Position numbers and translations under genes: made by a program
Shown: positions 1-64,000 of the stretch, in pieces
Layout: every line of letters starts with the position of its first letter
Numbering within the stretch: position 1 is the first letter of the stretch
Notes under the pieces: model-generated
Seen by the model: the letters and a program-made list of their open reading frames with translations, nothing else
What the model was told of the DNA's origin: nothing
The model's database searches: none
NCBI RefSeq assembly: GCF_000621865.1
Contig: NZ_KK211359.1
Span: 216,592 to 280,591 of the forward strand
Origin: Pseudobutyrivibrio sp. MD2005
GTDB lineage: Bacteria; Bacillota; Clostridia; Lachnospirales; Lachnospiraceae
Length of the DNA stretch: 64,000 nt
Reading direction: 5' to 3'

Positions 1-2
1 TT

Positions 3-1334
3 GTTGTTGAGCTTAGAAAAGGTGCAGACGCGCAAAATGTCCTTAATCTTCTTTACAAGAAGACACGTCTTGAGGACACTTTTGGTGTCAACATGCTTGC
101 AGTTGCAGATGGCAAGCCGGAAACACTTGGCATTGTTCCAATTATCAAACATCATGTTAATTTCCAGTACGAGCTTTGTACTAGAAAATACACTCATCTT
201 TTAGGCAAGGAGCAGGAGAAAAAGGAAATCCAGGAAGGTTTGATAAAGGCTTGTGATGTTATCGATCTTATCATCGAAATTCTTCGTGGTTCAAAGGATG
301 TTAAGCAGGCTAAGGCTTGTCTTGTTGATGGAATCACAGCTGGTATCAATTTCAAGTCAGCTCAGTCTAAGCGTGATGCGGAACAGCTTCGTTTTACAGA
401 GCGTCAGGCTCAGGCTATTTTAGATATGCGTTTACATCGTCTCATTGGCTTAGAAATTGAAGCTCTTCGTAAGGATTACGATGAGACAATGGACAAAATC
501 GCTCGTTACACCAAAATCCTTTCAAGCCGAGGCGAAATGGCAAAGGTTATTATCAAGGATTTACAGGCTGTAAAAAAGGAATATGCAAGAGAGCGCCGTA
601 CAGTAATTGATAATGTTGAGGAGGCTGTAGTAGAAGAAAAGCCTATTGAAGTTATTGATGTTGCCGTACTAATAGATAGATTTGCTTATGCCCGTGTTGT
701 AGACATGCCTACTTACGAGCGTAACAAAGATGCAGCTGAAGCAGAATCCAAGAAGATTGTTTTATGTAAGAACACCGATAAAATCTGCCTGTTTACAGGA
801 AGTGGTGAGATGCATGCAATCAAGGTGCTTAGCTTACCATTTGGTAAATTTAGAGATAAAGGTCAGCCAATCGATACTGCAGAACGTGGTTCTAAGCTTG
901 ACCTTACAAAAGAGAATTTGATTTTTGCTGATTCTATGGAAAATATCATCAAAAAGAAGCTTCTCTTTGGTACAAAGACTGCCATGATTAAGGTTGTTGA
1001 TGGTAGCGAATTTGATGTTACAAGAAAGGCAATTGCTGCTACAAAGCTTGCCGATGATGATAAAGTGATATGTGTAAAGGTTCTTGAACCTTCAAGCACA
1101 GTTGTTATGCAATCTGCAAAGGATATGTTCCTCAGAATCGAAGGTGACACTATTCCTGAAAAGAAAAAGACTGCAGTAGGTGTTAGAGGAATGAAGCTTG
1201 GTAAAGGTGATGAGCTTACAGACATCTACGTCCTTTCCGAAGGTGAAAATATAGACGTTAAGATTAAAGATAAGACAGTATCCATCGGTAGACTTCATGT
1301 GGCATCTCGTGATACAAAGGGCGTTAAGAAATGA
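3..1334 (+). CDS. parC: DNA topoisomerase IV subunit A-like, 3' part
   Basis: This is the C-terminal 443 codons of a type IIA topoisomerase A subunit, which breaks and rejoins DNA to unlink or relax chromosomes; the 5' end lies before the window. The open frame runs from base 3 without a start, so the in-frame ATG at 93 is internal. The breakage-reunion/coiled-coil part is recognisable (LGIVPIIKHHV, then RQAQAILDMRLHRLIGLE, a signature of GyrA/ParC). A C-terminal domain with short beta repeats follows (KICLFTGSGEMHAIKV, GVRGMKLGKGDELTDI). No clear GyrA box was seen, and the tail is short, which favours ParC or a second GyrA-like subunit over true GyrA. The downstream HAD gene overlaps its stop by four bases (ATGA). 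Confidence 0.85.
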   Translation, partial: VVELRKGADAQNVLNLLYKKTRLEDTFGVNMLAVADGKPETLGIVPIIKHHVNFQYELCTRKYTHLLGKEQEKKEIQEGLIKACDVIDLIIEILRGSKDVKQAKACLVDGITAGINFKSAQSKRDAEQLRFTERQAQAILDMRLHRLIGLEIEALRKDYDETMDKIARYTKILSSRGEMAKVIIKDLQAVKKEYARERRTVIDNVEEAVVEEKPIEVIDVAVLIDRFAYARVVDMPTYERNKDAAEAESKKIVLCKNTDKICLFTGSGEMHAIKVLSLPFGKFRDKGQPIDTAERGSKLDLTKENLIFADSMENIIKKKLLFGTKTAMIKVVDGSEFDVTRKAIAATKLADDDKVICVKVLEPSSTVVMQSAKDMFLRIEGDTIPEKKKTAVGVRGMKLGKGDELTDIYVLSEGENIDVKIKDKTVSIGRLHVASRDTKGVKK

Positions 1335-1984
1335 TAAAGAATGTATATTTTGATTTAGATGGTACACTGGTTGATTCTGCACCAGGTATAATCGATTGTC
1401 TTAAGATTGCAATGGAAAAGTATGGTTATGATATTCCAGATTATGCCACACTTCGTAAATGCGTTGGACCTCCCTTTACCTATTCTTTTCCTAATATTTT
1501 GCATATCAAGGATGAACATTTTCATGATATGGTGGCCACCTATCGTGAATACTATGATGCAAAAGATGGTATGTATAATGCAAAGGTGTATGCAGGCATA
1601 GAAGGTCTTTTATCTGATCTTGTAAAGAGAGGATATTGTTTATTTGTCTGCACATCTAAGCCTGAACCTACAGCTAAAAAGCTTTTGAAGAAGCTTGGAA
1701 TCGATCACTATTTTACAGAAATCTGCGGAGCTACATTCGACGCCAAAATTGATACAAAAGATCAGGTGATTGACCTATGCTTTAGCAGAGCTCCTTGGCA
1801 CAAAAAAGAGGAGACTGTTCTGGTTGGAGACACAAAGTTTGATGCTGCAGGCGCTGTTAAGATGGGAATCGATTGCATCGGAATAACATGGGGCTTTGGC
1901 TCACGATGGGATTTAGAGGATGCAGGAGCAGCTGTAATACTAGACTATCCAGGCGAGGTACTTGATTATATTGAAGCAAATTAA
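1331..1984 (+). CDS. HAD-superfamily phosphatase, phosphoglycolate phosphatase-like
   Basis: A 217-residue HAD hydrolase. Motif I (DLDGTLVDS) is at residues 8-16 with the nucleophile and acid/base Asp. Motif II is the TSKPE region near residue 110. Motif III/IV is LVGDTKFDAAGA near residues 165-177. The alpha-helical cap lies between motifs I and II. This resembles the Gph/PpaX/YjjG type of small-metabolite phosphatase, but the substrate cannot be read from sequence. It is translationally coupled to the topoisomerase gene by an ATGA overlap and overlaps the next gene by 23 bases. Confidence 0.85.
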   Translation: MIKNVYFDLDGTLVDSAPGIIDCLKIAMEKYGYDIPDYATLRKCVGPPFTYSFPNILHIKDEHFHDMVATYREYYDAKDGMYNAKVYAGIEGLLSDLVKRGYCLFVCTSKPEPTAKKLLKKLGIDHYFTEICGATFDAKIDTKDQVIDLCFSRAPWHKKEETVLVGDTKFDAAGAVKMGIDCIGITWGFGSRWDLEDAGAAVILDYPGEVLDYIEAN

Positions 1985-2612
1985 GATAAATAGAATACTA
2001 CAAATTTTATATCCGTTTATAGTTTATTTCTTTGTATATCAGTTTGGAGTTGCCTTTTTAATTGGCATGATAGGACAAAAAGTAGGCAAGCTTACCTGTC
2101 TTTTAATTGCAGGTCTTGTTTGCTTGGTTCCTATGTATCTGATTTACAGGACAATTCCCAAATTGATTCCAGAGAAAATAACTGAGAAAAAACAGATTTA
2201 TAGCTATGTGCTATGGGTTATTTGTGTTGTGGCCCTTGGATTATTACTTAATGTCATTTTAACTCACAGTGGGTTGATTGATATATCGAAAGGCTTTTCT
2301 AGGGCAGAGAGTACTCTAACAGATGGCAGCCTTGTAATAAAGCTGTTATGTAATTGTTTGGTGATTCCAATTCTAGAAGAATTGCTTCTCAGAGGAATTG
2401 TTACCGGGCAGCTTTATCTATGGTACGGTTCGATTATATCAGTATTATTTTCATCAATTTGTTTTGGTATTCTACACAATAATATAGTACAATTCATATA
2501 TGCAGTTGTTGTTGGCATAGCGCTGGGGCTTATGTACATCAAAACAAAGCGTTTGTCGTTGTGTATTGTGGCGCACTGCTTAATTAATTTCATTGTCATT
2601 ATTTTTAGTTGA
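1962..2612 (+). CDS. CPBP-family intramembrane protease
   Basis: A 216-residue polytopic membrane protein with about six hydrophobic segments. The three CPBP (Abi/CAAX protease-like) motifs are present: EELLLRG near residues 131-137, FGILHNN near 169, and HCLIN near 207. This is the glutamate/histidine metal site of Rce1-like intramembrane endopeptidases; bacterial members act in prenyl-protein or peptide processing and bacteriocin immunity, but the substrate here is unknown. The likely start is TTG at 1962, inside the HAD gene, with a GAGG about 4 bases upstream; TTG at 1971 is an alternative. Confidence 0.8.
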   Translation: MIILKQIKINRILQILYPFIVYFFVYQFGVAFLIGMIGQKVGKLTCLLIAGLVCLVPMYLIYRTIPKLIPEKITEKKQIYSYVLWVICVVALGLLLNVILTHSGLIDISKGFSRAESTLTDGSLVIKLLCNCLVIPILEELLLRGIVTGQLYLWYGSIISVLFSSICFGILHNNIVQFIYAVVVGIALGLMYIKTKRLSLCIVAHCLINFIVIIFS

Positions 2613-2629
2613 TCTTACAGGAGGGACTT

Positions 2630-3361
2630 ATGGCACATACAAATGAAGTAATTAAAGAATCAAAGGCAGGTCTAGCTGCTCATATTATAGGAGCGTTGGC
2701 ATTCCTTGCTGTTGGCATTTGCCTCTTGGTATTAGATGCATCTTTCATCGAAAAATTAGTTTATTCTTTTTCAGTTTTAGGAATAGGGATTCTTTTTATT
2801 ATCTTCGGTGTATACTACATGATTAAATATTTCTTTAATCATGAGTTTGTAAGAGTTTCAAATTATGGATTTACCATGGGTGTTATTCTCATGATTATCG
2901 GTTCTGTTATTATTTTCAAGGCAGACCATATCTCATCATTTATTGATGCACTTGTTTGCTTGATTGGCTTTATATTTGGTGCAATTATGCTTCAGCAGTC
3001 ATTTGCACTATTTCATATGCAGAGATTTACATGGTTTATAAGTCTTGTACTTGGCGCTGCAACAATAGCAAGTAGCGTATATCTTCTTATGGAAAATGCT
3101 AAGTTTTTCACAGGTGAGTTCATTAGTGCAGTATATCTTGTTGCAGTTGGTGGCGTTTCACTTTTTTCTTTAATTCTTATGGCACTTGGACTTAATGGAC
3201 ATAAGAAGGACTCTAACAAAATTTACAAACGCAACGTTGAGGATTCTCCACTTGGCTCCCAGGTAGATGATTCTATCTTTGAAGAAGAAAACGATGGTCC
3301 TTATGTTGAAAAGGTAACAATCGAGCCAGATGAAGGTAGCGACGCTCTTTTTGAGGAATAA
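2630..3361 (+). CDS. DUF308-like polytopic membrane protein
   Basis: A 243-residue protein with about six transmembrane helices followed by a charged acidic tail from roughly residue 190, presumably cytosolic. The repeated pairs of short hydrophobic helices with Gly-rich turns (AVGICLLVLD, GIGILFIIFGVYYMI) resemble the DUF308/HdeD family, whose function is poorly defined. The ATG at 2630 is preferred because AGGAGGG lies at 2619-2625; an upstream in-frame TTG (2609) lacks that spacing. It sits 18 bases after the CPBP gene and 5 bases before the next gene, so it is probably co-transcribed with both. Confidence 0.65.
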   Translation: MAHTNEVIKESKAGLAAHIIGALAFLAVGICLLVLDASFIEKLVYSFSVLGIGILFIIFGVYYMIKYFFNHEFVRVSNYGFTMGVILMIIGSVIIFKADHISSFIDALVCLIGFIFGAIMLQQSFALFHMQRFTWFISLVLGAATIASSVYLLMENAKFFTGEFISAVYLVAVGGVSLFSLILMALGLNGHKKDSNKIYKRNVEDSPLGSQVDDSIFEEENDGPYVEKVTIEPDEGSDALFEE

Positions 3362-3366
3362 TTAAA

Positions 3367-4515
3367 GTGGCAAACATTATTGATTATTTACAATGGCGTG
3401 GGGATGTCCCATTTGATATTGATCCGTTTAATGAGGTGGATGCATTAGTTCTTTGTGAGCTGGTGTATGCACCTTTTGATGGTTTAGTGCCAGGTCCTGG
3501 CCTAAAAGAAAAGATTACAATTGAAGAATTGTGCGATAAGTTTTTCGCAAAATATACCAGGGAGGAGCTTGTAGCTAAAAATACTTTTACCAAGTTCGCT
3601 CCTTTTCTGATTCCTGAATTAATTAATTCCAAGCGTTTTGGTGGAACCAAATTATGTGGCTTTGTAAATGAGCTTGACCATGAAAATGTAAGTCAGTTTT
3701 CGGCTTGCACATTTTATTTGAATGATGGCACGATTTTTGTGGCATTTAGAGGTACCGATGACAATCTGGTAGGTTGGAAAGAAGATTACAACATGTGCTA
3801 TTCAGAAGGTACAGGCGGTCAGATTAAAGCGGTGCAATATTTAAATAAGAATTTTGCAAGAACTATGAAAGATATCAGGATAGGAGGTCATTCAAAGGGC
3901 GGTAATTTTGCGGTTTTTGGAAGTGCTTTTTGTAAGCTACATATTAAGGATAGCATTATAGATGTATACAATTTTGATGGTCCGGGATGTATTTCTGATA
4001 TTCTTAAAAAGCCAGATTATAAAATGATTATTGGAAGGGTTCATAAATTTGTCCCTAACGAATCAATCATTGGAATGCTTATGTATACTAATGCTAAGAC
4101 ACTTGTTGTATCTACCAATGCAAAAGGCATCTTACAGCACGATCCAATGACGTGGAATGTGACCAGAAATCGCTTTAACTTGGAGCCAGATGTATGTGAA
4201 TCTTCTAAGGTGATTGATGCCACACTTAAGAAATGGTCACAAGAGGTGGATTATCAATCTAGAGCAATGTTTGGTGATATTTTCTTTTCATGCCTTGCTT
4301 CTAACGGAGCTACTAAGCTTTCACATGTTACATCCAACAAGGCAAAATCACTTGCTTCAATCACTAAAGAGCTTCAAGCATTGGATAGCGAACATCAAGC
4401 TGTAGTGATGGATGTACTTGGCACTTTAGTTGCCATAGGAGGCGATACTATCAAGAATTCTCTGCTTTCTAAGGTGTCCAAAAGTGTAACAGTAAGAAAA
4501 AGAGAGAAAAAATGA
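3367..4515 (+). CDS. DUF2974 (Mbeg1-like) alpha/beta hydrolase
   Basis: A 382-residue protein with a lipase-like alpha/beta-hydrolase core. The nucleophile elbow is GGHSKGGNFAVF near residues 175-186, preceded by FVAFRGTDDNLVGWKEDY, the oxyanion-side strand typical of class-3 lipases and DUF2974. The expected Asp (YNFDGPG) follows. No signal peptide is seen, so it is likely cytosolic. Family members are annotated as lipase-like, but the substrate is not established. The start is GTG at 3367 with GAGGA about 8 bases upstream, inside the end of the preceding gene. Confidence 0.7.
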   Translation: MANIIDYLQWRGDVPFDIDPFNEVDALVLCELVYAPFDGLVPGPGLKEKITIEELCDKFFAKYTREELVAKNTFTKFAPFLIPELINSKRFGGTKLCGFVNELDHENVSQFSACTFYLNDGTIFVAFRGTDDNLVGWKEDYNMCYSEGTGGQIKAVQYLNKNFARTMKDIRIGGHSKGGNFAVFGSAFCKLHIKDSIIDVYNFDGPGCISDILKKPDYKMIIGRVHKFVPNESIIGMLMYTNAKTLVVSTNAKGILQHDPMTWNVTRNRFNLEPDVCESSKVIDATLKKWSQEVDYQSRAMFGDIFFSCLASNGATKLSHVTSNKAKSLASITKELQALDSEHQAVVMDVLGTLVAIGGDTIKNSLLSKVSKSVTVRKREKK

Positions 4516-4530
4516 GATATTAAGAGCTAT

Positions 4531-4595
4531 TAATAGGATTCATCAGGAAATAGAGCGAGTTTTTTGCTTGCAACTATTCTGATAGAATCCTATTA
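4531..4595 (+). terminator. Long hairpin after the DUF2974 gene, overlapping the groESL promoter
   Basis: An 11-bp perfect outer stem (4531-4541 with 4585-4595) continues inward with small bulges (4542-4546 with 4579-4583; 4549-4553 with 4574-4578; 4555-4559 with 4567-4571 including one G-U) to a T-rich loop. It lies 15 bases after the upstream stop and could serve as a terminator, although only CTTTTTG follows it. The groESL -35 and -10 boxes fall in its 3' arm. Confidence 0.5.
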
Positions 4596-4596
4596 T
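4568..4596 (+). promoter_or_regulatory. groESL sigma-A-type promoter
   Basis: The -35 is TTGCAA (4568-4573) and the -10 is TATTAT (4591-4596) with a 17-bp spacer. The predicted transcription start, near 4603, is immediately before the CIRCE operator, as in other HrcA-controlled groE operons. Confidence 0.7.
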
Positions 4597-4607
4597 ACTT
4601 TTTGTAG

Positions 4608-4634
4608 TTAGCACTCGGATTAAATGAGTGCTAA
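4608..4634 (+). promoter_or_regulatory. CIRCE operator (HrcA binding site)
   Basis: A perfect TTAGCACTC-N9-GAGTGCTAA inverted repeat. CIRCE is bound by the HrcA repressor, which keeps chaperone operons low until heat stress. It lies in the 5' leader, 38 bases before the groES start. hrcA itself is not in the window. Confidence 0.97.
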
Positions 4635-4672
4635 CAAATAAATTCGATTATCAATTTAGGAGGTAATATAAA

Positions 4673-4957
4673 ATGAAATTAGTTCCATTAACAGATCGTG
4701 TTGTTTTAAAACAGTGCGAGGCAGAAGAGACAACAAAGTCAGGAATTATTCTTGCATCAGCAGCTCAGGAGAAGCCACAGGAGGCTATCGTAATCGCTGT
4801 TGGTCCAGGCGGGGTTGTAGACGGTAAGGAAATCACAATGCAGGTTAAAGAAGGCCAGAAGGTTATCTATTCAAAATATGCTGGTACAGATGTTAAGCTT
4901 GAGGGCGAAGAGTACATCATCGTTCGTCAGAATGATATTCTTGCAGTAGTAGAATAA
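4673..4957 (+). CDS. groES: Co-chaperonin GroES (10 kDa)
   Basis: GroES is the heptameric lid of the GroEL folding chamber in the cytosol. The 94-residue product has normal length. The Cpn10 signature is at the N-terminus ([12 protein letters not shown]), the mobile loop ([10 protein letters not shown]) is near residues 17-27, and the C-terminal strand is normal ([11 protein letters not shown]). AGGAGG lies at 4660-4665. It is the first gene of a two-gene operon with groL and is controlled by the CIRCE element upstream. Confidence 0.98.
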
Positions 4958-4977
4958 TTTTATTGGGAAAGAGGTAG

Positions 4978-6618
<1,641 letters not shown>

Positions 6619-6637
6619 AATCTAATACACGCATTTT

Positions 6638-6670
6638 AAGCCTTCGACCACTTTGGCCGAAGGCTTTTTT
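6638..6670 (+). terminator. Intrinsic terminator of groESL
   Basis: A 9-bp stem AAGCCTTCG (6638-6646) with CGAAGGCTT (6658-6666), extended in the loop by CCA/TGG, followed by TTTTTT to 6670. A degenerate mirror copy of this hairpin lies at 7363-7384, at the far end of the large palindrome. Confidence 0.9.
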
Positions 6671-6676
6671 ATATGG

Positions 6677-7349
6677 CAGGCCACAGGCCACCGCCATTTT
6701 ATCCCAAGGCCCTGCCTGCCTTTTATACTTGAGTTGCCCCGGCCCTTATATTCAGACATGTACCACAGTTGACTTGCAAACATTGCAAGAATATTTTGTT
6801 TTTCTAATGGGCAATTTAGACAAGCTTATTTTCATGTGTTTTTTGTAGGCCTGTACAGTTAGAAAAAATGTTTTTCTTTGGCGGACACAATTTATAAAGC
6901 TAATTGTACTTCTTAGACTAGAGGGGGCTTGGTTGATTTTGGAGCGCGCTTAGTAACATAAAAGCAGGTTTTGCAATATATAGGTATTCGCCGCCACGGA
7001 CGGCGGCGAAAGTGCGTAAGCGACAGGACGTCGCATGGAGCACGGTACCTAGATATGCAAAACCTGCTTTGTCATGTTACTTAGCAAGCGTAATATGAAA
7101 CCAAGCCCCCTTAGTCTAAGAAGTACACTAAAAAACTTTCGTGTCCGCCAATTTAAAAACATTTTTTCGAACAGTTCATTCCTCAAAAAACACATGAGCT
7201 ATGTCTAAATTTGTCCCATTGAAAAACTAAAAATATTCGCAAAATTGTTTGCCAGCCAACTGTGGTACATGTCAATACAAGGGCCGGGGCTTTGTAACAT
7301 GGGCGGGCAGGGCCTCAGAAGCTTCGGGGAGGCGGTGGCATGTGGCCTG
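6677..7349 (+). repeat. Large fold-back element A (candidate structured RNA or cruciform)
   Basis: This gene-free stretch is one imperfect palindrome. Supporting arm pairs are 6677-6695 with 7331-7349 (18 of 19), 6755-6771 with 7257-7273 (17 of 17), and 6961-6975 with 7056-7070 (15 of 15), with further partial pairing between. The centre holds two small hairpins: a 9-bp stem 6987-6995/7002-7010 with loop ACGGAC, and 7012-7015/7040-7043 plus 7020-7024/7030-7034, making a three-way junction. The core, about 6782-7247, is shared in reverse orientation with element B at 32151-32761. No plausible ORF is present. A TTGACT-N17-TATTTT box at 6769-6797 could be a + strand promoter. I do not recognise a named family. 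Confidence 0.75.
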
Positions 7350-7362
7350 GGTGGAGAGGGAG

Positions 7363-7384
7363 CCTTCGGGGGAGTGGGCGAAGG
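7363..7384 (+). terminator. Weak terminator-like hairpin closing element A
   Basis: CCTTCG (7363-7368) pairs with CGAAGG (7379-7384), followed by ATTTTG. It is the mirror-image counterpart of the groL terminator hairpin at the other end of the palindrome. It could end a transcript of element A, but the U-run is poor. Confidence 0.35.
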
Positions 7385-7413
7385 ATTTTGAAAACTTTTA
7401 TTTTAGATTTTAG

Positions 7414-7442
7414 TTTAATTTAACGGCTGATTATGGTAGAAT
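7414..7442 (+). promoter_or_regulatory. Putative extended -10 promoter for degV
   Basis: TAGAAT (7437-7442) is preceded by TGG (an extended -10) and, 17 bp upstream, by a weak -35, TTTAAT (7414-7419). It is the only promoter-like sequence seen between element A and degV. Confidence 0.5.
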
Positions 7443-7476
7443 AATCGTCGGTGTTTAAATAATTAAGAGGTGATAT

Positions 7477-8349
7477 ATGAGCAAAGTTGCAATACTTACA
7501 GATAGTAATAGTGGAATTACTCAGGCGCAGTCGAAGGAGCTCGGAATTTTCGTAGTTCCTATGCCTTTTTATATTGATGGTGAGCTTTACTACGAGGATA
7601 TAGATTTAACTCAGGAGCAGTTTTTTGAAAAGCTGACACAGGGCGGAGAGATTACAACTTCGATGCCTATTACTGGTAATCTTATGGATTTGTGGGAGAG
7701 CATACTTAAGGACTATGACGAATTAGTTTATATTCCTATGTCTTCTGGATTATCTTCATCTTGTGCTACTGCAAAGATGCTTTCAGAGGATTACAATGGT
7801 AGAGTTGTAGTTGTTGATAATCAGCGTATTTCTGTTACACAGAAGCTTTCAGCTATGGAAGCTAAGAAGCTTGCAGATATGGGCAAGAGCGCTCAGGAAA
7901 TTTGCGATGCATTAATGGAGATTAAGGATAAGTCTACAATCTACATTACAGTAGATACTTTGGAATACCTTAAGAAGGGTGGCAGACTTACTCCAGCGGT
8001 TGCTGCAATCGGTTCTCTTCTTAAGATTAAGCCAGTTCTTTCAATTTATGGAGAAAAGCTTGATAAGTTTGCTACAGCCCGCACTGTTAAGCAGGCTAAG
8101 CAGATTATGATAGATGCGCTGAAGAAGGATATGAAAAATGTCATTAAGACTGATAATCTTGATGATGTTATCATTTCTATAGCACATACACAAAATCAGG
8201 AAGCAGCGGAAAAGTTTAGAGAAGAACTTTTACAGGAATTCCCAGGTAAAGAAATCTGGATTGATCCGTTATCACTTTCAGTTTCATGTCATATTGGACC
8301 AGGCGCTTTGGCTTGTACAGTGACAAAGAAATTGATTGATATAAATTAA
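7477..8349 (+). CDS. DegV-family fatty-acid-binding protein
   Basis: A 290-residue DegV protein. The family binds a fatty acid between two alpha/beta domains; FakB members present the acid to the kinase FakA so that exogenous fatty acids enter phospholipid synthesis. Visible motifs are TDSNSGIT at residues 8-15, ITTSMPITGN near 58-67, YIPMSSGLSSS near 88-98, and the second-domain LKKGGRL near residue 165. No fakA gene is nearby, so a FakB role is inferred from family only. SD AGAGGTGA precedes the ATG. purA follows 22 bases later. Confidence 0.9.
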   Translation: MSKVAILTDSNSGITQAQSKELGIFVVPMPFYIDGELYYEDIDLTQEQFFEKLTQGGEITTSMPITGNLMDLWESILKDYDELVYIPMSSGLSSSCATAKMLSEDYNGRVVVVDNQRISVTQKLSAMEAKKLADMGKSAQEICDALMEIKDKSTIYITVDTLEYLKKGGRLTPAVAAIGSLLKIKPVLSIYGEKLDKFATARTVKQAKQIMIDALKKDMKNVIKTDNLDDVIISIAHTQNQEAAEKFREELLQEFPGKEIWIDPLSLSVSCHIGPGALACTVTKKLIDIN

Positions 8350-8371
8350 ATATAGTTTTAGGAGGATTGTT

Positions 8372-9646
8372 ATGGTTAAAGCAGTTGTAGGCGCTAATTG
8401 GGGCGACGAAGGTAAGGGCAAAATCACTGACATGATGGCAGCAGATGCGGACATTATTGTACGTTTTCAGGGTGGAGCTAATGCAGGACATACCATAGTA
8501 AACAACTATGGCAAATTTGCATTACACACATTACCTTCAGGCGTTTTTTATAATCATACTACAAGTATTATTGGAAATGGTGTAGCTCTTAATATCCCAG
8601 TTCTTATCAAGGAGATTAAATCTATCGAGGAGAAAGGGGTGCCAGCACCACATATTCTTGTATCTGATAGAGCGCAGATTGTTATGCCATATCATATCCT
8701 TTTCGATCAATATGAGGAGGAACGCCTTGGTAAAGCTTCATTCGGCTCTACAAAAAGTGGCATTGCTCCTTTTTATTCTGATAAGTATGCTAAGATTGGT
8801 TATCAGGTTCAGGAGTTATTTGACGAAGATTTGTTAAAAGAAAAGGTTCTTCGCACATGCGATCAGAAGAATGTTCTTTTAGAGCATTTGTATCATAAGC
8901 CTCTTCTTACTCCAGAGGAGTTACTTAACACACTTCACGAATATCGTGATATGATTGCTCCTTATGTATGTGATACTTCTGCATACTTATGGAATGCAAT
9001 CAAAGAAAACAAGACAATCCTTTTAGAAGGCCAGCTTGGTACTCTTAAAGATCCAGATCACGGAATTTATCCTATGGTTACATCATCGTCTACACTTGCT
9101 CCTTATGGATGTATCGGTGCTGGTATTCCAGCTCAGGAGCTTAAGCAGGTTGTTACTGTATGTAAGGCTTATTCGTCAGCTGTAGGTGCTGGAGCATTCG
9201 TTTCAGAAATCTTTGGCGATGAAGCAGATGAGCTTAGACGTCGCGGTGGCGATGGTGGTGAGTTCGGTGCTACAACAGGTCGCCCTCGTCGTATGGGTTG
9301 GTTTGACTGCGTTGCATCTAAATACGGTTGCAGAATGCAGGGTACAACAGATGTAGCATTTACTGTAGTTGATGTACTTGGATATCTTGATGAGATTCCA
9401 GTTTGTGTTGGCTATGAAATTGATGGTGAGGTCACAACAGATTTCCCTGTTACATCTAAGCTTGAGAAGGCTAAGCCAGTACTTAAAACACTTCCTGGTT
9501 GGAAGACAGATATTCGTGGTATCAAGAAATACGAAGATCTTCCTGAAAACTGCCGCAATTATATCGAATTCATTGAGAAGGAAATTGGATTCCCTATCAC
9601 AATGGTTTCAAATGGTCCTGGAAGAGACGACATTATCTATAGATAA
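8372..9646 (+). CDS. purA: Adenylosuccinate synthetase (divergent clade)
   Basis: Catalyses GTP-dependent condensation of IMP with aspartate, the first committed step to AMP. The 424-residue length is normal. The N-terminal P-loop (GANWGDEGKGK) and the aspartate-binding loop (GATTGRPRRMGW) are clear. Several normally invariant blocks differ: the usual GAQG...TYPFVTSS reads GQLGTLKDPDHGIYPMVTSS, TGRGIGPAY reads STKSGIAPFYSDK, and TTRVG.GPFPTE reads SSAVGAGAFVSE. The changes look like a coherent clade, not decay. AGGAGG precedes the ATG and a strong terminator follows. Confidence 0.9.
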   Translation: MVKAVVGANWGDEGKGKITDMMAADADIIVRFQGGANAGHTIVNNYGKFALHTLPSGVFYNHTTSIIGNGVALNIPVLIKEIKSIEEKGVPAPHILVSDRAQIVMPYHILFDQYEEERLGKASFGSTKSGIAPFYSDKYAKIGYQVQELFDEDLLKEKVLRTCDQKNVLLEHLYHKPLLTPEELLNTLHEYRDMIAPYVCDTSAYLWNAIKENKTILLEGQLGTLKDPDHGIYPMVTSSSTLAPYGCIGAGIPAQELKQVVTVCKAYSSAVGAGAFVSEIFGDEADELRRRGGDGGEFGATTGRPRRMGWFDCVASKYGCRMQGTTDVAFTVVDVLGYLDEIPVCVGYEIDGEVTTDFPVTSKLEKAKPVLKTLPGWKTDIRGIKKYEDLPENCRNYIEFIEKEIGFPITMVSNGPGRDDIIYR

Positions 9647-9654
9647 TCAAAATA

Positions 9655-9693
9655 AAATGCTTTACAATATTTTTATATTGTAAAGCATTTTTT
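9655..9693 (+). terminator. Intrinsic terminator after purA
   Basis: A 16-bp perfect stem (9655-9670 with 9675-9690) with a TTTT loop; the 3' arm runs into a T tract ending at 9693. The upstream A-rich arm means it may also work for the opposite strand. Confidence 0.9.
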
Positions 9694-9719
9694 ATTCTAA
9701 ATTTTGGGGGTGGGAAGCT

Positions 9720-10322
9720 ATGAAAAATCTTTTACAAAATAAAGTTATTCTTATTATTTCTGGGCTGGTGATAGTTTTACTAATTGGCCTTCTTGTTTTC
9801 TCTATTTTTCCAAAGAATAAATCTATAGATAATAATAGTGACGCAGTTGTTGAGGAATCTAAAGAGGATGCTCACGCTAAGGCTCTTGACGAAGAAAGTG
9901 AAATTGAAGATGAGGGCGAATGCGTCTTTTTGATAGATAAAGATGATGTCAGCAAGTTTTCTCTTACAGATGCAAATGGTATTTTGCTGGATTTTGAAAA
10001 GGATGGGGATGAATGGATTTGTATTGGAAACGAAGAGTTGGATTTAGATGAAGAAAGAGTAGATAAGATTTTAAATTATATTTGCGATATCAGATTTATA
10101 GAAATGACTACATGTGAGGATGGAGCTGAATATGGCCTGACTCCAGATTCTAAAATTTTTATCGTAGAAGATGCTGGCGGAAGTGATGTAATAGTCAGCC
10201 TGGGAAACGTTGAAGATGATGGAAGTATTTATTTTGCATTGAATTATGACTTTACAAAGGTCTTTAAAAACAGCGGAAAACTTAAGAATGTATGCGAGTA
10301 TGCAATTCAAGAATTACTATAG
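9720..10322 (+). CDS. Membrane-anchored DUF4340-like protein
   Basis: A 200-residue protein with one N-terminal membrane helix (about residues 8-29, VILIISGLVIVLLIGLLVFSI), an acidic linker, and an extracytoplasmic domain from about residue 70. The domain reads as a short single DUF4340 unit (FSLTDANGILLDFEKDGDEW, then LNYICDIRFIEM and YGLTPDSKI), a family often found beside ABC exporters of the gliding/GldG type. No transporter is adjacent here, so the role is unknown. A GGGGGTGGG stretch upstream of the ATG is a weak ribosome-binding site. It lies between a terminator and a promoter and is probably monocistronic. Confidence 0.6.
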   Translation: MKNLLQNKVILIISGLVIVLLIGLLVFSIFPKNKSIDNNSDAVVEESKEDAHAKALDEESEIEDEGECVFLIDKDDVSKFSLTDANGILLDFEKDGDEWICIGNEELDLDEERVDKILNYICDIRFIEMTTCEDGAEYGLTPDSKIFIVEDAGGSDVIVSLGNVEDDGSIYFALNYDFTKVFKNSGKLKNVCEYAIQELL

Positions 10323-10379
10323 ACATACTTAAAAATTCTTGAAAATATTGTGAAACATTTTTGATATTTAGGTTATTAA

Positions 10380-10408
10380 TTGACAGATAATATATAATTA
10401 AAAATAAT
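10380..10408 (+). promoter_or_regulatory. Promoter of the GH5-GT2 fusion gene
   Basis: Perfect -35 TTGACA (10380-10385), 17-bp spacer, -10 AATAAT (10403-10408, 5 of 6). It lies 34 bp before the ATG. No riboswitch-like fold was seen in the short leader. Confidence 0.75.
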
Positions 10409-10441
10409 TCAGATAAATCGGAACTATTTTTGGAGGCGCTA

Positions 10442-13400
10442 ATGAATAAACGCAAGAGATTATGTGCTTTGTTTTTAGTATTCTCATTTATATTATTCCT
10501 AATTATTAATTCACCTGTTTATGCTGATGAGAATTCATATGTTCACGCAAGACCTTCGACTAATGGTCAATTACATGTCGAAGGAACTCAGCTTGTAGAT
10601 AAAAATGGACGTCCTGTTCAACTTAAGGGCGTTAGTACTCATGGCCTCACATGGTTTCCTGATATCATTGATTCGAATATTTTCAATCAGCTATCTAATG
10701 AGTGGGATTGTAATCTCATTAGACTGCCTATGTATTCTGTTATCTATTGTGAAAATCCCGAAGAAAGTCTCGAATTAATGAAAAAGGGCGTAGAATATGC
10801 AATCGCCTCTGATATGTACGTAATCGTTGACTGGCATGTTCTTGAAGATAAAGATCCTAATATCCATAAGGATGAGGCAATAGCGTTTTTTGATGCCTTT
10901 ACAAAAGAATATGCAGATGTTCCAAATATCATTTACGAAATATGTAATGAGCCTAACGGTCAGACCTTCTGGAATGATATTTATGAATATGCAAATGAAG
11001 TGATTCCTGTTATCAGAAACAATAGTCAGGATTCTGTGATTCTGGTAGGTACACCATATTTTGATGCTTATCTTGAGGCCTCAATTAGAAAGCCACTTGA
11101 ATTTGATGACCTGATGTATGTACTACATTTTTACGCAGGAACTCATTATGATGATATTCAAGCTGAAGTGACAGAGGCAATGGAGCGAGGACTTCCTGTT
11201 TTCGTTTCAGAGTGCGGTATTACTCTTGCTTCAGGTGATGAAGGATATGATTTTGACAATGCAGTATCTTGGTTTAACATGCTTGATGATTACGGCATAA
11301 GTTATGCGGTATGGAGCTTGTCTAATAAAAATGAGCTTTCGGCCATGCTTAAGCCTGAATATAAACCAGGGGAACCTATAACTGACAAAGATTTGACACC
11401 GTGTGGCTTATGGGTACGAGATTTAGTAAAGGGGATAGCCCCAGCAGATATAAAGGTGCCAGAGATTTCTAACAAAAAATCCCTTATGCCGCTGTGGCTT
11501 AAAGAATCTTTAAATGATAGAGATATTGTCATTTTCCATAGATGGCCGATTATCGCACTAAAGGTATTTGTAACATTAATAGTTCTTTTAATGCTTGTTT
11601 TCTTGATTAGAAAAATTACAACTAAGAAGGGAACCAATTACGGAAGTCTATACGAAAACGCAATTAAAGAGACATTTAAAGAAAAACTTATTGATAAGCT
11701 AAGATTTACTGTATTAGTCTTAACTGTATTTTTCGCTTTAATGTACTTGTACTGGCGCATAGTGTACTCAATTCCATTTAAAGCAGGTTGGGTTGCAGTA
11801 TTCTTTAACATTTTACTTTTATGCGTCGAGGTTTTTGGATTCTTTGAATCTATTTCGCTGTATTTGAACTTAATGGCAAAGAAAGATTTTCCTTTGCCTG
11901 AAATTGAAGAGGATGAATATCCTGACGTAGATATATTTATTGCAACTTACAATGAACTGAACGATTTGCTTCGAAGAACAATTAATGGATGCAAACACCT
12001 TCAGTATCCTGATAAGAGCAAAATTCATATATGGGTTTGCGATGATAACAGGCGTAGTCAGGTGCGAGCTTTGGCAGAATCAATGGGCGTAGGATATTTT
12101 GACAGGCCTGATAACGAAGGAGCGAAAGCTGGAAATCTTAACCATGCAATGGGACTTACAACTTCACCGTATGTTGTAACCCTTGATGCGGATATGATTG
12201 TTAAGAGTGATTTCTTGATGAAGACAATTCCGTATTTTATCGATGCGAAAAAGAAAGGTCTTTCCCTAGGTTTTGTTCAGACACCGCAATGCTTCTATGA
12301 ACCGGATGTTTTCCAGCATGCTTTGTATTCCGAAAAGAATGCGCCAAATGAGCAGGATTTCTTCTATAGAACAATTGAGGTAGCGAAAACCTCAACGAAC
12401 AGTGTAATTTACGGTGGTTCAAATACTGTGATTGCAAGACAGGCTATAGAAGATATTGGCGGATTTTATACTGAATCTATCACCGAAGATTTTGCAACCG
12501 GTGTATTGATTGAATCGAGCGGATATGTAAGTCTTGCCATTCCAGAGCCATTGGCAAGTGGTAAAACACCTGATATATTCAGGGATCATATTACTCAGCG
12601 TATTCGTTGGGGCCGAGGTGTAATCAGCACAGCAAAGCAGCTTCATCTGTTCACTCGCAAGGGACTAAGCTTTGCGCAGAAGTTTAGCTATTGGAGCTCG
12701 GTAGTTTATTGGTATTCATCCATTAAAAGCTTGATTTATTTTATATCACCGCTTTTATTTGCGATATTTGCCATACCGGTGTTTATATGTACATGGGTTG
12801 ACTTACTGTTATTCTGGTTCCCTATGTATGTGATGCAGGATATATGCTTAAGATTCTACAGTCGCAACACAGTTTCACTGAAATGGAGCGGCATTTATGA
12901 AACATGTGTAATGCCTCATTTAATTATTCCGGTAATTAAAGAGCTGTTTGGTATTACAACCAAGAAGTTTGAGGTTACAGACAAAGCAAAGAAGACTGTA
13001 GTAAGACAACCGGATATTAGGGGCATGTCTCCATATTTGATTATGCTGGGACTCTCTATTATTGGAATTGCAAGAATCTGCACCTGTGTAGATGGGCTTC
13101 AGTCTTTAGGTCTGGTTGTTTTAGTATTCTGGATTGTCAGAAATATGTATTATCTTATCATGGCGCTGTTCCTTGTTGATGGCAGAGAAAGTGATACTGA
13201 AAATGTAAGAGTTGCGGATGCAGAATTCGTGGTTCTTAAAAGGAGCGATGGCTCTGAATTTGAAGGTATAACTACATACATGACAGAGCACAGTATCAAT
13301 ATTTATATTGATGATAAGACGGATATTAAGATTGGCGACAGAATTCAAATTCAAATCGAAACACATTCAGCGAAGGTTGATATGGATGGCGTTATTATAG

Positions 13401-13588
13401 CGGTTATCCCGTCAAAACGAAGGAATGTGGTTGTATATAGTATGGAAATTCTTGATTATAGAGATTCCGAATACGAATACTTCCAGGTTTTGTATGATAG
13501 AGTTCCGACATTGCCACAATCACTAACTAAAGATTTTGGTATGTTTACACATCTATTTAGAAATATTGCCCACAGAATCCTAAGATAG
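10442..13588 (+). CDS. GH5 cellulase fused to cellulose-synthase-type GT2 with PilZ-like domain
   Basis: A 1048-residue protein. An N-terminal signal-anchor helix (about 8-27) is followed by an extracellular GH5 domain (about 35-335) with acid/base E170 in NEP and nucleophile E257 in VSECG. Three membrane helices follow (about 370-470), then a cytosolic GT2 domain with all processive-synthase motifs: D534, D582-x-D584, TED (D683) and Q719-R-I-R-W723. Further membrane helices and a PilZ-like domain (about 920-1020) complete it. The layout is BcsA with a BcsZ/CcsZ-type hydrolase joined in front. The product is probably a beta-glucan, secreted and trimmed by one polypeptide. The PilZ RxxxR and D/NxSxxG signatures are degenerate, so c-di-GMP control is uncertain. 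ATG 10442 is chosen for GGAGG at 10432-10436. Confidence 0.88.
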   Translation: MNKRKRLCALFLVFSFILFLIINSPVYADENSYVHARPSTNGQLHVEGTQLVDKNGRPVQLKGVSTHGLTWFPDIIDSNIFNQLSNEWDCNLIRLPMYSVIYCENPEESLELMKKGVEYAIASDMYVIVDWHVLEDKDPNIHKDEAIAFFDAFTKEYADVPNIIYEICNEPNGQTFWNDIYEYANEVIPVIRNNSQDSVILVGTPYFDAYLEASIRKPLEFDDLMYVLHFYAGTHYDDIQAEVTEAMERGLPVFVSECGITLASGDEGYDFDNAVSWFNMLDDYGISYAVWSLSNKNELSAMLKPEYKPGEPITDKDLTPCGLWVRDLVKGIAPADIKVPEISNKKSLMPLWLKESLNDRDIVIFHRWPIIALKVFVTLIVLLMLVFLIRKITTKKGTNYGSLYENAIKETFKEKLIDKLRFTVLVLTVFFALMYLYWRIVYSIPFKAGWVAVFFNILLLCVEVFGFFESISLYLNLMAKKDFPLPEIEEDEYPDVDIFIATYNELNDLLRRTINGCKHLQYPDKSKIHIWVCDDNRRSQVRALAESMGVGYFDRPDNEGAKAGNLNHAMGLTTSPYVVTLDADMIVKSDFLMKTIPYFIDAKKKGLSLGFVQTPQCFYEPDVFQHALYSEKNAPNEQDFFYRTIEVAKTSTNSVIYGGSNTVIARQAIEDIGGFYTESITEDFATGVLIESSGYVSLAIPEPLASGKTPDIFRDHITQRIRWGRGVISTAKQLHLFTRKGLSFAQKFSYWSSVVYWYSSIKSLIYFISPLLFAIFAIPVFICTWVDLLLFWFPMYVMQDICLRFYSRNTVSLKWSGIYETCVMPHLIIPVIKELFGITTKKFEVTDKAKKTVVRQPDIRGMSPYLIMLGLSIIGIARICTCVDGLQSLGLVVLVFWIVRNMYYLIMALFLVDGRESDTENVRVADAEFVVLKRSDGSEFEGITTYMTEHSINIYIDDKTDIKIGDRIQIQIETHSAKVDMDGVIIAVIPSKRRNVVVYSMEILDYRDSEYEYFQVLYDRVPTLPQSLTKDFGMFTHLFRNIAHRILR

Positions 13589-13665
13589 ATAATTATTAAA
13601 ATCTGGTAATAATCAGACAATACAAATAAAATGTATGTGAATTCTGTGAATAGAAGGCAAATAGT

Positions 13666-13695
13666 ATTGCAAATGGTATTTTGCAATTATATAAT
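13666..13695 (+). promoter_or_regulatory. Promoter with embedded inverted repeat, cyclic-nucleotide operon
   Basis: -35 TTGCAA (13667-13672), 17-bp spacer, perfect -10 TATAAT (13690-13695). An 8-bp inverted repeat ATTGCAAA (13666-13673) / TTTGCAAT (13680-13687) covers the -35 and spacer, the usual place for a repressor site. The regulator is unknown. Confidence 0.65.
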
Positions 13696-13737
13696 CAAAT
13701 TGTTAAACAACGCATAAAATGAAAGGCAGGGGGTCAT

Positions 13738-14700
13738 ATGAGTTTACGCGAATTTAAGGCTAAAGAGGTTATTTTTAAAGAAGGCGAACATGGGGAAAGT
13801 TTATTTGTTATTTCAGAAGGTACAGTAGAAATTTATGTCAGATATGGGGAACCTGACCAGCAGAAGATTAAAACTCTTTCTAAGAACCAGATCTTCGGAG
13901 AAATGGCTGTAATTGAGTATTACCCTCGTAGCGCAACTGCAGTAGCAGCAAGTGATGTTAAGCTAATCGAGGTTAAGTGTGGCGAGATAAGCGACTTTTT
14001 CAAATCTAATCCTGATAAAATCATCCAGATTATGCAGCAATTAAGTTTGAGAATTCGTGAGCTTACAGATGACTACAATGTTGTTGTAGATCTTGTTGAT
14101 CAACTTAAAGAAGCAGCTGGAGAAGGTAAGAAAAAGAATGCTTCATTAGTTGAAAAAATTAAGAAATTCGTGCTTTACGGAAACAAGCAGCCTGAAGTTA
14201 AGAGTGTTGAGTCAATCCGCAAAATCGGTGAGGTTAGCCACTCTGACGGATATACATTAAAGGTTGAGTCATTCCCTAAGGGTACAGTAATCTTTAAGGA
14301 AGGTGAACCTGGAAAGTGCATGTACGATATTCACTCTGGACAGATTGGAATCTATAAGCACTATGGAACCCCAGAAGAGATTCTTTTAACAAAGCTTTCA
14401 GAAAATCAATTCTTTGGTGAGATGGCAATGCTTGATGATGATAAACGTAGCGCAACAGCAGTTGTTGTTTCAAATGAAGCTACAATTGAAAGCATCTCAA
14501 GCGGCGATTTACAGGAGCTTTTTGAGAACAATCCATTAAAGGTAGAAATGATTATAGCTCATATGTCATCACGCCTTAGAAGACTTACTAACGAATACAT
14601 TAAGTCTTGCGAGCTATTTAATGAATTCTACAATACAGATATTTGGGATGAATATTTAGCTAAAAAGGCAGCAGATTTTTCGGTTAGATATTATGAGTAA
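13738..14700 (+). CDS. Protein with two cyclic-nucleotide-binding domains
   Basis: A 320-residue cytosolic protein made of two CAP_ED/cNMP-binding beta-barrels (about residues 3-120 and 175-290) joined by a helical linker. Each has an intact phosphate-binding cassette, with FGEMA followed by RSATA (first near 52-67, second near 225-240). There is no helix-turn-helix, kinase or channel domain, so it is not a Crp/Fnr regulator. Two tandem domains without an output resemble the PKA regulatory subunit layout, which suggests a partner protein. It overlaps the next gene by 8 bases and shares an apparent operon with a nucleotide cyclase, which suggests it senses the product of that enzyme. Confidence 0.85.
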   Translation: MSLREFKAKEVIFKEGEHGESLFVISEGTVEIYVRYGEPDQQKIKTLSKNQIFGEMAVIEYYPRSATAVAASDVKLIEVKCGEISDFFKSNPDKIIQIMQQLSLRIRELTDDYNVVVDLVDQLKEAAGEGKKKNASLVEKIKKFVLYGNKQPEVKSVESIRKIGEVSHSDGYTLKVESFPKGTVIFKEGEPGKCMYDIHSGQIGIYKHYGTPEEILLTKLSENQFFGEMAMLDDDKRSATAVVVSNEATIESISSGDLQELFENNPLKVEMIIAHMSSRLRRLTNEYIKSCELFNEFYNTDIWDEYLAKKAADFSVRYYE

Positions 14701-15490
14701 TATAAGTGTTGATAAAAATAACAATCAAGCTCTATTGCAAATTCAACCTTTTTATGAAAATAGACATGAATTTGCTGAAATTGCAAAAGCTGAGGGGCTA
14801 GCCTATGAGGTTATAGAATTATCAATGCCGCCCGCTCTCAATGAGAGCGGGCTTTTTGCTAGAGCCTTAGAATGGTATAAGGCCAGCCAAAGGGTGGAAT
14901 CTTATCATGGTGTTTTTGTTGATATAAATCCAGCCAGTGGAGATAATAATATCAGCACAATTTCAAGAAAACTGATGAAAGCAAGCTGTGATACGGCTGT
15001 AGAATTAGGGGCTAAAAATATTGTATTTCACGGTAGTTGCTTCCCGTTTTTAAGGGGAGGTTATCTTGATAATTGGGCTAAAGTTTTTGGAGATTTTTGC
15101 CTAGAGCTTGTAGATGATTATGATTTAAATATATTTATTGAAAACAGTTTTGACATTGACACAATGCCTTTAAAGAAACTAATGACTAATGTTGGCTCAG
15201 ATAGGATTTGTGTTTGTCTTGATTACGGTCATGCCAATTTTAGTAGAGATCCAATGGAAAAATGGTTCGATGACTTAGGCGAACATATTGGATATCTGCA
15301 TATTTCTGATAATGACGGTTTGTTTGATGACCATCTGCCTCTTTTATCAGGAACTGTAAACTGGAATTTGGCTAGTGATTTATGGAAAAAGCTAAATAAG
15401 AAAGTGCCAATTACCTTAGAAATCAAAACTGTTGAAGAAATAAAAAAGGCTATTGATTATTTTAAGAAAAATCAGTTGTTTGGGTTGTAG
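14693..15490 (+). CDS. Sugar phosphate isomerase/epimerase-like TIM barrel
   Basis: A 265-residue protein of the xylose isomerase-like TIM-barrel superfamily (AP endonuclease 2 fold). The metal-site strands are visible: NIVFHGSC near residue 109, IFIENS near 144, CVCLDYGHAN near 171-180, YLHISDNDG near 198, and LEIKTVEE near 241. The substrate is unknown. It starts inside the end of the preceding gene (ATG 14693). Codons 46-55 contain a perfect terminator-like hairpin followed by TTTTT (14830-14857), yet the reading frame is uninterrupted and the encoded segment is protein-like. It lies between the cyclic-nucleotide sensor and the cyclase. Confidence 0.75.
   Translation: MSNISVDKNNNQALLQIQPFYENRHEFAEIAKAEGLAYEVIELSMPPALNESGLFARALEWYKASQRVESYHGVFVDINPASGDNNISTISRKLMKASCDTAVELGAKNIVFHGSCFPFLRGGYLDNWAKVFGDFCLELVDDYDLNIFIENSFDIDTMPLKKLMTNVGSDRICVCLDYGHANFSRDPMEKWFDDLGEHIGYLHISDNDGLFDDHLPLLSGTVNWNLASDLWKKLNKKVPITLEIKTVEEIKKAIDYFKKNQLFGL
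14830..14857 (+). terminator. Intrinsic-terminator hairpin inside a coding sequence
   Basis: GCCCGCTCT (14830-14838) pairs perfectly with AGAGCGGGC (14844-14852) around a 5-base loop, followed by TTTTT. By shape it is a textbook rho-independent terminator, positioned 46 codons into the isomerase-like gene. It may attenuate the operon when translation is poor. Confidence 0.6.
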
Positions 15491-15506
15491 ATAGTTGAGG
15501 GGTGCC

Positions 15507-16904
15507 ATGGAACAATTACATTCTTTATTTCTTGAAAATATTCTAAAAAATATGTCGGAAGGCATTATGGTTATCGGATTTGATGGTGTTATCCAATTCG
15601 TTAACAAATCAGCTTTTTCGATTCTAGGCCTACAGGAAGAGGCAACAATAGGCAAAAAGTTTGCCAGTTTATTTTTTGAAAATGAATTAAATGATGATTT
15701 TTCGCAAGCTGTCCTTGACTCAATCTACGACAGAAACAAAGAACATCAGGCTATTCTTAAATATTATATTGACGACAAGCCTATTCATTTAAGAGTTATC
15801 ACATCATTTTTGACAGAGAATGATGAAAAGATTGGTGTAATTATTGTTTTCAGTGATTTGAGTGAGCTAGTCGAATTGCAGGATGCTGTAAAATCGATGG
15901 AAAAGATTAAGGCTCTTAACAATCAGCTTGAAATCAGGAACAAACTTATCAGCGACACATTTGGTAGATTCTTATCTGATGATATCGTAAAGCATCTTCT
16001 TGATTCTCCTGAGGGCCTTCGCCTTGGAGGCGAGAAGCATGAGCTTACCATACTTATGAGCGACTTGAGAGGCTTTACCGCAATGAGCGAGAGAATGGAC
16101 GCTGGAGCATTAATTGATATGCTTAATCATTATCTTGGAGAGATGACAGATGCCATTCAAAATCATCATGGTTCTATAATAGAGTTTATTGGTGATGGAA
16201 TCTTTGCAATTTTTGGTGCACCGTTATCTTCTGAGATTCATGCTTCTGAGGCAGTGGCAGCTGCTCTTGAAATGCAAAGTAAAATGGAAGCGATAAATGA
16301 GTGGAATAAAGAGCAAGGATATCCTGCTTTAGAGATGGGAATCGGTATTAATACTGGCGAAGTAATCCTTGGAAATATTGGCTCAGAAAAGCGAACAAAA
16401 TATGGTGTTGTTGGAAAGCATGTAAATTTGGCTGGTAGAATTGAAAGCTATACTGTTGGCGGTCAGATACTTATTTCACCAACCACTAAAGCTCAGATTA
16501 AAGAGGAGCTTGAAATCGCTAAAACAATGACTGTTTATCCTAAGGGCGCAAATGGAGAACTAGAGCTCAGCCTTATTACCGGAATCGGTGCACCTTATGA
16601 TATTCATGTTAGCTTTGCAGACAGTGTTCTTACTCAACTCGAGCATCCAATCGCAGTTTGCTTTAATAAAATTGATGGCAAGCATGAAGATTCTAAAGCT
16701 TTATATGGCGGACTTACTGCCGTTGCAAGAGATGGCGCAGTATTAGAGACTGGAACGGAATTGGATATTTACGACAACATTCTTATAAATGCAGGAGGCA
16801 AACTGTTTTGTAAGGTTGTTGATAAACAAAATAATGGATATGTGTTACAATACACCTCGATACCTACAGGTTACTCAGCTTGGCTAAAGAGTACCAAATT
16901 GTAG
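15507..16904 (+). CDS. PAS-class III nucleotide cyclase
   Basis: A 466-residue soluble protein with a PAS sensor (about 5-125), a short coiled linker, a class III cyclase domain (about 170-350) and a C-terminal domain of about 110 residues that I do not recognise. The metal-binding aspartates are D186 in MSDLRGFT and D230 in FIGDGIFAIFG, and the transition-state Asn/Arg lie in GKHVNLAGR. The usual purine-selecting position in the YTVIGD-type segment reads YGVVGK, so cAMP versus cGMP cannot be decided. ATG 15507 is chosen because GAGGGG lies just upstream, 17 bases after the preceding stop. With the neighbouring double cNMP-binding protein it forms a plausible local signalling circuit. Confidence 0.85.
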   Translation: MEQLHSLFLENILKNMSEGIMVIGFDGVIQFVNKSAFSILGLQEEATIGKKFASLFFENELNDDFSQAVLDSIYDRNKEHQAILKYYIDDKPIHLRVITSFLTENDEKIGVIIVFSDLSELVELQDAVKSMEKIKALNNQLEIRNKLISDTFGRFLSDDIVKHLLDSPEGLRLGGEKHELTILMSDLRGFTAMSERMDAGALIDMLNHYLGEMTDAIQNHHGSIIEFIGDGIFAIFGAPLSSEIHASEAVAAALEMQSKMEAINEWNKEQGYPALEMGIGINTGEVILGNIGSEKRTKYGVVGKHVNLAGRIESYTVGGQILISPTTKAQIKEELEIAKTMTVYPKGANGELELSLITGIGAPYDIHVSFADSVLTQLEHPIAVCFNKIDGKHEDSKALYGGLTAVARDGAVLETGTELDIYDNILINAGGKLFCKVVDKQNNGYVLQYTSIPTGYSAWLKSTKL

Positions 16905-16931
16905 AAATTGTATGAAACTGCAATTAGTTTA

Positions 16932-16960
16932 TTTACAAGAAATATAGACTGTGTTATCAT
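16932..16960 (+). promoter_or_regulatory. Promoter of rpsO
   Basis: -35 TTTACA (16932-16937), 17-bp spacer, -10 TATCAT (16955-16960). The leader to the rpsO ATG is about 85 nt. Confidence 0.65.
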
Positions 16961-16981
16961 ATTTCAGGTATTTATTTTACT

Positions 16982-17022
16982 GTAACTCAGGTTTTGGACA
17001 CTCCGACCTTTACCTTAGTTAC
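16982..17022 (+). promoter_or_regulatory. rpsO leader hairpin (possible S15 autoregulatory site)
   Basis: GTAACTCAGGT (16982-16992) pairs with ACCTTAGTTAC (17012-17022) with one mismatch, enclosing a small inner GG/CC hairpin. It lies in the rpsO leader just before the SD. S15 represses its own mRNA through leader structures in several phyla, so the assignment is by position and shape only. Confidence 0.45.
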
Positions 17023-17052
17023 GGCATATTTAAAATTTTAGGAGGTAGTAAC

Positions 17053-17319
17053 ATGATTACAAAAGAAAAGAAGCAGTCAATTATCAATGAGTACGCTAGA
17101 ACAGCTGGTGACACAGGTTCTCCAGAGGTTCAGATCGCAGTTCTTACAGCTCGTATCGCTGAGCTTACAGAGCACCTTAAGGCTAACCCAGGTGATCATC
17201 ATTCACGTCGTGGTATGATGAAGATGGTTGGTAAGAGAAGAAACCTTCTTGCATACCTTAAGAACACAGATATCGAGAGATATCGTTCAATCATTGAGCG
17301 TCTTGGCTTAAGAAAGTAA
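17053..17319 (+). CDS. rpsO: 30S ribosomal protein S15
   Basis: Small primary rRNA-binding protein of the 30S platform, 88 residues, normal length. The family block [16 protein letters not shown] and [20 protein letters not shown] is intact. ATG 17053 follows GGAGG at 17041-17045; a longer in-frame opening from 16951 is leader, not protein. The rpsO-pnp order is conserved in many bacteria. Here an intrinsic terminator separates the two genes. Confidence 0.98.
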
Positions 17320-17326
17320 TCTATAA

Positions 17327-17360
17327 GAGCGGAGTATATTATTACTCCGCTCATTTTTCT
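17327..17360 (+). terminator. Intrinsic terminator after rpsO
   Basis: A 10-bp perfect stem GAGCGGAGTA (17327-17336) / TACTCCGCTC (17343-17352), 6-base loop, then ATTTTTCT. Confidence 0.9.
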
Positions 17361-17376
17361 TGTTATTTTTGATTTC

Positions 17377-17455
17377 AAGCAAAATCCGAAGCCACTGAAT
17401 TAGGAGCGAAACCAGTTAGAATCGCTTCGCTTTCAGTAGTTTCGGGTTGATGCTT
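17377..17455 (+). promoter_or_regulatory. Long leader hairpin of pnp
   Basis: A discontinuous hairpin with AAGCA/TGCTT (17377-17381/17451-17455), CCGAA/TTCGG (17386-17390/17441-17445), ACTGAA/TTCAGT (17394-17399/17432-17437) and an AGCGA/TCGCT apex. It ends 28 bases before the pnp start. In enterobacteria PNPase controls its own mRNA through an RNase III-cut leader hairpin; a similar role here is an inference. Confidence 0.5.
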
Positions 17456-17483
17456 AAATAATATATATTTAAAGGAGAAAGCC

Positions 17484-19565
17484 ATGAAGACTTTTACAAT
17501 GGAATTAGCTGGTAGAACACTTCGTGTTGATATCGGCAGAGTTGCAGCACAGGCTAACGGAGCAGCTTTTATCCAGTATGGTGAGACAACTGTTCTTTCA
17601 ACTGCTACAGCTTCAGATAAACCAAGAGATGGCATCGATTTCTTCCCACTTTCAGTTGAGTTCGAAGAAAAGACATATGCTGTTGGAAAAATCCCTGGAG
17701 GATTTAATAAGAGAGAGGGTAAGGCTTCTGAAAATTCAGTTCTTACATCTCGTGTTATCGATAGACCAATGCGTCCACTTTTTCCAAAGGACTATCGTAA
17801 TGATGTAACACTTAACAACATGGTTATGGCAGTAGATCCACAGTGCCGTCCTGAGCTTGTTGGTATGCTCGGTGCTGCTATTGCTACATGTATTTCAGAT
17901 ATCCCATTTGATGGCCCTTGCGCTATGACACAGATGGGTATGGTTGATGGTGAGTTTATTGTTAACCCATCACAGGAGCAGTGGGATAAGGGTGACCTTA
18001 AGCTTACTGTTGCATCTACTCGTGAAAAGGTTATCATGATCGAAGCTGGCGCTAACATCATCCCTGAGGATAAGATGATTGAAGCTATCTACAAGTGCCA
18101 CGATGTTAACCAGAAGGTTATCGCATTCATCGATGAGATGGTTAAGGAATGTGGTAAGCCAAAGCATGAGTACACATCATGCGCTATCCCTGAGGAGCTT
18201 TTCGCTAAGATGAAAGAAATCGTTACTCCTGAGGAGATGGAAGGTGCTGTATTCACTGATGAGAAGCAGGTTCGTGAGGAGAATATCCGTCAGATCACAG
18301 CTCGTCTTGAGGAAGCATTTGCTGATAATGAGGAATGGCTTGCTGTTCTTGGCGAAGCTATTTACCAGTACGAGAAAAAGACAGTTCGTAAGATGATTCT
18401 TAAGGATCACAAGCGTCCAGATGGTCGTGAGATTACACAGATTCGTCCACTTGCTGCAGAAGTAGATATTATCCCACGTGTTCATGGTTCATCTATGTTC
18501 ACTCGTGGTCAAACACAGATTTGTGATGTTGTAACACTTGCACCTCTTTCAGAGGCTCAGAAGATTGATGGATTAGATGCATTCGTTACAGAAAAGAGAT
18601 ACATGCACCATTATAACTTCCCTGCATATTCTGTAGGTGAGACAAAGCCTTCACGTGGACCAGGACGTCGTGAGATTGGTCACGGAGCTTTAGCAGAGCG
18701 TGCACTTCTTCCTGTACTTCCAAGTGCAGAGGAGTTCCCATACGCAATCCGTGCTGTATCTGAGACATTTGAGTCAAATGGTTCTACATCAATGGCTTCT
18801 ACATGTGCATCATGTATGTCACTTATGGCTGCTGGTGTTCCAATTAAGGCTATGGTAGCTGGTATTTCTTGTGGTCTTGTTACAGGCGACACAGATGATG
18901 ATTTCGTACTTCTTACAGATATCCAGGGTCTTGAAGATTTCTTCGGAGATATGGACTTCAAGGTTACAGGTACTAAGGAAGGTATTACAGCAATCCAGAT
19001 GGATATTAAGATTCACGGTCTTACTCGTCCAATTGTTGAGGGTGCAATCGCTCGTTGCCGCGAGGCTAGATTCTTTATCATGGACAACTGCATGAGCAAG
19101 GCAATTGCTGAGCCACGTCCACAGGTTGGTGAGTATGCTCCAAAGATTATTCAGCTTTCTATCGATCCTGAGAAGATTGGTGATGTTGTTGGACAGCGTG
19201 GTAAGACAATCAATGAAATCATTGCTAGATGTGATGTTAAGATTGATATCACAGACGAAGGTAACGTTTCTATCTGCGGTACAGATGCTGCAAAGATGGA
19301 CGAAGCTAAGCGCATGATTGAAATCATCACAACTGATTTCGAGCAGGGTCAGATTCTTACAGGTAAGGTTGTAAGCATCAAAGAATTCGGCGCATTTATC
19401 GAGTTCGCACCTGGCAAAGAGGGAATGGTTCACATTTCTAAGATTGCTAAAGAAAGAATTGATAGAGTAGAGGATGTTCTTACTCTTGGTGATACTGTTA
19501 AGGTTGTATGCCTTGGCAAGGACAAGATGGGACGTATCAGCTTCTCTATTAAGGATGTACAGTAA
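17484..19565 (+). CDS. pnp: Polyribonucleotide nucleotidyltransferase (PNPase)
   Basis: 3'-5' phosphorolytic exoribonuclease of mRNA turnover. The 693-residue product has two RNase PH domains (about 5-220 and 300-540) separated by a helical domain, then KH (about 550-610) and S1 (about 615-690). Catalytic-domain landmarks are GGFNKREGK, FSVGETK-type SVGETKPSRGPGRREIGHGALAER (residues split here by the active-site loop) and the IMDNC strand. KH carries VGQRGKTINEI and S1 carries GAFIEFAPGKEGMVHIS. SD AAAGGAG precedes ATG 17484. A terminator follows directly. Confidence 0.98.
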   Translation: MKTFTMELAGRTLRVDIGRVAAQANGAAFIQYGETTVLSTATASDKPRDGIDFFPLSVEFEEKTYAVGKIPGGFNKREGKASENSVLTSRVIDRPMRPLFPKDYRNDVTLNNMVMAVDPQCRPELVGMLGAAIATCISDIPFDGPCAMTQMGMVDGEFIVNPSQEQWDKGDLKLTVASTREKVIMIEAGANIIPEDKMIEAIYKCHDVNQKVIAFIDEMVKECGKPKHEYTSCAIPEELFAKMKEIVTPEEMEGAVFTDEKQVREENIRQITARLEEAFADNEEWLAVLGEAIYQYEKKTVRKMILKDHKRPDGREITQIRPLAAEVDIIPRVHGSSMFTRGQTQICDVVTLAPLSEAQKIDGLDAFVTEKRYMHHYNFPAYSVGETKPSRGPGRREIGHGALAERALLPVLPSAEEFPYAIRAVSETFESNGSTSMASTCASCMSLMAAGVPIKAMVAGISCGLVTGDTDDDFVLLTDIQGLEDFFGDMDFKVTGTKEGITAIQMDIKIHGLTRPIVEGAIARCREARFFIMDNCMSKAIAEPRPQVGEYAPKIIQLSIDPEKIGDVVGQRGKTINEIIARCDVKIDITDEGNVSICGTDAAKMDEAKRMIEIITTDFEQGQILTGKVVSIKEFGAFIEFAPGKEGMVHISKIAKERIDRVEDVLTLGDTVKVVCLGKDKMGRISFSIKDVQ

Positions 19566-19580
19566 TAATAGATTTTATTT

Positions 19581-19610
19581 TGCGCCTGGCAAAAGTCAGG
19601 CGCATTTTTT
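19581..19610 (+). terminator. Intrinsic terminator after pnp
   Basis: TGCGCCTG (19581-19588) pairs with CAGGCGCA (19597-19604), 8-base loop, then TTTTTT (19605-19610). It ends only 11 bases before the ATG of the ABC-F gene. Confidence 0.92.
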
Positions 19611-19621
19611 AGGTATAAAAT

Positions 19622-21532
19622 ATGCTTCTTAATGTTTCACATATATACAAATCATTTGGCGAAGAAAATATCATTAGAGATGCCACATTTACAGTAGACG
19701 AGGGCTCGAAAGTCGCTATCGTTGGTAATAATGGTACTGGAAAGTCCACATTGCTTAAAATAATCACAGGAGAGCTTCCAGCTGACGAGGGTGAGGTTAC
19801 TCTGAAAAAGGATGCTACATTTGGTTATTTGGCTCAGTATCAGGAGGAGCTTTACGGCACAAACATTCTGGATACTGTTTTAAATGCAAGGGAAGATCTT
19901 CTTTCCATGGAAAAGCGTCTTACAGAAATGGAAGAGATGATGAGCTCAGTTGAGCAATCTCAGATGGCAGCTTTTATGGAAAACTATCACAAGCTTCAGC
20001 ATCAGTTTGATTTAGCCGGCGGTTATACATTCCGTTCAGAGGCTATAGGTATCCTAAAAGGACTGGGGTTTGAAGGTGACGATTTAAATAAGAGCATGAA
20101 TGAGCTTTCAGGAGGCCAGAAAACAAGAGTAAGTCTTGGACGACTTCTTGCCTCTTCTCCGGATTTATTGCTTTTGGATGAGCCTATCAACCACTTAGAT
20201 TTAAATTCAATAATGTGGTTGGAAGGATATTTGGCTGGTTATAAAGGCTCTGTTATTATCGTTGCTCACGATAGATATTTCCTAGATAAGATTGCTGATC
20301 ATGTGGTGGATTTATCTTACGGAAGAACCTCTGTATACACTGGAAATTATTCTTCATTTGTTGAGCAGAAGGAGCTTTATATGCTCACCTATGAGCGAAG
20401 CTATGAAAAGCAGCAAAAGGAAATAGAACATCAGAAGGCTGTTATCGAAAAGCTTCAGTCTTTTAATCGCGAGAAATCAATTAAGCGTGCAGAGAGCCGT
20501 AAAAAGCTTTTAGATAAGATGGATGTGATGGATGCTCCAGATAAAGAGCAGGCTAAAATGCGTCTCACCCTGGAAATCGAAAAGGAAAGTGGCAAGGATG
20601 TTTTGGAATTTTCTCATGTAACGAAAAGCTATGAGGATAAAAATATCTTTTCTGATTTATCATTTGAAGTACATAAAGGGGATAGAATTGCCATTCTTGG
20701 AGATAATGGAACAGGCAAAACTACCATCCTAAAATGTATAAATGGCCTTACTGATTTTGAAACTGGTGAGATTAAATTTGGTGCAAATGTTACAGTTGGA
20801 TACTATGACCAGGAACAGCAAGGGCTTACAGAATCTAATACGATTTTCAGTGAGCTTCATGATGCTTATCCATTTTTGACCGAAACAAAAGTAAGAAACA
20901 CCTTGGCAGCATTTATGTTTACTGAGGATGATGTTTTTAAGCGTATCAGTGATTTGTCCGGTGGAGAGAGAGGTCGTGTATCTCTTGCAAAGCTAATGCT
21001 TTCTAAATCAAATCTTCTTATCCTTGATGAGCCTACCAACCATTTGGATATGGACTCAAAAGAGCGTTTGGAAGATGCGTTAAATGAATACGATGGAACG
21101 CTTCTTTATGTAAGCCATGATAGATATTTTGTTAATCGTACAGCAAACATTATTTTGGAACTTTCCGACGGAAAGCTTACCAAATATCTTGGCAATTATG
21201 ATGATTACATCGCTAAAAAAGAGCAGCTTTCTAGCACAAGCTTTGACGCAATTGAGGTTCAGTCTACAACAGAGACAGCTGCGAAGCTTGATTACAAAGA
21301 ACAGAAAAGAATAGAGGCTGAAAAAAGAAAGCTTCAAAACAAGATTTCAAAAATTGAAGAAGAAATTGAGAAGCTTGAAAGTGATAAGGCAAAGATTGAC
21401 GAAGAGTTTTTGAAACCTGAAAACATGACTAACTCTGCGAAGCTAAACGAGTTAACTGCAAAGCAAAAAGAAATCGATGAAAAGCTAGAAATTCTTTATT
21501 CAGATTGGGAAGAACTTAGCTCTTTAGATTAA
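19622..21532 (+). CDS. ABC-F family ribosome-associated ATPase
   Basis: A 636-residue protein with two ABC ATPase domains and no membrane segments, the ABC-F layout (Uup/YdiF/EttA type). These proteins bind the ribosomal E site and assist translation or relieve antibiotic stalling. Domain 1 has Walker A GNNGTGKST, signature LSGGQ and Walker B LLLLDEP. Domain 2 has GDNGTGKTT, LSGGE and LLILDEPTNHLD. The interdomain linker is about 230-315, and a C-terminal charged coiled coil spans about 555-636. Domain 1 reads EPINHLD instead of the usual EPTNHLD. Only a weak AGGT precedes the ATG, which sits directly after a terminator, so expression by read-through or regulated antitermination is possible. 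Confidence 0.9.
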   Translation: MLLNVSHIYKSFGEENIIRDATFTVDEGSKVAIVGNNGTGKSTLLKIITGELPADEGEVTLKKDATFGYLAQYQEELYGTNILDTVLNAREDLLSMEKRLTEMEEMMSSVEQSQMAAFMENYHKLQHQFDLAGGYTFRSEAIGILKGLGFEGDDLNKSMNELSGGQKTRVSLGRLLASSPDLLLLDEPINHLDLNSIMWLEGYLAGYKGSVIIVAHDRYFLDKIADHVVDLSYGRTSVYTGNYSSFVEQKELYMLTYERSYEKQQKEIEHQKAVIEKLQSFNREKSIKRAESRKKLLDKMDVMDAPDKEQAKMRLTLEIEKESGKDVLEFSHVTKSYEDKNIFSDLSFEVHKGDRIAILGDNGTGKTTILKCINGLTDFETGEIKFGANVTVGYYDQEQQGLTESNTIFSELHDAYPFLTETKVRNTLAAFMFTEDDVFKRISDLSGGERGRVSLAKLMLSKSNLLILDEPTNHLDMDSKERLEDALNEYDGTLLYVSHDRYFVNRTANIILELSDGKLTKYLGNYDDYIAKKEQLSSTSFDAIEVQSTTETAAKLDYKEQKRIEAEKRKLQNKISKIEEEIEKLESDKAKIDEEFLKPENMTNSAKLNELTAKQKEIDEKLEILYSDWEELSSLD

Positions 21533-21542
21533 GACTAATTGT

Positions 21543-21560
21543 TTGTTAAAATCTTGACAG
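21543..21560 (+). promoter_or_regulatory. Putative Rex operator (autoregulation)
   Basis: TTGTTAA-AATC-TTGACAG matches the Rex consensus TTGTTAA-N4-TTAACAA perfectly in the left half and at 5 of 7 positions in the right half. It overlaps the -35 of the rex promoter, so bound Rex would block polymerase. Confidence 0.65.
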
Positions 21561-21582
21561 GATTTTATTTGAATTTTATAAT
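21554..21582 (+). promoter_or_regulatory. Consensus promoter of rex
   Basis: Perfect -35 TTGACA (21554-21559), 17-bp spacer and perfect -10 TATAAT (21577-21582). A strong sigma-A promoter whose -35 is shared with a Rex-like operator. Confidence 0.9.
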
Positions 21583-21618
21583 TATATTAGTTTTGGCTAA
21601 CAAGTAGGAGGCGTAAAT

Positions 21619-22248
21619 TTGGATAAACAGATTTCTCAAGCCGTAATTAGAAGGCTTCCACGATACTATAGATATTTAGGTGAGCTTCTTGACGAAGGCG
21701 TAGAAAGAATTTCTTCGAACGATCTAAGCAAGACGATGCATGTTACAGCATCCCAAATTAGACAGGATTTAAATAATTTTGGCGGTTTTGGTCAGCAGGG
21801 ATATGGTTACAATGTAGCGTATCTTCATGAAGAAATTGGTAATATTTTAGGTGTTAATGACACACATAACGTTATCGTTATAGGTGCTGGTAACTTAGGT
21901 CAGGCAATCGCAGGTTATGTAAAATTCGAACGTGTAGGATTCAAAATTATTGGATTGTTCGATGTAAATCCTGAGCTTAAGGGCAAGATGGTTAGAGATA
22001 TGCCTGTACAGATGCTGGATGAATTACCTGAGTTTTTAAAGAATAATGAAGTGGAAATAGCAGCGCTCACATTGCCTAAGCAGAACGCTAAGGCTACTGC
22101 GCTAAAGCTTGTATCTCTTGGTGTACATGCTATTTGGAATTTCGCACATGTAGATTTGGACGATATTCCTGATGTTGTAATTGAAAATGTTCATTTGTCA
22201 GATAGTCTTATGCAACTATCTTACAACATTACACAGCACAAAAAGTAG
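21619..22248 (+). CDS. rex: Redox-sensing transcriptional repressor Rex
   Basis: Rex senses the NADH/NAD+ ratio and represses fermentation and electron-transfer genes when NADH is low. The 209-residue product has an N-terminal winged helix (about 1-75, RRLPRYYRYLGEL, SQIRQDLNNFGGFGQQGYGYNV) and a Rossmann domain with IGAGNLGQAI near residue 92, plus the domain-swapped C-terminal helix. The start is TTG at 21619, 8 bases after AGGAGG. A consensus promoter and Rex-like operator lie upstream, so it probably controls itself and the following coiled-coil gene. Confidence 0.97.
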   Translation: MDKQISQAVIRRLPRYYRYLGELLDEGVERISSNDLSKTMHVTASQIRQDLNNFGGFGQQGYGYNVAYLHEEIGNILGVNDTHNVIVIGAGNLGQAIAGYVKFERVGFKIIGLFDVNPELKGKMVRDMPVQMLDELPEFLKNNEVEIAALTLPKQNAKATALKLVSLGVHAIWNFAHVDLDDIPDVVIENVHLSDSLMQLSYNITQHKK

Positions 22249-22257
22249 GAGATAAGT

Positions 22258-23037
22258 ATGGCTGATAGGGATTTTTCTACTGCAATTTCTAAAATAAAAG
22301 TACCAATGCTTATTTTGGACCAAAAGTGGCACAGGTTGTTTGCACTTGGTGGCAAGCCAGAAGAAGTAAAAGAGCTTGAGGCAAAGGAAAATGAGCTGAT
22401 AAAGCGTGAAGCCGAGCTTAAAAAGGAGCAAAAGGATTTAAAGAAGGTTAAAGAAAACCTTATGGCTTCTGTTATGTCCAATATGGAAGGTACATCTGAC
22501 TTAGTTTCAAAGAAGCTTGACGAAGACAAGCGTTTGCTGGAGGAATGCAATGCCAGAATTGAGGCTAATGATGATGAGCTTTTGGATTTACCGCACCAGA
22601 CTGATGAGGTAAATAGAGAGCTTATGCTTCGTACTATGGATTATTGCTACGATAAGCTTAGAACCAACTCTAATGAAGCCGAAGAAATCACTAATTGGAT
22701 TAAGGATGTTAGAGTTAAGCTTAAGAAAAATGTTATCAGAAAACACAATCGTGAAATAAACAACAAAGAGATTTATTCATATATGCATGATGTTTTTGGC
22801 ATGGAGGTACTAAATCTTTTTGATATGCAAAATGGTGATTTTTATATTGGAATCGCCGATGATAAAGCTAGTGATGATGCCGGTAAAGGAAAATCTTCTA
22901 ATGAAGATGCTAATAATTTATCAAATGTTGAGTTAGAGGACGTTGATCTTGATGCTGTGGCAAAAGAAACAAAAGAATCTAGCGAAGAAACAGTTGAAGA
23001 ATCTGTAGAAAATGAAGAAACACCTAGCGAAGAATAA
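22258..23037 (+). CDS. Unrecognised coiled-coil protein beside rex
   Basis: A 259-residue soluble protein that I cannot assign. Residues 1-35 form a compact start (ISKIKVPMLILDQKWHRLFALGGKPEE). A long charged coiled coil runs from about 36 to 105 and a helical region (NREINNKEIYSYMHDVFGMEVLNLFDM) from about 150 to 195. A very acidic Ser/Glu-rich tail covers the last 60 residues and is probably disordered. It starts 9 bases after the rex stop with SD AGGAGA and ends at a terminator, so it is the second gene of a rex operon. The coupling suggests redox-linked expression, nothing more. Confidence 0.7.
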   Translation: MADRDFSTAISKIKVPMLILDQKWHRLFALGGKPEEVKELEAKENELIKREAELKKEQKDLKKVKENLMASVMSNMEGTSDLVSKKLDEDKRLLEECNARIEANDDELLDLPHQTDEVNRELMLRTMDYCYDKLRTNSNEAEEITNWIKDVRVKLKKNVIRKHNREINNKEIYSYMHDVFGMEVLNLFDMQNGDFYIGIADDKASDDAGKGKSSNEDANNLSNVELEDVDLDAVAKETKESSEETVEESVENEETPSEE

Positions 23038-23057
23038 TTAGTGTTCACTAAATTTTT

Positions 23058-23090
23058 AAAGACTAAACGCCATAATGTTTAGTCTTTTTT
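23058..23090 (+). terminator. Intrinsic terminator of the rex operon
   Basis: AAGACTAAAC (23059-23068) pairs with GTTTAGTCTT (23077-23086), 8-base loop, then a T tract to 23090. Confidence 0.9.
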
Positions 23091-23146
23091 CTTTATGTAT
23101 GATATGATTAAATAGTAAAATTAAAGGGTTTAGGAAAGGAGTATAT

Positions 23147-24031
23147 ATGGACGACGGGTCGTATCCCTATTTAATTATTTTACTGGCAATTGTTGGTATA
23201 ATTGAGTTTATTATTGTGCCAATAATTTATTACAAGCGTTCTAAACAGGAAAATATTACTGAAGAAGATGTTATTTCTTTGGTAAACGAAGGTCATGAAG
23301 ATGGCAACATTTTAGCCTCTGAGGCTGCTATGATTCAAAATATCTTTGAGTTTTCAGATACTGATGCCAAGGATATTATGACTCACAGGAAAAATATTGT
23401 TGCTATCAATGGTGAGTCCACCCTTCGTGAAGCAATCGATTTTATTAATAATAACAATATGAGCCGATATCCGGTTTACATTGAGGAACTAGATAATATC
23501 ATTGGTATTTTGCATATCAAAGATATTTTGATGTATGTAAACGAGGATATAGACAGCCTAAGGGTTAAGGATTTACATGAGCTTTTATCGGTGGCAGAAT
23601 TTGTTCCAGAGACTCATGGAATCAACACCTTATTTGCTAAAATGCAATCTAAAAAGCGCCATATGGTCATTGTGGTTGATGAATATGGGCAGGTTTCTGG
23701 TTTATTATCTCTTGAGGATATTCTTGAAGAAATCGTTGGCGACATAGAAGATGAGCATGACGATGAAGAAGCTTCAATTGAGGTTAAAACTGAAGATTCG
23801 TTTATGATGGATGGCGGTACCACCCTAGAAGAAGTTGAAGAAATTCTAGGTACAAAGCTTTCAGAAGACTATGAAACACTAAATGGATATTTAATTTCTC
23901 TTTATGGAAAGATTCCCGAAGATGGCAAATCTTTCACTTTAGAGGATGATAATTATATCTTCTATGTTAAAAATGTTACAGGCAAAGTTATCGGCGGAGT
24001 ATACGTCAGAAGAAAAAGGCACGTTGAATAA
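23147..24031 (+). CDS. CorC/HlyC-like CBS-pair protein with single membrane helix
   Basis: A 294-residue protein with one N-terminal hydrophobic helix (about 6-29), a CBS pair (about 75-195, with MSRYPVYIEELDNIIGILHIKDIL) and a C-terminal CorC_HlyC domain (about 205-290, DGGTTLEEVEEILGTKLSEDYETLNGYL). Related full-length proteins (CNNM/HlyC/CorC, linked to Mg2+ or Co2+ handling) carry a DUF21 membrane domain of several helices, which is absent here. It may act as a regulatory subunit of a separate transporter. SD AGGAG precedes ATG 23147. Confidence 0.85.
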   Translation: MDDGSYPYLIILLAIVGIIEFIIVPIIYYKRSKQENITEEDVISLVNEGHEDGNILASEAAMIQNIFEFSDTDAKDIMTHRKNIVAINGESTLREAIDFINNNNMSRYPVYIEELDNIIGILHIKDILMYVNEDIDSLRVKDLHELLSVAEFVPETHGINTLFAKMQSKKRHMVIVVDEYGQVSGLLSLEDILEEIVGDIEDEHDDEEASIEVKTEDSFMMDGGTTLEEVEEILGTKLSEDYETLNGYLISLYGKIPEDGKSFTLEDDNYIFYVKNVTGKVIGGVYVRRKRHVE

Positions 24032-24092
24032 GAGAGCGTGATTTGATATAATTTTTTAGATTATGATGAATAGAAAAGAGGTATTTTAATTT

Positions 24093-24821
24093 ATGTCAGG
24101 ACATTCAAAATTCGCTAACATTAAACACAAGAAGGAAAAGAATGATGCTGCAAAGGGAAAGATCTTTACTATAATTGGTCGTGAAATCGCTGTCGCAGTT
24201 AAAGAGGGCGGTCCAGACCCTAATAACAATTCTAAGCTTCGTGATGTTATTGCTAAGGCAAAATCTAATAACGTTCCAAATGCTACAATTGAAAACGGTA
24301 TTAAGAAGGCTGCAGGTAACATTGATGCAGTTAATTACGAGACAGTTACATACGAAGGATATGGCCCTAACGGTACAGCCATTATCGTAGACTGCCTTAC
24401 AGATAACAGAAACCGTACAGCAGCTAATGTACGTAACGCATTTACAAAGGGTGGCGGAAGCATCGGTACACCTGGTTGCGTTTCATTTATGTTTGATAAT
24501 AAGGGTCAAATCATTATTTCTAAAGAGGATTGCGACATGGATGCTGACGATCTTATGATGATCGCACTTGATGCAGGCGCAGAAGATTTCTCTGAAGAGG
24601 ATGATTGCTTTGAAGTATATACAACACCAGAGGATTTCTCTGCTGTAAGAGAGGCTCTTGAGGCTGAGAATATCACTATGGCAGATGCTGAGGTTACAAT
24701 GATTCCTCAGACATATGTCGAGCTTTCAGACGAGCAGGATTTATACAAAATTAATAAGATTTTAGATCTTCTTGATGAAGATGATGATGTGCAAAACGTA
24801 TATCACAACTGGTCAGAATAA
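24093..24821 (+). CDS. YebC/PmpR-family protein
   Basis: A 242-residue member of the YebC/TACO1 family, known both as a DNA-binding regulator and, in recent work on the family, as a translation factor that helps ribosomes through difficult proline-rich stretches. The N-terminus [23 protein letters not shown] is typical (first 20 residues form the family signature), followed by [19 protein letters not shown] and YEGYGPNG. Length is normal. No ruvC or other usual neighbour follows; glgA starts 32 bases later. Confidence 0.95.
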
Positions 24822-24853
24822 TATTACTAAACGATAAGAGGGGTTAATGAATT

Positions 24854-26302
24854 ATGAATAAGATTTTATTTGCAGCAAGCGAATGTGTACCATTTGTAAA
24901 GACTGGCGGTTTGGCCGATGTTTGTGGTGCGTTACCAAAGGAGTTTTCTAAAGAATACTTTGATGTAAGAGTTGTTTTACCTTACTACACATTTATTCCA
25001 GAGCAGTATAAAAAAGATTTCAAATATCTTACAAGTTTCCAGATGAATATGGGACCACTTGTAGGACCTAAATATGTAGGTGTATTTCAGTATGAGTTAG
25101 ATGGAGTTACTTATTACTTCATTGATAATCACGAGTATTTTGATTGCTTTTATCCTTATTCTGAGGATAGATGGGATTTGGAGAAATTCATTTTCTTCGA
25201 CAAGGCAGTTCTTTCGATGCTTCCTTTAATTGGATTCCAGCCAAATCTTATTCACTGTCATGATTGGCAGGCAGGCTTTATCCCTGTATTTCTTAAGAAT
25301 GATTTCCAGGGAGATCAATTCTTCTGGGGAATGAAGTCGGTTATGACTATTCACAATCTTAAGTTCCAGGGTATGTGGGACATTAAGACTGTAGCAGGTA
25401 TTTCTGGTTTATCTATGAATCTTTTCACTCAGGATAAGCTTGAATACAAGAAGTGTGGCAATATGCTCAAGGGCGGACTTGTTTACGCAGATTACATCAC
25501 AACAGTATCTGCTAAGTATTGTGATGAAATCCAGATGCCATACTACGGCGAGGGATTGGATGGTCTTCTTAGATCTCGTCACTATGACATGCAGGGTATT
25601 GTTAACGGTATCGATAATAACGTATACAATCCAGCTACAGATGAGAAGATTTACAAGAACTTTGACATAAGTAATTTCCGTAAATATAAAAAGATAAATA
25701 AGACAAAGCTTCAGGCTGATTTAGGTCTTGAGGTAGATCCTAAGAAGTATATGATTGGTTTGATTTCACGTCTTACTGATCAAAAGGGGCTTGATCTTAT
25801 CAATTACTGTATCGAGGGAATCGTTGATGATTTCACACAGCTTGTTGTAATCGGTACAGGCGAGTCTAAATACGAGAATATGTTTAGACACTATGCATGG
25901 AAGTATCCTGAGAAGATTTCAGCGAACATTTGCTATGATGACAATTTGGCACACAAGCTTTATGCGGCAGCGGATGCATTCTTGATGCCATCTAGATTCG
26001 AGCCATGTGGTCTTACTCAGCTTATTTCATTCAGATATGGAACAGTACCTATCGTACGTGAGACTGGCGGTCTTTCTGATACTGTCGAGGCATTCAATGA
26101 ATATATGAAGACTGGTGATGGATTCTCATTTGCTAATTATAATGGAGATGAGCTTCTTAACACTGTCAACTATAGTAAATTTGTATTCTTCGATAAGAAG
26201 ACTCAGTGGAATAAGATGGTTGAAAGAGGCATGAGCAAAAACTACTCATGGGCTGTTCAAAAAGAAAAATATGAGAATATTTATAACTACTTGATTGGTT
26301 AA
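24854..26302 (+). CDS. glgA: Glycogen synthase (ADP-glucose, GT5)
   Basis: Extends alpha-1,4-glucan from ADP-glucose for glycogen storage. The 482-residue product has the N-terminal KTGGLADVCGALPK acceptor/ADP-glucose loop at residues 16-29, the HDWQAGFIPVF segment near 136, and the C-terminal LTDQKGLDLI and PSRFEPCGLTQL blocks with the catalytic Glu near 378. It stands apart from glgB/C/D, which are not in the window. SD GAGGGG lies about 12 bases before ATG 24854. A stem-loop follows. Confidence 0.97.
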   Translation: MNKILFAASECVPFVKTGGLADVCGALPKEFSKEYFDVRVVLPYYTFIPEQYKKDFKYLTSFQMNMGPLVGPKYVGVFQYELDGVTYYFIDNHEYFDCFYPYSEDRWDLEKFIFFDKAVLSMLPLIGFQPNLIHCHDWQAGFIPVFLKNDFQGDQFFWGMKSVMTIHNLKFQGMWDIKTVAGISGLSMNLFTQDKLEYKKCGNMLKGGLVYADYITTVSAKYCDEIQMPYYGEGLDGLLRSRHYDMQGIVNGIDNNVYNPATDEKIYKNFDISNFRKYKKINKTKLQADLGLEVDPKKYMIGLISRLTDQKGLDLINYCIEGIVDDFTQLVVIGTGESKYENMFRHYAWKYPEKISANICYDDNLAHKLYAAADAFLMPSRFEPCGLTQLISFRYGTVPIVRETGGLSDTVEAFNEYMKTGDGFSFANYNGDELLNTVNYSKFVFFDKKTQWNKMVERGMSKNYSWAVQKEKYENIYNYLIG

Positions 26303-26317
26303 TAAATAGTAATTTAC

Positions 26318-26347
26318 AAAAGAGAATAGTTTAACTATTCTCTTTTG
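26318..26347 (+). terminator. Terminator-like hairpin after glgA
   Basis: A 13-bp perfect stem (26318-26330 with 26334-26346) with a 3-base loop; the 3' arm ends in TTTT. The symmetric A/T ends could work in either direction, but no extra U-run follows. Confidence 0.7.
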
Positions 26348-26365
26348 AATGTAAGAGGTTAAAAT

Positions 26366-29128
26366 TTGGCAACAAAAAGGGCGAATAATTCTAAAAAAAA
26401 TTCAAATAGTAGATCAAAGAATAATTCGGCGAAAAAATCAACTAGCAAAAGAAGTACAAGAAAAAATACAGTAGAAGAAATCGAGTTCGACGATCCATTT
26501 TTCGAGGATTCCACAAGGGAGATTGTCCTTTGGGGTTCTATAATTATGTGTATTTTACTGTGTATCAGTAATTTTGGCTTAGGTGGAGTGGTAGGAAATG
26601 CTGTTTCTAACTTCCTTTTTGGAGTGTTTGGCATTATCCAGTTCGTTCTTCCATTTATGGTGGCTTTTTCAGCCTTCTTTATTATTTCTAATTATGGCAA
26701 TAAAGTGGCAGTGGCAAAGGTAATTGCAGGCTCAGTATTGCTTATTTTTATCACTGTTTTTGTAGAGCTCATTTTACATGGGCAGGATATTTTAGGGCCA
26801 ATTGCGGCATTTTTATCATCGAGAGAAACTCATACTGGCGGCGGTTTAATTGGTGGAGCAATCGTTTTTGGTATTTTTGATAGTTTTGGATTACTTGGAG
26901 CATACTTAATTGATATTATTGTCATGATTGTATGTGTTATCATCATCATAGAGCGTTTCGCTTTCGATAAAGTACAGCAGTCATCTAGATATCACGCTGA
27001 TAGAGCTGCTGCCAGACGACGTGCCAGACGTGAACGTCAGATGCTTGAAAGAGAAGCGAATCAAGTCAGATATAATAGTGGAAGACAAGCTATTCGCGAC
27101 AAGATTAACGAAGAGCGGGCCATGGAGCTTGAGCAGATGAATCAGACTGATGGCAATCGTCGTGATAGAAAATATACAGGTGTTACAAGCAACACAACAC
27201 TAGTTCCTGACTATAGTGATATCACATCCACTGAAGATGTTAACGAGATTAGGTTCAATCTTGCTACAGGTGAGCCTGATGTAGAAGTTACAAATACCAG
27301 CAGACATAGATTAAAATCTGGCAATAAAAAATCTAGAAGTCTTCATTCATTTGGAAAGGTTGAAGAGCCTTCTATGGAGATGCCACCTGTTGTTGAAGAA
27401 CCAGTGGTAAAAGCTCCGGTAGTAAGTGCTCCTATTGTTAATGCTCCTGTTAATGAGCCGGTGAACATGAAAATCAACTCACCAGTTATAAATACTCCAG
27501 CACCAGTTGTAGAGGAACCTACTCCTGTTGTAGAAGAAGTTAAGGAGCCTGTCAGAAATCGCAAGGCGTCTGCATCCTCACAGGAAGAGATTGAAAAATC
27601 ATCTGAATCTCTTAGAAAATCTATTGAGGAAGATAATAAAAAAGTTAAAAAAGCTTATAAGTATCCACCACTTACTTTACTTAAAGATGGCCCTAAAAAC
27701 GGTGGAGATTCAAAAGAATATTTACAGGAAATGGCTGGCAAATTGCAAAGAACACTTAGCAATTTTGGTGTTTCAGCCAATGTAACAGAGGTGACACTTG
27801 GTCCTTCTGTTACCAGATACGAGCTTGAAATTGCCGAAGGCACAAGAGTTTCAAAGGTTCTTAGCCTTACAGATGATATTAAGCTTAGTATGGCAGTTAC
27901 AGATGTTCGTATCGAAGCTCCAATCCCTGGCAAATCAGCTATCGGTATTGAGGTACCTAACAAAGTTAAATCCATGGTAGCTTTCAAGGATTTGGTTGCA
28001 TCTAAAGAATTCAAGACAGCTAAATCTAAAATATCATTCTGTGTTGGAAAGGATATTTCAGGTTCAGTTATTGTTGGAAATATTGAAAAGATGCCTCATT
28101 TGCTTATTGCAGGTGCTACAGGCTCTGGTAAATCAGTATGTATTAACACAATGATTATGAGTATTTTATATCATGCTTCGCCAGAAGAGGTTAAGCTTAT
28201 CATGGTAGACCCTAAGATGGTAGAGCTTTCTGTATATAATGGTATTCCTCATTTGTTATTACCGGTTATTACAGATGCGAAAAAGGCTGCAGGAGCTTTA
28301 CATTGGGCTGTTAAAGAGATGATGGACAGATATGAGCTATTTGCTCAGGCAGGTGTTCGTAATCTTGAAGGCTTCAATGAAAAAGCTAATAGTGAAGCAT
28401 TGCCAGAATCAATTCCAGAAGATAAACGAGTTAAGATGTCTCAGCTTGTTATCATTCTTGATGAGGTGGCTGATCTTATGATGGTTGCGGCAGCTGATGT
28501 TGAAGAGTCAATTGTTAGACTTGCTCAGCTTGCACGTGCAGCTGGAATTCACTTGATTATTGCAACTCAAAAGCCTACAGTTAATGTTATTACAGGTTTG
28601 ATTAAGGCTAATGTGCCTTCTCGAATTGCCTTTTCTGTTTCATCAGGTAATGATTCTCGAGTTATTCTTGATATGAATGGCGCAGAAGACTTACTTGGTA
28701 ACGGTGATATGTTATACGCTCCACAGAATCTATCAAAACCGATTCGTGTACAAGGAGCTTTTGTAAGTGACGAAGAAGTTAGTGCTGTTGTTGATTTCCT
28801 TAAGGACAACAACGATTCTGCAGAATATAATTCTGACATAGAAGAACAAATTCAAAACTCTGATAGCGGTTCTAATTCGGTATCGATTTCTGGAGAGCCT
28901 GACAACTCCAGGGATCAGCTATTTAACGAAGCGGGACGGCTTGTAATAGAAAACCAAAAAGGTTCAATTGGTTATCTCCAAAGGAACTTTAGAATCGGAT
29001 TTAACAGGGCGGCCAGAATCATGGATCAGCTTGCGGAAGCAGGTGTAGTAGGCCCTGAAATGGGCACTAAGCCTAGAGAAATTCGTATGTCTATTTCAGA
29101 GTTTGAGGAACTTATAAATGCACAGTAA
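26366..29128 (+). CDS. ftsK: FtsK/SpoIIIE-family DNA translocase
   Basis: A 920-residue septal motor that pumps chromosomal DNA during division or sporulation. A very basic Asn/Lys/Ser-rich start (1-30) is followed by four membrane helices (about 50-195), then a Pro/Val/Glu-rich linker (about 330-400, repeated APV/EEPVV motifs). The RecA-like motor (about 440-790) has Walker A GATGSGKSVC and Walker B VIILDEVADLM, and a C-terminal gamma winged helix (about 850-915) has GSIGYLQRNFRIGFNRAARIM. FtsK versus SpoIIIE cannot be told from sequence alone. The start is TTG 26366 with AGAGG upstream. Confidence 0.95.
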   Translation: MATKRANNSKKNSNSRSKNNSAKKSTSKRSTRKNTVEEIEFDDPFFEDSTREIVLWGSIIMCILLCISNFGLGGVVGNAVSNFLFGVFGIIQFVLPFMVAFSAFFIISNYGNKVAVAKVIAGSVLLIFITVFVELILHGQDILGPIAAFLSSRETHTGGGLIGGAIVFGIFDSFGLLGAYLIDIIVMIVCVIIIIERFAFDKVQQSSRYHADRAAARRRARRERQMLEREANQVRYNSGRQAIRDKINEERAMELEQMNQTDGNRRDRKYTGVTSNTTLVPDYSDITSTEDVNEIRFNLATGEPDVEVTNTSRHRLKSGNKKSRSLHSFGKVEEPSMEMPPVVEEPVVKAPVVSAPIVNAPVNEPVNMKINSPVINTPAPVVEEPTPVVEEVKEPVRNRKASASSQEEIEKSSESLRKSIEEDNKKVKKAYKYPPLTLLKDGPKNGGDSKEYLQEMAGKLQRTLSNFGVSANVTEVTLGPSVTRYELEIAEGTRVSKVLSLTDDIKLSMAVTDVRIEAPIPGKSAIGIEVPNKVKSMVAFKDLVASKEFKTAKSKISFCVGKDISGSVIVGNIEKMPHLLIAGATGSGKSVCINTMIMSILYHASPEEVKLIMVDPKMVELSVYNGIPHLLLPVITDAKKAAGALHWAVKEMMDRYELFAQAGVRNLEGFNEKANSEALPESIPEDKRVKMSQLVIILDEVADLMMVAAADVEESIVRLAQLARAAGIHLIIATQKPTVNVITGLIKANVPSRIAFSVSSGNDSRVILDMNGAEDLLGNGDMLYAPQNLSKPIRVQGAFVSDEEVSAVVDFLKDNNDSAEYNSDIEEQIQNSDSGSNSVSISGEPDNSRDQLFNEAGRLVIENQKGSIGYLQRNFRIGFNRAARIMDQLAEAGVVGPEMGTKPREIRMSISEFEELINAQ

Positions 29129-29143
29129 AAGGGAGTCGTTTAA

Positions 29144-30814
29144 ATGAAGACAGACATTCAAATTGCGCAGGAAGCAAAAATGATTAATATCAAGGAGGTG
29201 GCAGCTTCTTTAGATATTAAGGAGGATGATTTAGAGTTCTACGGAAAGTACAAAGCTAAATTATCTAATGAGTTATTAGCTAGCTTGGATTCTAAGCCAA
29301 ACGGTAAATTAGTACTTGTTACAGCTATTAACCCTACACCTGCTGGCGAAGGTAAAACAACTACTTCAGTTGGATTGGGACAAGCTATGGGAGTTCTTGG
29401 CAAGAAGGCTTGCCTTGCTCTTAGAGAGCCATCTTTAGGACCATGCTTTGGTATAAAGGGTGGAGCTGCAGGTGGTGGCTATGCTCAGGTTGTTCCTATG
29501 GAGGATTTAAATCTCCATTTCACAGGTGATTTTCACGCAATTACATCAGCAAACAACCTGCTTGCTGCAATGCTAGATAATCATATTCAGCAGGGTAATC
29601 AGCTTGGTATTGACCCTAGACAGGTAGTTTGGAAGAGATGTCTCGATATGAACGACAGAGCTCTTAGAAATATTGTAGTTGGTCTTGGTGCAAAGGCTGA
29701 CGGTATGGTAAGAGAGGATCACTTCGTAATCACAGTAGCATCTGAGATTATGGCAATCCTTTGCCTTGCTGATAATATGCACGATTTAAAGGAAAGATTA
29801 GGCCGAATCATTGTTGCTTACAATTTCGAAGGCAAGCCGGTTACTGCTAACGATTTACAGGCAACAGGTGCTATGGCTGCACTTCTTAAGGATGCATTAA
29901 AGCCAAATCTTATCCAGACACTTGAACATACACCAGCAATCGTTCACGGTGGCCCATTTGCTAATATTGCACATGGTTGCAATTCTGTTCGAGCAACAAA
30001 GGCTGCAATGAAGCTTGCTGACATTACAATCACTGAGGCAGGGTTCGGTGCTGATCTTGGTGCCGAGAAATTCTTTGATATCAAGTGTCGTATGGCAGGC
30101 CTTAAGCCTGATGCTGTTGTTTTGGTTGCTACAATCAGAGCACTTAAATACAACGGCGGCGTTCCAAAGGCTGAATTAACAAACGAGAATCTTGAAGCTT
30201 TAAAGAAGGGTATCGTAAACCTTGAAAAGCATATCGAGAATCTTCAGAAATACAAGGTACCAGTAGTAGTTACACTTAACTCATTTATTACTGATACTGA
30301 AGCTGAAACAAACTTCGTAAAGGAATTCTGCCAGTCTCGCGGATGCGAGTTCGCCCTTTCTGAGGTTTGGGAAAAAGGCGGCGAAGGCGGAGTTGAGCTT
30401 GCAAAGAAAGTGCTTGATGTACTTGAAAATAAAGAGAGCAACTTTGAGCCTTTATATCCTTCAAATCTTTCTATCAAAGAGAAGATTTATAAGGTTGCTA
30501 CAGAAATATACGGCGCAGCCGATGTTTCTTACTCACCAGCAGCTGAGCGTGAGTTAAAGAAGATTGCAGATCTTGGAATGAATGATTTCCCAGTTTGCAT
30601 GGCAAAGACACAGTATTCTTTATCAGACGATGCTTCTTTACTTGGTCGCCCAGAAGGCTTTACTCTAAACGTAAGAGAAGTATATGCTTCTGCTGGAGCT
30701 GGATTTATCGTAGCGGTTACAGGCAGCATTATGACTATGCCTGGACTTCCTAAGACACCAGCTGCTAATAATATAGACGTTACTGATGATGGAGTTATTA
30801 CAGGACTTTTCTAA
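29144..30814 (+). CDS. fhs: Formate--tetrahydrofolate ligase
   Basis: Makes 10-formyl-THF from formate, ATP and THF; feeds purine and formyl-Met synthesis and the Wood-Ljungdahl methyl branch where present. The 556-residue product is full length. It shows P-loop [14 protein letters not shown] near residue 66, the [23 protein letters not shown] substrate segment (start near residue 92), and FTGDFHAI near 125. It starts 15 bases after ftsK and ends 3 bases before the next gene. No acetogenesis cluster lies in the window, so a biosynthetic one-carbon role is the simpler reading. Confidence 0.98.
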
Positions 30815-30817
30815 ATC

Positions 30818-31984
30818 ATGATTTGTAAAAAATGTGGTGAAGAAATTGAAAATGGATTGATGTACTGCCCGAAATGTGGGGAGTCTATTCAGCTTGTTCC
30901 CGATTACGACGAGCTTGAAGAAGAGCTTCTTTCAAAGGTGGTTGAGGATAAGGATAAGTCTAAAGATGATAAATTTGCAACTGGAGTTTATCACGAGACA
31001 TCCTCATCCACGGCTACTTCAAAATCTTCGGAAGTACCATCTAAGCCGGCTGTTAAAGAGCCTTTAGTCTTCACAAAGAAGATAAAGACTATTATTTTTG
31101 TATCAGTCATTGGCATTGCGATTCTTGGCTGTCTTATGATTATCCCTTATATGGGAACTCATACTTACGACAAGATTATGAACAATGCTGTAGATGCTGA
31201 AAACCAGTCTCAATACGCTAAGGCTCTTGGCTTGTACGAAGAAGCTTACGCACTTGATAGCACGTCCTTTGAAGCAATTTATGGTTTAGGCAGAATGTAT
31301 TATCGTGTCAAAGACTATGAAAATGCTATCAAAATGTTAGATGAAGCCCTTAAGACTGATCCTACGAACAAAAAGATATACACTTATCTTATCAGCTCCT
31401 ATGATGCCATCGGGGATATGGACAGTATTTATGCTTTAGTTGAAGATGCTCCAAACGAGGAAATTCAGGAGCTTATCAGCGCATATATTATGCTTCCGCC
31501 TACCTTTAGTGTGGAGCCAGGCAACTATGATTCTGATGTAAATGTTCAGCTTACATGTACCGGCGACTATCAAATTTTCTACACTACAAATGGCAAGAGC
31601 CCGATTACTTCAGGCAAGCTATATTCTAAGCCGATTGCTTTAAAAGAGGGCAGCACCACAATAAAGGCTGTAACACAAAATAGCTCAGGCGAGTATTCTA
31701 GCATCGTCATAGGAGAATACAACATCACTTATCCTGAGCTTACTATGCCCGTGGTTTCGCCTACAGACGGCATATATACCGAACCTGTCATGATTAGCAT
31801 TGATGTACCTGATGGCTGTCAGGCTTATTACACATGGGATGGTACTGATCCATCTAAAAACGGAATTCTATACACTGAGCCATTTCAGATTCTATCTGGC
31901 TCAAGCGTATTATCCGTTGTCATCATAGACGAAAACGGAAATGTTAGTCCAATGTATCGAGGAGATTATATTTACCAAAACTAA
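30818..31984 (+). CDS. Zinc-ribbon, TPR and chitobiase-C-terminal-like domain membrane protein
   Basis: A 388-residue protein. An N-terminal zinc ribbon (CKKCGEEIENGLMYCPKCGE, residues 3-22) is followed by an acidic/Ser-rich linker, one membrane helix (about 89-110), TPR-like repeats (about 125-190, AKALGLYEEAYALDSTSFEA) and two beta-sandwich repeats (about 225-300 and 308-385). The sandwiches resemble the CHB_HEX_C_1 domain (FYTTNGKSPITSGKLY and YYTWDGTDPSKNGILY). The repeats are probably outside and the zinc ribbon inside. The function is unknown. It directly follows fhs and is the last gene before a non-coding region. Confidence 0.75.
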   Translation: MICKKCGEEIENGLMYCPKCGESIQLVPDYDELEEELLSKVVEDKDKSKDDKFATGVYHETSSSTATSKSSEVPSKPAVKEPLVFTKKIKTIIFVSVIGIAILGCLMIIPYMGTHTYDKIMNNAVDAENQSQYAKALGLYEEAYALDSTSFEAIYGLGRMYYRVKDYENAIKMLDEALKTDPTNKKIYTYLISSYDAIGDMDSIYALVEDAPNEEIQELISAYIMLPPTFSVEPGNYDSDVNVQLTCTGDYQIFYTTNGKSPITSGKLYSKPIALKEGSTTIKAVTQNSSGEYSSIVIGEYNITYPELTMPVVSPTDGIYTEPVMISIDVPDGCQAYYTWDGTDPSKNGILYTEPFQILSGSSVLSVVIIDENGNVSPMYRGDYIYQN

Positions 31985-32090
31985 ATTTCATAGTTTTTTC
32001 ACATTTAAGTCTTTATTTAAACATAAATTAGCTGTATGATAATATCATCTCATTAAGAGATACATTTTTCATAACATTATTCTCCCTTTG

Positions 32091-32125
32091 AAAGACACGT
32101 CACCGCAGGCGTGTCTTTTATTTTG
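32091..32125 (+). terminator. Intrinsic terminator upstream of element B
   Basis: AAAGACACG (32091-32099) pairs with CGTGTCTTT (32110-32118), 10-base loop, then TATTTTG. It is 107 bases after the zinc-ribbon gene stop. The A/T-rich stretch 31985-32090 before it shows nothing else that I can call. Confidence 0.85.
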
Positions 32126-32150
32126 CCCAAAACTTAGAAACTGTTCCATG

Positions 32151-32761
32151 TTACCATTCACAGTTACTACAAAGGTGGAAGCTCCTCACCCATGTAGGTC
32201 GCTGCCTTGCGCACACAGCGTGATTTTGCGAATATTACTGTTTTTTCTTATGGGCCAAATTTATGCATCACACATGTGTCTTGTTGCGGAATGAACCATT
32301 TTGAAAAATGTTTTTTAGGTGGCGGACACTTAAGTTCTTTATGTACTTCTCAGACTGAGGGGACTTGGTTTCATATTCCGCTTGCTAAGTAACATGACAA
32401 AGCAGGTTTTGCATATCTAGGTACCGCGGCACATTCAACATCGTGTTTTAAGTGACCGCTTGCGCTGCCGTCCATGGCAGCGCATACCTATATATTGCAA
32501 AACCTGCTTTTATGTTACTAAGCGCGCTCCAAAATCAACCAAGTCCCCTTCAGTCTAAGAAGTACAATTTATACTATGCTGTGTGTCCGCCAACAAAAAA
32601 CTTTTTTCAAAATTGTACAGGCCTGCAAAAGACACATGTAAATAAAAGATGCAGAAATGGCCCATTAGAAAAAACGTAATATTCTTGCAATGCGCTGTGT
32701 ACGCAAGGCAGCGGCCTACATGGGTGAGGAGCTTCAAGATAAGTCTTACTGTGAATGGTAA
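32151..32761 (-). repeat. Large fold-back element B (reverse-oriented copy of A)
   Basis: A 611-bp imperfect palindrome without a credible ORF. Outer arms 32151-32164 and 32748-32761 pair perfectly over 14 bp, and the arms 32180-32236 and 32678-32735 pair with few mismatches. The core, about 32221-32692, read on the minus strand, matches element A at 6782-7247. The shared features are the same arm-specific sequences, the 15-bp AAAGCAGGTTTTGCA stem, and a central junction. The central hairpin is a 9-bp stem (32461-32469/32476-32484) whose loop on the minus strand is ATGGAC, against ACGGAC in A. The second central hairpin is 32426-32432/32452-32459 extended inward. The flanking stems share little sequence with those of A but are self-complementary. 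Confidence 0.75.
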
Positions 32762-32782
32762 ACTATTCCTTTGTTAATCTTA

Positions 32783-32811
32783 TTGTTTTAATGGCATAAA
32801 TGGTCTAAAAT
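32783..32811 (+). promoter_or_regulatory. Putative promoter of rlmH
   Basis: -35 TTGTTT (32783-32788), 17-bp spacer, -10 TAAAAT (32806-32811). The expected start, near 32818, would place the ATG at the very 5' end of the mRNA. Confidence 0.5.
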
Positions 32812-32818
32812 AGATGTC

Positions 32819-33298
32819 ATGAATGTTAAGATTCTGTGCGTAGGCAAAATTAAGGAAAAGTTTTATAAAGACGCAATATCGGAGTATTCAAAAAGGTTAT
32901 CAAAGTACTGTTCTTTGGATATTGTTGAGGTGCCAGATGAAAAGACATCTGAGAATGCTTCTGATAACGAGATTAACATCGTCAAGGATAAAGAGGGAGA
33001 ACGAATTTTAAAGCATCTCAAAGACAGAGATTACGTTGTTTCTTTGGCTATTGAAGGTGCTCAAAAAGATTCTGTTAGTTTCTCTAAACATATTGAAAAT
33101 CTTGGTATTTCTGGGAAGAGCAGTATTGTCTTTATTATCGGAGGATCTCTGGGATTATCCAATGAAGTGTTAAAACGAAGCGATGAATTGCTTTCTTTTT
33201 CTAAGATGACTTTTCCACATCAATTAATGCGTGTTGTGTTGCTAGAACAGATTTACAGAGCAATGCGTATCATGAATAATGAGCCTTACCACAAATAA
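32819..33298 (+). CDS. rlmH: 23S rRNA pseudouridine-1915 N3-methyltransferase
   Basis: SPOUT-family enzyme that methylates pseudouridine 1915 in helix 69 of 23S rRNA on 70S ribosomes, using SAM. The 159-residue product has normal length. The SAM-binding knot shows FIIGGSLGLSNEVL near 103-116 and the C-terminal FPHQLMRVVLLEQIYRAMRI ends in the invariant PYHK. No clear SD is seen before ATG 32819. The predicted promoter would give an almost leaderless mRNA. It starts a new transcription unit after element B. Confidence 0.97.
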   Translation: MNVKILCVGKIKEKFYKDAISEYSKRLSKYCSLDIVEVPDEKTSENASDNEINIVKDKEGERILKHLKDRDYVVSLAIEGAQKDSVSFSKHIENLGISGKSSIVFIIGGSLGLSNEVLKRSDELLSFSKMTFPHQLMRVVLLEQIYRAMRIMNNEPYHK

Positions 33299-33324
33299 AG
33301 TTTTATATAAGGGGTTTTGTTACT

Positions 33325-34629
33325 ATGAGAATGTACGATTTAATTGAAAAAAAGAAATTAGGTGAAGAGCTCACCACAGAGGAGATTTACCATATCGTAA
33401 ATGGTTATACTCGTGATGAGATTCCAGATTATCAGATTTCTGCGCTTTTAATGGCTATATATTTCAAGGGAATGAACGTTAGAGAGCGTTACGACCTTAC
33501 TATGGCTATGCGTGATTCTGGTGATATTCTTGATCTTTCTTCAATAGATGGAGTTAAAATTGATAAGCATTCTACTGGTGGTGTAGGAGATAAAGTTACT
33601 CTAGTGCTCGGGCCAATTATTGCATCTATTGGTGTGCCTGTAGCAAAGATGAGTGGAAGAGGCTTAGGTCATACAGGTGGAACAATTGATAAGCTTGAAG
33701 CATTTCCAGGCTTTAATGGAGCGCTTTCTGAAAAGGCTTTCATCAAGCAGGTTAATGCAATTAAGATTGCCGTTACAGGTCAGTCAAAGAATCTTGCTCC
33801 AGCAGATAAAAAGCTTTATGCTCTTAGAGACGTTACAGCTACAGTAGATGAGATTTCTCTTATTACGGGTTCTATTATGTCTAAGAAGCTTGCTGCAGGA
33901 ACTGACGCAATCGTTCTCGATGTTACAGTTGGTGACGGAGCGTTCATGAAAACAAAAGAAGATGCTCTTAACCTTGCTAAATCAATGGTTGATATTGGTA
34001 AGCGTGCAGACAAAAAGATTGCTGCTTATCTTACAAATATGGATGAACCTTTAGGTTATGCTGTAGGTAATAATCTTGAGGTTATTGAAGCGATCAACGC
34101 TTTAAATGGCAATGGTCCTAAGGATTTAATGGAAGTTGTTTATGCCCTTGGCTCACAGATGATTGTTTTTTCTGGCATCGAGACAGATAAAGCAAAAGCT
34201 AGAAAGCTTATGGAAGAAGCTGTTGCAAGTGGCAAGGCTTTTGAAAAGTTTGTTCAGTTTATCGAGATGCAGGGCGGCGATGCTTCTTACGCAAAAGATA
34301 TCAGCAAATTTGAGCCAGCTAAGTATGTCATTCCAGTAGAAGCTTGCTGCGATGGATACGTTCACGCTATGAAGGCAGAGGCGTTTGGTCTTGCTTCTAT
34401 GTCGCTTGGCGGCGGTAGAGAGACATTTGATGATGAAATCGATATGTCTGTCGGTATTGTTCTTGCAAAGAAAGTTGGCGACCAAGTAAAGAAGGGCGAA
34501 GCTCTTTGCTATGTTCATGCAAATGATGAGACTAAGGCTAAAAAGGCTATCGAAATGATAAACGAAGCTACAATCATCAAGGCAGAAAAATGTGATGAAA
34601 ATAAACTAATCATAGATGTTGTAGAATAA
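33325..34629 (+). CDS. pdp: Pyrimidine-nucleoside phosphorylase
   Basis: Reversible phosphorolysis of thymidine, uridine or deoxyuridine to the base and (deoxy)ribose-1-phosphate, for nucleoside salvage. The 434-residue product shows helical domain 1, the phosphate-binding signature (KHSTGGVGDKVTLVL near 81-95), the SGRGLGHTGGTIDKLE block, and a C-terminal barrel-sandwich domain from about 345. Length and motifs fit Pdp of Gram-positives. DeoA (thymidine-specific) cannot be excluded. The downstream phoH-type ATG is two bases after its stop. Confidence 0.92.
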   Translation: MRMYDLIEKKKLGEELTTEEIYHIVNGYTRDEIPDYQISALLMAIYFKGMNVRERYDLTMAMRDSGDILDLSSIDGVKIDKHSTGGVGDKVTLVLGPIIASIGVPVAKMSGRGLGHTGGTIDKLEAFPGFNGALSEKAFIKQVNAIKIAVTGQSKNLAPADKKLYALRDVTATVDEISLITGSIMSKKLAAGTDAIVLDVTVGDGAFMKTKEDALNLAKSMVDIGKRADKKIAAYLTNMDEPLGYAVGNNLEVIEAINALNGNGPKDLMEVVYALGSQMIVFSGIETDKAKARKLMEEAVASGKAFEKFVQFIEMQGGDASYAKDISKFEPAKYVIPVEACCDGYVHAMKAEAFGLASMSLGGGRETFDDEIDMSVGIVLAKKVGDQVKKGEALCYVHANDETKAKKAIEMINEATIIKAEKCDENKLIIDVVE

Positions 34630-34630
34630 T

Positions 34631-35617
34631 ATGAGCGATTTTTCTTTAACTATAAATATTCCTTCAGAACATATTGATAACATATTCGGTCAGTTTGATA
34701 AGAATATCAAAACAATCGAAAAGGGAATGGAAATTTCATTTATTCCCAGAGATGATTCAATAAAGGTTGTGGGTGAGAAAAGCCACGTTGAACACGGAAT
34801 AGTTGTTGTAGACGAGCTTTTATCACTTTCTAAAAAGGGAAATATTATAACTACTCAGGATGTAAACTATATAATGTCAATCGAACAAGAAAAAATAATT
34901 AGTCATGATGTGTCAGAGGCTAGAGGCGAAATCATTTGCCATACCACAACTGGTAAGCCTGTTGCACCTAAGACTTTGGGACAGAAGAAATATGTAGACG
35001 CCATCTCCGATAATATGATTGTTTTCGGAGTTGGTCCTGCAGGTACAGGAAAAACATATCTTGCAATGGCTAAGGCCATTACAGCCTTTAAAAACGAAGA
35101 AGTTTCTAGGATTATCCTCACTAGACCTGCAATTGAAGCAGGGGAAAAACTTGGATTTTTACCAGGAGATTTACAAAGTAAGGTAGATCCATATCTTCGC
35201 CCATTATATGATGCTCTTTATCAAATTATGGGTGCTGAATCATTTCAGCGTAATATGGAAAAAGGTCTTATTGAGGTTGCACCTCTTGCATACATGCGAG
35301 GCCGCACCTTGGACAATGCTTTCATCATTCTTGATGAGGCCCAGAACACAACACCTGCACAGATGAAGATGTTCCTTACTAGAATTGGTTTTGGTTCAAA
35401 GGCAGTCATCACAGGAGATAAGACTCAGAAGGATTTACCTAGCGGCGTAAAATCAGGTCTTGATGATGCCATGAGTGTTCTTAAAAACATTGATGATATC
35501 AAAATCTGCAATCTTGATGCAAAAGATGTTGTAAGACATCCACTTGTTCAGAAGATTGTTAACGCCTACGAGGTTCACGACAAAAAGCTTGAAAGCAGAA
35601 ATAAAAGGACAAAATAA
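34631..35617 (+). CDS. phoH: PhoH-family ATPase
   Basis: A 328-residue PhoH/YbeZ-type P-loop ATPase linked to RNA metabolism and the YbeY pathway. A small KH-like N-terminal region (1-100) precedes the ATPase with Walker A GVGPAGTGKTYLAMA near 137-151 and Walker B AFIILDEAQNTTPAQ near 233-247. The order phoH, (pgpH), ybeY is conserved in Gram-positives and supports the assignment. It starts two bases after the phosphorylase stop and abuts the next gene directly. Confidence 0.95.
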   Translation: MSDFSLTINIPSEHIDNIFGQFDKNIKTIEKGMEISFIPRDDSIKVVGEKSHVEHGIVVVDELLSLSKKGNIITTQDVNYIMSIEQEKIISHDVSEARGEIICHTTTGKPVAPKTLGQKKYVDAISDNMIVFGVGPAGTGKTYLAMAKAITAFKNEEVSRIILTRPAIEAGEKLGFLPGDLQSKVDPYLRPLYDALYQIMGAESFQRNMEKGLIEVAPLAYMRGRTLDNAFIILDEAQNTTPAQMKMFLTRIGFGSKAVITGDKTQKDLPSGVKSGLDDAMSVLKNIDDIKICNLDAKDVVRHPLVQKIVNAYEVHDKKLESRNKRTK

Positions 35618-36823
35618 ATGATTCACACAAATAGATTTTCTACAATGAGGATTATTTACTCAATAGCTATAGCATTTATTTTTATCCTTGCAAACACTTT
35701 AATGTGTTCCTTGGCTTCTGTTTTGATTGATAGATATATTTGCATTATTGCTATTAATATTTGTTTCTTTTGCTTGTTTTTATTGCTTATTATTAGAAAC
35801 CGATTAGAAGGGCGATTGCCGGAGTTTAATTATATTTCTTATGGCAAAATAGCGGTTGTTGTATTGATTGACTGGGCAATCACAATAATATGCGGTGCTG
35901 CAGTGCCAAATTTTTTTGCGCCGCTTATTGTTCTTCCGGTGATAGCAAGTGCAGTTTTTGACGAAGGATTAACCAACACTTTTGGTTTGTATTTAGTGCT
36001 GATATTATCATTATGTTATGACTATGACGTTAATCTGGTTTTATGCTATACCACAATGATTCTATTTGGCGCAGCTATTGCTCATTTTTTCAAGAGCAAA
36101 GAAACAATCAAGAGCCTGTATGCGCTTTTGATTATGCTTGCGATTACCACAATGGTTTCCAGCATATTTTATTATTTTGATTTTACAGAGCTTACTCTTT
36201 CTGTATTTATATTTGGCATGATTAGCGGATTGGTTGCATGCGGCATTACGGTGGTAGTATTACCTATACTAAATCATTTTGTGCAACAATCTCAAGAAAT
36301 TGTATATGAACGCTTTTTAGAAGAGGACTTTATATTGTATAATGAGGTTCGACAGTTTTCTATGATTGAGTTCAAACATGCTTCAAGACTTGCTCGTCTT
36401 GCTAGAAAGTGCGCAGAGGCAATCAATGCTAATTACAGGCTTGCGGAGTGTGGCGGTTTTTACTACAGGCTTGGCAAAATCGAAGGTGAGCCTATCATTG
36501 ATAATGCCATTAAGCTTGCTAACAATTATTGTTTGCCAAATGATGTTATTCAGCTTTTATCTGAATACGGTGGCATCGTATCGCTGCCTAGTTCCAGAGA
36601 GTCAGCCATTGTTCATATGGTAGATTCAGTGTTAACCAAGGTTGAGCTTTTTGATCAAGATTCAATGACAAGTACATGGAATCAAAATATGGTAATCTAT
36701 CAAACTATTAACGAGCTTTCACAAAAAGGCTTTTATGATAATTCAGGGCTTACCATGAATCAGTTTTTGACAATACGTGAAATTCTGGCAAATGAGGATA
36801 TTTTAAATGACAGTTTATATTGA
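35618..36823 (+). CDS. Degenerate PgpH/YqfF-like membrane protein with broken HD motif
   Basis: A 401-residue protein at the exact place where Gram-positives carry pgpH (yqfF), the c-di-AMP phosphodiesterase between phoH and ybeY. It has about seven membrane helices (residues 10-225) and a C-terminal region laid out like an HD domain. The segment that should read YHDIGK reads YYRLGK (residues 282-287), so the metal-binding His-Asp is gone. The large extracellular 7TMR-HDED sensor domain of PgpH is missing too. An upstream FKHASRLARLA still mirrors the first HD helix. It overlaps ybeY by 17 bases and is intact as an ORF, so it is probably a retained non-catalytic relative. Confidence 0.65.
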   Translation: MIHTNRFSTMRIIYSIAIAFIFILANTLMCSLASVLIDRYICIIAINICFFCLFLLLIIRNRLEGRLPEFNYISYGKIAVVVLIDWAITIICGAAVPNFFAPLIVLPVIASAVFDEGLTNTFGLYLVLILSLCYDYDVNLVLCYTTMILFGAAIAHFFKSKETIKSLYALLIMLAITTMVSSIFYYFDFTELTLSVFIFGMISGLVACGITVVVLPILNHFVQQSQEIVYERFLEEDFILYNEVRQFSMIEFKHASRLARLARKCAEAINANYRLAECGGFYYRLGKIEGEPIIDNAIKLANNYCLPNDVIQLLSEYGGIVSLPSSRESAIVHMVDSVLTKVELFDQDSMTSTWNQNMVIYQTINELSQKGFYDNSGLTMNQFLTIREILANEDILNDSLY

Positions 36824-37304
36824 AAATGAATGTGAAGTAAACTTTGATTTTGATTATGAGAAAATTGCAAAGGATGTTATAAACACCGCAATTGACTTCG
36901 TTAAGTTTCCATTTGAATCTGAGGTAAGTATTACAATTACTAACGATTCAGGCATTCAAGTTATTAATAAAGAATTTAGAGAAATCGATGCTCCAACTGA
37001 TGTTTTATCTTTTCCAATGATAGAATACCCAGAAGCTGCTGATTTTTCTGAAATAGAAGAGAACGATGATTTGTTCAATCCAGAGTCTGGTGAAGTAATC
37101 TTAGGGGATATTGTTTTAAATATCGATAGAATCTACAAACAGGCAGAAGATTTTGGACATTCTGTTCTTAGAGAATACGCTTTTCTTATAGCGCATAGTA
37201 TGTTACATTTATTTGGGTTTGACCATATGACTGATGCAGAGGCAGAAGTTATGGAAAATAAACAAAGAGAAATCCTTGATATTCTTGGAATTTCTCGAGA
37301 CTAA
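36807..37304 (+). CDS. ybeY: Endoribonuclease YbeY
   Basis: Zinc-dependent single-strand RNase for 16S rRNA 3'-end maturation and ribosome quality control. The 165-residue product carries the UPF0054 metal site HSMLHLFGFDHM (HxxxHxxGxDH) near residues 131-142 and the preceding LGDIVLNID strand. The start ATG 36807 lies inside the end of the preceding gene, which indicates translational coupling. Confidence 0.96.
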   Translation: MTVYIENECEVNFDFDYEKIAKDVINTAIDFVKFPFESEVSITITNDSGIQVINKEFREIDAPTDVLSFPMIEYPEAADFSEIEENDDLFNPESGEVILGDIVLNIDRIYKQAEDFGHSVLREYAFLIAHSMLHLFGFDHMTDAEAEVMENKQREILDILGISRD

Positions 37305-37324
37305 TGAAAAGGAGAAACTAATCA

Positions 37325-38467
37325 ATGAAAAAACAATTAGTATCCGCTTTGCTTGTCCTTTCAATGGCAACATCTTTAATCGCATGTGGAAAAAAAGAGG
37401 AGGAAGAAATTGTTGACAGTGCTAACGCTACTGCTACAGAGGAGCAGGTAGAGCCTGTTGATGATTCAGCTGCATTTTGGGATCAGGTTTCTGAAGACGG
37501 AAAGGTACGTAGCTATTTAACTGGAGATTGGGTTGATGCAGAATATGGTAGACAGCGTCCAGTTGCAGTTATGATTGAAAATACTAAGGCTTGCTTACCA
37601 CAGTATGGTATCGCAAATGCAGGTGTTATTTACGAGTGCGTTGTTGAAGGTGGCATCACACGTATGATGGCTATTTTTGATGATTACTCAGGATTAGACA
37701 GAATCGGTAACATCCGTAGTTCACGTCCTTACTTCGTATATTTCGCAAGTGAGTATGATGCAATTTATATGCATGCAGGTGGTAACCCAGCAGCTTTCGA
37801 GCTTATCGATGATAAGAATCTTGTAGACAACCTCAACGCTCTTACATTAGAGGGCAAGAAGGGAAGCAGCGCTGCATTCAGAACAGGTACATCAGAGCAT
37901 ACACTTTACACTAACTCAGATGGTATCGATATCGGTATTGAAAAGATGAAGTATAGCACAGAGCTTCCTTCTAATTACGAGCCACACTTCAAGTTTGCTG
38001 AAAATGGCAACACTCTTGAAAATGGTGAAGATTGCGAAGCAGTTCAGCTTTACTATTACACAAATAAGCCTTATTGGATTTACAATGAGGATGATGGACT
38101 TTACTACAGATATGAGTTCAACCAGAAGCAGGTTGATGCTATCACAGGCGAGCAGTTAACAGCTAAGAACATCATCATTCAGGATGTAGCTTGGTTCACA
38201 TACACTGGTTCTCAGTATCTTGGATACCTTCTTTCATTCAACACAGGTACAGGTAAGTACATCACAAATGGCAAGATGGTAGATATCGTTTGGTCTAAGG
38301 ATGCTGATACAGAAGTTACACATTACTACTACAAGGATAGCGGCGAAGAAATCCAGTTAAATGTTGGTCAGACATGGATTCAGGCTTGCCAGGGTAGCGG
38401 TGAAGGTGATTTCACAGATGACAACGAGTATTACGCAGATAAATCAAAATTTAGTAAGGCAAAATAA
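37325..38467 (+). CDS. DUF3048 lipoprotein (YerB-like)
   Basis: A 380-residue secreted lipoprotein. A signal peptide (residues 1-20) ends at lipobox LIAC with Cys21, followed by a Glu-rich linker. The DUF3048 region is recognisable: RPVAVMIENTKACLPQYGIANAGVIYE near 78-104, ITRMMAIFDDY, IGNIRSSRPYFV near 135. A C-terminal domain follows with DVAWFTYTGSQY and WSKDADTEVTHYY. The family includes B. subtilis YerB; the molecular role is unknown. SD AAAGGAG is upstream of ATG 37325. Confidence 0.9.
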   Translation: MKKQLVSALLVLSMATSLIACGKKEEEEIVDSANATATEEQVEPVDDSAAFWDQVSEDGKVRSYLTGDWVDAEYGRQRPVAVMIENTKACLPQYGIANAGVIYECVVEGGITRMMAIFDDYSGLDRIGNIRSSRPYFVYFASEYDAIYMHAGGNPAAFELIDDKNLVDNLNALTLEGKKGSSAAFRTGTSEHTLYTNSDGIDIGIEKMKYSTELPSNYEPHFKFAENGNTLENGEDCEAVQLYYYTNKPYWIYNEDDGLYYRYEFNQKQVDAITGEQLTAKNIIIQDVAWFTYTGSQYLGYLLSFNTGTGKYITNGKMVDIVWSKDADTEVTHYYYKDSGEEIQLNVGQTWIQACQGSGEGDFTDDNEYYADKSKFSKAK

Positions 38468-38474
38468 TTAGTTT

Positions 38475-40157
38475 ATGAGAGGAAGAAACAGGAAGAGCGA
38501 TGCCAGTTTCTTAATGCAGGGAAGTATCCTTGCTATGGCCTCAATCATTAGCCGTATTGTGGGACTCATTTATAGAATCCCACTTACGGCTACTATTGGG
38601 GATACAGGAAATGATTATTACGGTACCGCTTATGAAATTTACAATATAATATTACTTATATCCTCGTACAGTATACCGCTTGCAGTTTCAAAGCTTGTTT
38701 CTGCAAGAATAGCCAAAGGGCACGTTAGAGACGCAAACAAAGTTTTGCACGGAGCCCTTCTTTTTGCGTTTATAAGTGGAGGTGTTGCCTCCCTCATAGT
38801 ATATTTTGGTGCAGAGTTTTTTACGGGAACATTACTTAAGACACCTTTATCAGCAATTGCTCTTAAGGTACTTGCTCCAACACTTTTAGTTGTTGCGCTT
38901 TTAGGTGTTTTTAGAGGTTTTTTCCAAGGATTAGGAACTATGATTCCTAGCGCAATTTCGCAGATTGGAGAGCAGATTGTAAATGCTATCGTATCCGTAG
39001 TTGCTGCTAAGATACTTTTTGATTATGGTAAAAAGGTTGGTGGCGTATTAGGAAACGTCCACAGATATTCTGCAGCATATGGTGCGGCTGGTGGTACTCT
39101 TGGTACATCTACAGGTGCAGCCTTTGCATTATTATTTATCCTGTTTATATACTTTGCTTTTAGAAAAGTATTTAACAAAATGCTAAAAAGGGATAGACAT
39201 AAGCATTTTGAAAGTTATGTTGATGTCTTACCAGTATTAATTATGACTATTATACCTGTACTATTAAGTACTACGGTTTATAATATAAGCTCAATTATTG
39301 ATCAGGGATTTTTCAAGAATATTGCAACAATTCAGGGGTATGATGTAGACACAATCAGTAAGTACTGGGGTGTCTTTGCAGGTAAGTACAAGGTACTAAT
39401 TAATGTACCACTTGCAATAGCATCATCTATGGCAGCTTCCACTGTACCTAGTCTTACAGCTGCATTTCACTCTAATGATATGGAGCTTGTGAAAAAGCAG
39501 ATCAATATGGCTAACAGATTTGTTATGGTAATAGCATTCCCATGCTCTGTGGGACTTATGGTATTGGCTTCGCCAATTATGCAGCTCTTGTTTAATGATA
39601 GCGAAAAGACTACAGCTATGATGCTTGTAGTTGGTGGCTGTTCAGTTGTATTTTATTCATTATCAACTCTATCAAATGGTATCTTGCAGGGTATCGATAG
39701 AATGACAACTCCAGTAAAAAATGCTGTTATTGCATTAGTTGCGCATATTGTATTGCTATTTGTTTTGATGGAATTATTCCATCTTCATATTTACGCAGTA
39801 ATTATTGCAAATGCATTTTACGCATTACTTATGTGTTATCTTAATCAATCTGCAGTTCTTAGATATTCAGGTGCAACACTGGATGTTAAAAAGGTGGTAC
39901 TAGCACCTCTTGAAGCATCTGTTATTATGGGTGTTGTTGTTTATTTGGTTTATCATATGTTAGATGCTGTATTTGCGTTGTTTATGTCAGCTAGAGCAAG
40001 CAATTTCTTTGGCTGTGTATTTTCAATAACTCTTGGTATCATCGTTTATTTTATCGCGTTATTGTTATTTAGAGGGCTTGATGAAGAAACGATTCTTAGA
40101 TTCCCTGGAGGAAATAAACTTTGCAATATAGCATATTCATTACATTTATTGAGGTAG
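38475..40157 (+). CDS. MATE/MVF-type polysaccharide or lipid II flippase
   Basis: A 560-residue protein with about 14 membrane helices from the MurJ/SpoVB/oligosaccharide flippase group. The N-terminus (MASIISRIVGLIYRIPLTATIGDTGNDYYGTAY) is typical of SpoVB/YtgP-like proteins that move lipid-linked wall precursors or polysaccharide units outward. The position among envelope genes suits lipid II flipping, but several paralogues usually exist, so the substrate is not settled. It starts 7 bases after the DUF3048 gene. Confidence 0.88.
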   Translation: MRGRNRKSDASFLMQGSILAMASIISRIVGLIYRIPLTATIGDTGNDYYGTAYEIYNIILLISSYSIPLAVSKLVSARIAKGHVRDANKVLHGALLFAFISGGVASLIVYFGAEFFTGTLLKTPLSAIALKVLAPTLLVVALLGVFRGFFQGLGTMIPSAISQIGEQIVNAIVSVVAAKILFDYGKKVGGVLGNVHRYSAAYGAAGGTLGTSTGAAFALLFILFIYFAFRKVFNKMLKRDRHKHFESYVDVLPVLIMTIIPVLLSTTVYNISSIIDQGFFKNIATIQGYDVDTISKYWGVFAGKYKVLINVPLAIASSMAASTVPSLTAAFHSNDMELVKKQINMANRFVMVIAFPCSVGLMVLASPIMQLLFNDSEKTTAMMLVVGGCSVVFYSLSTLSNGILQGIDRMTTPVKNAVIALVAHIVLLFVLMELFHLHIYAVIIANAFYALLMCYLNQSAVLRYSGATLDVKKVVLAPLEASVIMGVVVYLVYHMLDAVFALFMSARASNFFGCVFSITLGIIVYFIALLLFRGLDEETILRFPGGNKLCNIAYSLHLLR

Positions 40158-40161
40158 TTCT

Positions 40162-41370
40162 ATGAATACAGATGAAAAGCTTTATGACGTTTGTATAGTT
40201 GGAGCTGGATTTTCAGGACTTGTTCTCGCAATCAAACTTGCGAGGGCAGGTCTTTTGGTATGTCTAGTGGATTTAAATAGAGTGGTAGGTCGAAAGATTC
40301 TTTCAACAGGTAATGGTAGATGTAATTTTACTAACAGTAGAATGAATAGCGAATACTTCTATAGCAATGGAAGCTTAGATTTCATCACTGATAATCATGA
40401 GGAAATTAGGGCATTTTTTAGAGAACTTGGTGTTTTTGATAAGGATTTAGATGGATATTATTATCCTGTTACTAATCAGGCTAAAACAATCAGAGAGGCT
40501 CTTGAAAATGAAATTGATAGTCTTTCTATAGATGTGTATCTCGACAACAGAGTTACAGATATTGCATCCACCGATACTTTTAAAGTTACAACTACACGAA
40601 ACATTATTAATTCAAAGAAGGTTGTAATTGCATCTGGTGGTCTTAGTGCAGCCACTTTAGGTTCTTCTAAAATAGGCTATAAAATGGCTACAAAATTTGG
40701 AATGAAAGTAACAAAGCTTGCTCCATCTTTAGTTGGTGCAACATCAAATGAAATCTGCTTAAAGGATTTAGCTGGAGTTAGGGCTTATGGAAAAGTCAAT
40801 TATAGAGGCCATGAATGCGAAGGAGAAATCCAGTTCAACAAGGATGGTGTTTCTGGTTATCCTGTAATGTGCGTTAGTAGATTTATCGGTTTTGATGAGT
40901 TAAACAAAAATCTTTCAGATATTTCTATAGATTTCATACCATATTTATCAAAGGAAGAGCTTCAAGAAGAGCTTAAGAAGCGTTTTGCCACAAAGGGTGA
41001 AAGATCAGTGCTCGCTTCGCTTGTTGGCTTATGTAATGAAAAAGCCATTGATGTTGTAGTTAGTTATGCAAGAATCTACGGAGATACTGCAGTGAAAAAA
41101 TTGGATGAGGAAGATATTGAAAATCTAACTCATTATTTCAAAAATTTCCCTATCAGAATTACTGGTACAAAGGGCTTTGATCATTCTCAGGTTACAGCCG
41201 GAGGTGTTGATTTAAATGACATCGATTTAAGCTCCATGGAATCAAAGAAACAAAAGGGCCTGTATTTCATAGGTGAAGTATTAGATGTTGATGGTATATG
41301 TGGCGGATATAATCTTTCCTTTGCATATACATCGGCAACAATAGCAGCGAATCATATTAAAGGTGAATAG
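40162..41370 (+). CDS. HI0933/BaiN-type flavoprotein
   Basis: A 402-residue NAD(P)/FAD-dependent oxidoreductase of the HI0933 family. The N-terminal Rossmann FAD site VGAGFSGLVLAIKLA spans about residues 11-25; it is followed by GRKILSTGNGRCNFTN, the family hallmark, and a C-terminal GEVLDVDGICGGYNL FAD block. Family names such as BaiN come from bile-acid work on clostridia, but the activity of most members is unproven. It ends directly at the start of a second flavoprotein. Confidence 0.88.
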   Translation: MNTDEKLYDVCIVGAGFSGLVLAIKLARAGLLVCLVDLNRVVGRKILSTGNGRCNFTNSRMNSEYFYSNGSLDFITDNHEEIRAFFRELGVFDKDLDGYYYPVTNQAKTIREALENEIDSLSIDVYLDNRVTDIASTDTFKVTTTRNIINSKKVVIASGGLSAATLGSSKIGYKMATKFGMKVTKLAPSLVGATSNEICLKDLAGVRAYGKVNYRGHECEGEIQFNKDGVSGYPVMCVSRFIGFDELNKNLSDISIDFIPYLSKEELQEELKKRFATKGERSVLASLVGLCNEKAIDVVVSYARIYGDTAVKKLDEEDIENLTHYFKNFPIRITGTKGFDHSQVTAGGVDLNDIDLSSMESKKQKGLYFIGEVLDVDGICGGYNLSFAYTSATIAANHIKGE

Positions 41371-42963
41371 ATGATAAAAATCGATCAAATTAAGCTTAGT
41401 ATAGATGAAGATGAAAGCAAGATTAACAGTCTTGTGGCTAAGAAATTAAGGGTTAAAGAAAACGACATTAAGAGTATTAAGATATTGAAAAAATCAATTG
41501 ATGCCAGGAAAAAGCCTGATATTTACTTTGTATTTTCGATAATTGCTGAGCTTCAAAAGGATATGGAGGCAAAGGTTTTAGATAAGGCAAAAAAGGATAA
41601 TAATATCAATCATTACAATCCTAAAAACTATGAAATGCCTGCTATAGATAGCAAAAATCTTCCTAAGAATCCTCCAATTATTATAGGCGCAGGACCAGCA
41701 GGACTGTTTTGCGCATATATTTTATCACTTAACCATCTCAACCCTATTGTTTTTGAACGAGGCAAAATGGTTGATGATAGGACAAGTGATATTTTAAAGT
41801 TCTGGGAAACAGGCGTACTTAACACATCATCCAATGTACAATTTGGTGAAGGCGGCGCTGGAACATTTTCTGATGGCAAGTTAAACACTCTTGTTAATGA
41901 CAAATTAGGACGCAATAAATTTGTTTTAGAGACATTTGTTAAATTTGGTGCTCCATCGAATATCCTTTATGATTACAAGCCTCATATCGGGACTGATATT
42001 TTAAAGCAGGTTGTTTCGAATATGCGTAAAGAAATTATTTCACTTGGTGGAGAATTTCATTTTGAAACTCAGGTTGATGAGCTTGTTATAGAGGATGGAA
42101 AAGTTAAAGGTGTCAAAGCTAATGGTAAGACATATTTAAGTGACTCAATTGTGCTTGCTATTGGTCACAGTGCAAGAGACACCTTCAAGATGCTATATGA
42201 TACCGGAATTCATATGGAGGCAAAGGATTTTGCGGTAGGCTTTAGAATAGAACATCCTCAGGAAATGATTTCACGTACAATGTATGATGCGGCATTTTCA
42301 AAGCTTCCTCCAGCACCATACAAATTAGCAACAAATCTTTCTAATCAGAGGGGTGTTTATTCCTTCTGTATGTGTCCTGGTGGCTTTGTAGTCAATTCTT
42401 CATCAGAAGAGAATCATTTGGTTGTAAATGGAATGAGCTATTCAAAGCGTGATAGTAAAAACGCAAACAGCGCAATTGTGGTATCTGTAGGTGCTAGAGA
42501 GTTTGATAAAAGCAATCCATTAGCAGGAATTGAATATCAAAGAACAATCGAACATAAAGCATTTACATTATGTGAAGGCAAAATACCTCAGCAGCTCTAT
42601 GGAGATTTTAAAGCTAAGAAGCTGTCTAGTTCATATGGTGGTTTTTCTTCCGAAACTAAAGGAAATGTGGCCTTCGGAATGCTTTCTGATATATTTTCTC
42701 AAGACATTTACCAGTCTTTTATTGACGGCATGGGTATGTTTGGGGCTAAAATAAAAGGGTTCGATAGAGACGATGCAATCCTTTCAGGTGTTGAAAGCCG
42801 AACATCATCTCCAGTTCGAATCAATCGAAATGAATCATTTCAAGCAAATGTAGCTGGATTATTCCCTTGCGGTGAGGGAGCTGGCTACGCAGGTGGCATT
42901 ACATCAGCAGCAATGGATGGAATCAAGGTTGCTGAGGCAGTAGTGTCTCATATAAGTTTATAG
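41371..42963 (+). CDS. FAD-dependent dehydrogenase (COG2509-like)
   Basis: A 530-residue flavoprotein. A small N-terminal alpha/beta domain (about 1-90, with IKSIKILKKSIDARKKPDIYF) precedes the FAD Rossmann motif IIGAGPAGLFCAYILS near 107-122. GEGGAGTFSDGKLNT near 161-175 and the C-terminal GEGAGYAGGITSAAMDGI complete the binding site. The family is widespread in Clostridia as an uncharacterised FAD-dependent dehydrogenase, with no known substrate. It begins one base after the HI0933-type gene and is followed by mutS, so it lies in one long co-directional run. Confidence 0.85.
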   Translation: MIKIDQIKLSIDEDESKINSLVAKKLRVKENDIKSIKILKKSIDARKKPDIYFVFSIIAELQKDMEAKVLDKAKKDNNINHYNPKNYEMPAIDSKNLPKNPPIIIGAGPAGLFCAYILSLNHLNPIVFERGKMVDDRTSDILKFWETGVLNTSSNVQFGEGGAGTFSDGKLNTLVNDKLGRNKFVLETFVKFGAPSNILYDYKPHIGTDILKQVVSNMRKEIISLGGEFHFETQVDELVIEDGKVKGVKANGKTYLSDSIVLAIGHSARDTFKMLYDTGIHMEAKDFAVGFRIEHPQEMISRTMYDAAFSKLPPAPYKLATNLSNQRGVYSFCMCPGGFVVNSSSEENHLVVNGMSYSKRDSKNANSAIVVSVGAREFDKSNPLAGIEYQRTIEHKAFTLCEGKIPQQLYGDFKAKKLSSSYGGFSSETKGNVAFGMLSDIFSQDIYQSFIDGMGMFGAKIKGFDRDDAILSGVESRTSSPVRINRNESFQANVAGLFPCGEGAGYAGGITSAAMDGIKVAEAVVSHISL

Positions 42964-42980
42964 AATAGGTGGGAATATCT

Positions 42981-45590
42981 GTGGCAGAATACACTCCAAT
43001 GATGCAGGAGTATCTTAAGACAAAAGCTGAATATGAAGATTGTATCTTATTTTATCGCCTTGGCGATTTCTATGAGATGTTTTTTGAGGATGCCAAGGAG
43101 GCATCTAGGGTATTAGAGCTCACTCTTACTGGTAAATCCTGCGGTGCTGAAGAAAAGGCTCCTATGTGTGGCGTTCCTTTTCATTCGGCAGATACATACA
43201 TTAATCGTCTGGTTGCAAGAGGCTATAAGGTGGCTATTTGCGAGCAGGTAGAAGATCCAAAAGAGGCAAAGGGCCTTGTAAAACGTGAAGTTATAAGAGT
43301 TGTCACACCTGGTACCAATATCGATCAGCTTGCATTAGATGAAGGCAGTAACAATTACATCATGTCCTTGATCTACAATAAAGGGATCTTTGGTATTGCT
43401 TCTTGTGATGTTTCAACAGCTGACTTTTTCCTTACAGAGGTCGACAGTACACGTAAGCTTATTGACGAGCTATATAGATTTAACCCTGCGGAGATTATTT
43501 ACAACAAATCTCTATATGAATCAGGAATAGATATAACTGATGTAGCTGAAAAGCTTACTTGTTCTCTTACACAGTTGGATGAGTCATATTTTGACGATGC
43601 ACTTACAACTCGAGAGATTTTGACGCATTATAAAGCTCATTCTCTCGAAGGACTTGGCTTAATTGATTTTTCAGTTGGAAAGACCAGTGCTGGTGCACTC
43701 TTAATCTATTTAAAGGAGACCCAAAAGTCTGAGCTTTCTCATTTGACGCACATCACTCCATATACAGATGGTAAGTTTATGCTTATTGACAGCTCTACAA
43801 GACGAAACTTAGAGCTAACTGAAACAATGCGAGATAAGCAAAAGAGAGGTTCACTTCTTTGGGTTCTTGATAAGACAAAGACAGCCATGGGTGCCAGACA
43901 GCTCAAATCTTTCATCGAACAGCCATTGCTATCAGTAGATGAAATTATTAAGCGTCAGGATGCAATTGAAGAAATCAATGGGGCATTAATTGATAGAGAA
44001 GAGCTTAGAGAGTACCTTACATCGGTTTACGATTTAGAGAGACTTATCACTAAAATTACATATCAATCAGCAAATCCAAGAGATTTAATCGCCTTTAAAC
44101 AATCTATAGGAATGCTTTCTCCTATAAAATCATTGCTTAATGGTTTCCATTGTCATTTGTTTAATGAGTTAAATAACAACATCGATGACTTAAAGGATCT
44201 ATATACTCTTATTGATGCTGCTATTATAGATGAGCCTCCAATTTCTTCTCGCGACGGAGATATAATTAAATCTACATATAATGATGAGGTAGCCCGACTT
44301 CGAAGCGCAAAGGTTGACGGCAAGAAATGGCTAGCTGATTTAGTAGAGAAAGAAAAAGAAAAGACCGGAATCAGTAATCTTAAAGTTAAATTTAATAAAG
44401 TCTTCGGATTCTATTTAGAAGTAACAAACTCATATAAAGATATGGTGCCAGACTACTATATACGTAAGCAGACACTTGTTAATGCTGAACGCTATTATAC
44501 TCCTGAGCTAAAAGAGCTGGAGGACAGCATATTAGGTGCAGAAGATAGACTTAACACAATCGAGTATGAGTTCTTCAAAACAGTACGAGATACTATCGCT
44601 GCAGAGGTTGATAGAATTCAGATTAGCGCCAAAGCAATTGCTGTATTAGATGCAATTATCTCTATGGCTGTTGTTTCTGAAAAGAATCATTATATTAAAC
44701 CTATAATTAATAACCGTGGTGTTATTGATATTAAGGATGGTCGCCATCCTGTTGTAGAGCAGATGATAAATGCAGACCAGTTTATATCAAATGATTGTTA
44801 TTTGGATCTCGATAATAACACAATTGCTATTATTACTGGTCCAAATATGGCAGGTAAATCTACTTACATGAGACAGATAGCTCTCATTGTACTTATGGCT
44901 CAGATAGGCTGTTATGTTCCAGCGGGCAGTGCCACAATTGGTGTAGTAGATAGAATTTTTACTCGTGTAGGAGCTTCAGACGATTTATCTACTGGACAGT
45001 CTACTTTCATGGTAGAGATGAATGAAGTGGCGAATATCTTGCATAACGCTACCAATAAATCTCTTTTGATTCTTGATGAAATAGGAAGAGGAACATCTAC
45101 TTACGATGGTCTTTCTATTGCATGGGCAGTTGTGGAGCATGTTGCTTATAACATTGGAGCCAAGACATTATTTGCTACTCATTACCACGAGCTTACTGAA
45201 TTGGAAGGACAGCTCAAGGGCGTTCATAATTATTGCATCGCAGTTCAGGAGCTTGGAGAGGATATTATTTTCTTAAGAAAAATCATTTCTGGAGGGGCCG
45301 ATCAAAGTTATGGTATTCAGGTAGCAAGACTTGCAGGTCTTCCAGAGGAAGTGCTATCAAGAGCAAGAACTATCGTTAATTCTTTAAATGATAATGATAT
45401 TGCCGCTGTGTCTGATAGAATTGCACTTCAGGAATCGCTTGAAGAAAGACTTAAAAGTGTAGAAGGTACATCAGTTTCAGAAAAAGACTTAAGCATTATT
45501 TCAGAACTAAAATCTCTGGATGTGACTAAAATCACACCTTTAGAGGCAATGAATATTTTGTTTGATTTTCATAACAGGGTTGGAGAATAA
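42981..45590 (+). CDS. mutS: DNA mismatch repair protein MutS
   Basis: Recognises mismatches and small loops and recruits MutL. The 869-residue product has the mismatch-binding Phe-x-Glu motif in RLGDFYEMFFEDA near residue 32, connector, lever and clamp domains, and a C-terminal ABC-type ATPase with GPNMAGKSTYMRQ and DEIGRGTSTYDG. GTG 42981 is chosen over GTG 42969 because AGGTGGG at 42967-42973 is correctly spaced only for the former. It ends overlapping mutL by one base. Confidence 0.97.
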   Translation: MAEYTPMMQEYLKTKAEYEDCILFYRLGDFYEMFFEDAKEASRVLELTLTGKSCGAEEKAPMCGVPFHSADTYINRLVARGYKVAICEQVEDPKEAKGLVKREVIRVVTPGTNIDQLALDEGSNNYIMSLIYNKGIFGIASCDVSTADFFLTEVDSTRKLIDELYRFNPAEIIYNKSLYESGIDITDVAEKLTCSLTQLDESYFDDALTTREILTHYKAHSLEGLGLIDFSVGKTSAGALLIYLKETQKSELSHLTHITPYTDGKFMLIDSSTRRNLELTETMRDKQKRGSLLWVLDKTKTAMGARQLKSFIEQPLLSVDEIIKRQDAIEEINGALIDREELREYLTSVYDLERLITKITYQSANPRDLIAFKQSIGMLSPIKSLLNGFHCHLFNELNNNIDDLKDLYTLIDAAIIDEPPISSRDGDIIKSTYNDEVARLRSAKVDGKKWLADLVEKEKEKTGISNLKVKFNKVFGFYLEVTNSYKDMVPDYYIRKQTLVNAERYYTPELKELEDSILGAEDRLNTIEYEFFKTVRDTIAAEVDRIQISAKAIAVLDAIISMAVVSEKNHYIKPIINNRGVIDIKDGRHPVVEQMINADQFISNDCYLDLDNNTIAIITGPNMAGKSTYMRQIALIVLMAQIGCYVPAGSATIGVVDRIFTRVGASDDLSTGQSTFMVEMNEVANILHNATNKSLLILDEIGRGTSTYDGLSIAWAVVEHVAYNIGAKTLFATHYHELTELEGQLKGVHNYCIAVQELGEDIIFLRKIISGGADQSYGIQVARLAGLPEEVLSRARTIVNSLNDNDIAAVSDRIALQESLEERLKSVEGTSVSEKDLSIISELKSLDVTKITPLEAMNILFDFHNRVGE

Positions 45591-47527
45591 TGGGAAAAAT
45601 AAACATATTAAGCCAAGAAACTATAGATAAGATAGCTGCTGGCGAGGTTGTTGAAAGACCTGCCAGTGTTGCAAAGGAGCTTATTGAAAACAGTATTGAT
45701 GCTGGAGCCACTGCGATTTCTGTTGAAATCAAAGGTGGTGGAATAGAGTATCTTAGAATCACTGACAATGGAAGCGGCATTGAAAAAGACCAAATCAAGG
45801 TAGCATTTTTGAGACACTCCACAAGCAAAATCGAATCTGCTGAAGATTTGGCTAATGTCAGATCCTTGGGCTTCAGAGGTGAAGCTTTATCAAGTATATC
45901 AGCGGTTGCTAAAGTAGAGCTTATCACCAAAACAAAAGATTCTCTATTAGGCGCCAGTTACATAATCGAAGGGGCAAAAGAGATTGGGCTTAATGACATA
46001 GGAGCACCTGATGGAACTACATTTATTGTGCGTCAGCTTTTCTACAACACACCGGCCAGAAAGAAGTTTCTTAAATCAGAAAGTACCGAGGGGAGCTATG
46101 TTTTTGATGTCGTCGAGCATCTTGCATTGTCTCACCCTGAGATTTCTTTTAAGTTTTTACTTAATGGCAAGGAAAAGCTTATTACATCAGGTAATGGTTC
46201 CCTTTCGGATACAATTTATCAGCTTTTTGGTAGACAGATAGCATCAAACATTCTTGATATCGAATATGTTGGTGAAGATTTCAAAATCAATGGTTTTATC
46301 GGACAATCTGTTATAGCCCGTGGCAATCGTGCTTTTGAACACTTCTTTGTTAATAATCGATATATCAAGAGCAATAATTTATCAAGAGCATGCGAGGAAG
46401 GTTATTACGGCTTTTTAATGGGTCATCAATATCCATTTTTTGTCATAAATATCAATTTTGATGATGCTGCCGTAGATGTAAATGTTCATCCTACAAAGCA
46501 GGAAGTTCGTTTCGAAAATGAAGCGGTCATCCTTGAAGCTCTGACAAAAACAATAAATAATCGTCTTAGACGCAGAGAAGATGTGCTTGAAGCTCATGTG
46601 GAAGAGCCTAAAGCTGAGGTAAAGCCTATTGTTGAAGTTGCAACAGAAGTAGTAACTACTCCTGTTGTTGAAGAAGATACAGAAGAAAAAGCTGTCAGTG
46701 ATAAAAAAGATTACACTGATGTAACTGAAGCTGTAACTTATGAATCTAAAAAAGCTGCTCCAGAGCCAGAGGTAATTCCTCCGTCAAAAATCAAAATGCC
46801 AGAACCTTTCGAAAGAGATAGACTGGAGCAAATAAAAGCAAAGGTTACACAGCAGATTCGTCAGGATACACCTTATGAGAAAAAATTTGCTGAGAAAAAC
46901 AGAGGTGGAGCCCAATATGAGCAAATCAGCTTTCTTCAGAAGGAAGCCGTTAAAGAGCACAAGATTATAGGGCAGGTTTTTGATACATATTGGATAATTG
47001 AATACGATAAAAAAATGTATATTATTGATCAGCATGCAGCGCATGAAAAGGTGCTCTTCGAGAAGTTTATGGCTGAACTGAAAAATAATGATATGACCTC
47101 TCAGATGATTAGCCCACCTGTTATTGTATCCCTTACACCACAGGATATACTTTTATTTGAAAACTATCAGGAAGCCTTTGAAAAGATTGGATTTAGGGTT
47201 GAATCTTTTGGAGGTAATGAATTAGCTATAAACGGTGTCCCAGGAAATATGCTAAATCTAGATCCTAAAGCTTTATTTATGGAAATTCTTTCTGATTGCA
47301 ATAGCTTTAAGGCATCTGATTCCTTTGACATGATTGTGGAAAGGGTTGCATCTATTTCTTGTAAGGCTGCCGTAAAAGGAAACAATCGTCTTTCTCTACC
47401 TGAGATTAAGACGTTAATCGATGATTTATTAGATCTTGAAAACCCATATCATTGTCCTCATGGTCGTCCAACCATGATTTCATTTTCAGAATATGAGTTA
47501 GGAAAGAAATTTAAAAGGATTGTTTAA
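45590..47527 (+). CDS. mutL: DNA mismatch repair protein MutL
   Basis: GHKL ATPase that couples MutS to downstream repair. The 645-residue product has the N-terminal motifs NSIDAGAT, DNGSGI and GFRGEALSSI within 105 residues, and the transducer domain with HVNPTKQEVRF (here NVHPTKQEVRF) near 300. An acidic linker (about 335-430) follows and the C-terminal dimerisation domain starts near 460. The metal-site sequence DQHAAHEKVLFE near 483 and the CPHGRP motif near 625 show the endonuclease type of MutL. It overlaps both mutS and miaA start/stop bases. Confidence 0.97.
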   Translation: MGKINILSQETIDKIAAGEVVERPASVAKELIENSIDAGATAISVEIKGGGIEYLRITDNGSGIEKDQIKVAFLRHSTSKIESAEDLANVRSLGFRGEALSSISAVAKVELITKTKDSLLGASYIIEGAKEIGLNDIGAPDGTTFIVRQLFYNTPARKKFLKSESTEGSYVFDVVEHLALSHPEISFKFLLNGKEKLITSGNGSLSDTIYQLFGRQIASNILDIEYVGEDFKINGFIGQSVIARGNRAFEHFFVNNRYIKSNNLSRACEEGYYGFLMGHQYPFFVININFDDAAVDVNVHPTKQEVRFENEAVILEALTKTINNRLRRREDVLEAHVEEPKAEVKPIVEVATEVVTTPVVEEDTEEKAVSDKKDYTDVTEAVTYESKKAAPEPEVIPPSKIKMPEPFERDRLEQIKAKVTQQIRQDTPYEKKFAEKNRGGAQYEQISFLQKEAVKEHKIIGQVFDTYWIIEYDKKMYIIDQHAAHEKVLFEKFMAELKNNDMTSQMISPPVIVSLTPQDILLFENYQEAFEKIGFRVESFGGNELAINGVPGNMLNLDPKALFMEILSDCNSFKASDSFDMIVERVASISCKAAVKGNNRLSLPEIKTLIDDLLDLENPYHCPHGRPTMISFSEYELGKKFKRIV

Positions 47528-48474
47528 TGAAAAACTTAGTTGTATTAACAGGTCCTACAGCTGTTGGAAAAACATCACTTTCAATTAATCTCGCCAAGCA
47601 ACTTAATGGCGAGATTATTTCTGCTGATTCCATGCAGGTGTATAAAGGAATGGATATTGGAACTGCAAAAATCACTAAGGCTGAAATGGATGGCGTAACA
47701 CATCATCTCATAGATATTATTGAGCCTACTGAGGATTTTCATGTCGCAAGATTTAAAGAGCTTGTGGAAGAGGCTATAGATAAAATCTACGCAAAAGGGA
47801 AGCTTCCTATCATTTGTGGTGGCACTGGATTTTATATACAAGCTATTCTTTACGATATTGATTTTTCGGGCAACGAAATTGATAAAACTTACAGAGAAAA
47901 GCTTGAGTGTTTTGCTGATGCACACGGTAACGAAGCATTACATCAAAAGCTTTTGGAAGTAGATGAAGAATCAGCTCTTAAAATTCCAGCAGCCAATAGA
48001 AAAAGAGTGATTAGAGCTTTAGAGTACTTTCATCAGACCGGTGAAAAGTTTTCTGAGTATAATGCCACACAGCGTGAGAAAAAAAGTCCTTACAATTTCG
48101 CATATTTTGTACTAAATGATGATAGAGATTTGTTGTATAATCGCATAGATAAACGAGTAGATATCATGATGGAGCAAGGGCTTTTAGAAGAAGTTAAAGG
48201 CCTTATAGATGCAGGTCTCAAAAGAGGCATGACTGCTATGGATGGCATCGGTTATAAAGAGATATTAGATTATTATGAGGGTAATCTTTCGTTAGAAGAG
48301 GCTGTAGAGCTTATAAAAAAGAAATCTCGAAATTATGCAAAGCGTCAGCTTACATGGTTTAGAAGAGAGAAAGATGTAGTGTGGGTAGATAAAACAATTT
48401 ATAAATCTACCGAAGATCAGCTGGAATTTATAAAAGAAACCCTAAAGAAGAAAGGAATTATAGAAAGTGTTTGA
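47527..48474 (+). CDS. miaA: tRNA dimethylallyltransferase
   Basis: Adds the dimethylallyl group to A37 of tRNAs that read UNN codons. The 315-residue product has P-loop GPTAVGKTSLSI near 8-19, the SADSMQVYKGMDIGTAK block near 33-49, and GGTGFY near 98. The mutS-mutL-miaA order is common. In many Firmicutes hfq follows; here the methionine gamma-lyase-like gene overlaps miaA by 8 bases instead. Confidence 0.97.
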   Translation: MKNLVVLTGPTAVGKTSLSINLAKQLNGEIISADSMQVYKGMDIGTAKITKAEMDGVTHHLIDIIEPTEDFHVARFKELVEEAIDKIYAKGKLPIICGGTGFYIQAILYDIDFSGNEIDKTYREKLECFADAHGNEALHQKLLEVDEESALKIPAANRKRVIRALEYFHQTGEKFSEYNATQREKKSPYNFAYFVLNDDRDLLYNRIDKRVDIMMEQGLLEEVKGLIDAGLKRGMTAMDGIGYKEILDYYEGNLSLEEAVELIKKKSRNYAKRQLTWFRREKDVVWVDKTIYKSTEDQLEFIKETLKKKGIIESV

Positions 48475-49753
48475 GATTTACAAGAATTTTGATATTTCAA
48501 AAGAGGTCTATGACTATGGCGAAAACATCTTAAATGACCTTAAAGAACGTTTTAATGAAATAGATAAAGTTGCCGAATACAATCAGCTTAAGGTTTTAAA
48601 AGCTATGCAGGAGCATAAGGTTGCTGCAGAATGCTTTAATACCTCTACTGGTTATGGCTATGATGATGTTGGAAGAGATACACTTGAAAAAGTTTACGCA
48701 TCAGTCTTCAAAACAGAAGATGCACTTGTCAGACCACAAATCACTTGTGGTACTCATGCACTTGCACTTGCTCTCATGAGCAACCTTCGTCCTGGTGATG
48801 AATTACTTTCACCAGTAGGCAAGCCATACGATACACTTGAAGAAGTAATCGGTATTCGCCCATCAAATGGCTCTCTTGCTGAATATGGAATTACTTATAC
48901 TCAGGTAGATTTGCTTGAGGATGGTGGTTTTGATTTTGATGGTATCAAAGCTGCAATCAATGAGAAGACAAAGCTTGTAACAATTCAGCGTTCAAAGGGC
49001 TACGCCAACAGACCAACACTTTCAGTCGAAAGAATTGGTGAGCTTATTTCATTTATAAAGGGCATTAAGCCAGATGTTATCTGTATGGTAGATAATTGTT
49101 ACGGCGAGTTTGTTGAGACAATCGAGCCTACTGAAGTGGGGGCCGATATGTGTGTTGGTTCTCTTATTAAAAATCCAGGTGGCGGACTTGCACCAATCGG
49201 TGGCTATATCGTTGGAACAAAGGCTTGTGTCGAAAACGCAGCTCATCGCTTGACTTCCCCAGGACTTGGAAAAGAAGTTGGAGCTTCACTTGGCATCATG
49301 CAGTCTTTCTATCAGGGATTCTTCCTTGCTCCAACAGTAGTAGCTGGAGCTTTAAAGGGTGCAATCTTTGCAGCAAATGTATATGAAAAGCTAGGCTTCT
49401 TATGCATTCCAAATTCAACAGAACCAAGATTTGATATTATTCAGGCTGTTTCGTTCCTTAAGCCAGAAGGCTTAATCGCATTTTGCGAAGGAATTCAGGC
49501 TGCAGCTCCTGTAGATTCTTACGTAACACCTGAACCATGGGATATGCCAGGCTATGACAGTCAGGTTATTATGGCTGCAGGAGCTTTTGTTCAGGGTTCT
49601 TCTATAGAGTTGTCTGCGGATGGACCACTTAGACCTCCATATACAGCATTTTTCCAGGGCGGTTTAACATGGAATCATGCAAAGCTTGGAATTCTTAAGT
49701 CATTACAAAAACTAGTTGATGCTTGCCTTGTGAACAAATCACAACTGTGTTAA
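48467..49753 (+). CDS. Methionine gamma-lyase-like PLP enzyme (YnbB family)
   Basis: A 428-residue PLP-dependent protein of the family annotated as methionine gamma-lyase or aluminium resistance protein, related to cystathionine enzymes. The PLP lysine is in GSLIKNPGGGLAPIGGY near residues 230-246, and VDNCYGEFVE holds the preceding Asp. The true reaction is not established for most members. It starts with GTG 48467 inside miaA, a typical neighbourhood for ynbB. Its 3' end contains the mreB promoter. Confidence 0.88.
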   Translation: MFEIYKNFDISKEVYDYGENILNDLKERFNEIDKVAEYNQLKVLKAMQEHKVAAECFNTSTGYGYDDVGRDTLEKVYASVFKTEDALVRPQITCGTHALALALMSNLRPGDELLSPVGKPYDTLEEVIGIRPSNGSLAEYGITYTQVDLLEDGGFDFDGIKAAINEKTKLVTIQRSKGYANRPTLSVERIGELISFIKGIKPDVICMVDNCYGEFVETIEPTEVGADMCVGSLIKNPGGGLAPIGGYIVGTKACVENAAHRLTSPGLGKEVGASLGIMQSFYQGFFLAPTVVAGALKGAIFAANVYEKLGFLCIPNSTEPRFDIIQAVSFLKPEGLIAFCEGIQAAAPVDSYVTPEPWDMPGYDSQVIMAAGAFVQGSSIELSADGPLRPPYTAFFQGGLTWNHAKLGILKSLQKLVDACLVNKSQLC

Positions 49754-49756
49754 AAT
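49728..49756 (+). promoter_or_regulatory. mre operon promoter with TTGTGA-N5-TCACAA palindrome
   Basis: -35 TTGTGA (49728-49733), 17-bp spacer, -10 TAAAAT (49751-49756), straddling the stop codon of the preceding gene. An inverted repeat TTGTGA (49728-49733) / TCACAA (49739-49744) covers the -35, which suggests an operator of unknown regulator. Confidence 0.6.
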
Positions 49757-49791
49757 TTTGCTGTTGAATATTTTTAAGTTGGAGGAGAATT

Positions 49792-50805
49792 ATGGCCAAT
49801 TCATTTGGTATTGATATTGGAACTCAGAATCTCAAAGTTTTCAGTGGTTCAAATAATCAAATTACTAATATAAAAAATGCAATCGCAATCGTAAATAAAA
49901 ATCAAATGTATGCTTACGGAGATAGCGCATATTCAATGCATGAGAAGGCACCTGAGTCTATTCAGGTTTCTTTCCCAATCGTTTCCGGAGTTATCGCAGA
50001 TTTTGATAATATGCAAACAATGCTTTTTGAGGTATTGGAGCACGATTTAAAAGGCAAGATAAAGGGCAGTGATATTGTTGTTGCTGTTCCTACAGATATT
50101 ACAGAGGTAGAGAAAAAGGCATTTGCAGATTTATTCAGCAAATCTAAGAATAAGCCTCATTCAGTTCGTATATGCGAAAAGCCAATTGCTAGTGCAATCG
50201 GTATGGGCATCGATGTATCTGAGCCTACAGGTGTTATGGTTGTAGATTTAGGTGCTGACACAACAGAAATCTCTGTCATTTCTCTTGGTGGTCTTGTTTT
50301 ATCAGAGCTTCTTCCATTTGGTGGCAATCAGATTGATGAGTCTATCGTTACATATCTCAAGAGAAACTATAATCTTGTAATCGGACAGAAAACTGCAAAG
50401 CAGCTTAAGGAAGAAATCGGTTCTGCAATAGAGGGCAGAGGAGAGAAGCTTACAGTTGTTGGTCGTGACGTCGTTAGTGGTTTACCAATAGAAATGGAAA
50501 TCGAAAGCGATGTTATTTACAATGCAATCCGCAGCGATCTTGAAAGCTTCTGTACAAATGTTAAGCTTATCCTTGAAAAGGTTCCACCAGAGCTAGCAAA
50601 GGATATTGTACATGCAGGTATCTATCTTACAGGTGGTACATCAAAGCTTTACCAGCTCACTGAGTTATTTTCACAGGTTACAAACATCAAGGTTAACGCT
50701 TTTGATGAGCCTCAGGAATCATGTGTTCGCGGTCTTGGTCAGGTTCTTTCTGATGCCAAGTTCAAGACATATGGTTATAGTATGAAAACAAGAATTTTTA
50801 AATAA
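49792..50805 (+). CDS. mreB: Rod shape-determining protein MreB/Mbl
   Basis: Bacterial actin that guides side-wall peptidoglycan synthesis. The 337-residue product has actin phosphate-1 IDIGTQNLKVF near residue 6, phosphate-2 VVDLGADTTEISVISLGG near 147-164, and adenosine motif ITLTGG-like IYLTGGTSKL near 281. The usual DIGGGTTE reads DLGADTTE, so this may be an Mbl/MreBH-type paralogue; another mreB may exist elsewhere. It is the first gene of mreB-mreC-mreD-PBP2 and is preceded by GGAGGAG. Confidence 0.95.
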   Translation: MANSFGIDIGTQNLKVFSGSNNQITNIKNAIAIVNKNQMYAYGDSAYSMHEKAPESIQVSFPIVSGVIADFDNMQTMLFEVLEHDLKGKIKGSDIVVAVPTDITEVEKKAFADLFSKSKNKPHSVRICEKPIASAIGMGIDVSEPTGVMVVDLGADTTEISVISLGGLVLSELLPFGGNQIDESIVTYLKRNYNLVIGQKTAKQLKEEIGSAIEGRGEKLTVVGRDVVSGLPIEMEIESDVIYNAIRSDLESFCTNVKLILEKVPPELAKDIVHAGIYLTGGTSKLYQLTELFSQVTNIKVNAFDEPQESCVRGLGQVLSDAKFKTYGYSMKTRIFK

Positions 50806-50815
50806 TTGAGGGCTT

Positions 50816-51679
50816 ATGAGACAAAGAAAAGCAGGTGGAGGAGTTCCAAGTAAATATTTGCTCATGATTCTTTCCATTATTTGCATAATGCTCTTATTCT
50901 TCAGCTATTCTACCGGTTTTACTGGTGGACCACTTTTGACTATTTCCAACCACATCTTTATTCCTATGCAAAAGGGTATAGATTTCATTGGAAGTACAAT
51001 TGCTATTTCATCAGCAGATACCAAAACAAAAGAGGAATTAGTTAAAGAAAACGAAGAGCTTCAGAAGCAAGTGGAAGATTTAAATGCTTCTATTAGCAAC
51101 TATGAGCTTAAGCTCAAGGAGCTTGATGAACTTCAAGAATTATATGAGCTAGATCAGACTTATTTCGATTACGAAACAACTGGAGCTCGTATAATCGGAA
51201 GAGGAACTTCTAATTGGTTTAACACTTTTACAATAGATAAAGGTTCTAAGGATGGAATCGAAATCAATATGAATGTTATTGCTGATGGCGGTTTAGTAGG
51301 AATCGTTACTTCTGTAGGTGATTCTTACGCCACAGTTAGAGCAATCGTTGACGATACATCCAATGTCAGTGCAACTATCTCATCAACAGAGGATAATTGT
51401 ATTGTATCTGGTTCATTGCAGAGTATGACTTCAGACAATGTAATTCTATTTTCTAACTTAGATGACGATGATGATCAGGTTGCTATTGGTGATGTTGTCA
51501 CTACATCAAATATTTCTGATAAGTATTTGCCAGGTCTTATGATTGGCTATATTTCTTCAGTTTCTTTAGATGAAAATGAATTAACAAAATCTGGAACTAT
51601 TACTCCAGTTGTAGATTTTAAGCACTTATCAGACGTTCTCGTAATTTTGCAGACGAAGGAGTCATATAAAGGTGACTGA
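50816..51679 (+). CDS. mreC: Rod shape-determining protein MreC
   Basis: Bitopic scaffold of the elongasome that links MreB, PBP2 and RodA. The 287-residue product has a basic N-terminus, one membrane helix (about 14-33), a coiled coil (about 70-110, ELVKENEELQKQVEDLNASI) and the two beta-barrel MreC core from about 120 (GRGTSNWFNTFTIDKGSKDGI). Length is typical. It lies 10 bases after mreB and overlaps mreD by 8. Confidence 0.96.
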   Translation: MRQRKAGGGVPSKYLLMILSIICIMLLFFSYSTGFTGGPLLTISNHIFIPMQKGIDFIGSTIAISSADTKTKEELVKENEELQKQVEDLNASISNYELKLKELDELQELYELDQTYFDYETTGARIIGRGTSNWFNTFTIDKGSKDGIEINMNVIADGGLVGIVTSVGDSYATVRAIVDDTSNVSATISSTEDNCIVSGSLQSMTSDNVILFSNLDDDDDQVAIGDVVTTSNISDKYLPGLMIGYISSVSLDENELTKSGTITPVVDFKHLSDVLVILQTKESYKGD

Positions 51680-52217
51680 TTATAAACAATATTTAAGAAG
51701 AATATTGATAATAGCAGCTGTTATTTATGTATGCTTTTTACTTCAAACAAGCATATTTAGCCATTTTCAGCTTGCTAGTGTCACGCCTAATATTCTAGTA
51801 TGCGTAGTTTCCACCTATGGTTTCATGAAGGGGCGGAAGTACGGTATTATCATTGGATTTTGTACAGGACTTTTACTGGATGTATTTTCCGGAAATCTTT
51901 TTGGAATGTACGCCTTGATTTATATGTACATAGGTCTTCTTAACGGTATGTTTCGAAAACAATTCTATGGAGATGATTTACGTCTTCCTATGATACTGAT
52001 AGGCACAAGTGATTTAATCTATGGAATTGTAACATACCTAATTTTATTTGCTATCAGATCTCAGTATGATTTTTCTTATTATTTAATAAATATCATTTTA
52101 CCTGAGGTTGTTTATACTTTACTTGTATCCATTTTTGTTTATTATTTAATACTTCATTTAAACAATTGGGTAGATAAACTCGAAAAGAAAGGTTCTGATA
52201 GAATTGGAAATTATTAA
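51672..52217 (+). CDS. mreD: Rod shape-determining protein MreD
   Basis: A 181-residue integral membrane protein with about five helices, partner of MreC in the elongasome. The NILVCVVSTYGFMKGRKYGIIIGF and GLLLDVFSGNLFGMYAL segments match the family (the Gly-Leu-x-x-Asp turn is typical). The start at 51672 is GTG, inside the end of mreC with AAAGG just upstream. Confidence 0.92.
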   Translation: MTDYKQYLRRILIIAAVIYVCFLLQTSIFSHFQLASVTPNILVCVVSTYGFMKGRKYGIIIGFCTGLLLDVFSGNLFGMYALIYMYIGLLNGMFRKQFYGDDLRLPMILIGTSDLIYGIVTYLILFAIRSQYDFSYYLINIILPEVVYTLLVSIFVYYLILHLNNWVDKLEKKGSDRIGNY

Positions 52218-55044
52218 GGACTTTTTAAAAAATGCATTTTCTTCTCGAATTCGTGTAGTATCAGTGGCAATGATTTTCTTTGCTACTGTTCTTGTTTCAC
52301 GTCTTTTTTATTTACAAATTATCAGTGGTAGTCAGTATCAGGATAATTATAATCTCAAGCTTGAAAAAACAGAAACTATACCAGCCATAAGAGGTAACAT
52401 TTACGATAGAAATGGCAATCTTTTAGCTTATAATGAGTTGGTTTATGCTGTCACAATTCAAGATACTGGAACATATTCCAACAAAAAAGAGCGTAGTCAA
52501 TCTTTAAATAAAGAAATTGCTGAAATCATTACAAAGCTGGAGAAAAATGGAGATAAAATCGATAACAATTTCGGTATCTACATTGATTCTTCTGGAGAAT
52601 TTCAGTTCATCAATTCTGGAAATGCTCTTCAGCGCTTTAGAGCAGATGTTTTCGGAAAGAACAGTATTGATGACCTTGAATACAACGAAAAACTAGGCTT
52701 TGATGAAGCAACTGCTACACCAGATGAAATCATTAATTATCTTGAAGGAGAAAATGTATATAACATTTCTTCCGATTACTCTAAGAAACTTCGCTATGAG
52801 GTAATGATTGTCCGTTACAACATGGGCCAAAACTCATACCAGAAGTATATTTCTACTGTAATCGCATCAGATATCTCTGATGAATCTGTTGCCTACATAA
52901 AGGAAAATATTAATGAGCTCACAGGTGTTGATGTAGAGCAAAAATCACTTCGTAGATACGTAGACAGCGAATATTTTGCTCACATTATCGGCTACACAGG
53001 TCAGATTTCTACATCCGAATACAAAGAACTTTCAAAGGAAGATGATTCTATCGAGACCTCAGATGTAGTAGGTAAATCAGGCATCGAAAAATACATGAAT
53101 GATTACCTTACTGGTACAAAGGGCTACGAGACTTTATACGTAGACAGTGTAGGTAACACTATTGCAGAGGGTGATTACAAAGCCGCAGAATCTGGTAATG
53201 ATGTTTACCTTTCTATTGATATGGATTTGCAGAAGGCCGCTTATATTCTTCTTGAGCAGGAGATTGCAGGTATTTTGTATTCAAAGATTCAAAACATAAA
53301 AGAATCAAGCAATAATTCATCATCAGACGTAGTTGTACCAATTTATGATGTTTATTATTCATTGATAAAAAATGGAATCATTGATATTAATGCATTCCAC
53401 GATGCTAATGCTACTGATACAGAAAAAGCTGTTTTAAGTGCCTATGAATCTAAGCAAAAAGAGGTGCTTGCAGCTCTTAAGACTCAGCTTCGTTTTTCAA
53501 ACAATACTGTTTACAACGAGTTGCCGGAAGAGTATCAGGCATATTCTACATACATCGTTACCAAGCTTAAGAGCATGGGCATTTTTGATGCTAATGCTAT
53601 CGATAACAACTCCGATGTACAAAAGAGCTGGACATCAGAGGAAATGGCTGTAAATCAATACTTGATTTATGCTATAGAGCAAAATTGGATTGATATTACA
53701 AAATACGAAGAAGAAGCTAAGTATGCTGATACAGAAGAGCTTTATAACGATTTGGTAGATTACATAATTGATTATCTTTCTACTGATGTTAACTTCCAGA
53801 AGCTTGTATACAAGTACTTATTGTTAGACGATGGAATTAGCGGATATCAGCTTTGCCTGATTCTTTATGATCAGGGAGTTTTATCTACTGATGATGAAGA
53901 TTATTCGGCCCTCTCTGGGGGTAATATGACAGCTTACGATTTCATGCTTAAGAAAATTAAGTCACTTGAAATCACACCTGGCCAGCTTGCACTTGATCCA
54001 TGCTCAGGTTCTACTGTAATCCTTGATGCTAAGACTGGTGAAGTTTTAGCGATGGTTACTTATCCTGGCTACGATAATAATCGCTTGGCTAATTCAGTTG
54101 ACTCAGATTATTATTCGTACCTTACTAATAGTGCGGCCAATCCGCTTTACAATTATGCTACTCAGCAGCGTACAGCGCCTGGTTCTACATTTAAGATTGT
54201 CAGCTCAACAGCCGGTCTTGCAGAGGGAGTTATTACTACCACTTCAGAAATCACTGATTTAGGCCAGTATACAAAAGTATCTAACAATCCTAAGTGTTGG
54301 ATTTATCCTAGCAACCATGGTAGCATCAATGTATCAGAAGCTATCAGAGATTCTTGTAACTACTTCTTCTATGAAGTTGGTTGGAGATTAGCTGGCGGTG
54401 ACGGCGCTTATGATGATGTTACAGGTATCGAAAAGATTACAAAGTATGCATCACTCTATGGCTTGGATGAGACCACTGGCGTGGAAGTAGAAGAGAATAC
54501 ACCTCATATTGCTACGGAATATCCTGTCATGGCCGCCATCGGTCAGTCTGATAACAACTTTACAACTGTTGGTCTTGCTCGATATGCAACAGCAATCGCA
54601 AGCCGCGGTACAGTTTACAAACTTACACTTTTAGATAGTGTTAAGGACCCTGATGGAAATGTTATCGAAAGCTATGGGCCATCAGTTAGAAATCAGGTTG
54701 ACGTTTTGAATACAGAACAGTGGGATGCTATCCATTATGGTATGAGAATGGTTTGCGAGTCATTATCATCCTTCAACAATTTCTCTGTTGAGGTTGCTGG
54801 TAAGACAGGTACTGCGCAGCAGGTATCAAATCGTCCTAACCACGCGTTATTCATTGGATTTGCTCCATATAATAACCCGGAGGTTGCCATTGCTACCCGT
54901 ATTGCTTACGGTTATACATCACATAATGCAGCCGAGGTTTCAAAAGATATTTTGGCTTACTACTTTGGTGTTTCTGAAACAGAAGAGCTACTTGATGGTG
55001 AAGCTAATATTGTTTCAAATTCAGAGAATGAATTTACAGATTAA
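52204..55044 (+). CDS. mrdA: Penicillin-binding protein 2 (class B transpeptidase), long form
   Basis: D,D-transpeptidase of the elongasome. The 946-residue product has an N-terminal membrane helix (about 15-38), the PBP dimer/pedestal region (IRGNIYDRNGNLLAYNE near 60-76), and a C-terminal transpeptidase with nucleophile S661 in STFK, SCN at 717-719 and K867 in KTGTAQ. It is much longer than the 600-700 residues usual for PBP2. A helical, acidic insertion of about 200 residues (about 370-600) separates the pedestal from the catalytic domain. TTG 52204 lies inside mreD. Confidence 0.93.
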   Translation: MEIIKDFLKNAFSSRIRVVSVAMIFFATVLVSRLFYLQIISGSQYQDNYNLKLEKTETIPAIRGNIYDRNGNLLAYNELVYAVTIQDTGTYSNKKERSQSLNKEIAEIITKLEKNGDKIDNNFGIYIDSSGEFQFINSGNALQRFRADVFGKNSIDDLEYNEKLGFDEATATPDEIINYLEGENVYNISSDYSKKLRYEVMIVRYNMGQNSYQKYISTVIASDISDESVAYIKENINELTGVDVEQKSLRRYVDSEYFAHIIGYTGQISTSEYKELSKEDDSIETSDVVGKSGIEKYMNDYLTGTKGYETLYVDSVGNTIAEGDYKAAESGNDVYLSIDMDLQKAAYILLEQEIAGILYSKIQNIKESSNNSSSDVVVPIYDVYYSLIKNGIIDINAFHDANATDTEKAVLSAYESKQKEVLAALKTQLRFSNNTVYNELPEEYQAYSTYIVTKLKSMGIFDANAIDNNSDVQKSWTSEEMAVNQYLIYAIEQNWIDITKYEEEAKYADTEELYNDLVDYIIDYLSTDVNFQKLVYKYLLLDDGISGYQLCLILYDQGVLSTDDEDYSALSGGNMTAYDFMLKKIKSLEITPGQLALDPCSGSTVILDAKTGEVLAMVTYPGYDNNRLANSVDSDYYSYLTNSAANPLYNYATQQRTAPGSTFKIVSSTAGLAEGVITTTSEITDLGQYTKVSNNPKCWIYPSNHGSINVSEAIRDSCNYFFYEVGWRLAGGDGAYDDVTGIEKITKYASLYGLDETTGVEVEENTPHIATEYPVMAAIGQSDNNFTTVGLARYATAIASRGTVYKLTLLDSVKDPDGNVIESYGPSVRNQVDVLNTEQWDAIHYGMRMVCESLSSFNNFSVEVAGKTGTAQQVSNRPNHALFIGFAPYNNPEVAIATRIAYGYTSHNAAEVSKDILAYYFGVSETEELLDGEANIVSNSENEFTD

Positions 55045-55060
55045 AAAATAGGAGAATAAT

Positions 55061-55741
55061 ATGTCTAAAGATGCAGTTATTTTAAAAAGTAACAAATATG
55101 GTTTGACATTACAGCTTGATCCAGTCATGCCATTTGCAGATTTAATTAGAAAAGTATGTGAAAAGTTTGCAGCCTCTGCAGATTTCTTTGGCGAGACATC
55201 CATGATTCTCGAAACTATAGGCAGAGAATTATCTAGTGAAGAAGGCATGATTCTTATACAGGCAATCGAGCTTAATTCCAAAATCAAAATAATTCTTCTT
55301 CACGAAAATAATGAGCTCAAAGATACTAGAATGCTTGGCGAGATCGACAGATTTTATGCAGATAACATTTTTGAAAATGCTAAAATTATCAGAGGAAGCG
55401 TCATGAAAAATGATGAAGTTAAATCTGATTCAAGCATCATTATACTTGGAGATGTAAAGTCTAAGGCCAGCGTTGTTGCAAAAGGAAATATCATCGTTAT
55501 GGGAAATCTTGATGGAAGTGCCTATGCTGGATATCCTGACAATTCTGGCTGTTATATAGCAGCTGGAGTTCTCAATAGCAAAAATCTTACTATCGGAAAT
55601 ATTTCCGGAGAGGTTACATTGCAGGAGAAGTGGTCACTTAGAGTTCATCGCAAAGAAAAAGAACCTGTTGGTGTCACTGTATGGAATGGAGAATTATTGG
55701 CAGAGCCTTTAAGCAGCGGATTACTTAGAAGGATAAAATAA
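55061..55741 (+). CDS. minC: Septum site-determining protein MinC
   Basis: FtsZ polymerisation inhibitor that keeps division at mid-cell. The 226-residue product has an N-terminal FtsZ-binding domain (1-100) and a C-terminal beta-helix (about 118-215, KSDSSIIILGDVKSKASVVAKGNIIVMGNLDGSAYAG, shown here only as its first and last strands at 131 and 150). SD GGAG precedes ATG 55061. MinC normally needs MinD for membrane recruitment, and minD and usually minE follow it; here rodA starts at the minC stop. Confidence 0.93.
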   Translation: MSKDAVILKSNKYGLTLQLDPVMPFADLIRKVCEKFAASADFFGETSMILETIGRELSSEEGMILIQAIELNSKIKIILLHENNELKDTRMLGEIDRFYADNIFENAKIIRGSVMKNDEVKSDSSIIILGDVKSKASVVAKGNIIVMGNLDGSAYAGYPDNSGCYIAAGVLNSKNLTIGNISGEVTLQEKWSLRVHRKEKEPVGVTVWNGELLAEPLSSGLLRRIK

Positions 55742-56856
55742 TGTTTCACAATTATAAATTTAAAAACCTTGATTTAAAGTTAATAACAGCGGTAATTGCT
55801 CTTACAATTATTGGAATTTTCGTTATTGGTAGTGCCAATGAATCCAATCAGCAAAAGCAAATCCTGGGTATGATTCTAGGTATTTTTGTTATGAGTGGAA
55901 TGGCCTTAATCGATTATGATTTTCTGCTTCATTTTCATTGGATTTATTACGGGGTAGTTATAGTACTGCTTATTTCCGTATTGTTTTTCGGTTCAGAATC
56001 CGGTGGTGCTACCAGATGGATTGAAATGGGTATCAGATTCCAGCCATCAGAGTTAGGTAAGATTTTACTTATTCTATTCTTTGCATGGTTTTTTATGATG
56101 CATGAAGAAGACATAAATAAGCCTAAAACTATCGGAATTACGTTATTTTTATCTGCAATTCCTCTATTTTTAATAGAAAAAGAACCAGATTTATCGACTA
56201 CAATTGTCACAATGATGATTATTTGTGTTATGATATTTGTAACGGGGATTAGTTATAAATTAGTTGGTACAGTTGTAGGTGTTACAATTCCTTCAATAGC
56301 GCTTTTGCTTATACTTATCACTAGAGAAGGGCAGACTATTCTTAACGAATACCAGGGACTTCGAATTCTTGCGTGGTTAAAGCCAGAAGAGTATCCATCA
56401 AGCTCATACCAGCAGCAGAATTCAATTATGGCCATTGGTTCTGGCCAGCTTATGGGTAAAGGTCTTGGTAACGAGGCTTTTGATTCAGTTAAGAATGGTA
56501 ATTATATATCAGAGCCACACACAGATTTTATATTTGCTGTAGCGGGAGAAGAGTTAGGTTTTGTTGGTTCTGCAATAATTATTGCACTTATCTTCTTTAT
56601 CACAATTGAAATACTATTGATTGCCAAGAATGCAAAGGATATTTCAGGCAAACTTATCTGTGTTGGCATGGCTACACTTATTGGATTCCAAAGTTTTGTA
56701 AACATCTGTGTAGTTACTGGCTTAATGCCAAATACAGGCCTACCACTTCCTTTTGTTAGTTATGGTCTGACATCACTGGTTACCATTTATTTTGGTGTCG
56801 GAATCGTATTAAATGTTGGTCTTCAATCAAAAAATAATACTGGGAGGCTATTTTAA
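55741..56856 (+). CDS. rodA: Peptidoglycan glycosyltransferase RodA
   Basis: SEDS-family polymerase that makes glycan strands with PBP2 in the elongasome. The 371-residue product has about ten membrane helices. Family landmarks are GGATRWIEMGIRFQPSELGKI near 82-102, the catalytic-region EEYPSSSYQQQNSIMAIGSG near 219, EPHTDFIFAVAGEELGF near 259, and the C-terminal PFVSYGLTSL near 340. It overlaps the minC stop by one base. Confidence 0.95.
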   Translation: MFHNYKFKNLDLKLITAVIALTIIGIFVIGSANESNQQKQILGMILGIFVMSGMALIDYDFLLHFHWIYYGVVIVLLISVLFFGSESGGATRWIEMGIRFQPSELGKILLILFFAWFFMMHEEDINKPKTIGITLFLSAIPLFLIEKEPDLSTTIVTMMIICVMIFVTGISYKLVGTVVGVTIPSIALLLILITREGQTILNEYQGLRILAWLKPEEYPSSSYQQQNSIMAIGSGQLMGKGLGNEAFDSVKNGNYISEPHTDFIFAVAGEELGFVGSAIIIALIFFITIEILLIAKNAKDISGKLICVGMATLIGFQSFVNICVVTGLMPNTGLPLPFVSYGLTSLVTIYFGVGIVLNVGLQSKNNTGRLF

Positions 56857-57252
56857 ATGAATATTGGATTAGTTGCACACGACTCAAAGAAAAAGCTTAT
56901 GCAGAATTTCTGTATTGCGTACAGAGGTATTCTCAGCAAAAACGAAATATTTGCTACAGGAACAACCGGTCGCTTAGTTGAGGAAGTAACAAATCTTAGC
57001 GTACATAAATATCTTGCTGGACACCTTGGTGGTACTCAACAGCTTGGTGCTCAGATTGAACAAAATGAAATTGACTTAGTCATTTTCTTAAGAGATCCTT
57101 TGACTGTAAAATCTCATGAGCCAGATGTTAACAACATCGTTCGTATATGCGATGCTAACAACATTCCACTTGCGACAAATCTTGCTACTGCAGAGTTACT
57201 TATCAAATCATTAGATAGAGGGGATCTTGAGTGGCGTGAAATGTATAAATAA
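56857..57252 (+). CDS. mgsA: Methylglyoxal synthase-like protein lacking the catalytic Asp
   Basis: A 131-residue member of the MGS fold. Methylglyoxal synthase converts dihydroxyacetone phosphate to methylglyoxal, a phosphate-releasing glycolytic bypass. The phosphate loop (ATGTTGR, residues 33-39), H87 and D90 (SHEPDV) are present and align with E. coli His98 and Asp101. The block that reads SGPMGGDQQ in E. coli reads AGHLGGTQQ here, so catalytic Asp71 is Thr60 (codon ACT at 57034-57036) and the preceding Pro is His. It may be inactive, altered in specificity, or regulatory. The ATG directly follows the rodA stop; the next gene overlaps its end. Confidence 0.85.
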   Translation: MNIGLVAHDSKKKLMQNFCIAYRGILSKNEIFATGTTGRLVEEVTNLSVHKYLAGHLGGTQQLGAQIEQNEIDLVIFLRDPLTVKSHEPDVNNIVRICDANNIPLATNLATAELLIKSLDRGDLEWREMYK

Positions 57253-58216
57253 GTTTATAGCATTATCATTAATATTTTGTATTTCCTTTATCATGGTTGC
57301 TTGTGGTAAATCAGAAGAATCTATAGCAACTTACAATCTTTACGATTCTTCTTTTACCTACGGAATCACACATAATGGCGCTAATTCAGACGTGGAGCTT
57401 TTTGCTCAGGATTTATGTGTAGTTGGTACTGATGATTTAGGTACATCTGCCGTTGATTCTCAAGTTGCTGGAGCAGCCGGAGCTTTCAACACCACAGAAC
57501 AGACTGTAGTCTATGCTCAGAATATGCATGAAAAGATGTATCCAGCATCTACCACAAAGATTCTAACAGCCTATATAGCTTGTCTTTATGGCAATCTTGA
57601 CGATTACTATACAGTCAGTGCAAATGCTGTTGATCAGGCAAGTGATTCTTCAGTAATCAATCTTAAAGAAGGGGATGTTATTTCCCTTCGAGATTTACTA
57701 TATGGCTTAATGCTTCGTTCTGGTAACGATGCAGCTGTTGCAATTGCAGAAGGTCTTGAGGGTGATGTAGATTCATTTGTTGCACTGATGAATTCTACAG
57801 CTAAATCATTAGGTGCTACAAACACTAATTTCGTTACACCTAACGGACTTCACGATGAAAATCATTACACTACCGTATATGATATGTATCTCATCTTGAA
57901 TGCCGCTATGCAAAACGAGACATTCTATAATATCTTCACTGCAAGCACTTACACTGCTAATTACACCAGCGGTGGCGCAGCCAAAACAGTTGAATGGAAC
58001 ACTACAAATCAATACATCACCGGTAAAGTAAGCACTCCTAATGGTTTTACTATCCTAGGAGGCAAGACAGGAACAACTGGCGCAGCAGGTTATTGTCTAG
58101 TTTTACTGTCTGAAAATGAAGATCACGATAAAATAATCTCTATTGTTTTTAACGCAGATTGTCGTTCAAATCTATATCTTTTAATGAATCAGATTTTAAC
58201 TAATTATTGCGTGTAA
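57227..58216 (+). CDS. D-alanyl-D-alanine carboxypeptidase (serine, lipoprotein-like)
   Basis: Trims the terminal D-Ala of peptidoglycan pentapeptides. The 329-residue product has the low-molecular-weight PBP5/DacF motifs SxxK in YPASTTKILT near 107, SxN in RSGNDAAVA near 163, and KTG in GGKTGTTGAAGY near 283. A signal sequence ends in a possible lipobox (MVAC at 23-26). The start is TTG 57227 with GAGGGG close upstream; GTG 57236 is an alternative. Both lie inside mgsA. No C-terminal amphipathic anchor is seen, consistent with lipid anchoring. Confidence 0.92.
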   Translation: MSGVKCINKFIALSLIFCISFIMVACGKSEESIATYNLYDSSFTYGITHNGANSDVELFAQDLCVVGTDDLGTSAVDSQVAGAAGAFNTTEQTVVYAQNMHEKMYPASTTKILTAYIACLYGNLDDYYTVSANAVDQASDSSVINLKEGDVISLRDLLYGLMLRSGNDAAVAIAEGLEGDVDSFVALMNSTAKSLGATNTNFVTPNGLHDENHYTTVYDMYLILNAAMQNETFYNIFTASTYTANYTSGGAAKTVEWNTTNQYITGKVSTPNGFTILGGKTGTTGAAGYCLVLLSENEDHDKIISIVFNADCRSNLYLLMNQILTNYCV

Positions 58217-58220
58217 AGTA

Positions 58221-58249
58221 TTTAGGTTTTAATAGCGTTATGCTATGAT
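58221..58249 (+). promoter_or_regulatory. Putative extended -10 promoter
   Basis: TGC-TATGAT (TG at 58241-58242, -10 at 58244-58249), 17 bp after a weak -35 TTTAGG (58221-58226). It would drive the small P-loop gene. Confidence 0.45.
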
Positions 58250-58283
58250 AAATATAACAAAACTTTAAGGGAGGTATTTGGAT

Positions 58284-58706
58284 ATGGTGGAAATTATTTC
58301 AGGCGAAAAGGGTAAGGGTAAGACAAAATATCTATTAGACAAGGTAAATGCCGATATTAAGAATGTCGACGGCTCAATTGTCTATATAGATAAAAACACA
58401 AAGCACATGTATGAATTAGATTCTAAGATTCGTTTGATTAACATGGGGGATTATCCAATCGAATCTACAGATGAATTTCTTGGTTTCTTAAGTGGCGTAT
58501 TATCACAGAATTCTGATATTCAAGAAGTATTTTTAGATAGTTTTCTAACTGTATCCTATATTAATGATAACGACGGATTTAGTAAGGCTTTAAGTAAATT
58601 AAATAAGATTTGCGATATGTTCGAAGTTAAGTTTGTTTTATCAGTAAGCAAAAACGAAAAGGATTTACCAGCAGACGCGAAGAGTAAAATCATCGTTTCT
58701 CTATAA
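58284..58706 (+). CDS. Small P-loop protein, unrecognised
   Basis: A 140-residue soluble protein with a P-loop at the very N-terminus (SGEKGKGKTKYLL, residues 6-18). A possible Walker B-like strand (EVFLDSFL) lies near residues 78-85 and a KFVLSVS strand near 115-121. It is too short for a complete AAA+ module but plausible for a compact single-domain ATPase; no partner is obvious. ATG 58284 is preferred over TTG 58278 because AAGGGAGGT (58267-58275) is then 8 bases away. A hairpin separates it from the HlyD-like gene. Confidence 0.65.
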   Translation: MVEIISGEKGKGKTKYLLDKVNADIKNVDGSIVYIDKNTKHMYELDSKIRLINMGDYPIESTDEFLGFLSGVLSQNSDIQEVFLDSFLTVSYINDNDGFSKALSKLNKICDMFEVKFVLSVSKNEKDLPADAKSKIIVSL

Positions 58707-58717
58707 TATAACGATTG

Positions 58718-58740
58718 TTAGGCCACCTTGCGTGGCCTAA
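58718..58740 (+). terminator. Hairpin between the P-loop gene and HlyD-like gene
   Basis: TTAGGCCAC (58718-58726) pairs perfectly with GTGGCCTAA (58732-58740), 5-base loop, followed by ATTTATG instead of a pure T-run. It could be a weak terminator, or an mRNA stabiliser just before the next start. Confidence 0.5.
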
Positions 58741-58754
58741 ATTTATGTGAAAGA

Positions 58755-60143
58755 ATGAAAAAAGCTAAAAAGAATGACAAAATAATTAAATATCCAAAGC
58801 AATACCATTTTTCTATTGGCTTTATTATTATCGGTGTAATGTTTATCTATATGATTTATCATTTGTTTACTTACATTACCGCCGATAATATTACTGTTTA
58901 CGAAGTATCTCAAGGCTCAATTTCATCAAATCTTGAGTACAATGCATTGGCAATACGAGAAGAACAGGTTATCACTGCTGAAAATAGTGGTGATGTACTT
59001 TATCTTTCTGAGAATTTTGGAAAGGTAGGTTCGAAGACTCAGATTTACGCCTTAGATACAACCGGTGAGATTCTATCTTCAATTAAAGAATCTACCGAAA
59101 AATCAGAAATAACGCTTGATGAAGAATCTTACGATAAGATTCAGAGTCTTGTAACCAATTACGTGTTAGATTATGAGCCATCAGAGTTTAATAAGACTTA
59201 TGCTTTTAAGAATGAGCTGGAATCCCAGGTTGAGCAGCTATATACTGTTTCAGCCATGGAAGCCATGGGCGATTCACTCAATCAAGCTGTAGCAAATGGT
59301 TCATTTAATATTTATAACAGTCCTGTTCCGGGTCTTGTAGTTTATTCCATTGATGGTTTAGAGGATTTGACTATAGACAATTTTATGTCAGATTCACTTG
59401 ATATTAGCAATTATTCTAGTGTTAATCTTAAAGCTCAGGAATCTGTCGTGGCAGGTCAAGCAGTATACAAAGTTATAACATCGGATCATTGGAACTTGGT
59501 TTTTGAGGTAGACAAAACTCTATACGATTCATTGCAGGGAGAAACATATCTTAAAATCAAGTTTTTAGAGGATGAGGCTGAAACCTGGACAAATCTTGAT
59601 TTTGCAGAAAAGGCCGGAAAATATTACCTTATTTTGACACTTGATGATTCAATGGATAGATATGCAGATTCTCGTTTCGTCCACATCAAAATCATTAATA
59701 ACAATATTTCCGGATTAAAGATACCAAATTCTTCAATTGTACTTAAGGATTTCTACACAATACCTAAGGGGTACATGATTCAAGGGAATAACACTGATGA
59801 CGCAGGTTTCCTTTTACAATCAGGTAACGAAAATGTATTTGTAACTCCTACAATTTATTATGAAAACGACGATTTCTACTTTGTAGATGATGAAATCCTT
59901 ACCAGGGGGGATAAGCTGGTTAAGCCAAATTCCAACGAGACTTATGTAGTAGGCTCCGATATGGACAGTCTTGAGGGTGTATATAATGTTAATAAGGGTT
60001 ATGCTGTTTTCAAACAGATAGAAGTTTTATATCAAAATGATGATTATTCCATCATCAAAACAGGCACTAACTACGGAATTTCCATGTATGATCACATCGT
60101 TTTACAAGGAAATGAAGTAGAGGAAAATACAATTATTAACTAA
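58755..60143 (+). CDS. HlyD-like membrane-anchored protein
   Basis: A 462-residue protein with a basic cytosolic start, one membrane helix (about 19-42) and a large extracellular part. The region after the helix (VYEVSQGSISSNLEYNALAIREEQVITAENSGDVLYL) resembles the barrel-sandwich hybrid entry of HlyD/RND adaptor proteins (only the first 16 residues, VYEVSQGSISSNLEYN, are diagnostic). A helical insert (about 105-170) and a beta-rich C-terminal half follow. No transporter is adjacent. It lies upstream of yggS and sepF, a position shared by similar proteins in related clostridia as far as I recall. ATG 58755 is chosen because the upstream in-frame TTG lies inside a hairpin. Confidence 0.65.
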   Translation: MKKAKKNDKIIKYPKQYHFSIGFIIIGVMFIYMIYHLFTYITADNITVYEVSQGSISSNLEYNALAIREEQVITAENSGDVLYLSENFGKVGSKTQIYALDTTGEILSSIKESTEKSEITLDEESYDKIQSLVTNYVLDYEPSEFNKTYAFKNELESQVEQLYTVSAMEAMGDSLNQAVANGSFNIYNSPVPGLVVYSIDGLEDLTIDNFMSDSLDISNYSSVNLKAQESVVAGQAVYKVITSDHWNLVFEVDKTLYDSLQGETYLKIKFLEDEAETWTNLDFAEKAGKYYLILTLDDSMDRYADSRFVHIKIINNNISGLKIPNSSIVLKDFYTIPKGYMIQGNNTDDAGFLLQSGNENVFVTPTIYYENDDFYFVDDEILTRGDKLVKPNSNETYVVGSDMDSLEGVYNVNKGYAVFKQIEVLYQNDDYSIIKTGTNYGISMYDHIVLQGNEVEENTIIN

Positions 60144-60158
60144 TCAAGGAGATATACA

Positions 60159-60863
60159 ATGCGTAAAGACGATTTAATGAATAATTTAGCATCAGTAGAA
60201 GAGAGAGTGGCAGCTGCTTGCAAGAGAGCTGGTAGAGATAGAAGTGAGGTTACTCTCATTGCTGTTAGTAAGACTAAGCCTGTAGAAGACTTACAGGTTA
60301 TCTATGATCAGGGTGTTAGAGAATTCGGTGAAAATAAGGTTCAGGAGCTTACAGGTAAAATTCCAGAACTTCCACAGGATATTAACTGGCATCTCATCGG
60401 ACATTTACAGCGCAACAAAGTTAAATATATCGTAGATAAGGTTAAACTTATTCATTCAGTAGACAGCTATAGATTGGCTGAAGAAATCAATATTCAGGCT
60501 AAAAAGCACAATATTACAGTACCAATCCTAATCGAAGTTAACGCAGCCAATGAAGCAACAAAATTTGGAGTTAAGTTAGAAGAAACAAAACAGCTCTGTG
60601 AGGAGATCTCTCACTTAGAAAATGTACGCATCAAAGGTTTAATGACTATAGCACCAAATGTTGTGGTTCCAGAAGAAAATAGAGCAATTTTTCACAAAAT
60701 AAAGGTTTTATCTGTTGACATAGCAGAAGAAAACATTGATAATGTAGATATGAGAATTATATCTATGGGTATGACAAATGATTTTGAAGTAGCCATAGAG
60801 GAGGGTGCTACTCATGTGAGAGTGGGTACAGCCATTTTTGGAGAGAGAAACTACAACATATAG
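60159..60863 (+). CDS. YggS-family PLP homeostasis protein
   Basis: A 234-residue PLP-binding TIM-barrel protein (PLPBP/YggS/YlmE). It has no known catalytic activity and buffers PLP. Motifs are VTLIAVSKTKPVEDL near 29-43 with the PLP lysine, FGENKVQEL near 56-64, WHLIGHLQRNKVKYI near 76-90, and the C-terminal MGMTNDFEVAIEEGATHVRVGTAIFG. SD AAGGAGA precedes the ATG. In Gram-positives it is commonly next to sepF (ylmE-ylmF), as here. Confidence 0.95.
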   Translation: MRKDDLMNNLASVEERVAAACKRAGRDRSEVTLIAVSKTKPVEDLQVIYDQGVREFGENKVQELTGKIPELPQDINWHLIGHLQRNKVKYIVDKVKLIHSVDSYRLAEEINIQAKKHNITVPILIEVNAANEATKFGVKLEETKQLCEEISHLENVRIKGLMTIAPNVVVPEENRAIFHKIKVLSVDIAEENIDNVDMRIISMGMTNDFEVAIEEGATHVRVGTAIFGERNYNI

Positions 60864-60884
60864 AACTAAAAGAGGAGAATTGAT

Positions 60885-61397
60885 ATGTTTGAGAGAATGC
60901 TTGATGCTATGCATCTTAGTGATGATTATGACGACGATTATGATGATGATTTATATGAAGAAGAGGAAGATAAATCATTCTTCAACAAGTTCGGAAGAAA
61001 AGATGACGAAGACAAGCGTACAGTTTTAAACAAGCCTTCTGAGAAAGAATCTAGAGCTTCTAAACCTGCACCAAAGATCACACCAATGAGAAACAAAGGG
61101 AAAGGAGCAGTCATGGAAGTTTGTGTAATTAAGCCATCTTCATTTGAGGATGCTAGAGAAATTTCAGAGACACTTTTAGCAGACAGAACTGTTTTACTTA
61201 ACATGAAAGGCTTAGATTTAGGAGTTGCACAGCGTATCATCGATTTCACATGTGGTACTTGCTACGCAATCGACGGAAATCTACAGCGTATTGAGGATTA
61301 TATCTTCATTATCACACCTGCAGGAGTTGAGTTATCTGGTGATTTGGCAGGAATCGTAGATGCCTTTGACTTCACAGGAATTCAAACTGGCTTTTAA
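60885..61397 (+). CDS. sepF: Cell division protein SepF
   Basis: FtsZ-tethering septal protein of Gram-positives. The 170-residue product has a short N-terminal membrane-contact helix (MFERMLDAMHLSDDY), an unusually acidic low-complexity stretch at residues 13-27 (DDYDDDYDDDLYEEE), a Ser/Lys linker and the DUF552 dimer domain (about 85-170, KPSSFEDAREISETLL and GLDLGVAQRIIDFTCG). SD AGAGGAG precedes ATG 60885. A terminator follows. Confidence 0.95.
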   Translation: MFERMLDAMHLSDDYDDDYDDDLYEEEEDKSFFNKFGRKDDEDKRTVLNKPSEKESRASKPAPKITPMRNKGKGAVMEVCVIKPSSFEDAREISETLLADRTVLLNMKGLDLGVAQRIIDFTCGTCYAIDGNLQRIEDYIFIITPAGVELSGDLAGIVDAFDFTGIQTGF

Positions 61398-61403
61398 TAA
61401 CCG

Positions 61404-61430
61404 GCACCAGGCTTAATGTCTGGTGCTTTT
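61404..61430 (+). terminator. Intrinsic terminator after sepF
   Basis: GCACCAG (61404-61410) pairs with CTGGTGC (61420-61426), 9-base loop, then TTTT. Confidence 0.75.
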
Positions 61431-61453
61431 AATTTAGTATATGAGGACACGCT

Positions 61454-62542
61454 ATGCACGATTTAATCATTAATTACGAGGGTAAACCTTGTTACGAGAT
61501 TTGTTTTAGGCCTGATTTTAGTGATTTACTTGAGCTTTTTAATTCAGAGGTAAATCATGTATACGATAACATCTGTATCGTTTCTGATTCAAATGTTGCC
61601 CCAATATATCTTGCTGAGGTTTTGGATATATTCAAGCAAACATCCAGTAATGTTTGTTCCTTCAGTTTTGATGCCGGTGAGGCTTCCAAGAATCTTGATA
61701 CAGTCAATATGCTTTATGAACATTTGATTCTTAAGCATTTTACCAGGAATTCACTGCTTGTAGCTCTTGGCGGTGGCGTTGTGGGTGACTTGACAGGTTT
61801 CGCTGCAGCCACATTCCTTAGAGGAATTGATTTTATCCAAATACCAACCACCTTATTATCTCAAGTCGATAGCTCTGTTGGTGGCAAGACTGGTGTAGAT
61901 TTTAAAGGCTACAAAAACATGGTTGGAGCATTTTATATGCCTCGCCTTGTATATATGAATCTAGACACACTAAACACTCTCGATGATTACAATTTTGCTT
62001 GCGGAATGGGTGAAGTTGTTAAGAGCGCATTGATTGCAAACAAAGGCTTTTATCAGTGGCTCAAAGACAATAAACAAGCGATTTTGAATAAAGACTATGA
62101 AGCCCTTGCACATACTGTTTCAGAATGCTGTAAAATAAAGGGCCACGTCGTTGAAATAGATCCTAAAGAGAAAGGCATCAGAGCTTATCTTAATTTCGGT
62201 CACACCCTTGGTCATGCTATTGAAAAGCTTAGCAACTTTAAGCTAGGTCACGGTCAATGCGTAAGCCTTGGAATGGTTTGTGCCATGCATTTATCTGCAA
62301 AACTAGGATATGTGAATCAAAATGAAGTTTCAGATGTAATTGACACTTTGAAAGCCTTTGATTTGCCTGTATCTTTATCAAATTTATCTGCAGATGATAT
62401 TGTTTTAGCATCTAAGTCAGACAAGAAAATGGCCGGGGCTAAAATCAAATTCATAGTCCTCAAAGCTATTGGAGAAGCAGCCGCTTATATGGATTTTAGC
62501 GACGAAGATTTAAAATATAGTATTGAACAGGTATTAGATTAA
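61454..62542 (+). CDS. aroB: 3-dehydroquinate synthase
   Basis: Second step of the shikimate pathway: DAHP to 3-dehydroquinate with NAD+ and a divalent metal. The 362-residue product shows the NAD loop GGGVVGDLTGFAAATFLRG near 104-122, QVDSSVGGKTGVDF near 137-150, and metal histidines in YLNFGHTLGHAIE near 247-259. It stands alone here, with no other aro genes. It starts 57 bases after sepF, behind a terminator, and ends coupled to lspA (stop/start overlap). Confidence 0.97.
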   Translation: MHDLIINYEGKPCYEICFRPDFSDLLELFNSEVNHVYDNICIVSDSNVAPIYLAEVLDIFKQTSSNVCSFSFDAGEASKNLDTVNMLYEHLILKHFTRNSLLVALGGGVVGDLTGFAAATFLRGIDFIQIPTTLLSQVDSSVGGKTGVDFKGYKNMVGAFYMPRLVYMNLDTLNTLDDYNFACGMGEVVKSALIANKGFYQWLKDNKQAILNKDYEALAHTVSECCKIKGHVVEIDPKEKGIRAYLNFGHTLGHAIEKLSNFKLGHGQCVSLGMVCAMHLSAKLGYVNQNEVSDVIDTLKAFDLPVSLSNLSADDIVLASKSDKKMAGAKIKFIVLKAIGEAAAYMDFSDEDLKYSIEQVLD

Positions 62543-63069
62543 TGAAAGAACGTAATAATAAATATGTTATGATTTGGAATATTGTAATCATTTTGTTACT
62601 GATATTCCTTGATCAGATTACAAAAATTGGAGCAATAGCCTTTTTAAAGGACAAGGCTGATATCATCCTTATCAAAGGTGTTTTGCAGCTACATTATCTT
62701 GAAAACACTGGCGCTGCATTTTCAATGCTTGAAGGCAAGCAGCTTTTATTTTCAATTATCACACCGATACTATGCGTAGGATTGTTATATATCCTCGGAA
62801 AGATGCCTAAAACAAACAAAAACCTGCCACTGAATTATATAATTGTATTTCTTGTAGCTGGCGCCATCGGTAATTACATCGATAGAATAATGAATCATTA
62901 TGTAGTTGATTTCATTTATGTTTCTCTAATAAATTTCCCTGTATTTAACGTTGCCGATTGTTATGTGACAGTTTCAGTAATACTTTTGTTTATCCTTATT
63001 ATGTTCTATTATAAGGATGAAGATTTAGAGGAATTAAAGCAACATTTAAGGTTTAAGAAGAATGGATGA
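62542..63069 (+). CDS. lspA: Lipoprotein signal peptidase II
   Basis: Aspartic membrane protease that cleaves the signal peptide of lipid-modified prolipoproteins, such as the DUF3048 lipoprotein in this window. The 175-residue product has four membrane helices, the DQITK and LENTGAAFSML blocks, and the catalytic aspartates in GNYIDRIMNHYVVDF and FNVADCYV. It overlaps aroB by one base and the RluD-type gene by 8. Confidence 0.96.
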   Translation: MKERNNKYVMIWNIVIILLLIFLDQITKIGAIAFLKDKADIILIKGVLQLHYLENTGAAFSMLEGKQLLFSIITPILCVGLLYILGKMPKTNKNLPLNYIIVFLVAGAIGNYIDRIMNHYVVDFIYVSLINFPVFNVADCYVTVSVILLFILIMFYYKDEDLEELKQHLRFKKNG

Positions 63070-63979
63070 ATTTAATCTTTCAATTGAAGATTCAAGCGAT
63101 GAAGGTATTCGCATAGACAAATATCTTGCATCAGCTTTACCAGAAAAATCTAGAAGCTACTATCAAAAAGCTATTGATAGTGGCTTTGTTTTGGTTAATG
63201 GAAAGCAGGTTAAATCTAAATATCAAACAAAGCTTGGCGACGAAATTGTAGTAAGTATTGAGCCGGTCAAAGAAATAGACATTGAGCCAGAGGATATCCC
63301 TATTGATATTCTTTACGAAGATGAAGATCTAATTGTGGTAAATAAGCCAAAGGGGATGGTGGTTCATCCCGCTCCAGGCCATTATTCTGGTACACTTGTG
63401 AATGCTTTGATGTTTCATTGCAAAGATTCGTTATCAGGTATAAACGGAGAAATCCGTCCTGGAATCGTGCATCGAATCGATATGAATACCACCGGTTCGC
63501 TTTTAGTATGTAAGAATGATAAAGCTCATAACGATATTGCAGCTCAAATTAAAGTTCATTCAGTTAATCGAATTTATAAAGGAATCGTGGTTGGCAATTT
63601 CAAAGATGAAGAAGGCACTATAAACGCTCCTATAGGCCGAAATCCGAAAGATAGAAAGAAGATGGCTGTTGTTCCCGATGGAAGAGATGCAATTACTCAT
63701 TTCACCGTTTTAGAGCAATATAAAGGATTTAGTTTCGTTCAATTCAAACTTGAAACCGGGCGTACGCATCAGATTCGTGTACATATGGCTCATATCGGTC
63801 ATCCGCTTTTAGGTGACGATGTATATGGAAAGCCTGTAAAAAATCTACAAGGCCAAACACTTCATGCCGAAACGATTGGCTTTGTACAGCCTACAACAAA
63901 GGAATATGTAGAGGTAAAAGCACCTCTTCCTGAATATTTTGAAAAACTATTAGAAAAACATAGAAAGGAAATTAAGTAG
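63062..63979 (+). CDS. RluD-type 23S rRNA/tRNA pseudouridine synthase
   Basis: A 305-residue pseudouridine synthase with an N-terminal S4 RNA-binding domain (about 15-75, RIDKYLASALPEKSRSYYQKAI) and the RluA-family catalytic domain. The catalytic Asp lies in GIVHRIDMNTTGSLLV near residue 140, and HQIRVHMAHIGHPLLGDDVYG lies near 235. RluD versus YlyB-type specificity cannot be decided. The lspA-rluD/ylyB order is widely conserved in Firmicutes. Confidence 0.93.
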   Translation: MDEFNLSIEDSSDEGIRIDKYLASALPEKSRSYYQKAIDSGFVLVNGKQVKSKYQTKLGDEIVVSIEPVKEIDIEPEDIPIDILYEDEDLIVVNKPKGMVVHPAPGHYSGTLVNALMFHCKDSLSGINGEIRPGIVHRIDMNTTGSLLVCKNDKAHNDIAAQIKVHSVNRIYKGIVVGNFKDEEGTINAPIGRNPKDRKKMAVVPDGRDAITHFTVLEQYKGFSFVQFKLETGRTHQIRVHMAHIGHPLLGDDVYGKPVKNLQGQTLHAETIGFVQPTTKEYVEVKAPLPEYFEKLLEKHRKEIK

Positions 63980-63980
63980 C

Positions 63981-64000
63981 ATGCAACAATATGAATACAT
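63981..64000 (+). CDS. Start of a gene truncated by the window end
   Basis: An ATG two bases after the preceding stop codon opens a frame (MQQYEY) that runs off the end. AAGGAAA about 11 bases upstream could serve as its ribosome-binding site. Nothing more can be said about the product. Confidence 0.4.

Follow-up and report, generated by a model that had tools for sequence, protein, structure and literature searches.

Covariation of bases between self-complementary arms is commonly read as the mark of a selected RNA, and where pairing is selected at the RNA level, G-U intermediates should exceed A-C mismatches. RNAs that sequester CsrA (CsrB/RsmZ type) carry GGA in hairpin loops, and the loop consensus of CsrA-type sites is ANGGAN. 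Bacterial MITEs and fold-back elements include Correia/NEMIS and RUP.

The TwoAYGGAY motif (RF01731) is listed as a probable RNA, probably not cis-regulatory, in the available part of Weinberg et al. 2010 (PMC2864571). In Rfam, it has the type 'Cis-reg' and a model that spans the 168-nt tip only. In the available part of PMC4333381, TwoAYGGAY matches the CsrA motif, and CsrA binding or sequestration is proposed. The available literature passages that name TwoAYGGAY or RF01731 contain no mention of mobility. Likewise, a search of openly accessible main texts for TwoAYGGAY as a MITE or fold-back element, or for inverted repeats of the genus, returned nothing relevant. As far as the accessible text of PMC8604942 goes, template switching in quasipalindromes yields homogenised arms and inverted spacers. 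In that of PMC8794818, G-U makes up 78.5% of two-step compensations in rRNA, a measure that differs from the outer-arm count given below.

The locus presented here lies between groL and degV in a 64,000-nt stretch of the genome of Pseudobutyrivibrio sp. MD2005, which is called the window in its full length. Its tip matches the whole RF01731 model, but here that structure caps a repeated fold-back element 600-750 bp long, whose copies lie in either orientation. Like MITEs and fold-back elements, the family is non-coding, multi-copy and intergenic, and one subfamily has inverted-repeat ends and 8-bp duplications. Unlike them, it has much longer arms, outer arms that vary, an interior that is turned round and complementarity that reaches into host DNA. 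With CsrB/RsmZ-type RNAs it shares GGA in hairpin loops and a host that has CsrA, but the putative CsrA sites number one or two per copy, and the copies are dispersed in dozens and have no orientation bias. The patterns of homogenised arms and spacer inversion are those of quasipalindrome template switching, although the arms published in the accessible parts of PMC8604942 and PMC8794818 measure a few to tens of bases, and here they reach up to ~375 nt at dozens of sites. The ordinary side of the locus is that its tip is in a known Rfam family and that MITE-like repeats are common. What looks unusual is a known 'RNA' as the apex of an apparent mobile fold-back element, together with the evolution of the arms.

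We consider it probable that the groL-degV element is an old, much altered copy of a fold-back element spread by transposition-like insertion, whose arms were kept complementary mainly by copying from arm to arm. If a mobile fold-back element has the RF01731 tip as its apex, the annotation of the motif and the tests of its function must change. Moreover, outer arms that covary without an excess of G-U, in copies lying in either direction, call for caution in covariation-based RNA discovery, and dozens of copies per genome would amount to a natural archive of template switching across hundreds of bases.

Structure of the groL-degV palindrome

The gap between degV and the left flanking gene, which we take to be groL as named in the initial annotation and as recognised from its sequence, measures 858 bp (6619-7476). 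It had been described as having no gene, and with a minimum ORF length of 50 aa only two ORFs, of 53 and 54 aa, were found in it. The description of the gap as one large imperfect palindrome was borne out by RNA folding of 6630-7390. The 761 nt form 291 base pairs of a possible 380, of which 14 are G-U, and the folding energy is -413 kcal/mol, whereas 20 dinucleotide-shuffled sequences gave -220.5 +/- 5.2 (z -37). The minus strand folds as well (-414.2). The arm pairs quoted initially are all present: 6961-6975/7056-7070 at 100%, 6677-6695/7331-7349 at 95%, and the pair of 17 matches in 17 inside a longer pair, 6755-6782/7246-7273 (93%). The outer arms are also GC-rich, as had been noted, with a G+C content of 0.51 and 0.62 against 0.376 for the window; that of the inner arms of this copy is 0.33.

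The palindrome extends beyond the limits first given to it, and self-complementarity runs to 6638/7388. The outermost complementary pair, 6614-6625/7403-7414 (12/12), takes in the groL stop codon; it is AT-rich and could be due to chance. The hairpin 3' of groL is presumed to be the groL terminator taken into the palindrome. It is mirrored in a degenerate inverted form in the right arm, and terminator-like hairpins were seen by eye at comparable places in several relatives. The scan of 6550-7500 listed four promoter-like sites (1.3 in shuffles) and two terminator-like sites (1.5 in shuffles), the hairpin at 6638-6666 not being among them. The coordinates of all features are presented in Table 1. 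The second copy of the family in the window is better preserved than the groL-degV copy and has recognisable ends.

Table 1. Features of the groL-degV palindrome and of related copies (positions in the window)
Feature	Position	Strand	Remarks
groL, left neighbour, outside the element	4984..6618	+	544-aa ORF ending GMGGMY
Outermost self-complementarity	6614..7414	.	12/12 end pair, perhaps chance
Putative groL terminator, hairpin then T run	6638..6666	+	in the left arm; inverted counterpart at 7362-7384
Left outer arm	6671..6780	+	C-rich (51% GC), copy-specific; unmatched in BLAST against the other MD2005 loci compared
Left inner arm, common to other copies	6781..6936	+	median start of homology 6781
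Apex, junction with two hairpins	6937..7096	+	RF01731 TwoAYGGAY, 81.8 bits
Apex hairpin 1	6989..7008	+	loop ACGGAC at 6996-7001, CsrA-type ANGGAN
Apex hairpin 2	7020..7034	+	loop AGGAC at 7025-7029
Right inner arm, common to other copies	7097..7246	+	median end of homology 7245
Right outer arm	7247..7388	+	copy-specific, G-rich, pairs with the left outer arm; outer end with the inverted copy of the hairpin
Second copy of the family in the window (L021)	32150..32762	-	613 bp; ends GTTACCATTCACAG/TTTACCATTCACAG; apex 32373-32534 (-)
Exact 8-bp target duplication, copy L019			TAGGGATT
Exact 8-bp target duplication, copy L038			AATAAATT
Exact 8-bp target duplication, copy L045			TCTTACTC
Exact 8-bp target duplication, copy L047			AAAAATCC
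8-bp duplication with one base offset, copy L044			AGAGCTGG

Identity of the apex

The initial annotation knew of no named bacterial RNA or repeat of this shape and sequence. For the tip this was refuted by the search against Rfam, in which 6937-7096 scored 81.8 bits with RF01731, TwoAYGGAY (gathering score 43, E 2.2e-12), over the full model (1-168 of 168). The name covers 160 of the ~750 palindromic bases, and the long arms lie outside the Rfam model; the finding is thus real, but its central part already has a name. Of the two AYGGAY loops expected in RF01731, the loop of hairpin 1 (ACGGAC) fits and that of hairpin 2 (AGGAC) is one base short.

Copy number and distribution among genomes

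The element is also a dispersed repeat. In MD2005 (G000; 3.09 Mb, 26 contigs), 49 copies scored by the RF01731 model were found, in both orientations, and two further copies with assembly gaps were left unscored by it. Runs of N occur within copies or beside the tip (L057, L058 and L027), as expected of long hairpins, so the copy counts may be too low. BLAST of 6630-7390 matched 43 of the 48 other copies, with up to 87% identity.

Among 61 genomes of relatives (MD2005 included; stricter filters), RF01731 was found in 29: MD2005, 26 of the 28 others of the genus and two of the 32 outside the genus. In a draw of 398 genomes from the phylum, 51 matched at E<=0.001 and 34 of these exceeded the cut-off; the matching genomes often hold several copies, although at most six candidates were scored per genome. 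A 19-base piece of the apex matched 15 contig stretches, 12 from other taxa and three from Pseudobutyrivibrio (2/3 hold RF01731). Plasmids and phages had no match to 6770-7260, plasmids had none to the left outer arm, and viral contigs had no exact match of the 19-base piece.

Ten copies from other genera or families were analysed, and in all ten the arms scored above shuffles (three shuffles each). Eight of them have arms that reach just 25-54 nt past the model; in the remaining two this length is 85 and 165 nt, the latter with a low score. The copies of genome G032 measure ~240 bp by eye. Because the copies examined outside the genus are more compact, the long-armed form looks like an elaboration within this lineage.

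Genome G036 contains inverted pairs of TwoAYGGAY elements a few hundred bases apart (L095 and L096), the tips being much alike in L095. In genome G179, near-identical terminator-like hairpins in the same orientation flank a compact copy (L137), perhaps as a long target duplication.

Ends, target duplications and corresponding sites in relatives

The end-bearing subfamily has the ends GTTACCATTCACAG ... CTGTGAATGGTAAC, spaced 607-613 bp. Exact abutting 8-bp direct repeats are present in four of the 11 copies with both ends recognised, and a fifth has a duplication offset by one base (Table 1); the other six have neither an exact nor an offset 8-bp duplication. The GTTACC ends are absent from the groL-degV copy, in which no direct repeat is visible by eye, so that its ends give no grounds for classing it as a MITE. 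It is tied to the family by its apex and inner arms alone, and its own mobility would be drawn from that of the family.

Analysis of the degV loci of 26 relatives revealed no RF01731 match above the cut-off and no intact copy. The groL-degV gap, measurable in 21 of these 26 relatives, is 79-99 bp in 12 and 170-428 bp, with other sequence, in nine. In G011, the contig starts in a truncated TwoAYGGAY-type arm upstream of degV (L089), which shows 72% over 173 bp to a copy elsewhere in G011 itself. The place in G001 that corresponds to copy L053 is without a copy, and two of 26 copies in four relatives lie at places that are occupied in G000 too. These two sites, L002/L126 (BLAST matches on both flanks) and L023/L110 (a BLAST match for the left flank, the right one matched by eye), could reflect shared ancestry or repeated insertion. 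Given the copy number, the 8-bp duplications and the absence of an intact copy at the relatives' degV loci, the family appears to behave like a non-autonomous transposable element. According to the reading that we prefer, a dispersed non-coding fold-back element with the TwoAYGGAY structure as its tip would have spread through the genome by transposition-like insertion, the transposase would have been supplied from elsewhere, and the ends and 8-bp duplications would survive in the better-preserved subfamily.

The groL-degV gaps of some relatives (L069, L074, L075 and L086) contain a different inverted-repeat element, AATAGACATTC ... GAATGTCTATT, around a terminator-like hairpin (by eye).

Likeness of the arms within and between copies

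The full palindrome is missing in five of the 48 copies measured (L005, L007, L040, L046 and the N-gapped L027). With these and L028, which is cut by a contig end, set aside, the arm counts were based on 43 of the 49 copies. Homology between copies starts at a median position of 6781 and ends at a median of 7245 (range 6769-7257), and pairing goes on to 6638/7388. In the outer arms, defined as 160-225 nt from the tip, the median identity between the left arm and the reverse-complemented right arm of the same copy is 0.77, whereas between copies it is 0.55, alike for left-left, right-right and left-right comparisons. The within-copy identity exceeds the left-left identity between copies in 877 of 903 pairs. 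The inner arms have an identity of 0.78 within a copy and of 0.73 (same side) or 0.67 (opposite side) between copies, and the within-copy value is the higher one in just 503 of the 903 pairs. The outer arms are thus self-complementary and copy-specific; 52 of the 86 have no match to any other copy's locus at E<=1e-4, and 34 were matched. Their mean GC content is 57%, that of the inner arms 36-37% and that of the flanks 40%.

The homogenisation of the arms includes multi-base changes: copy L038 carries a multi-base and length variant on both arms, and the same variant is present on one arm in L047 and L057 (by eye). The pattern, including the 877 of 903 pairs, is that of arm-to-arm copying, and selection on DNA or RNA pairing is compatible with it; the outer arms would look no different under DNA-level selection for pairing.

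The two types of ends stand around the tip in opposite orders in six and five of the 11 end-bearing copies (by eye; these 11 overlap with the 11 of the duplication count), and L047, which has the second order, keeps its exact target duplication. Moreover, at the shared site L023/L110 the tip is oriented oppositely in the two species, and the arms are different. The two end orders indicate that the interior has been turned round relative to the ends. This is the pattern of an inversion between the arms, and homologous recombination between the arms would do likewise.

On the tip's strand, the ratio of G-U to A-C mismatches in the outer arms is 70:84 (p 0.29). For copies between co-directional genes, a stricter count on the transcribed strand gave 38:28 (p 0.27), composed of 20:15 in 14 copies and 18:13 in 15 copies, and for convergent copies the ratio on the tip's strand is 6:11. 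In the inner arms it is 110:67 cells and 43:31 minority states (87:42 in another count), and in the core 44:11 cells, yet 6:6 states; the inner-arm and core counts are taken from the predicted structure, and the folding program favours G-U. As G-U exceeds A-C near the tip, a constraint at the RNA level may be possible there.

The pattern of the arms seems to fit repeated arm-to-arm template switching better than selection on RNA pairing, given that there is no excess of G-U in the outer arms, that both end orders occur and that complementarity enters the flanks. The arms would then be held complementary mainly by copying from arm to arm during DNA replication, through template switching or hairpin conversion, and selection on an RNA stem would not be the main force on the long arms. 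This copying, or else recombination from arm to arm, would also turn the interior round.

CsrA and the orientation of the copies

All 49 copies of MD2005 have GGA in the loop of hairpin 1, and each of the 42 copies drawn from other genomes (part of those fetched) has at least one GGA loop; as the search model itself contains GGA loops, these counts are no independent test. Also, CsrA is found in 49 of the 51 TwoAYGGAY genomes against 236 of the 347 others (by eye; Fisher p 4e-6), where 17 of the 51 lie below the Rfam cut-off and kinship is handled solely by the count of families, which is 25 of 25 against 107 of ~140 (total derived from family numbers; p 6e-4). Together with the matches to the CsrA motif reported in the available part of PMC4333381, these results agree with a structured CsrA-binding RNA as proposed there, whose stem would be kept by selection on RNA pairing and whose copies would form a distributed CsrA sponge. 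We regard this explanation as unlikely. Hairpin 2 has GGA in its loop in only 18 of the 49 copies and in one of the 11 end-bearing copies, so that it is missing from 31 and 10 of them, respectively. Simple ORF calling placed 30 of the 45 classified copies between co-directional genes, 10 between convergent and five between divergent ones (three of 48 remained unclassified), and the 30 co-directional copies are oriented 15 vs 15 to their genes. The outer-arm G-U ratios on the tip's and the transcribed strand, given above, also speak against this explanation, as do the equally good folding of both strands and the turning round of the interior, which would move the GGA loops to the other strand.

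One copy (L050, L129; G000 C1:229517-230200) lies downstream of the only csrA found in G000. In 27 other members of the genus, the csrA loci, some of them cut by contig ends, had no RF01731 match above the cut-off. This adjacency, having no counterpart at csrA in the 27 relatives, was treated as a coincidence, and it likewise weighs against the CsrA-binding RNA explanation. The region 3' of csrA in the relatives is too variable to reveal an ancestral empty site for L050. Copies in both orientations and their absence from the relatives' csrA count against a local regulatory role. The GGA hairpin would be able to bind CsrA if transcribed, and in view of the GGA loops and the co-occurrence with CsrA the tip may have a CsrA-binding role.

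Another GC-rich repeat is located 3' of csrA in several species of the genus (L198, L204, L207, L209 and L216).

Complementarity reaching into flanking DNA

Complementarity continues past the usual length of the element. More than 235 nt from the tip, in-register stems of at least 9 bp are present in 16 of 43 copies compared with 107 of 1806 mismatched left-right pairings (p 1e-9). In L042, a shared 16-mer covers the stop codon of the gene on the left together with the last part of its reading frame; the flank pairing of L022 and L026 takes in part of a terminator-like hairpin (all by eye). The outer stem of L018 is the element's own end repeat, set slightly further out, which means that some flank pairings are not host DNA. 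L002 (G000) and L126 (G016) occupy a common site, where the G016 palindrome extends to both stop codons and its sequence is far from that of G000. We infer that flanking DNA was copied across the element, as well as the direction of this copying. The arm copying proposed above would in this way extend the arms outward into host DNA, with the flanking DNA as the donor.

Arm copying would be unneeded if the outer arms were the remains of older palindromic elements or targets that were hit by insertion of TwoAYGGAY, since insertion into terminators or palindromes would leave palindromic flanks, and several other palindromic repeats do exist in the genus. This explanation is improbable, as the 52 outer arms mentioned above are unmatched at the loci of the other copies of MD2005, the ends of the element enclose the variable arm in the end-bearing copies, and the flank pairing includes the end of a neighbouring ORF (L042) and part of a terminator-like hairpin (L022 and L026). 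A large, possibly bidirectional, terminator or a 3'-end structure of the groL mRNA grown by ordinary selection is very improbable, because, although the presumed groL terminator lies within the palindrome and the 10 convergent copies, some reaching stop codons, would suit it, the other classified copies are co-directional or divergent, the degV loci of 26 relatives have no intact copy and the stem is far larger than a terminator needs.

Returning to template switching between the arms, a broader picture can be put forward only tentatively, and we find it possible rather than probable. TwoAYGGAY elements might be widespread mobile elements with a CsrA-binding RNA tip, whose arms are continually rewritten by template switching during replication, which would lead to outward growth, mirrored terminators and stop-codon regions of the neighbours and a turned interior. 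They would then be a case of natural, genome-wide, long-range switching in bacteria.

Search for a partner transposase

The search of MD2005 and of the genus established no transposase with the ends of the end-bearing subfamily. The IS66 of G000 was rejected as a partner, as its ends differ (GTAAGCG type). Ends of the form GTTAC(C/T)ATTCACAG occur in 23 of the 29 genomes of the genus, where they include those of other small repeats. One of these genomes, G003, has a further palindromic repeat, 192 bp long, that shares these ends, GTTACTATTCACAG (L147), and a similar end spacing is found in many genomes of the genus.

In one of its copies in G003 (L144), a 1.7-kb IS4-family element has the repeat GTTACTATTCACAG/CCGTGAATAGTAAC at both ends; the other copy (L143) reads as an insertion into this repeat, with ATTCACAG duplicated over 8 bp. 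The IS4-family element was tentatively judged more likely to be a guest than the source of the repeat. Its transposase had no match at E<=1e-20 in G000 and was found in eight of the 29 genomes of the genus.
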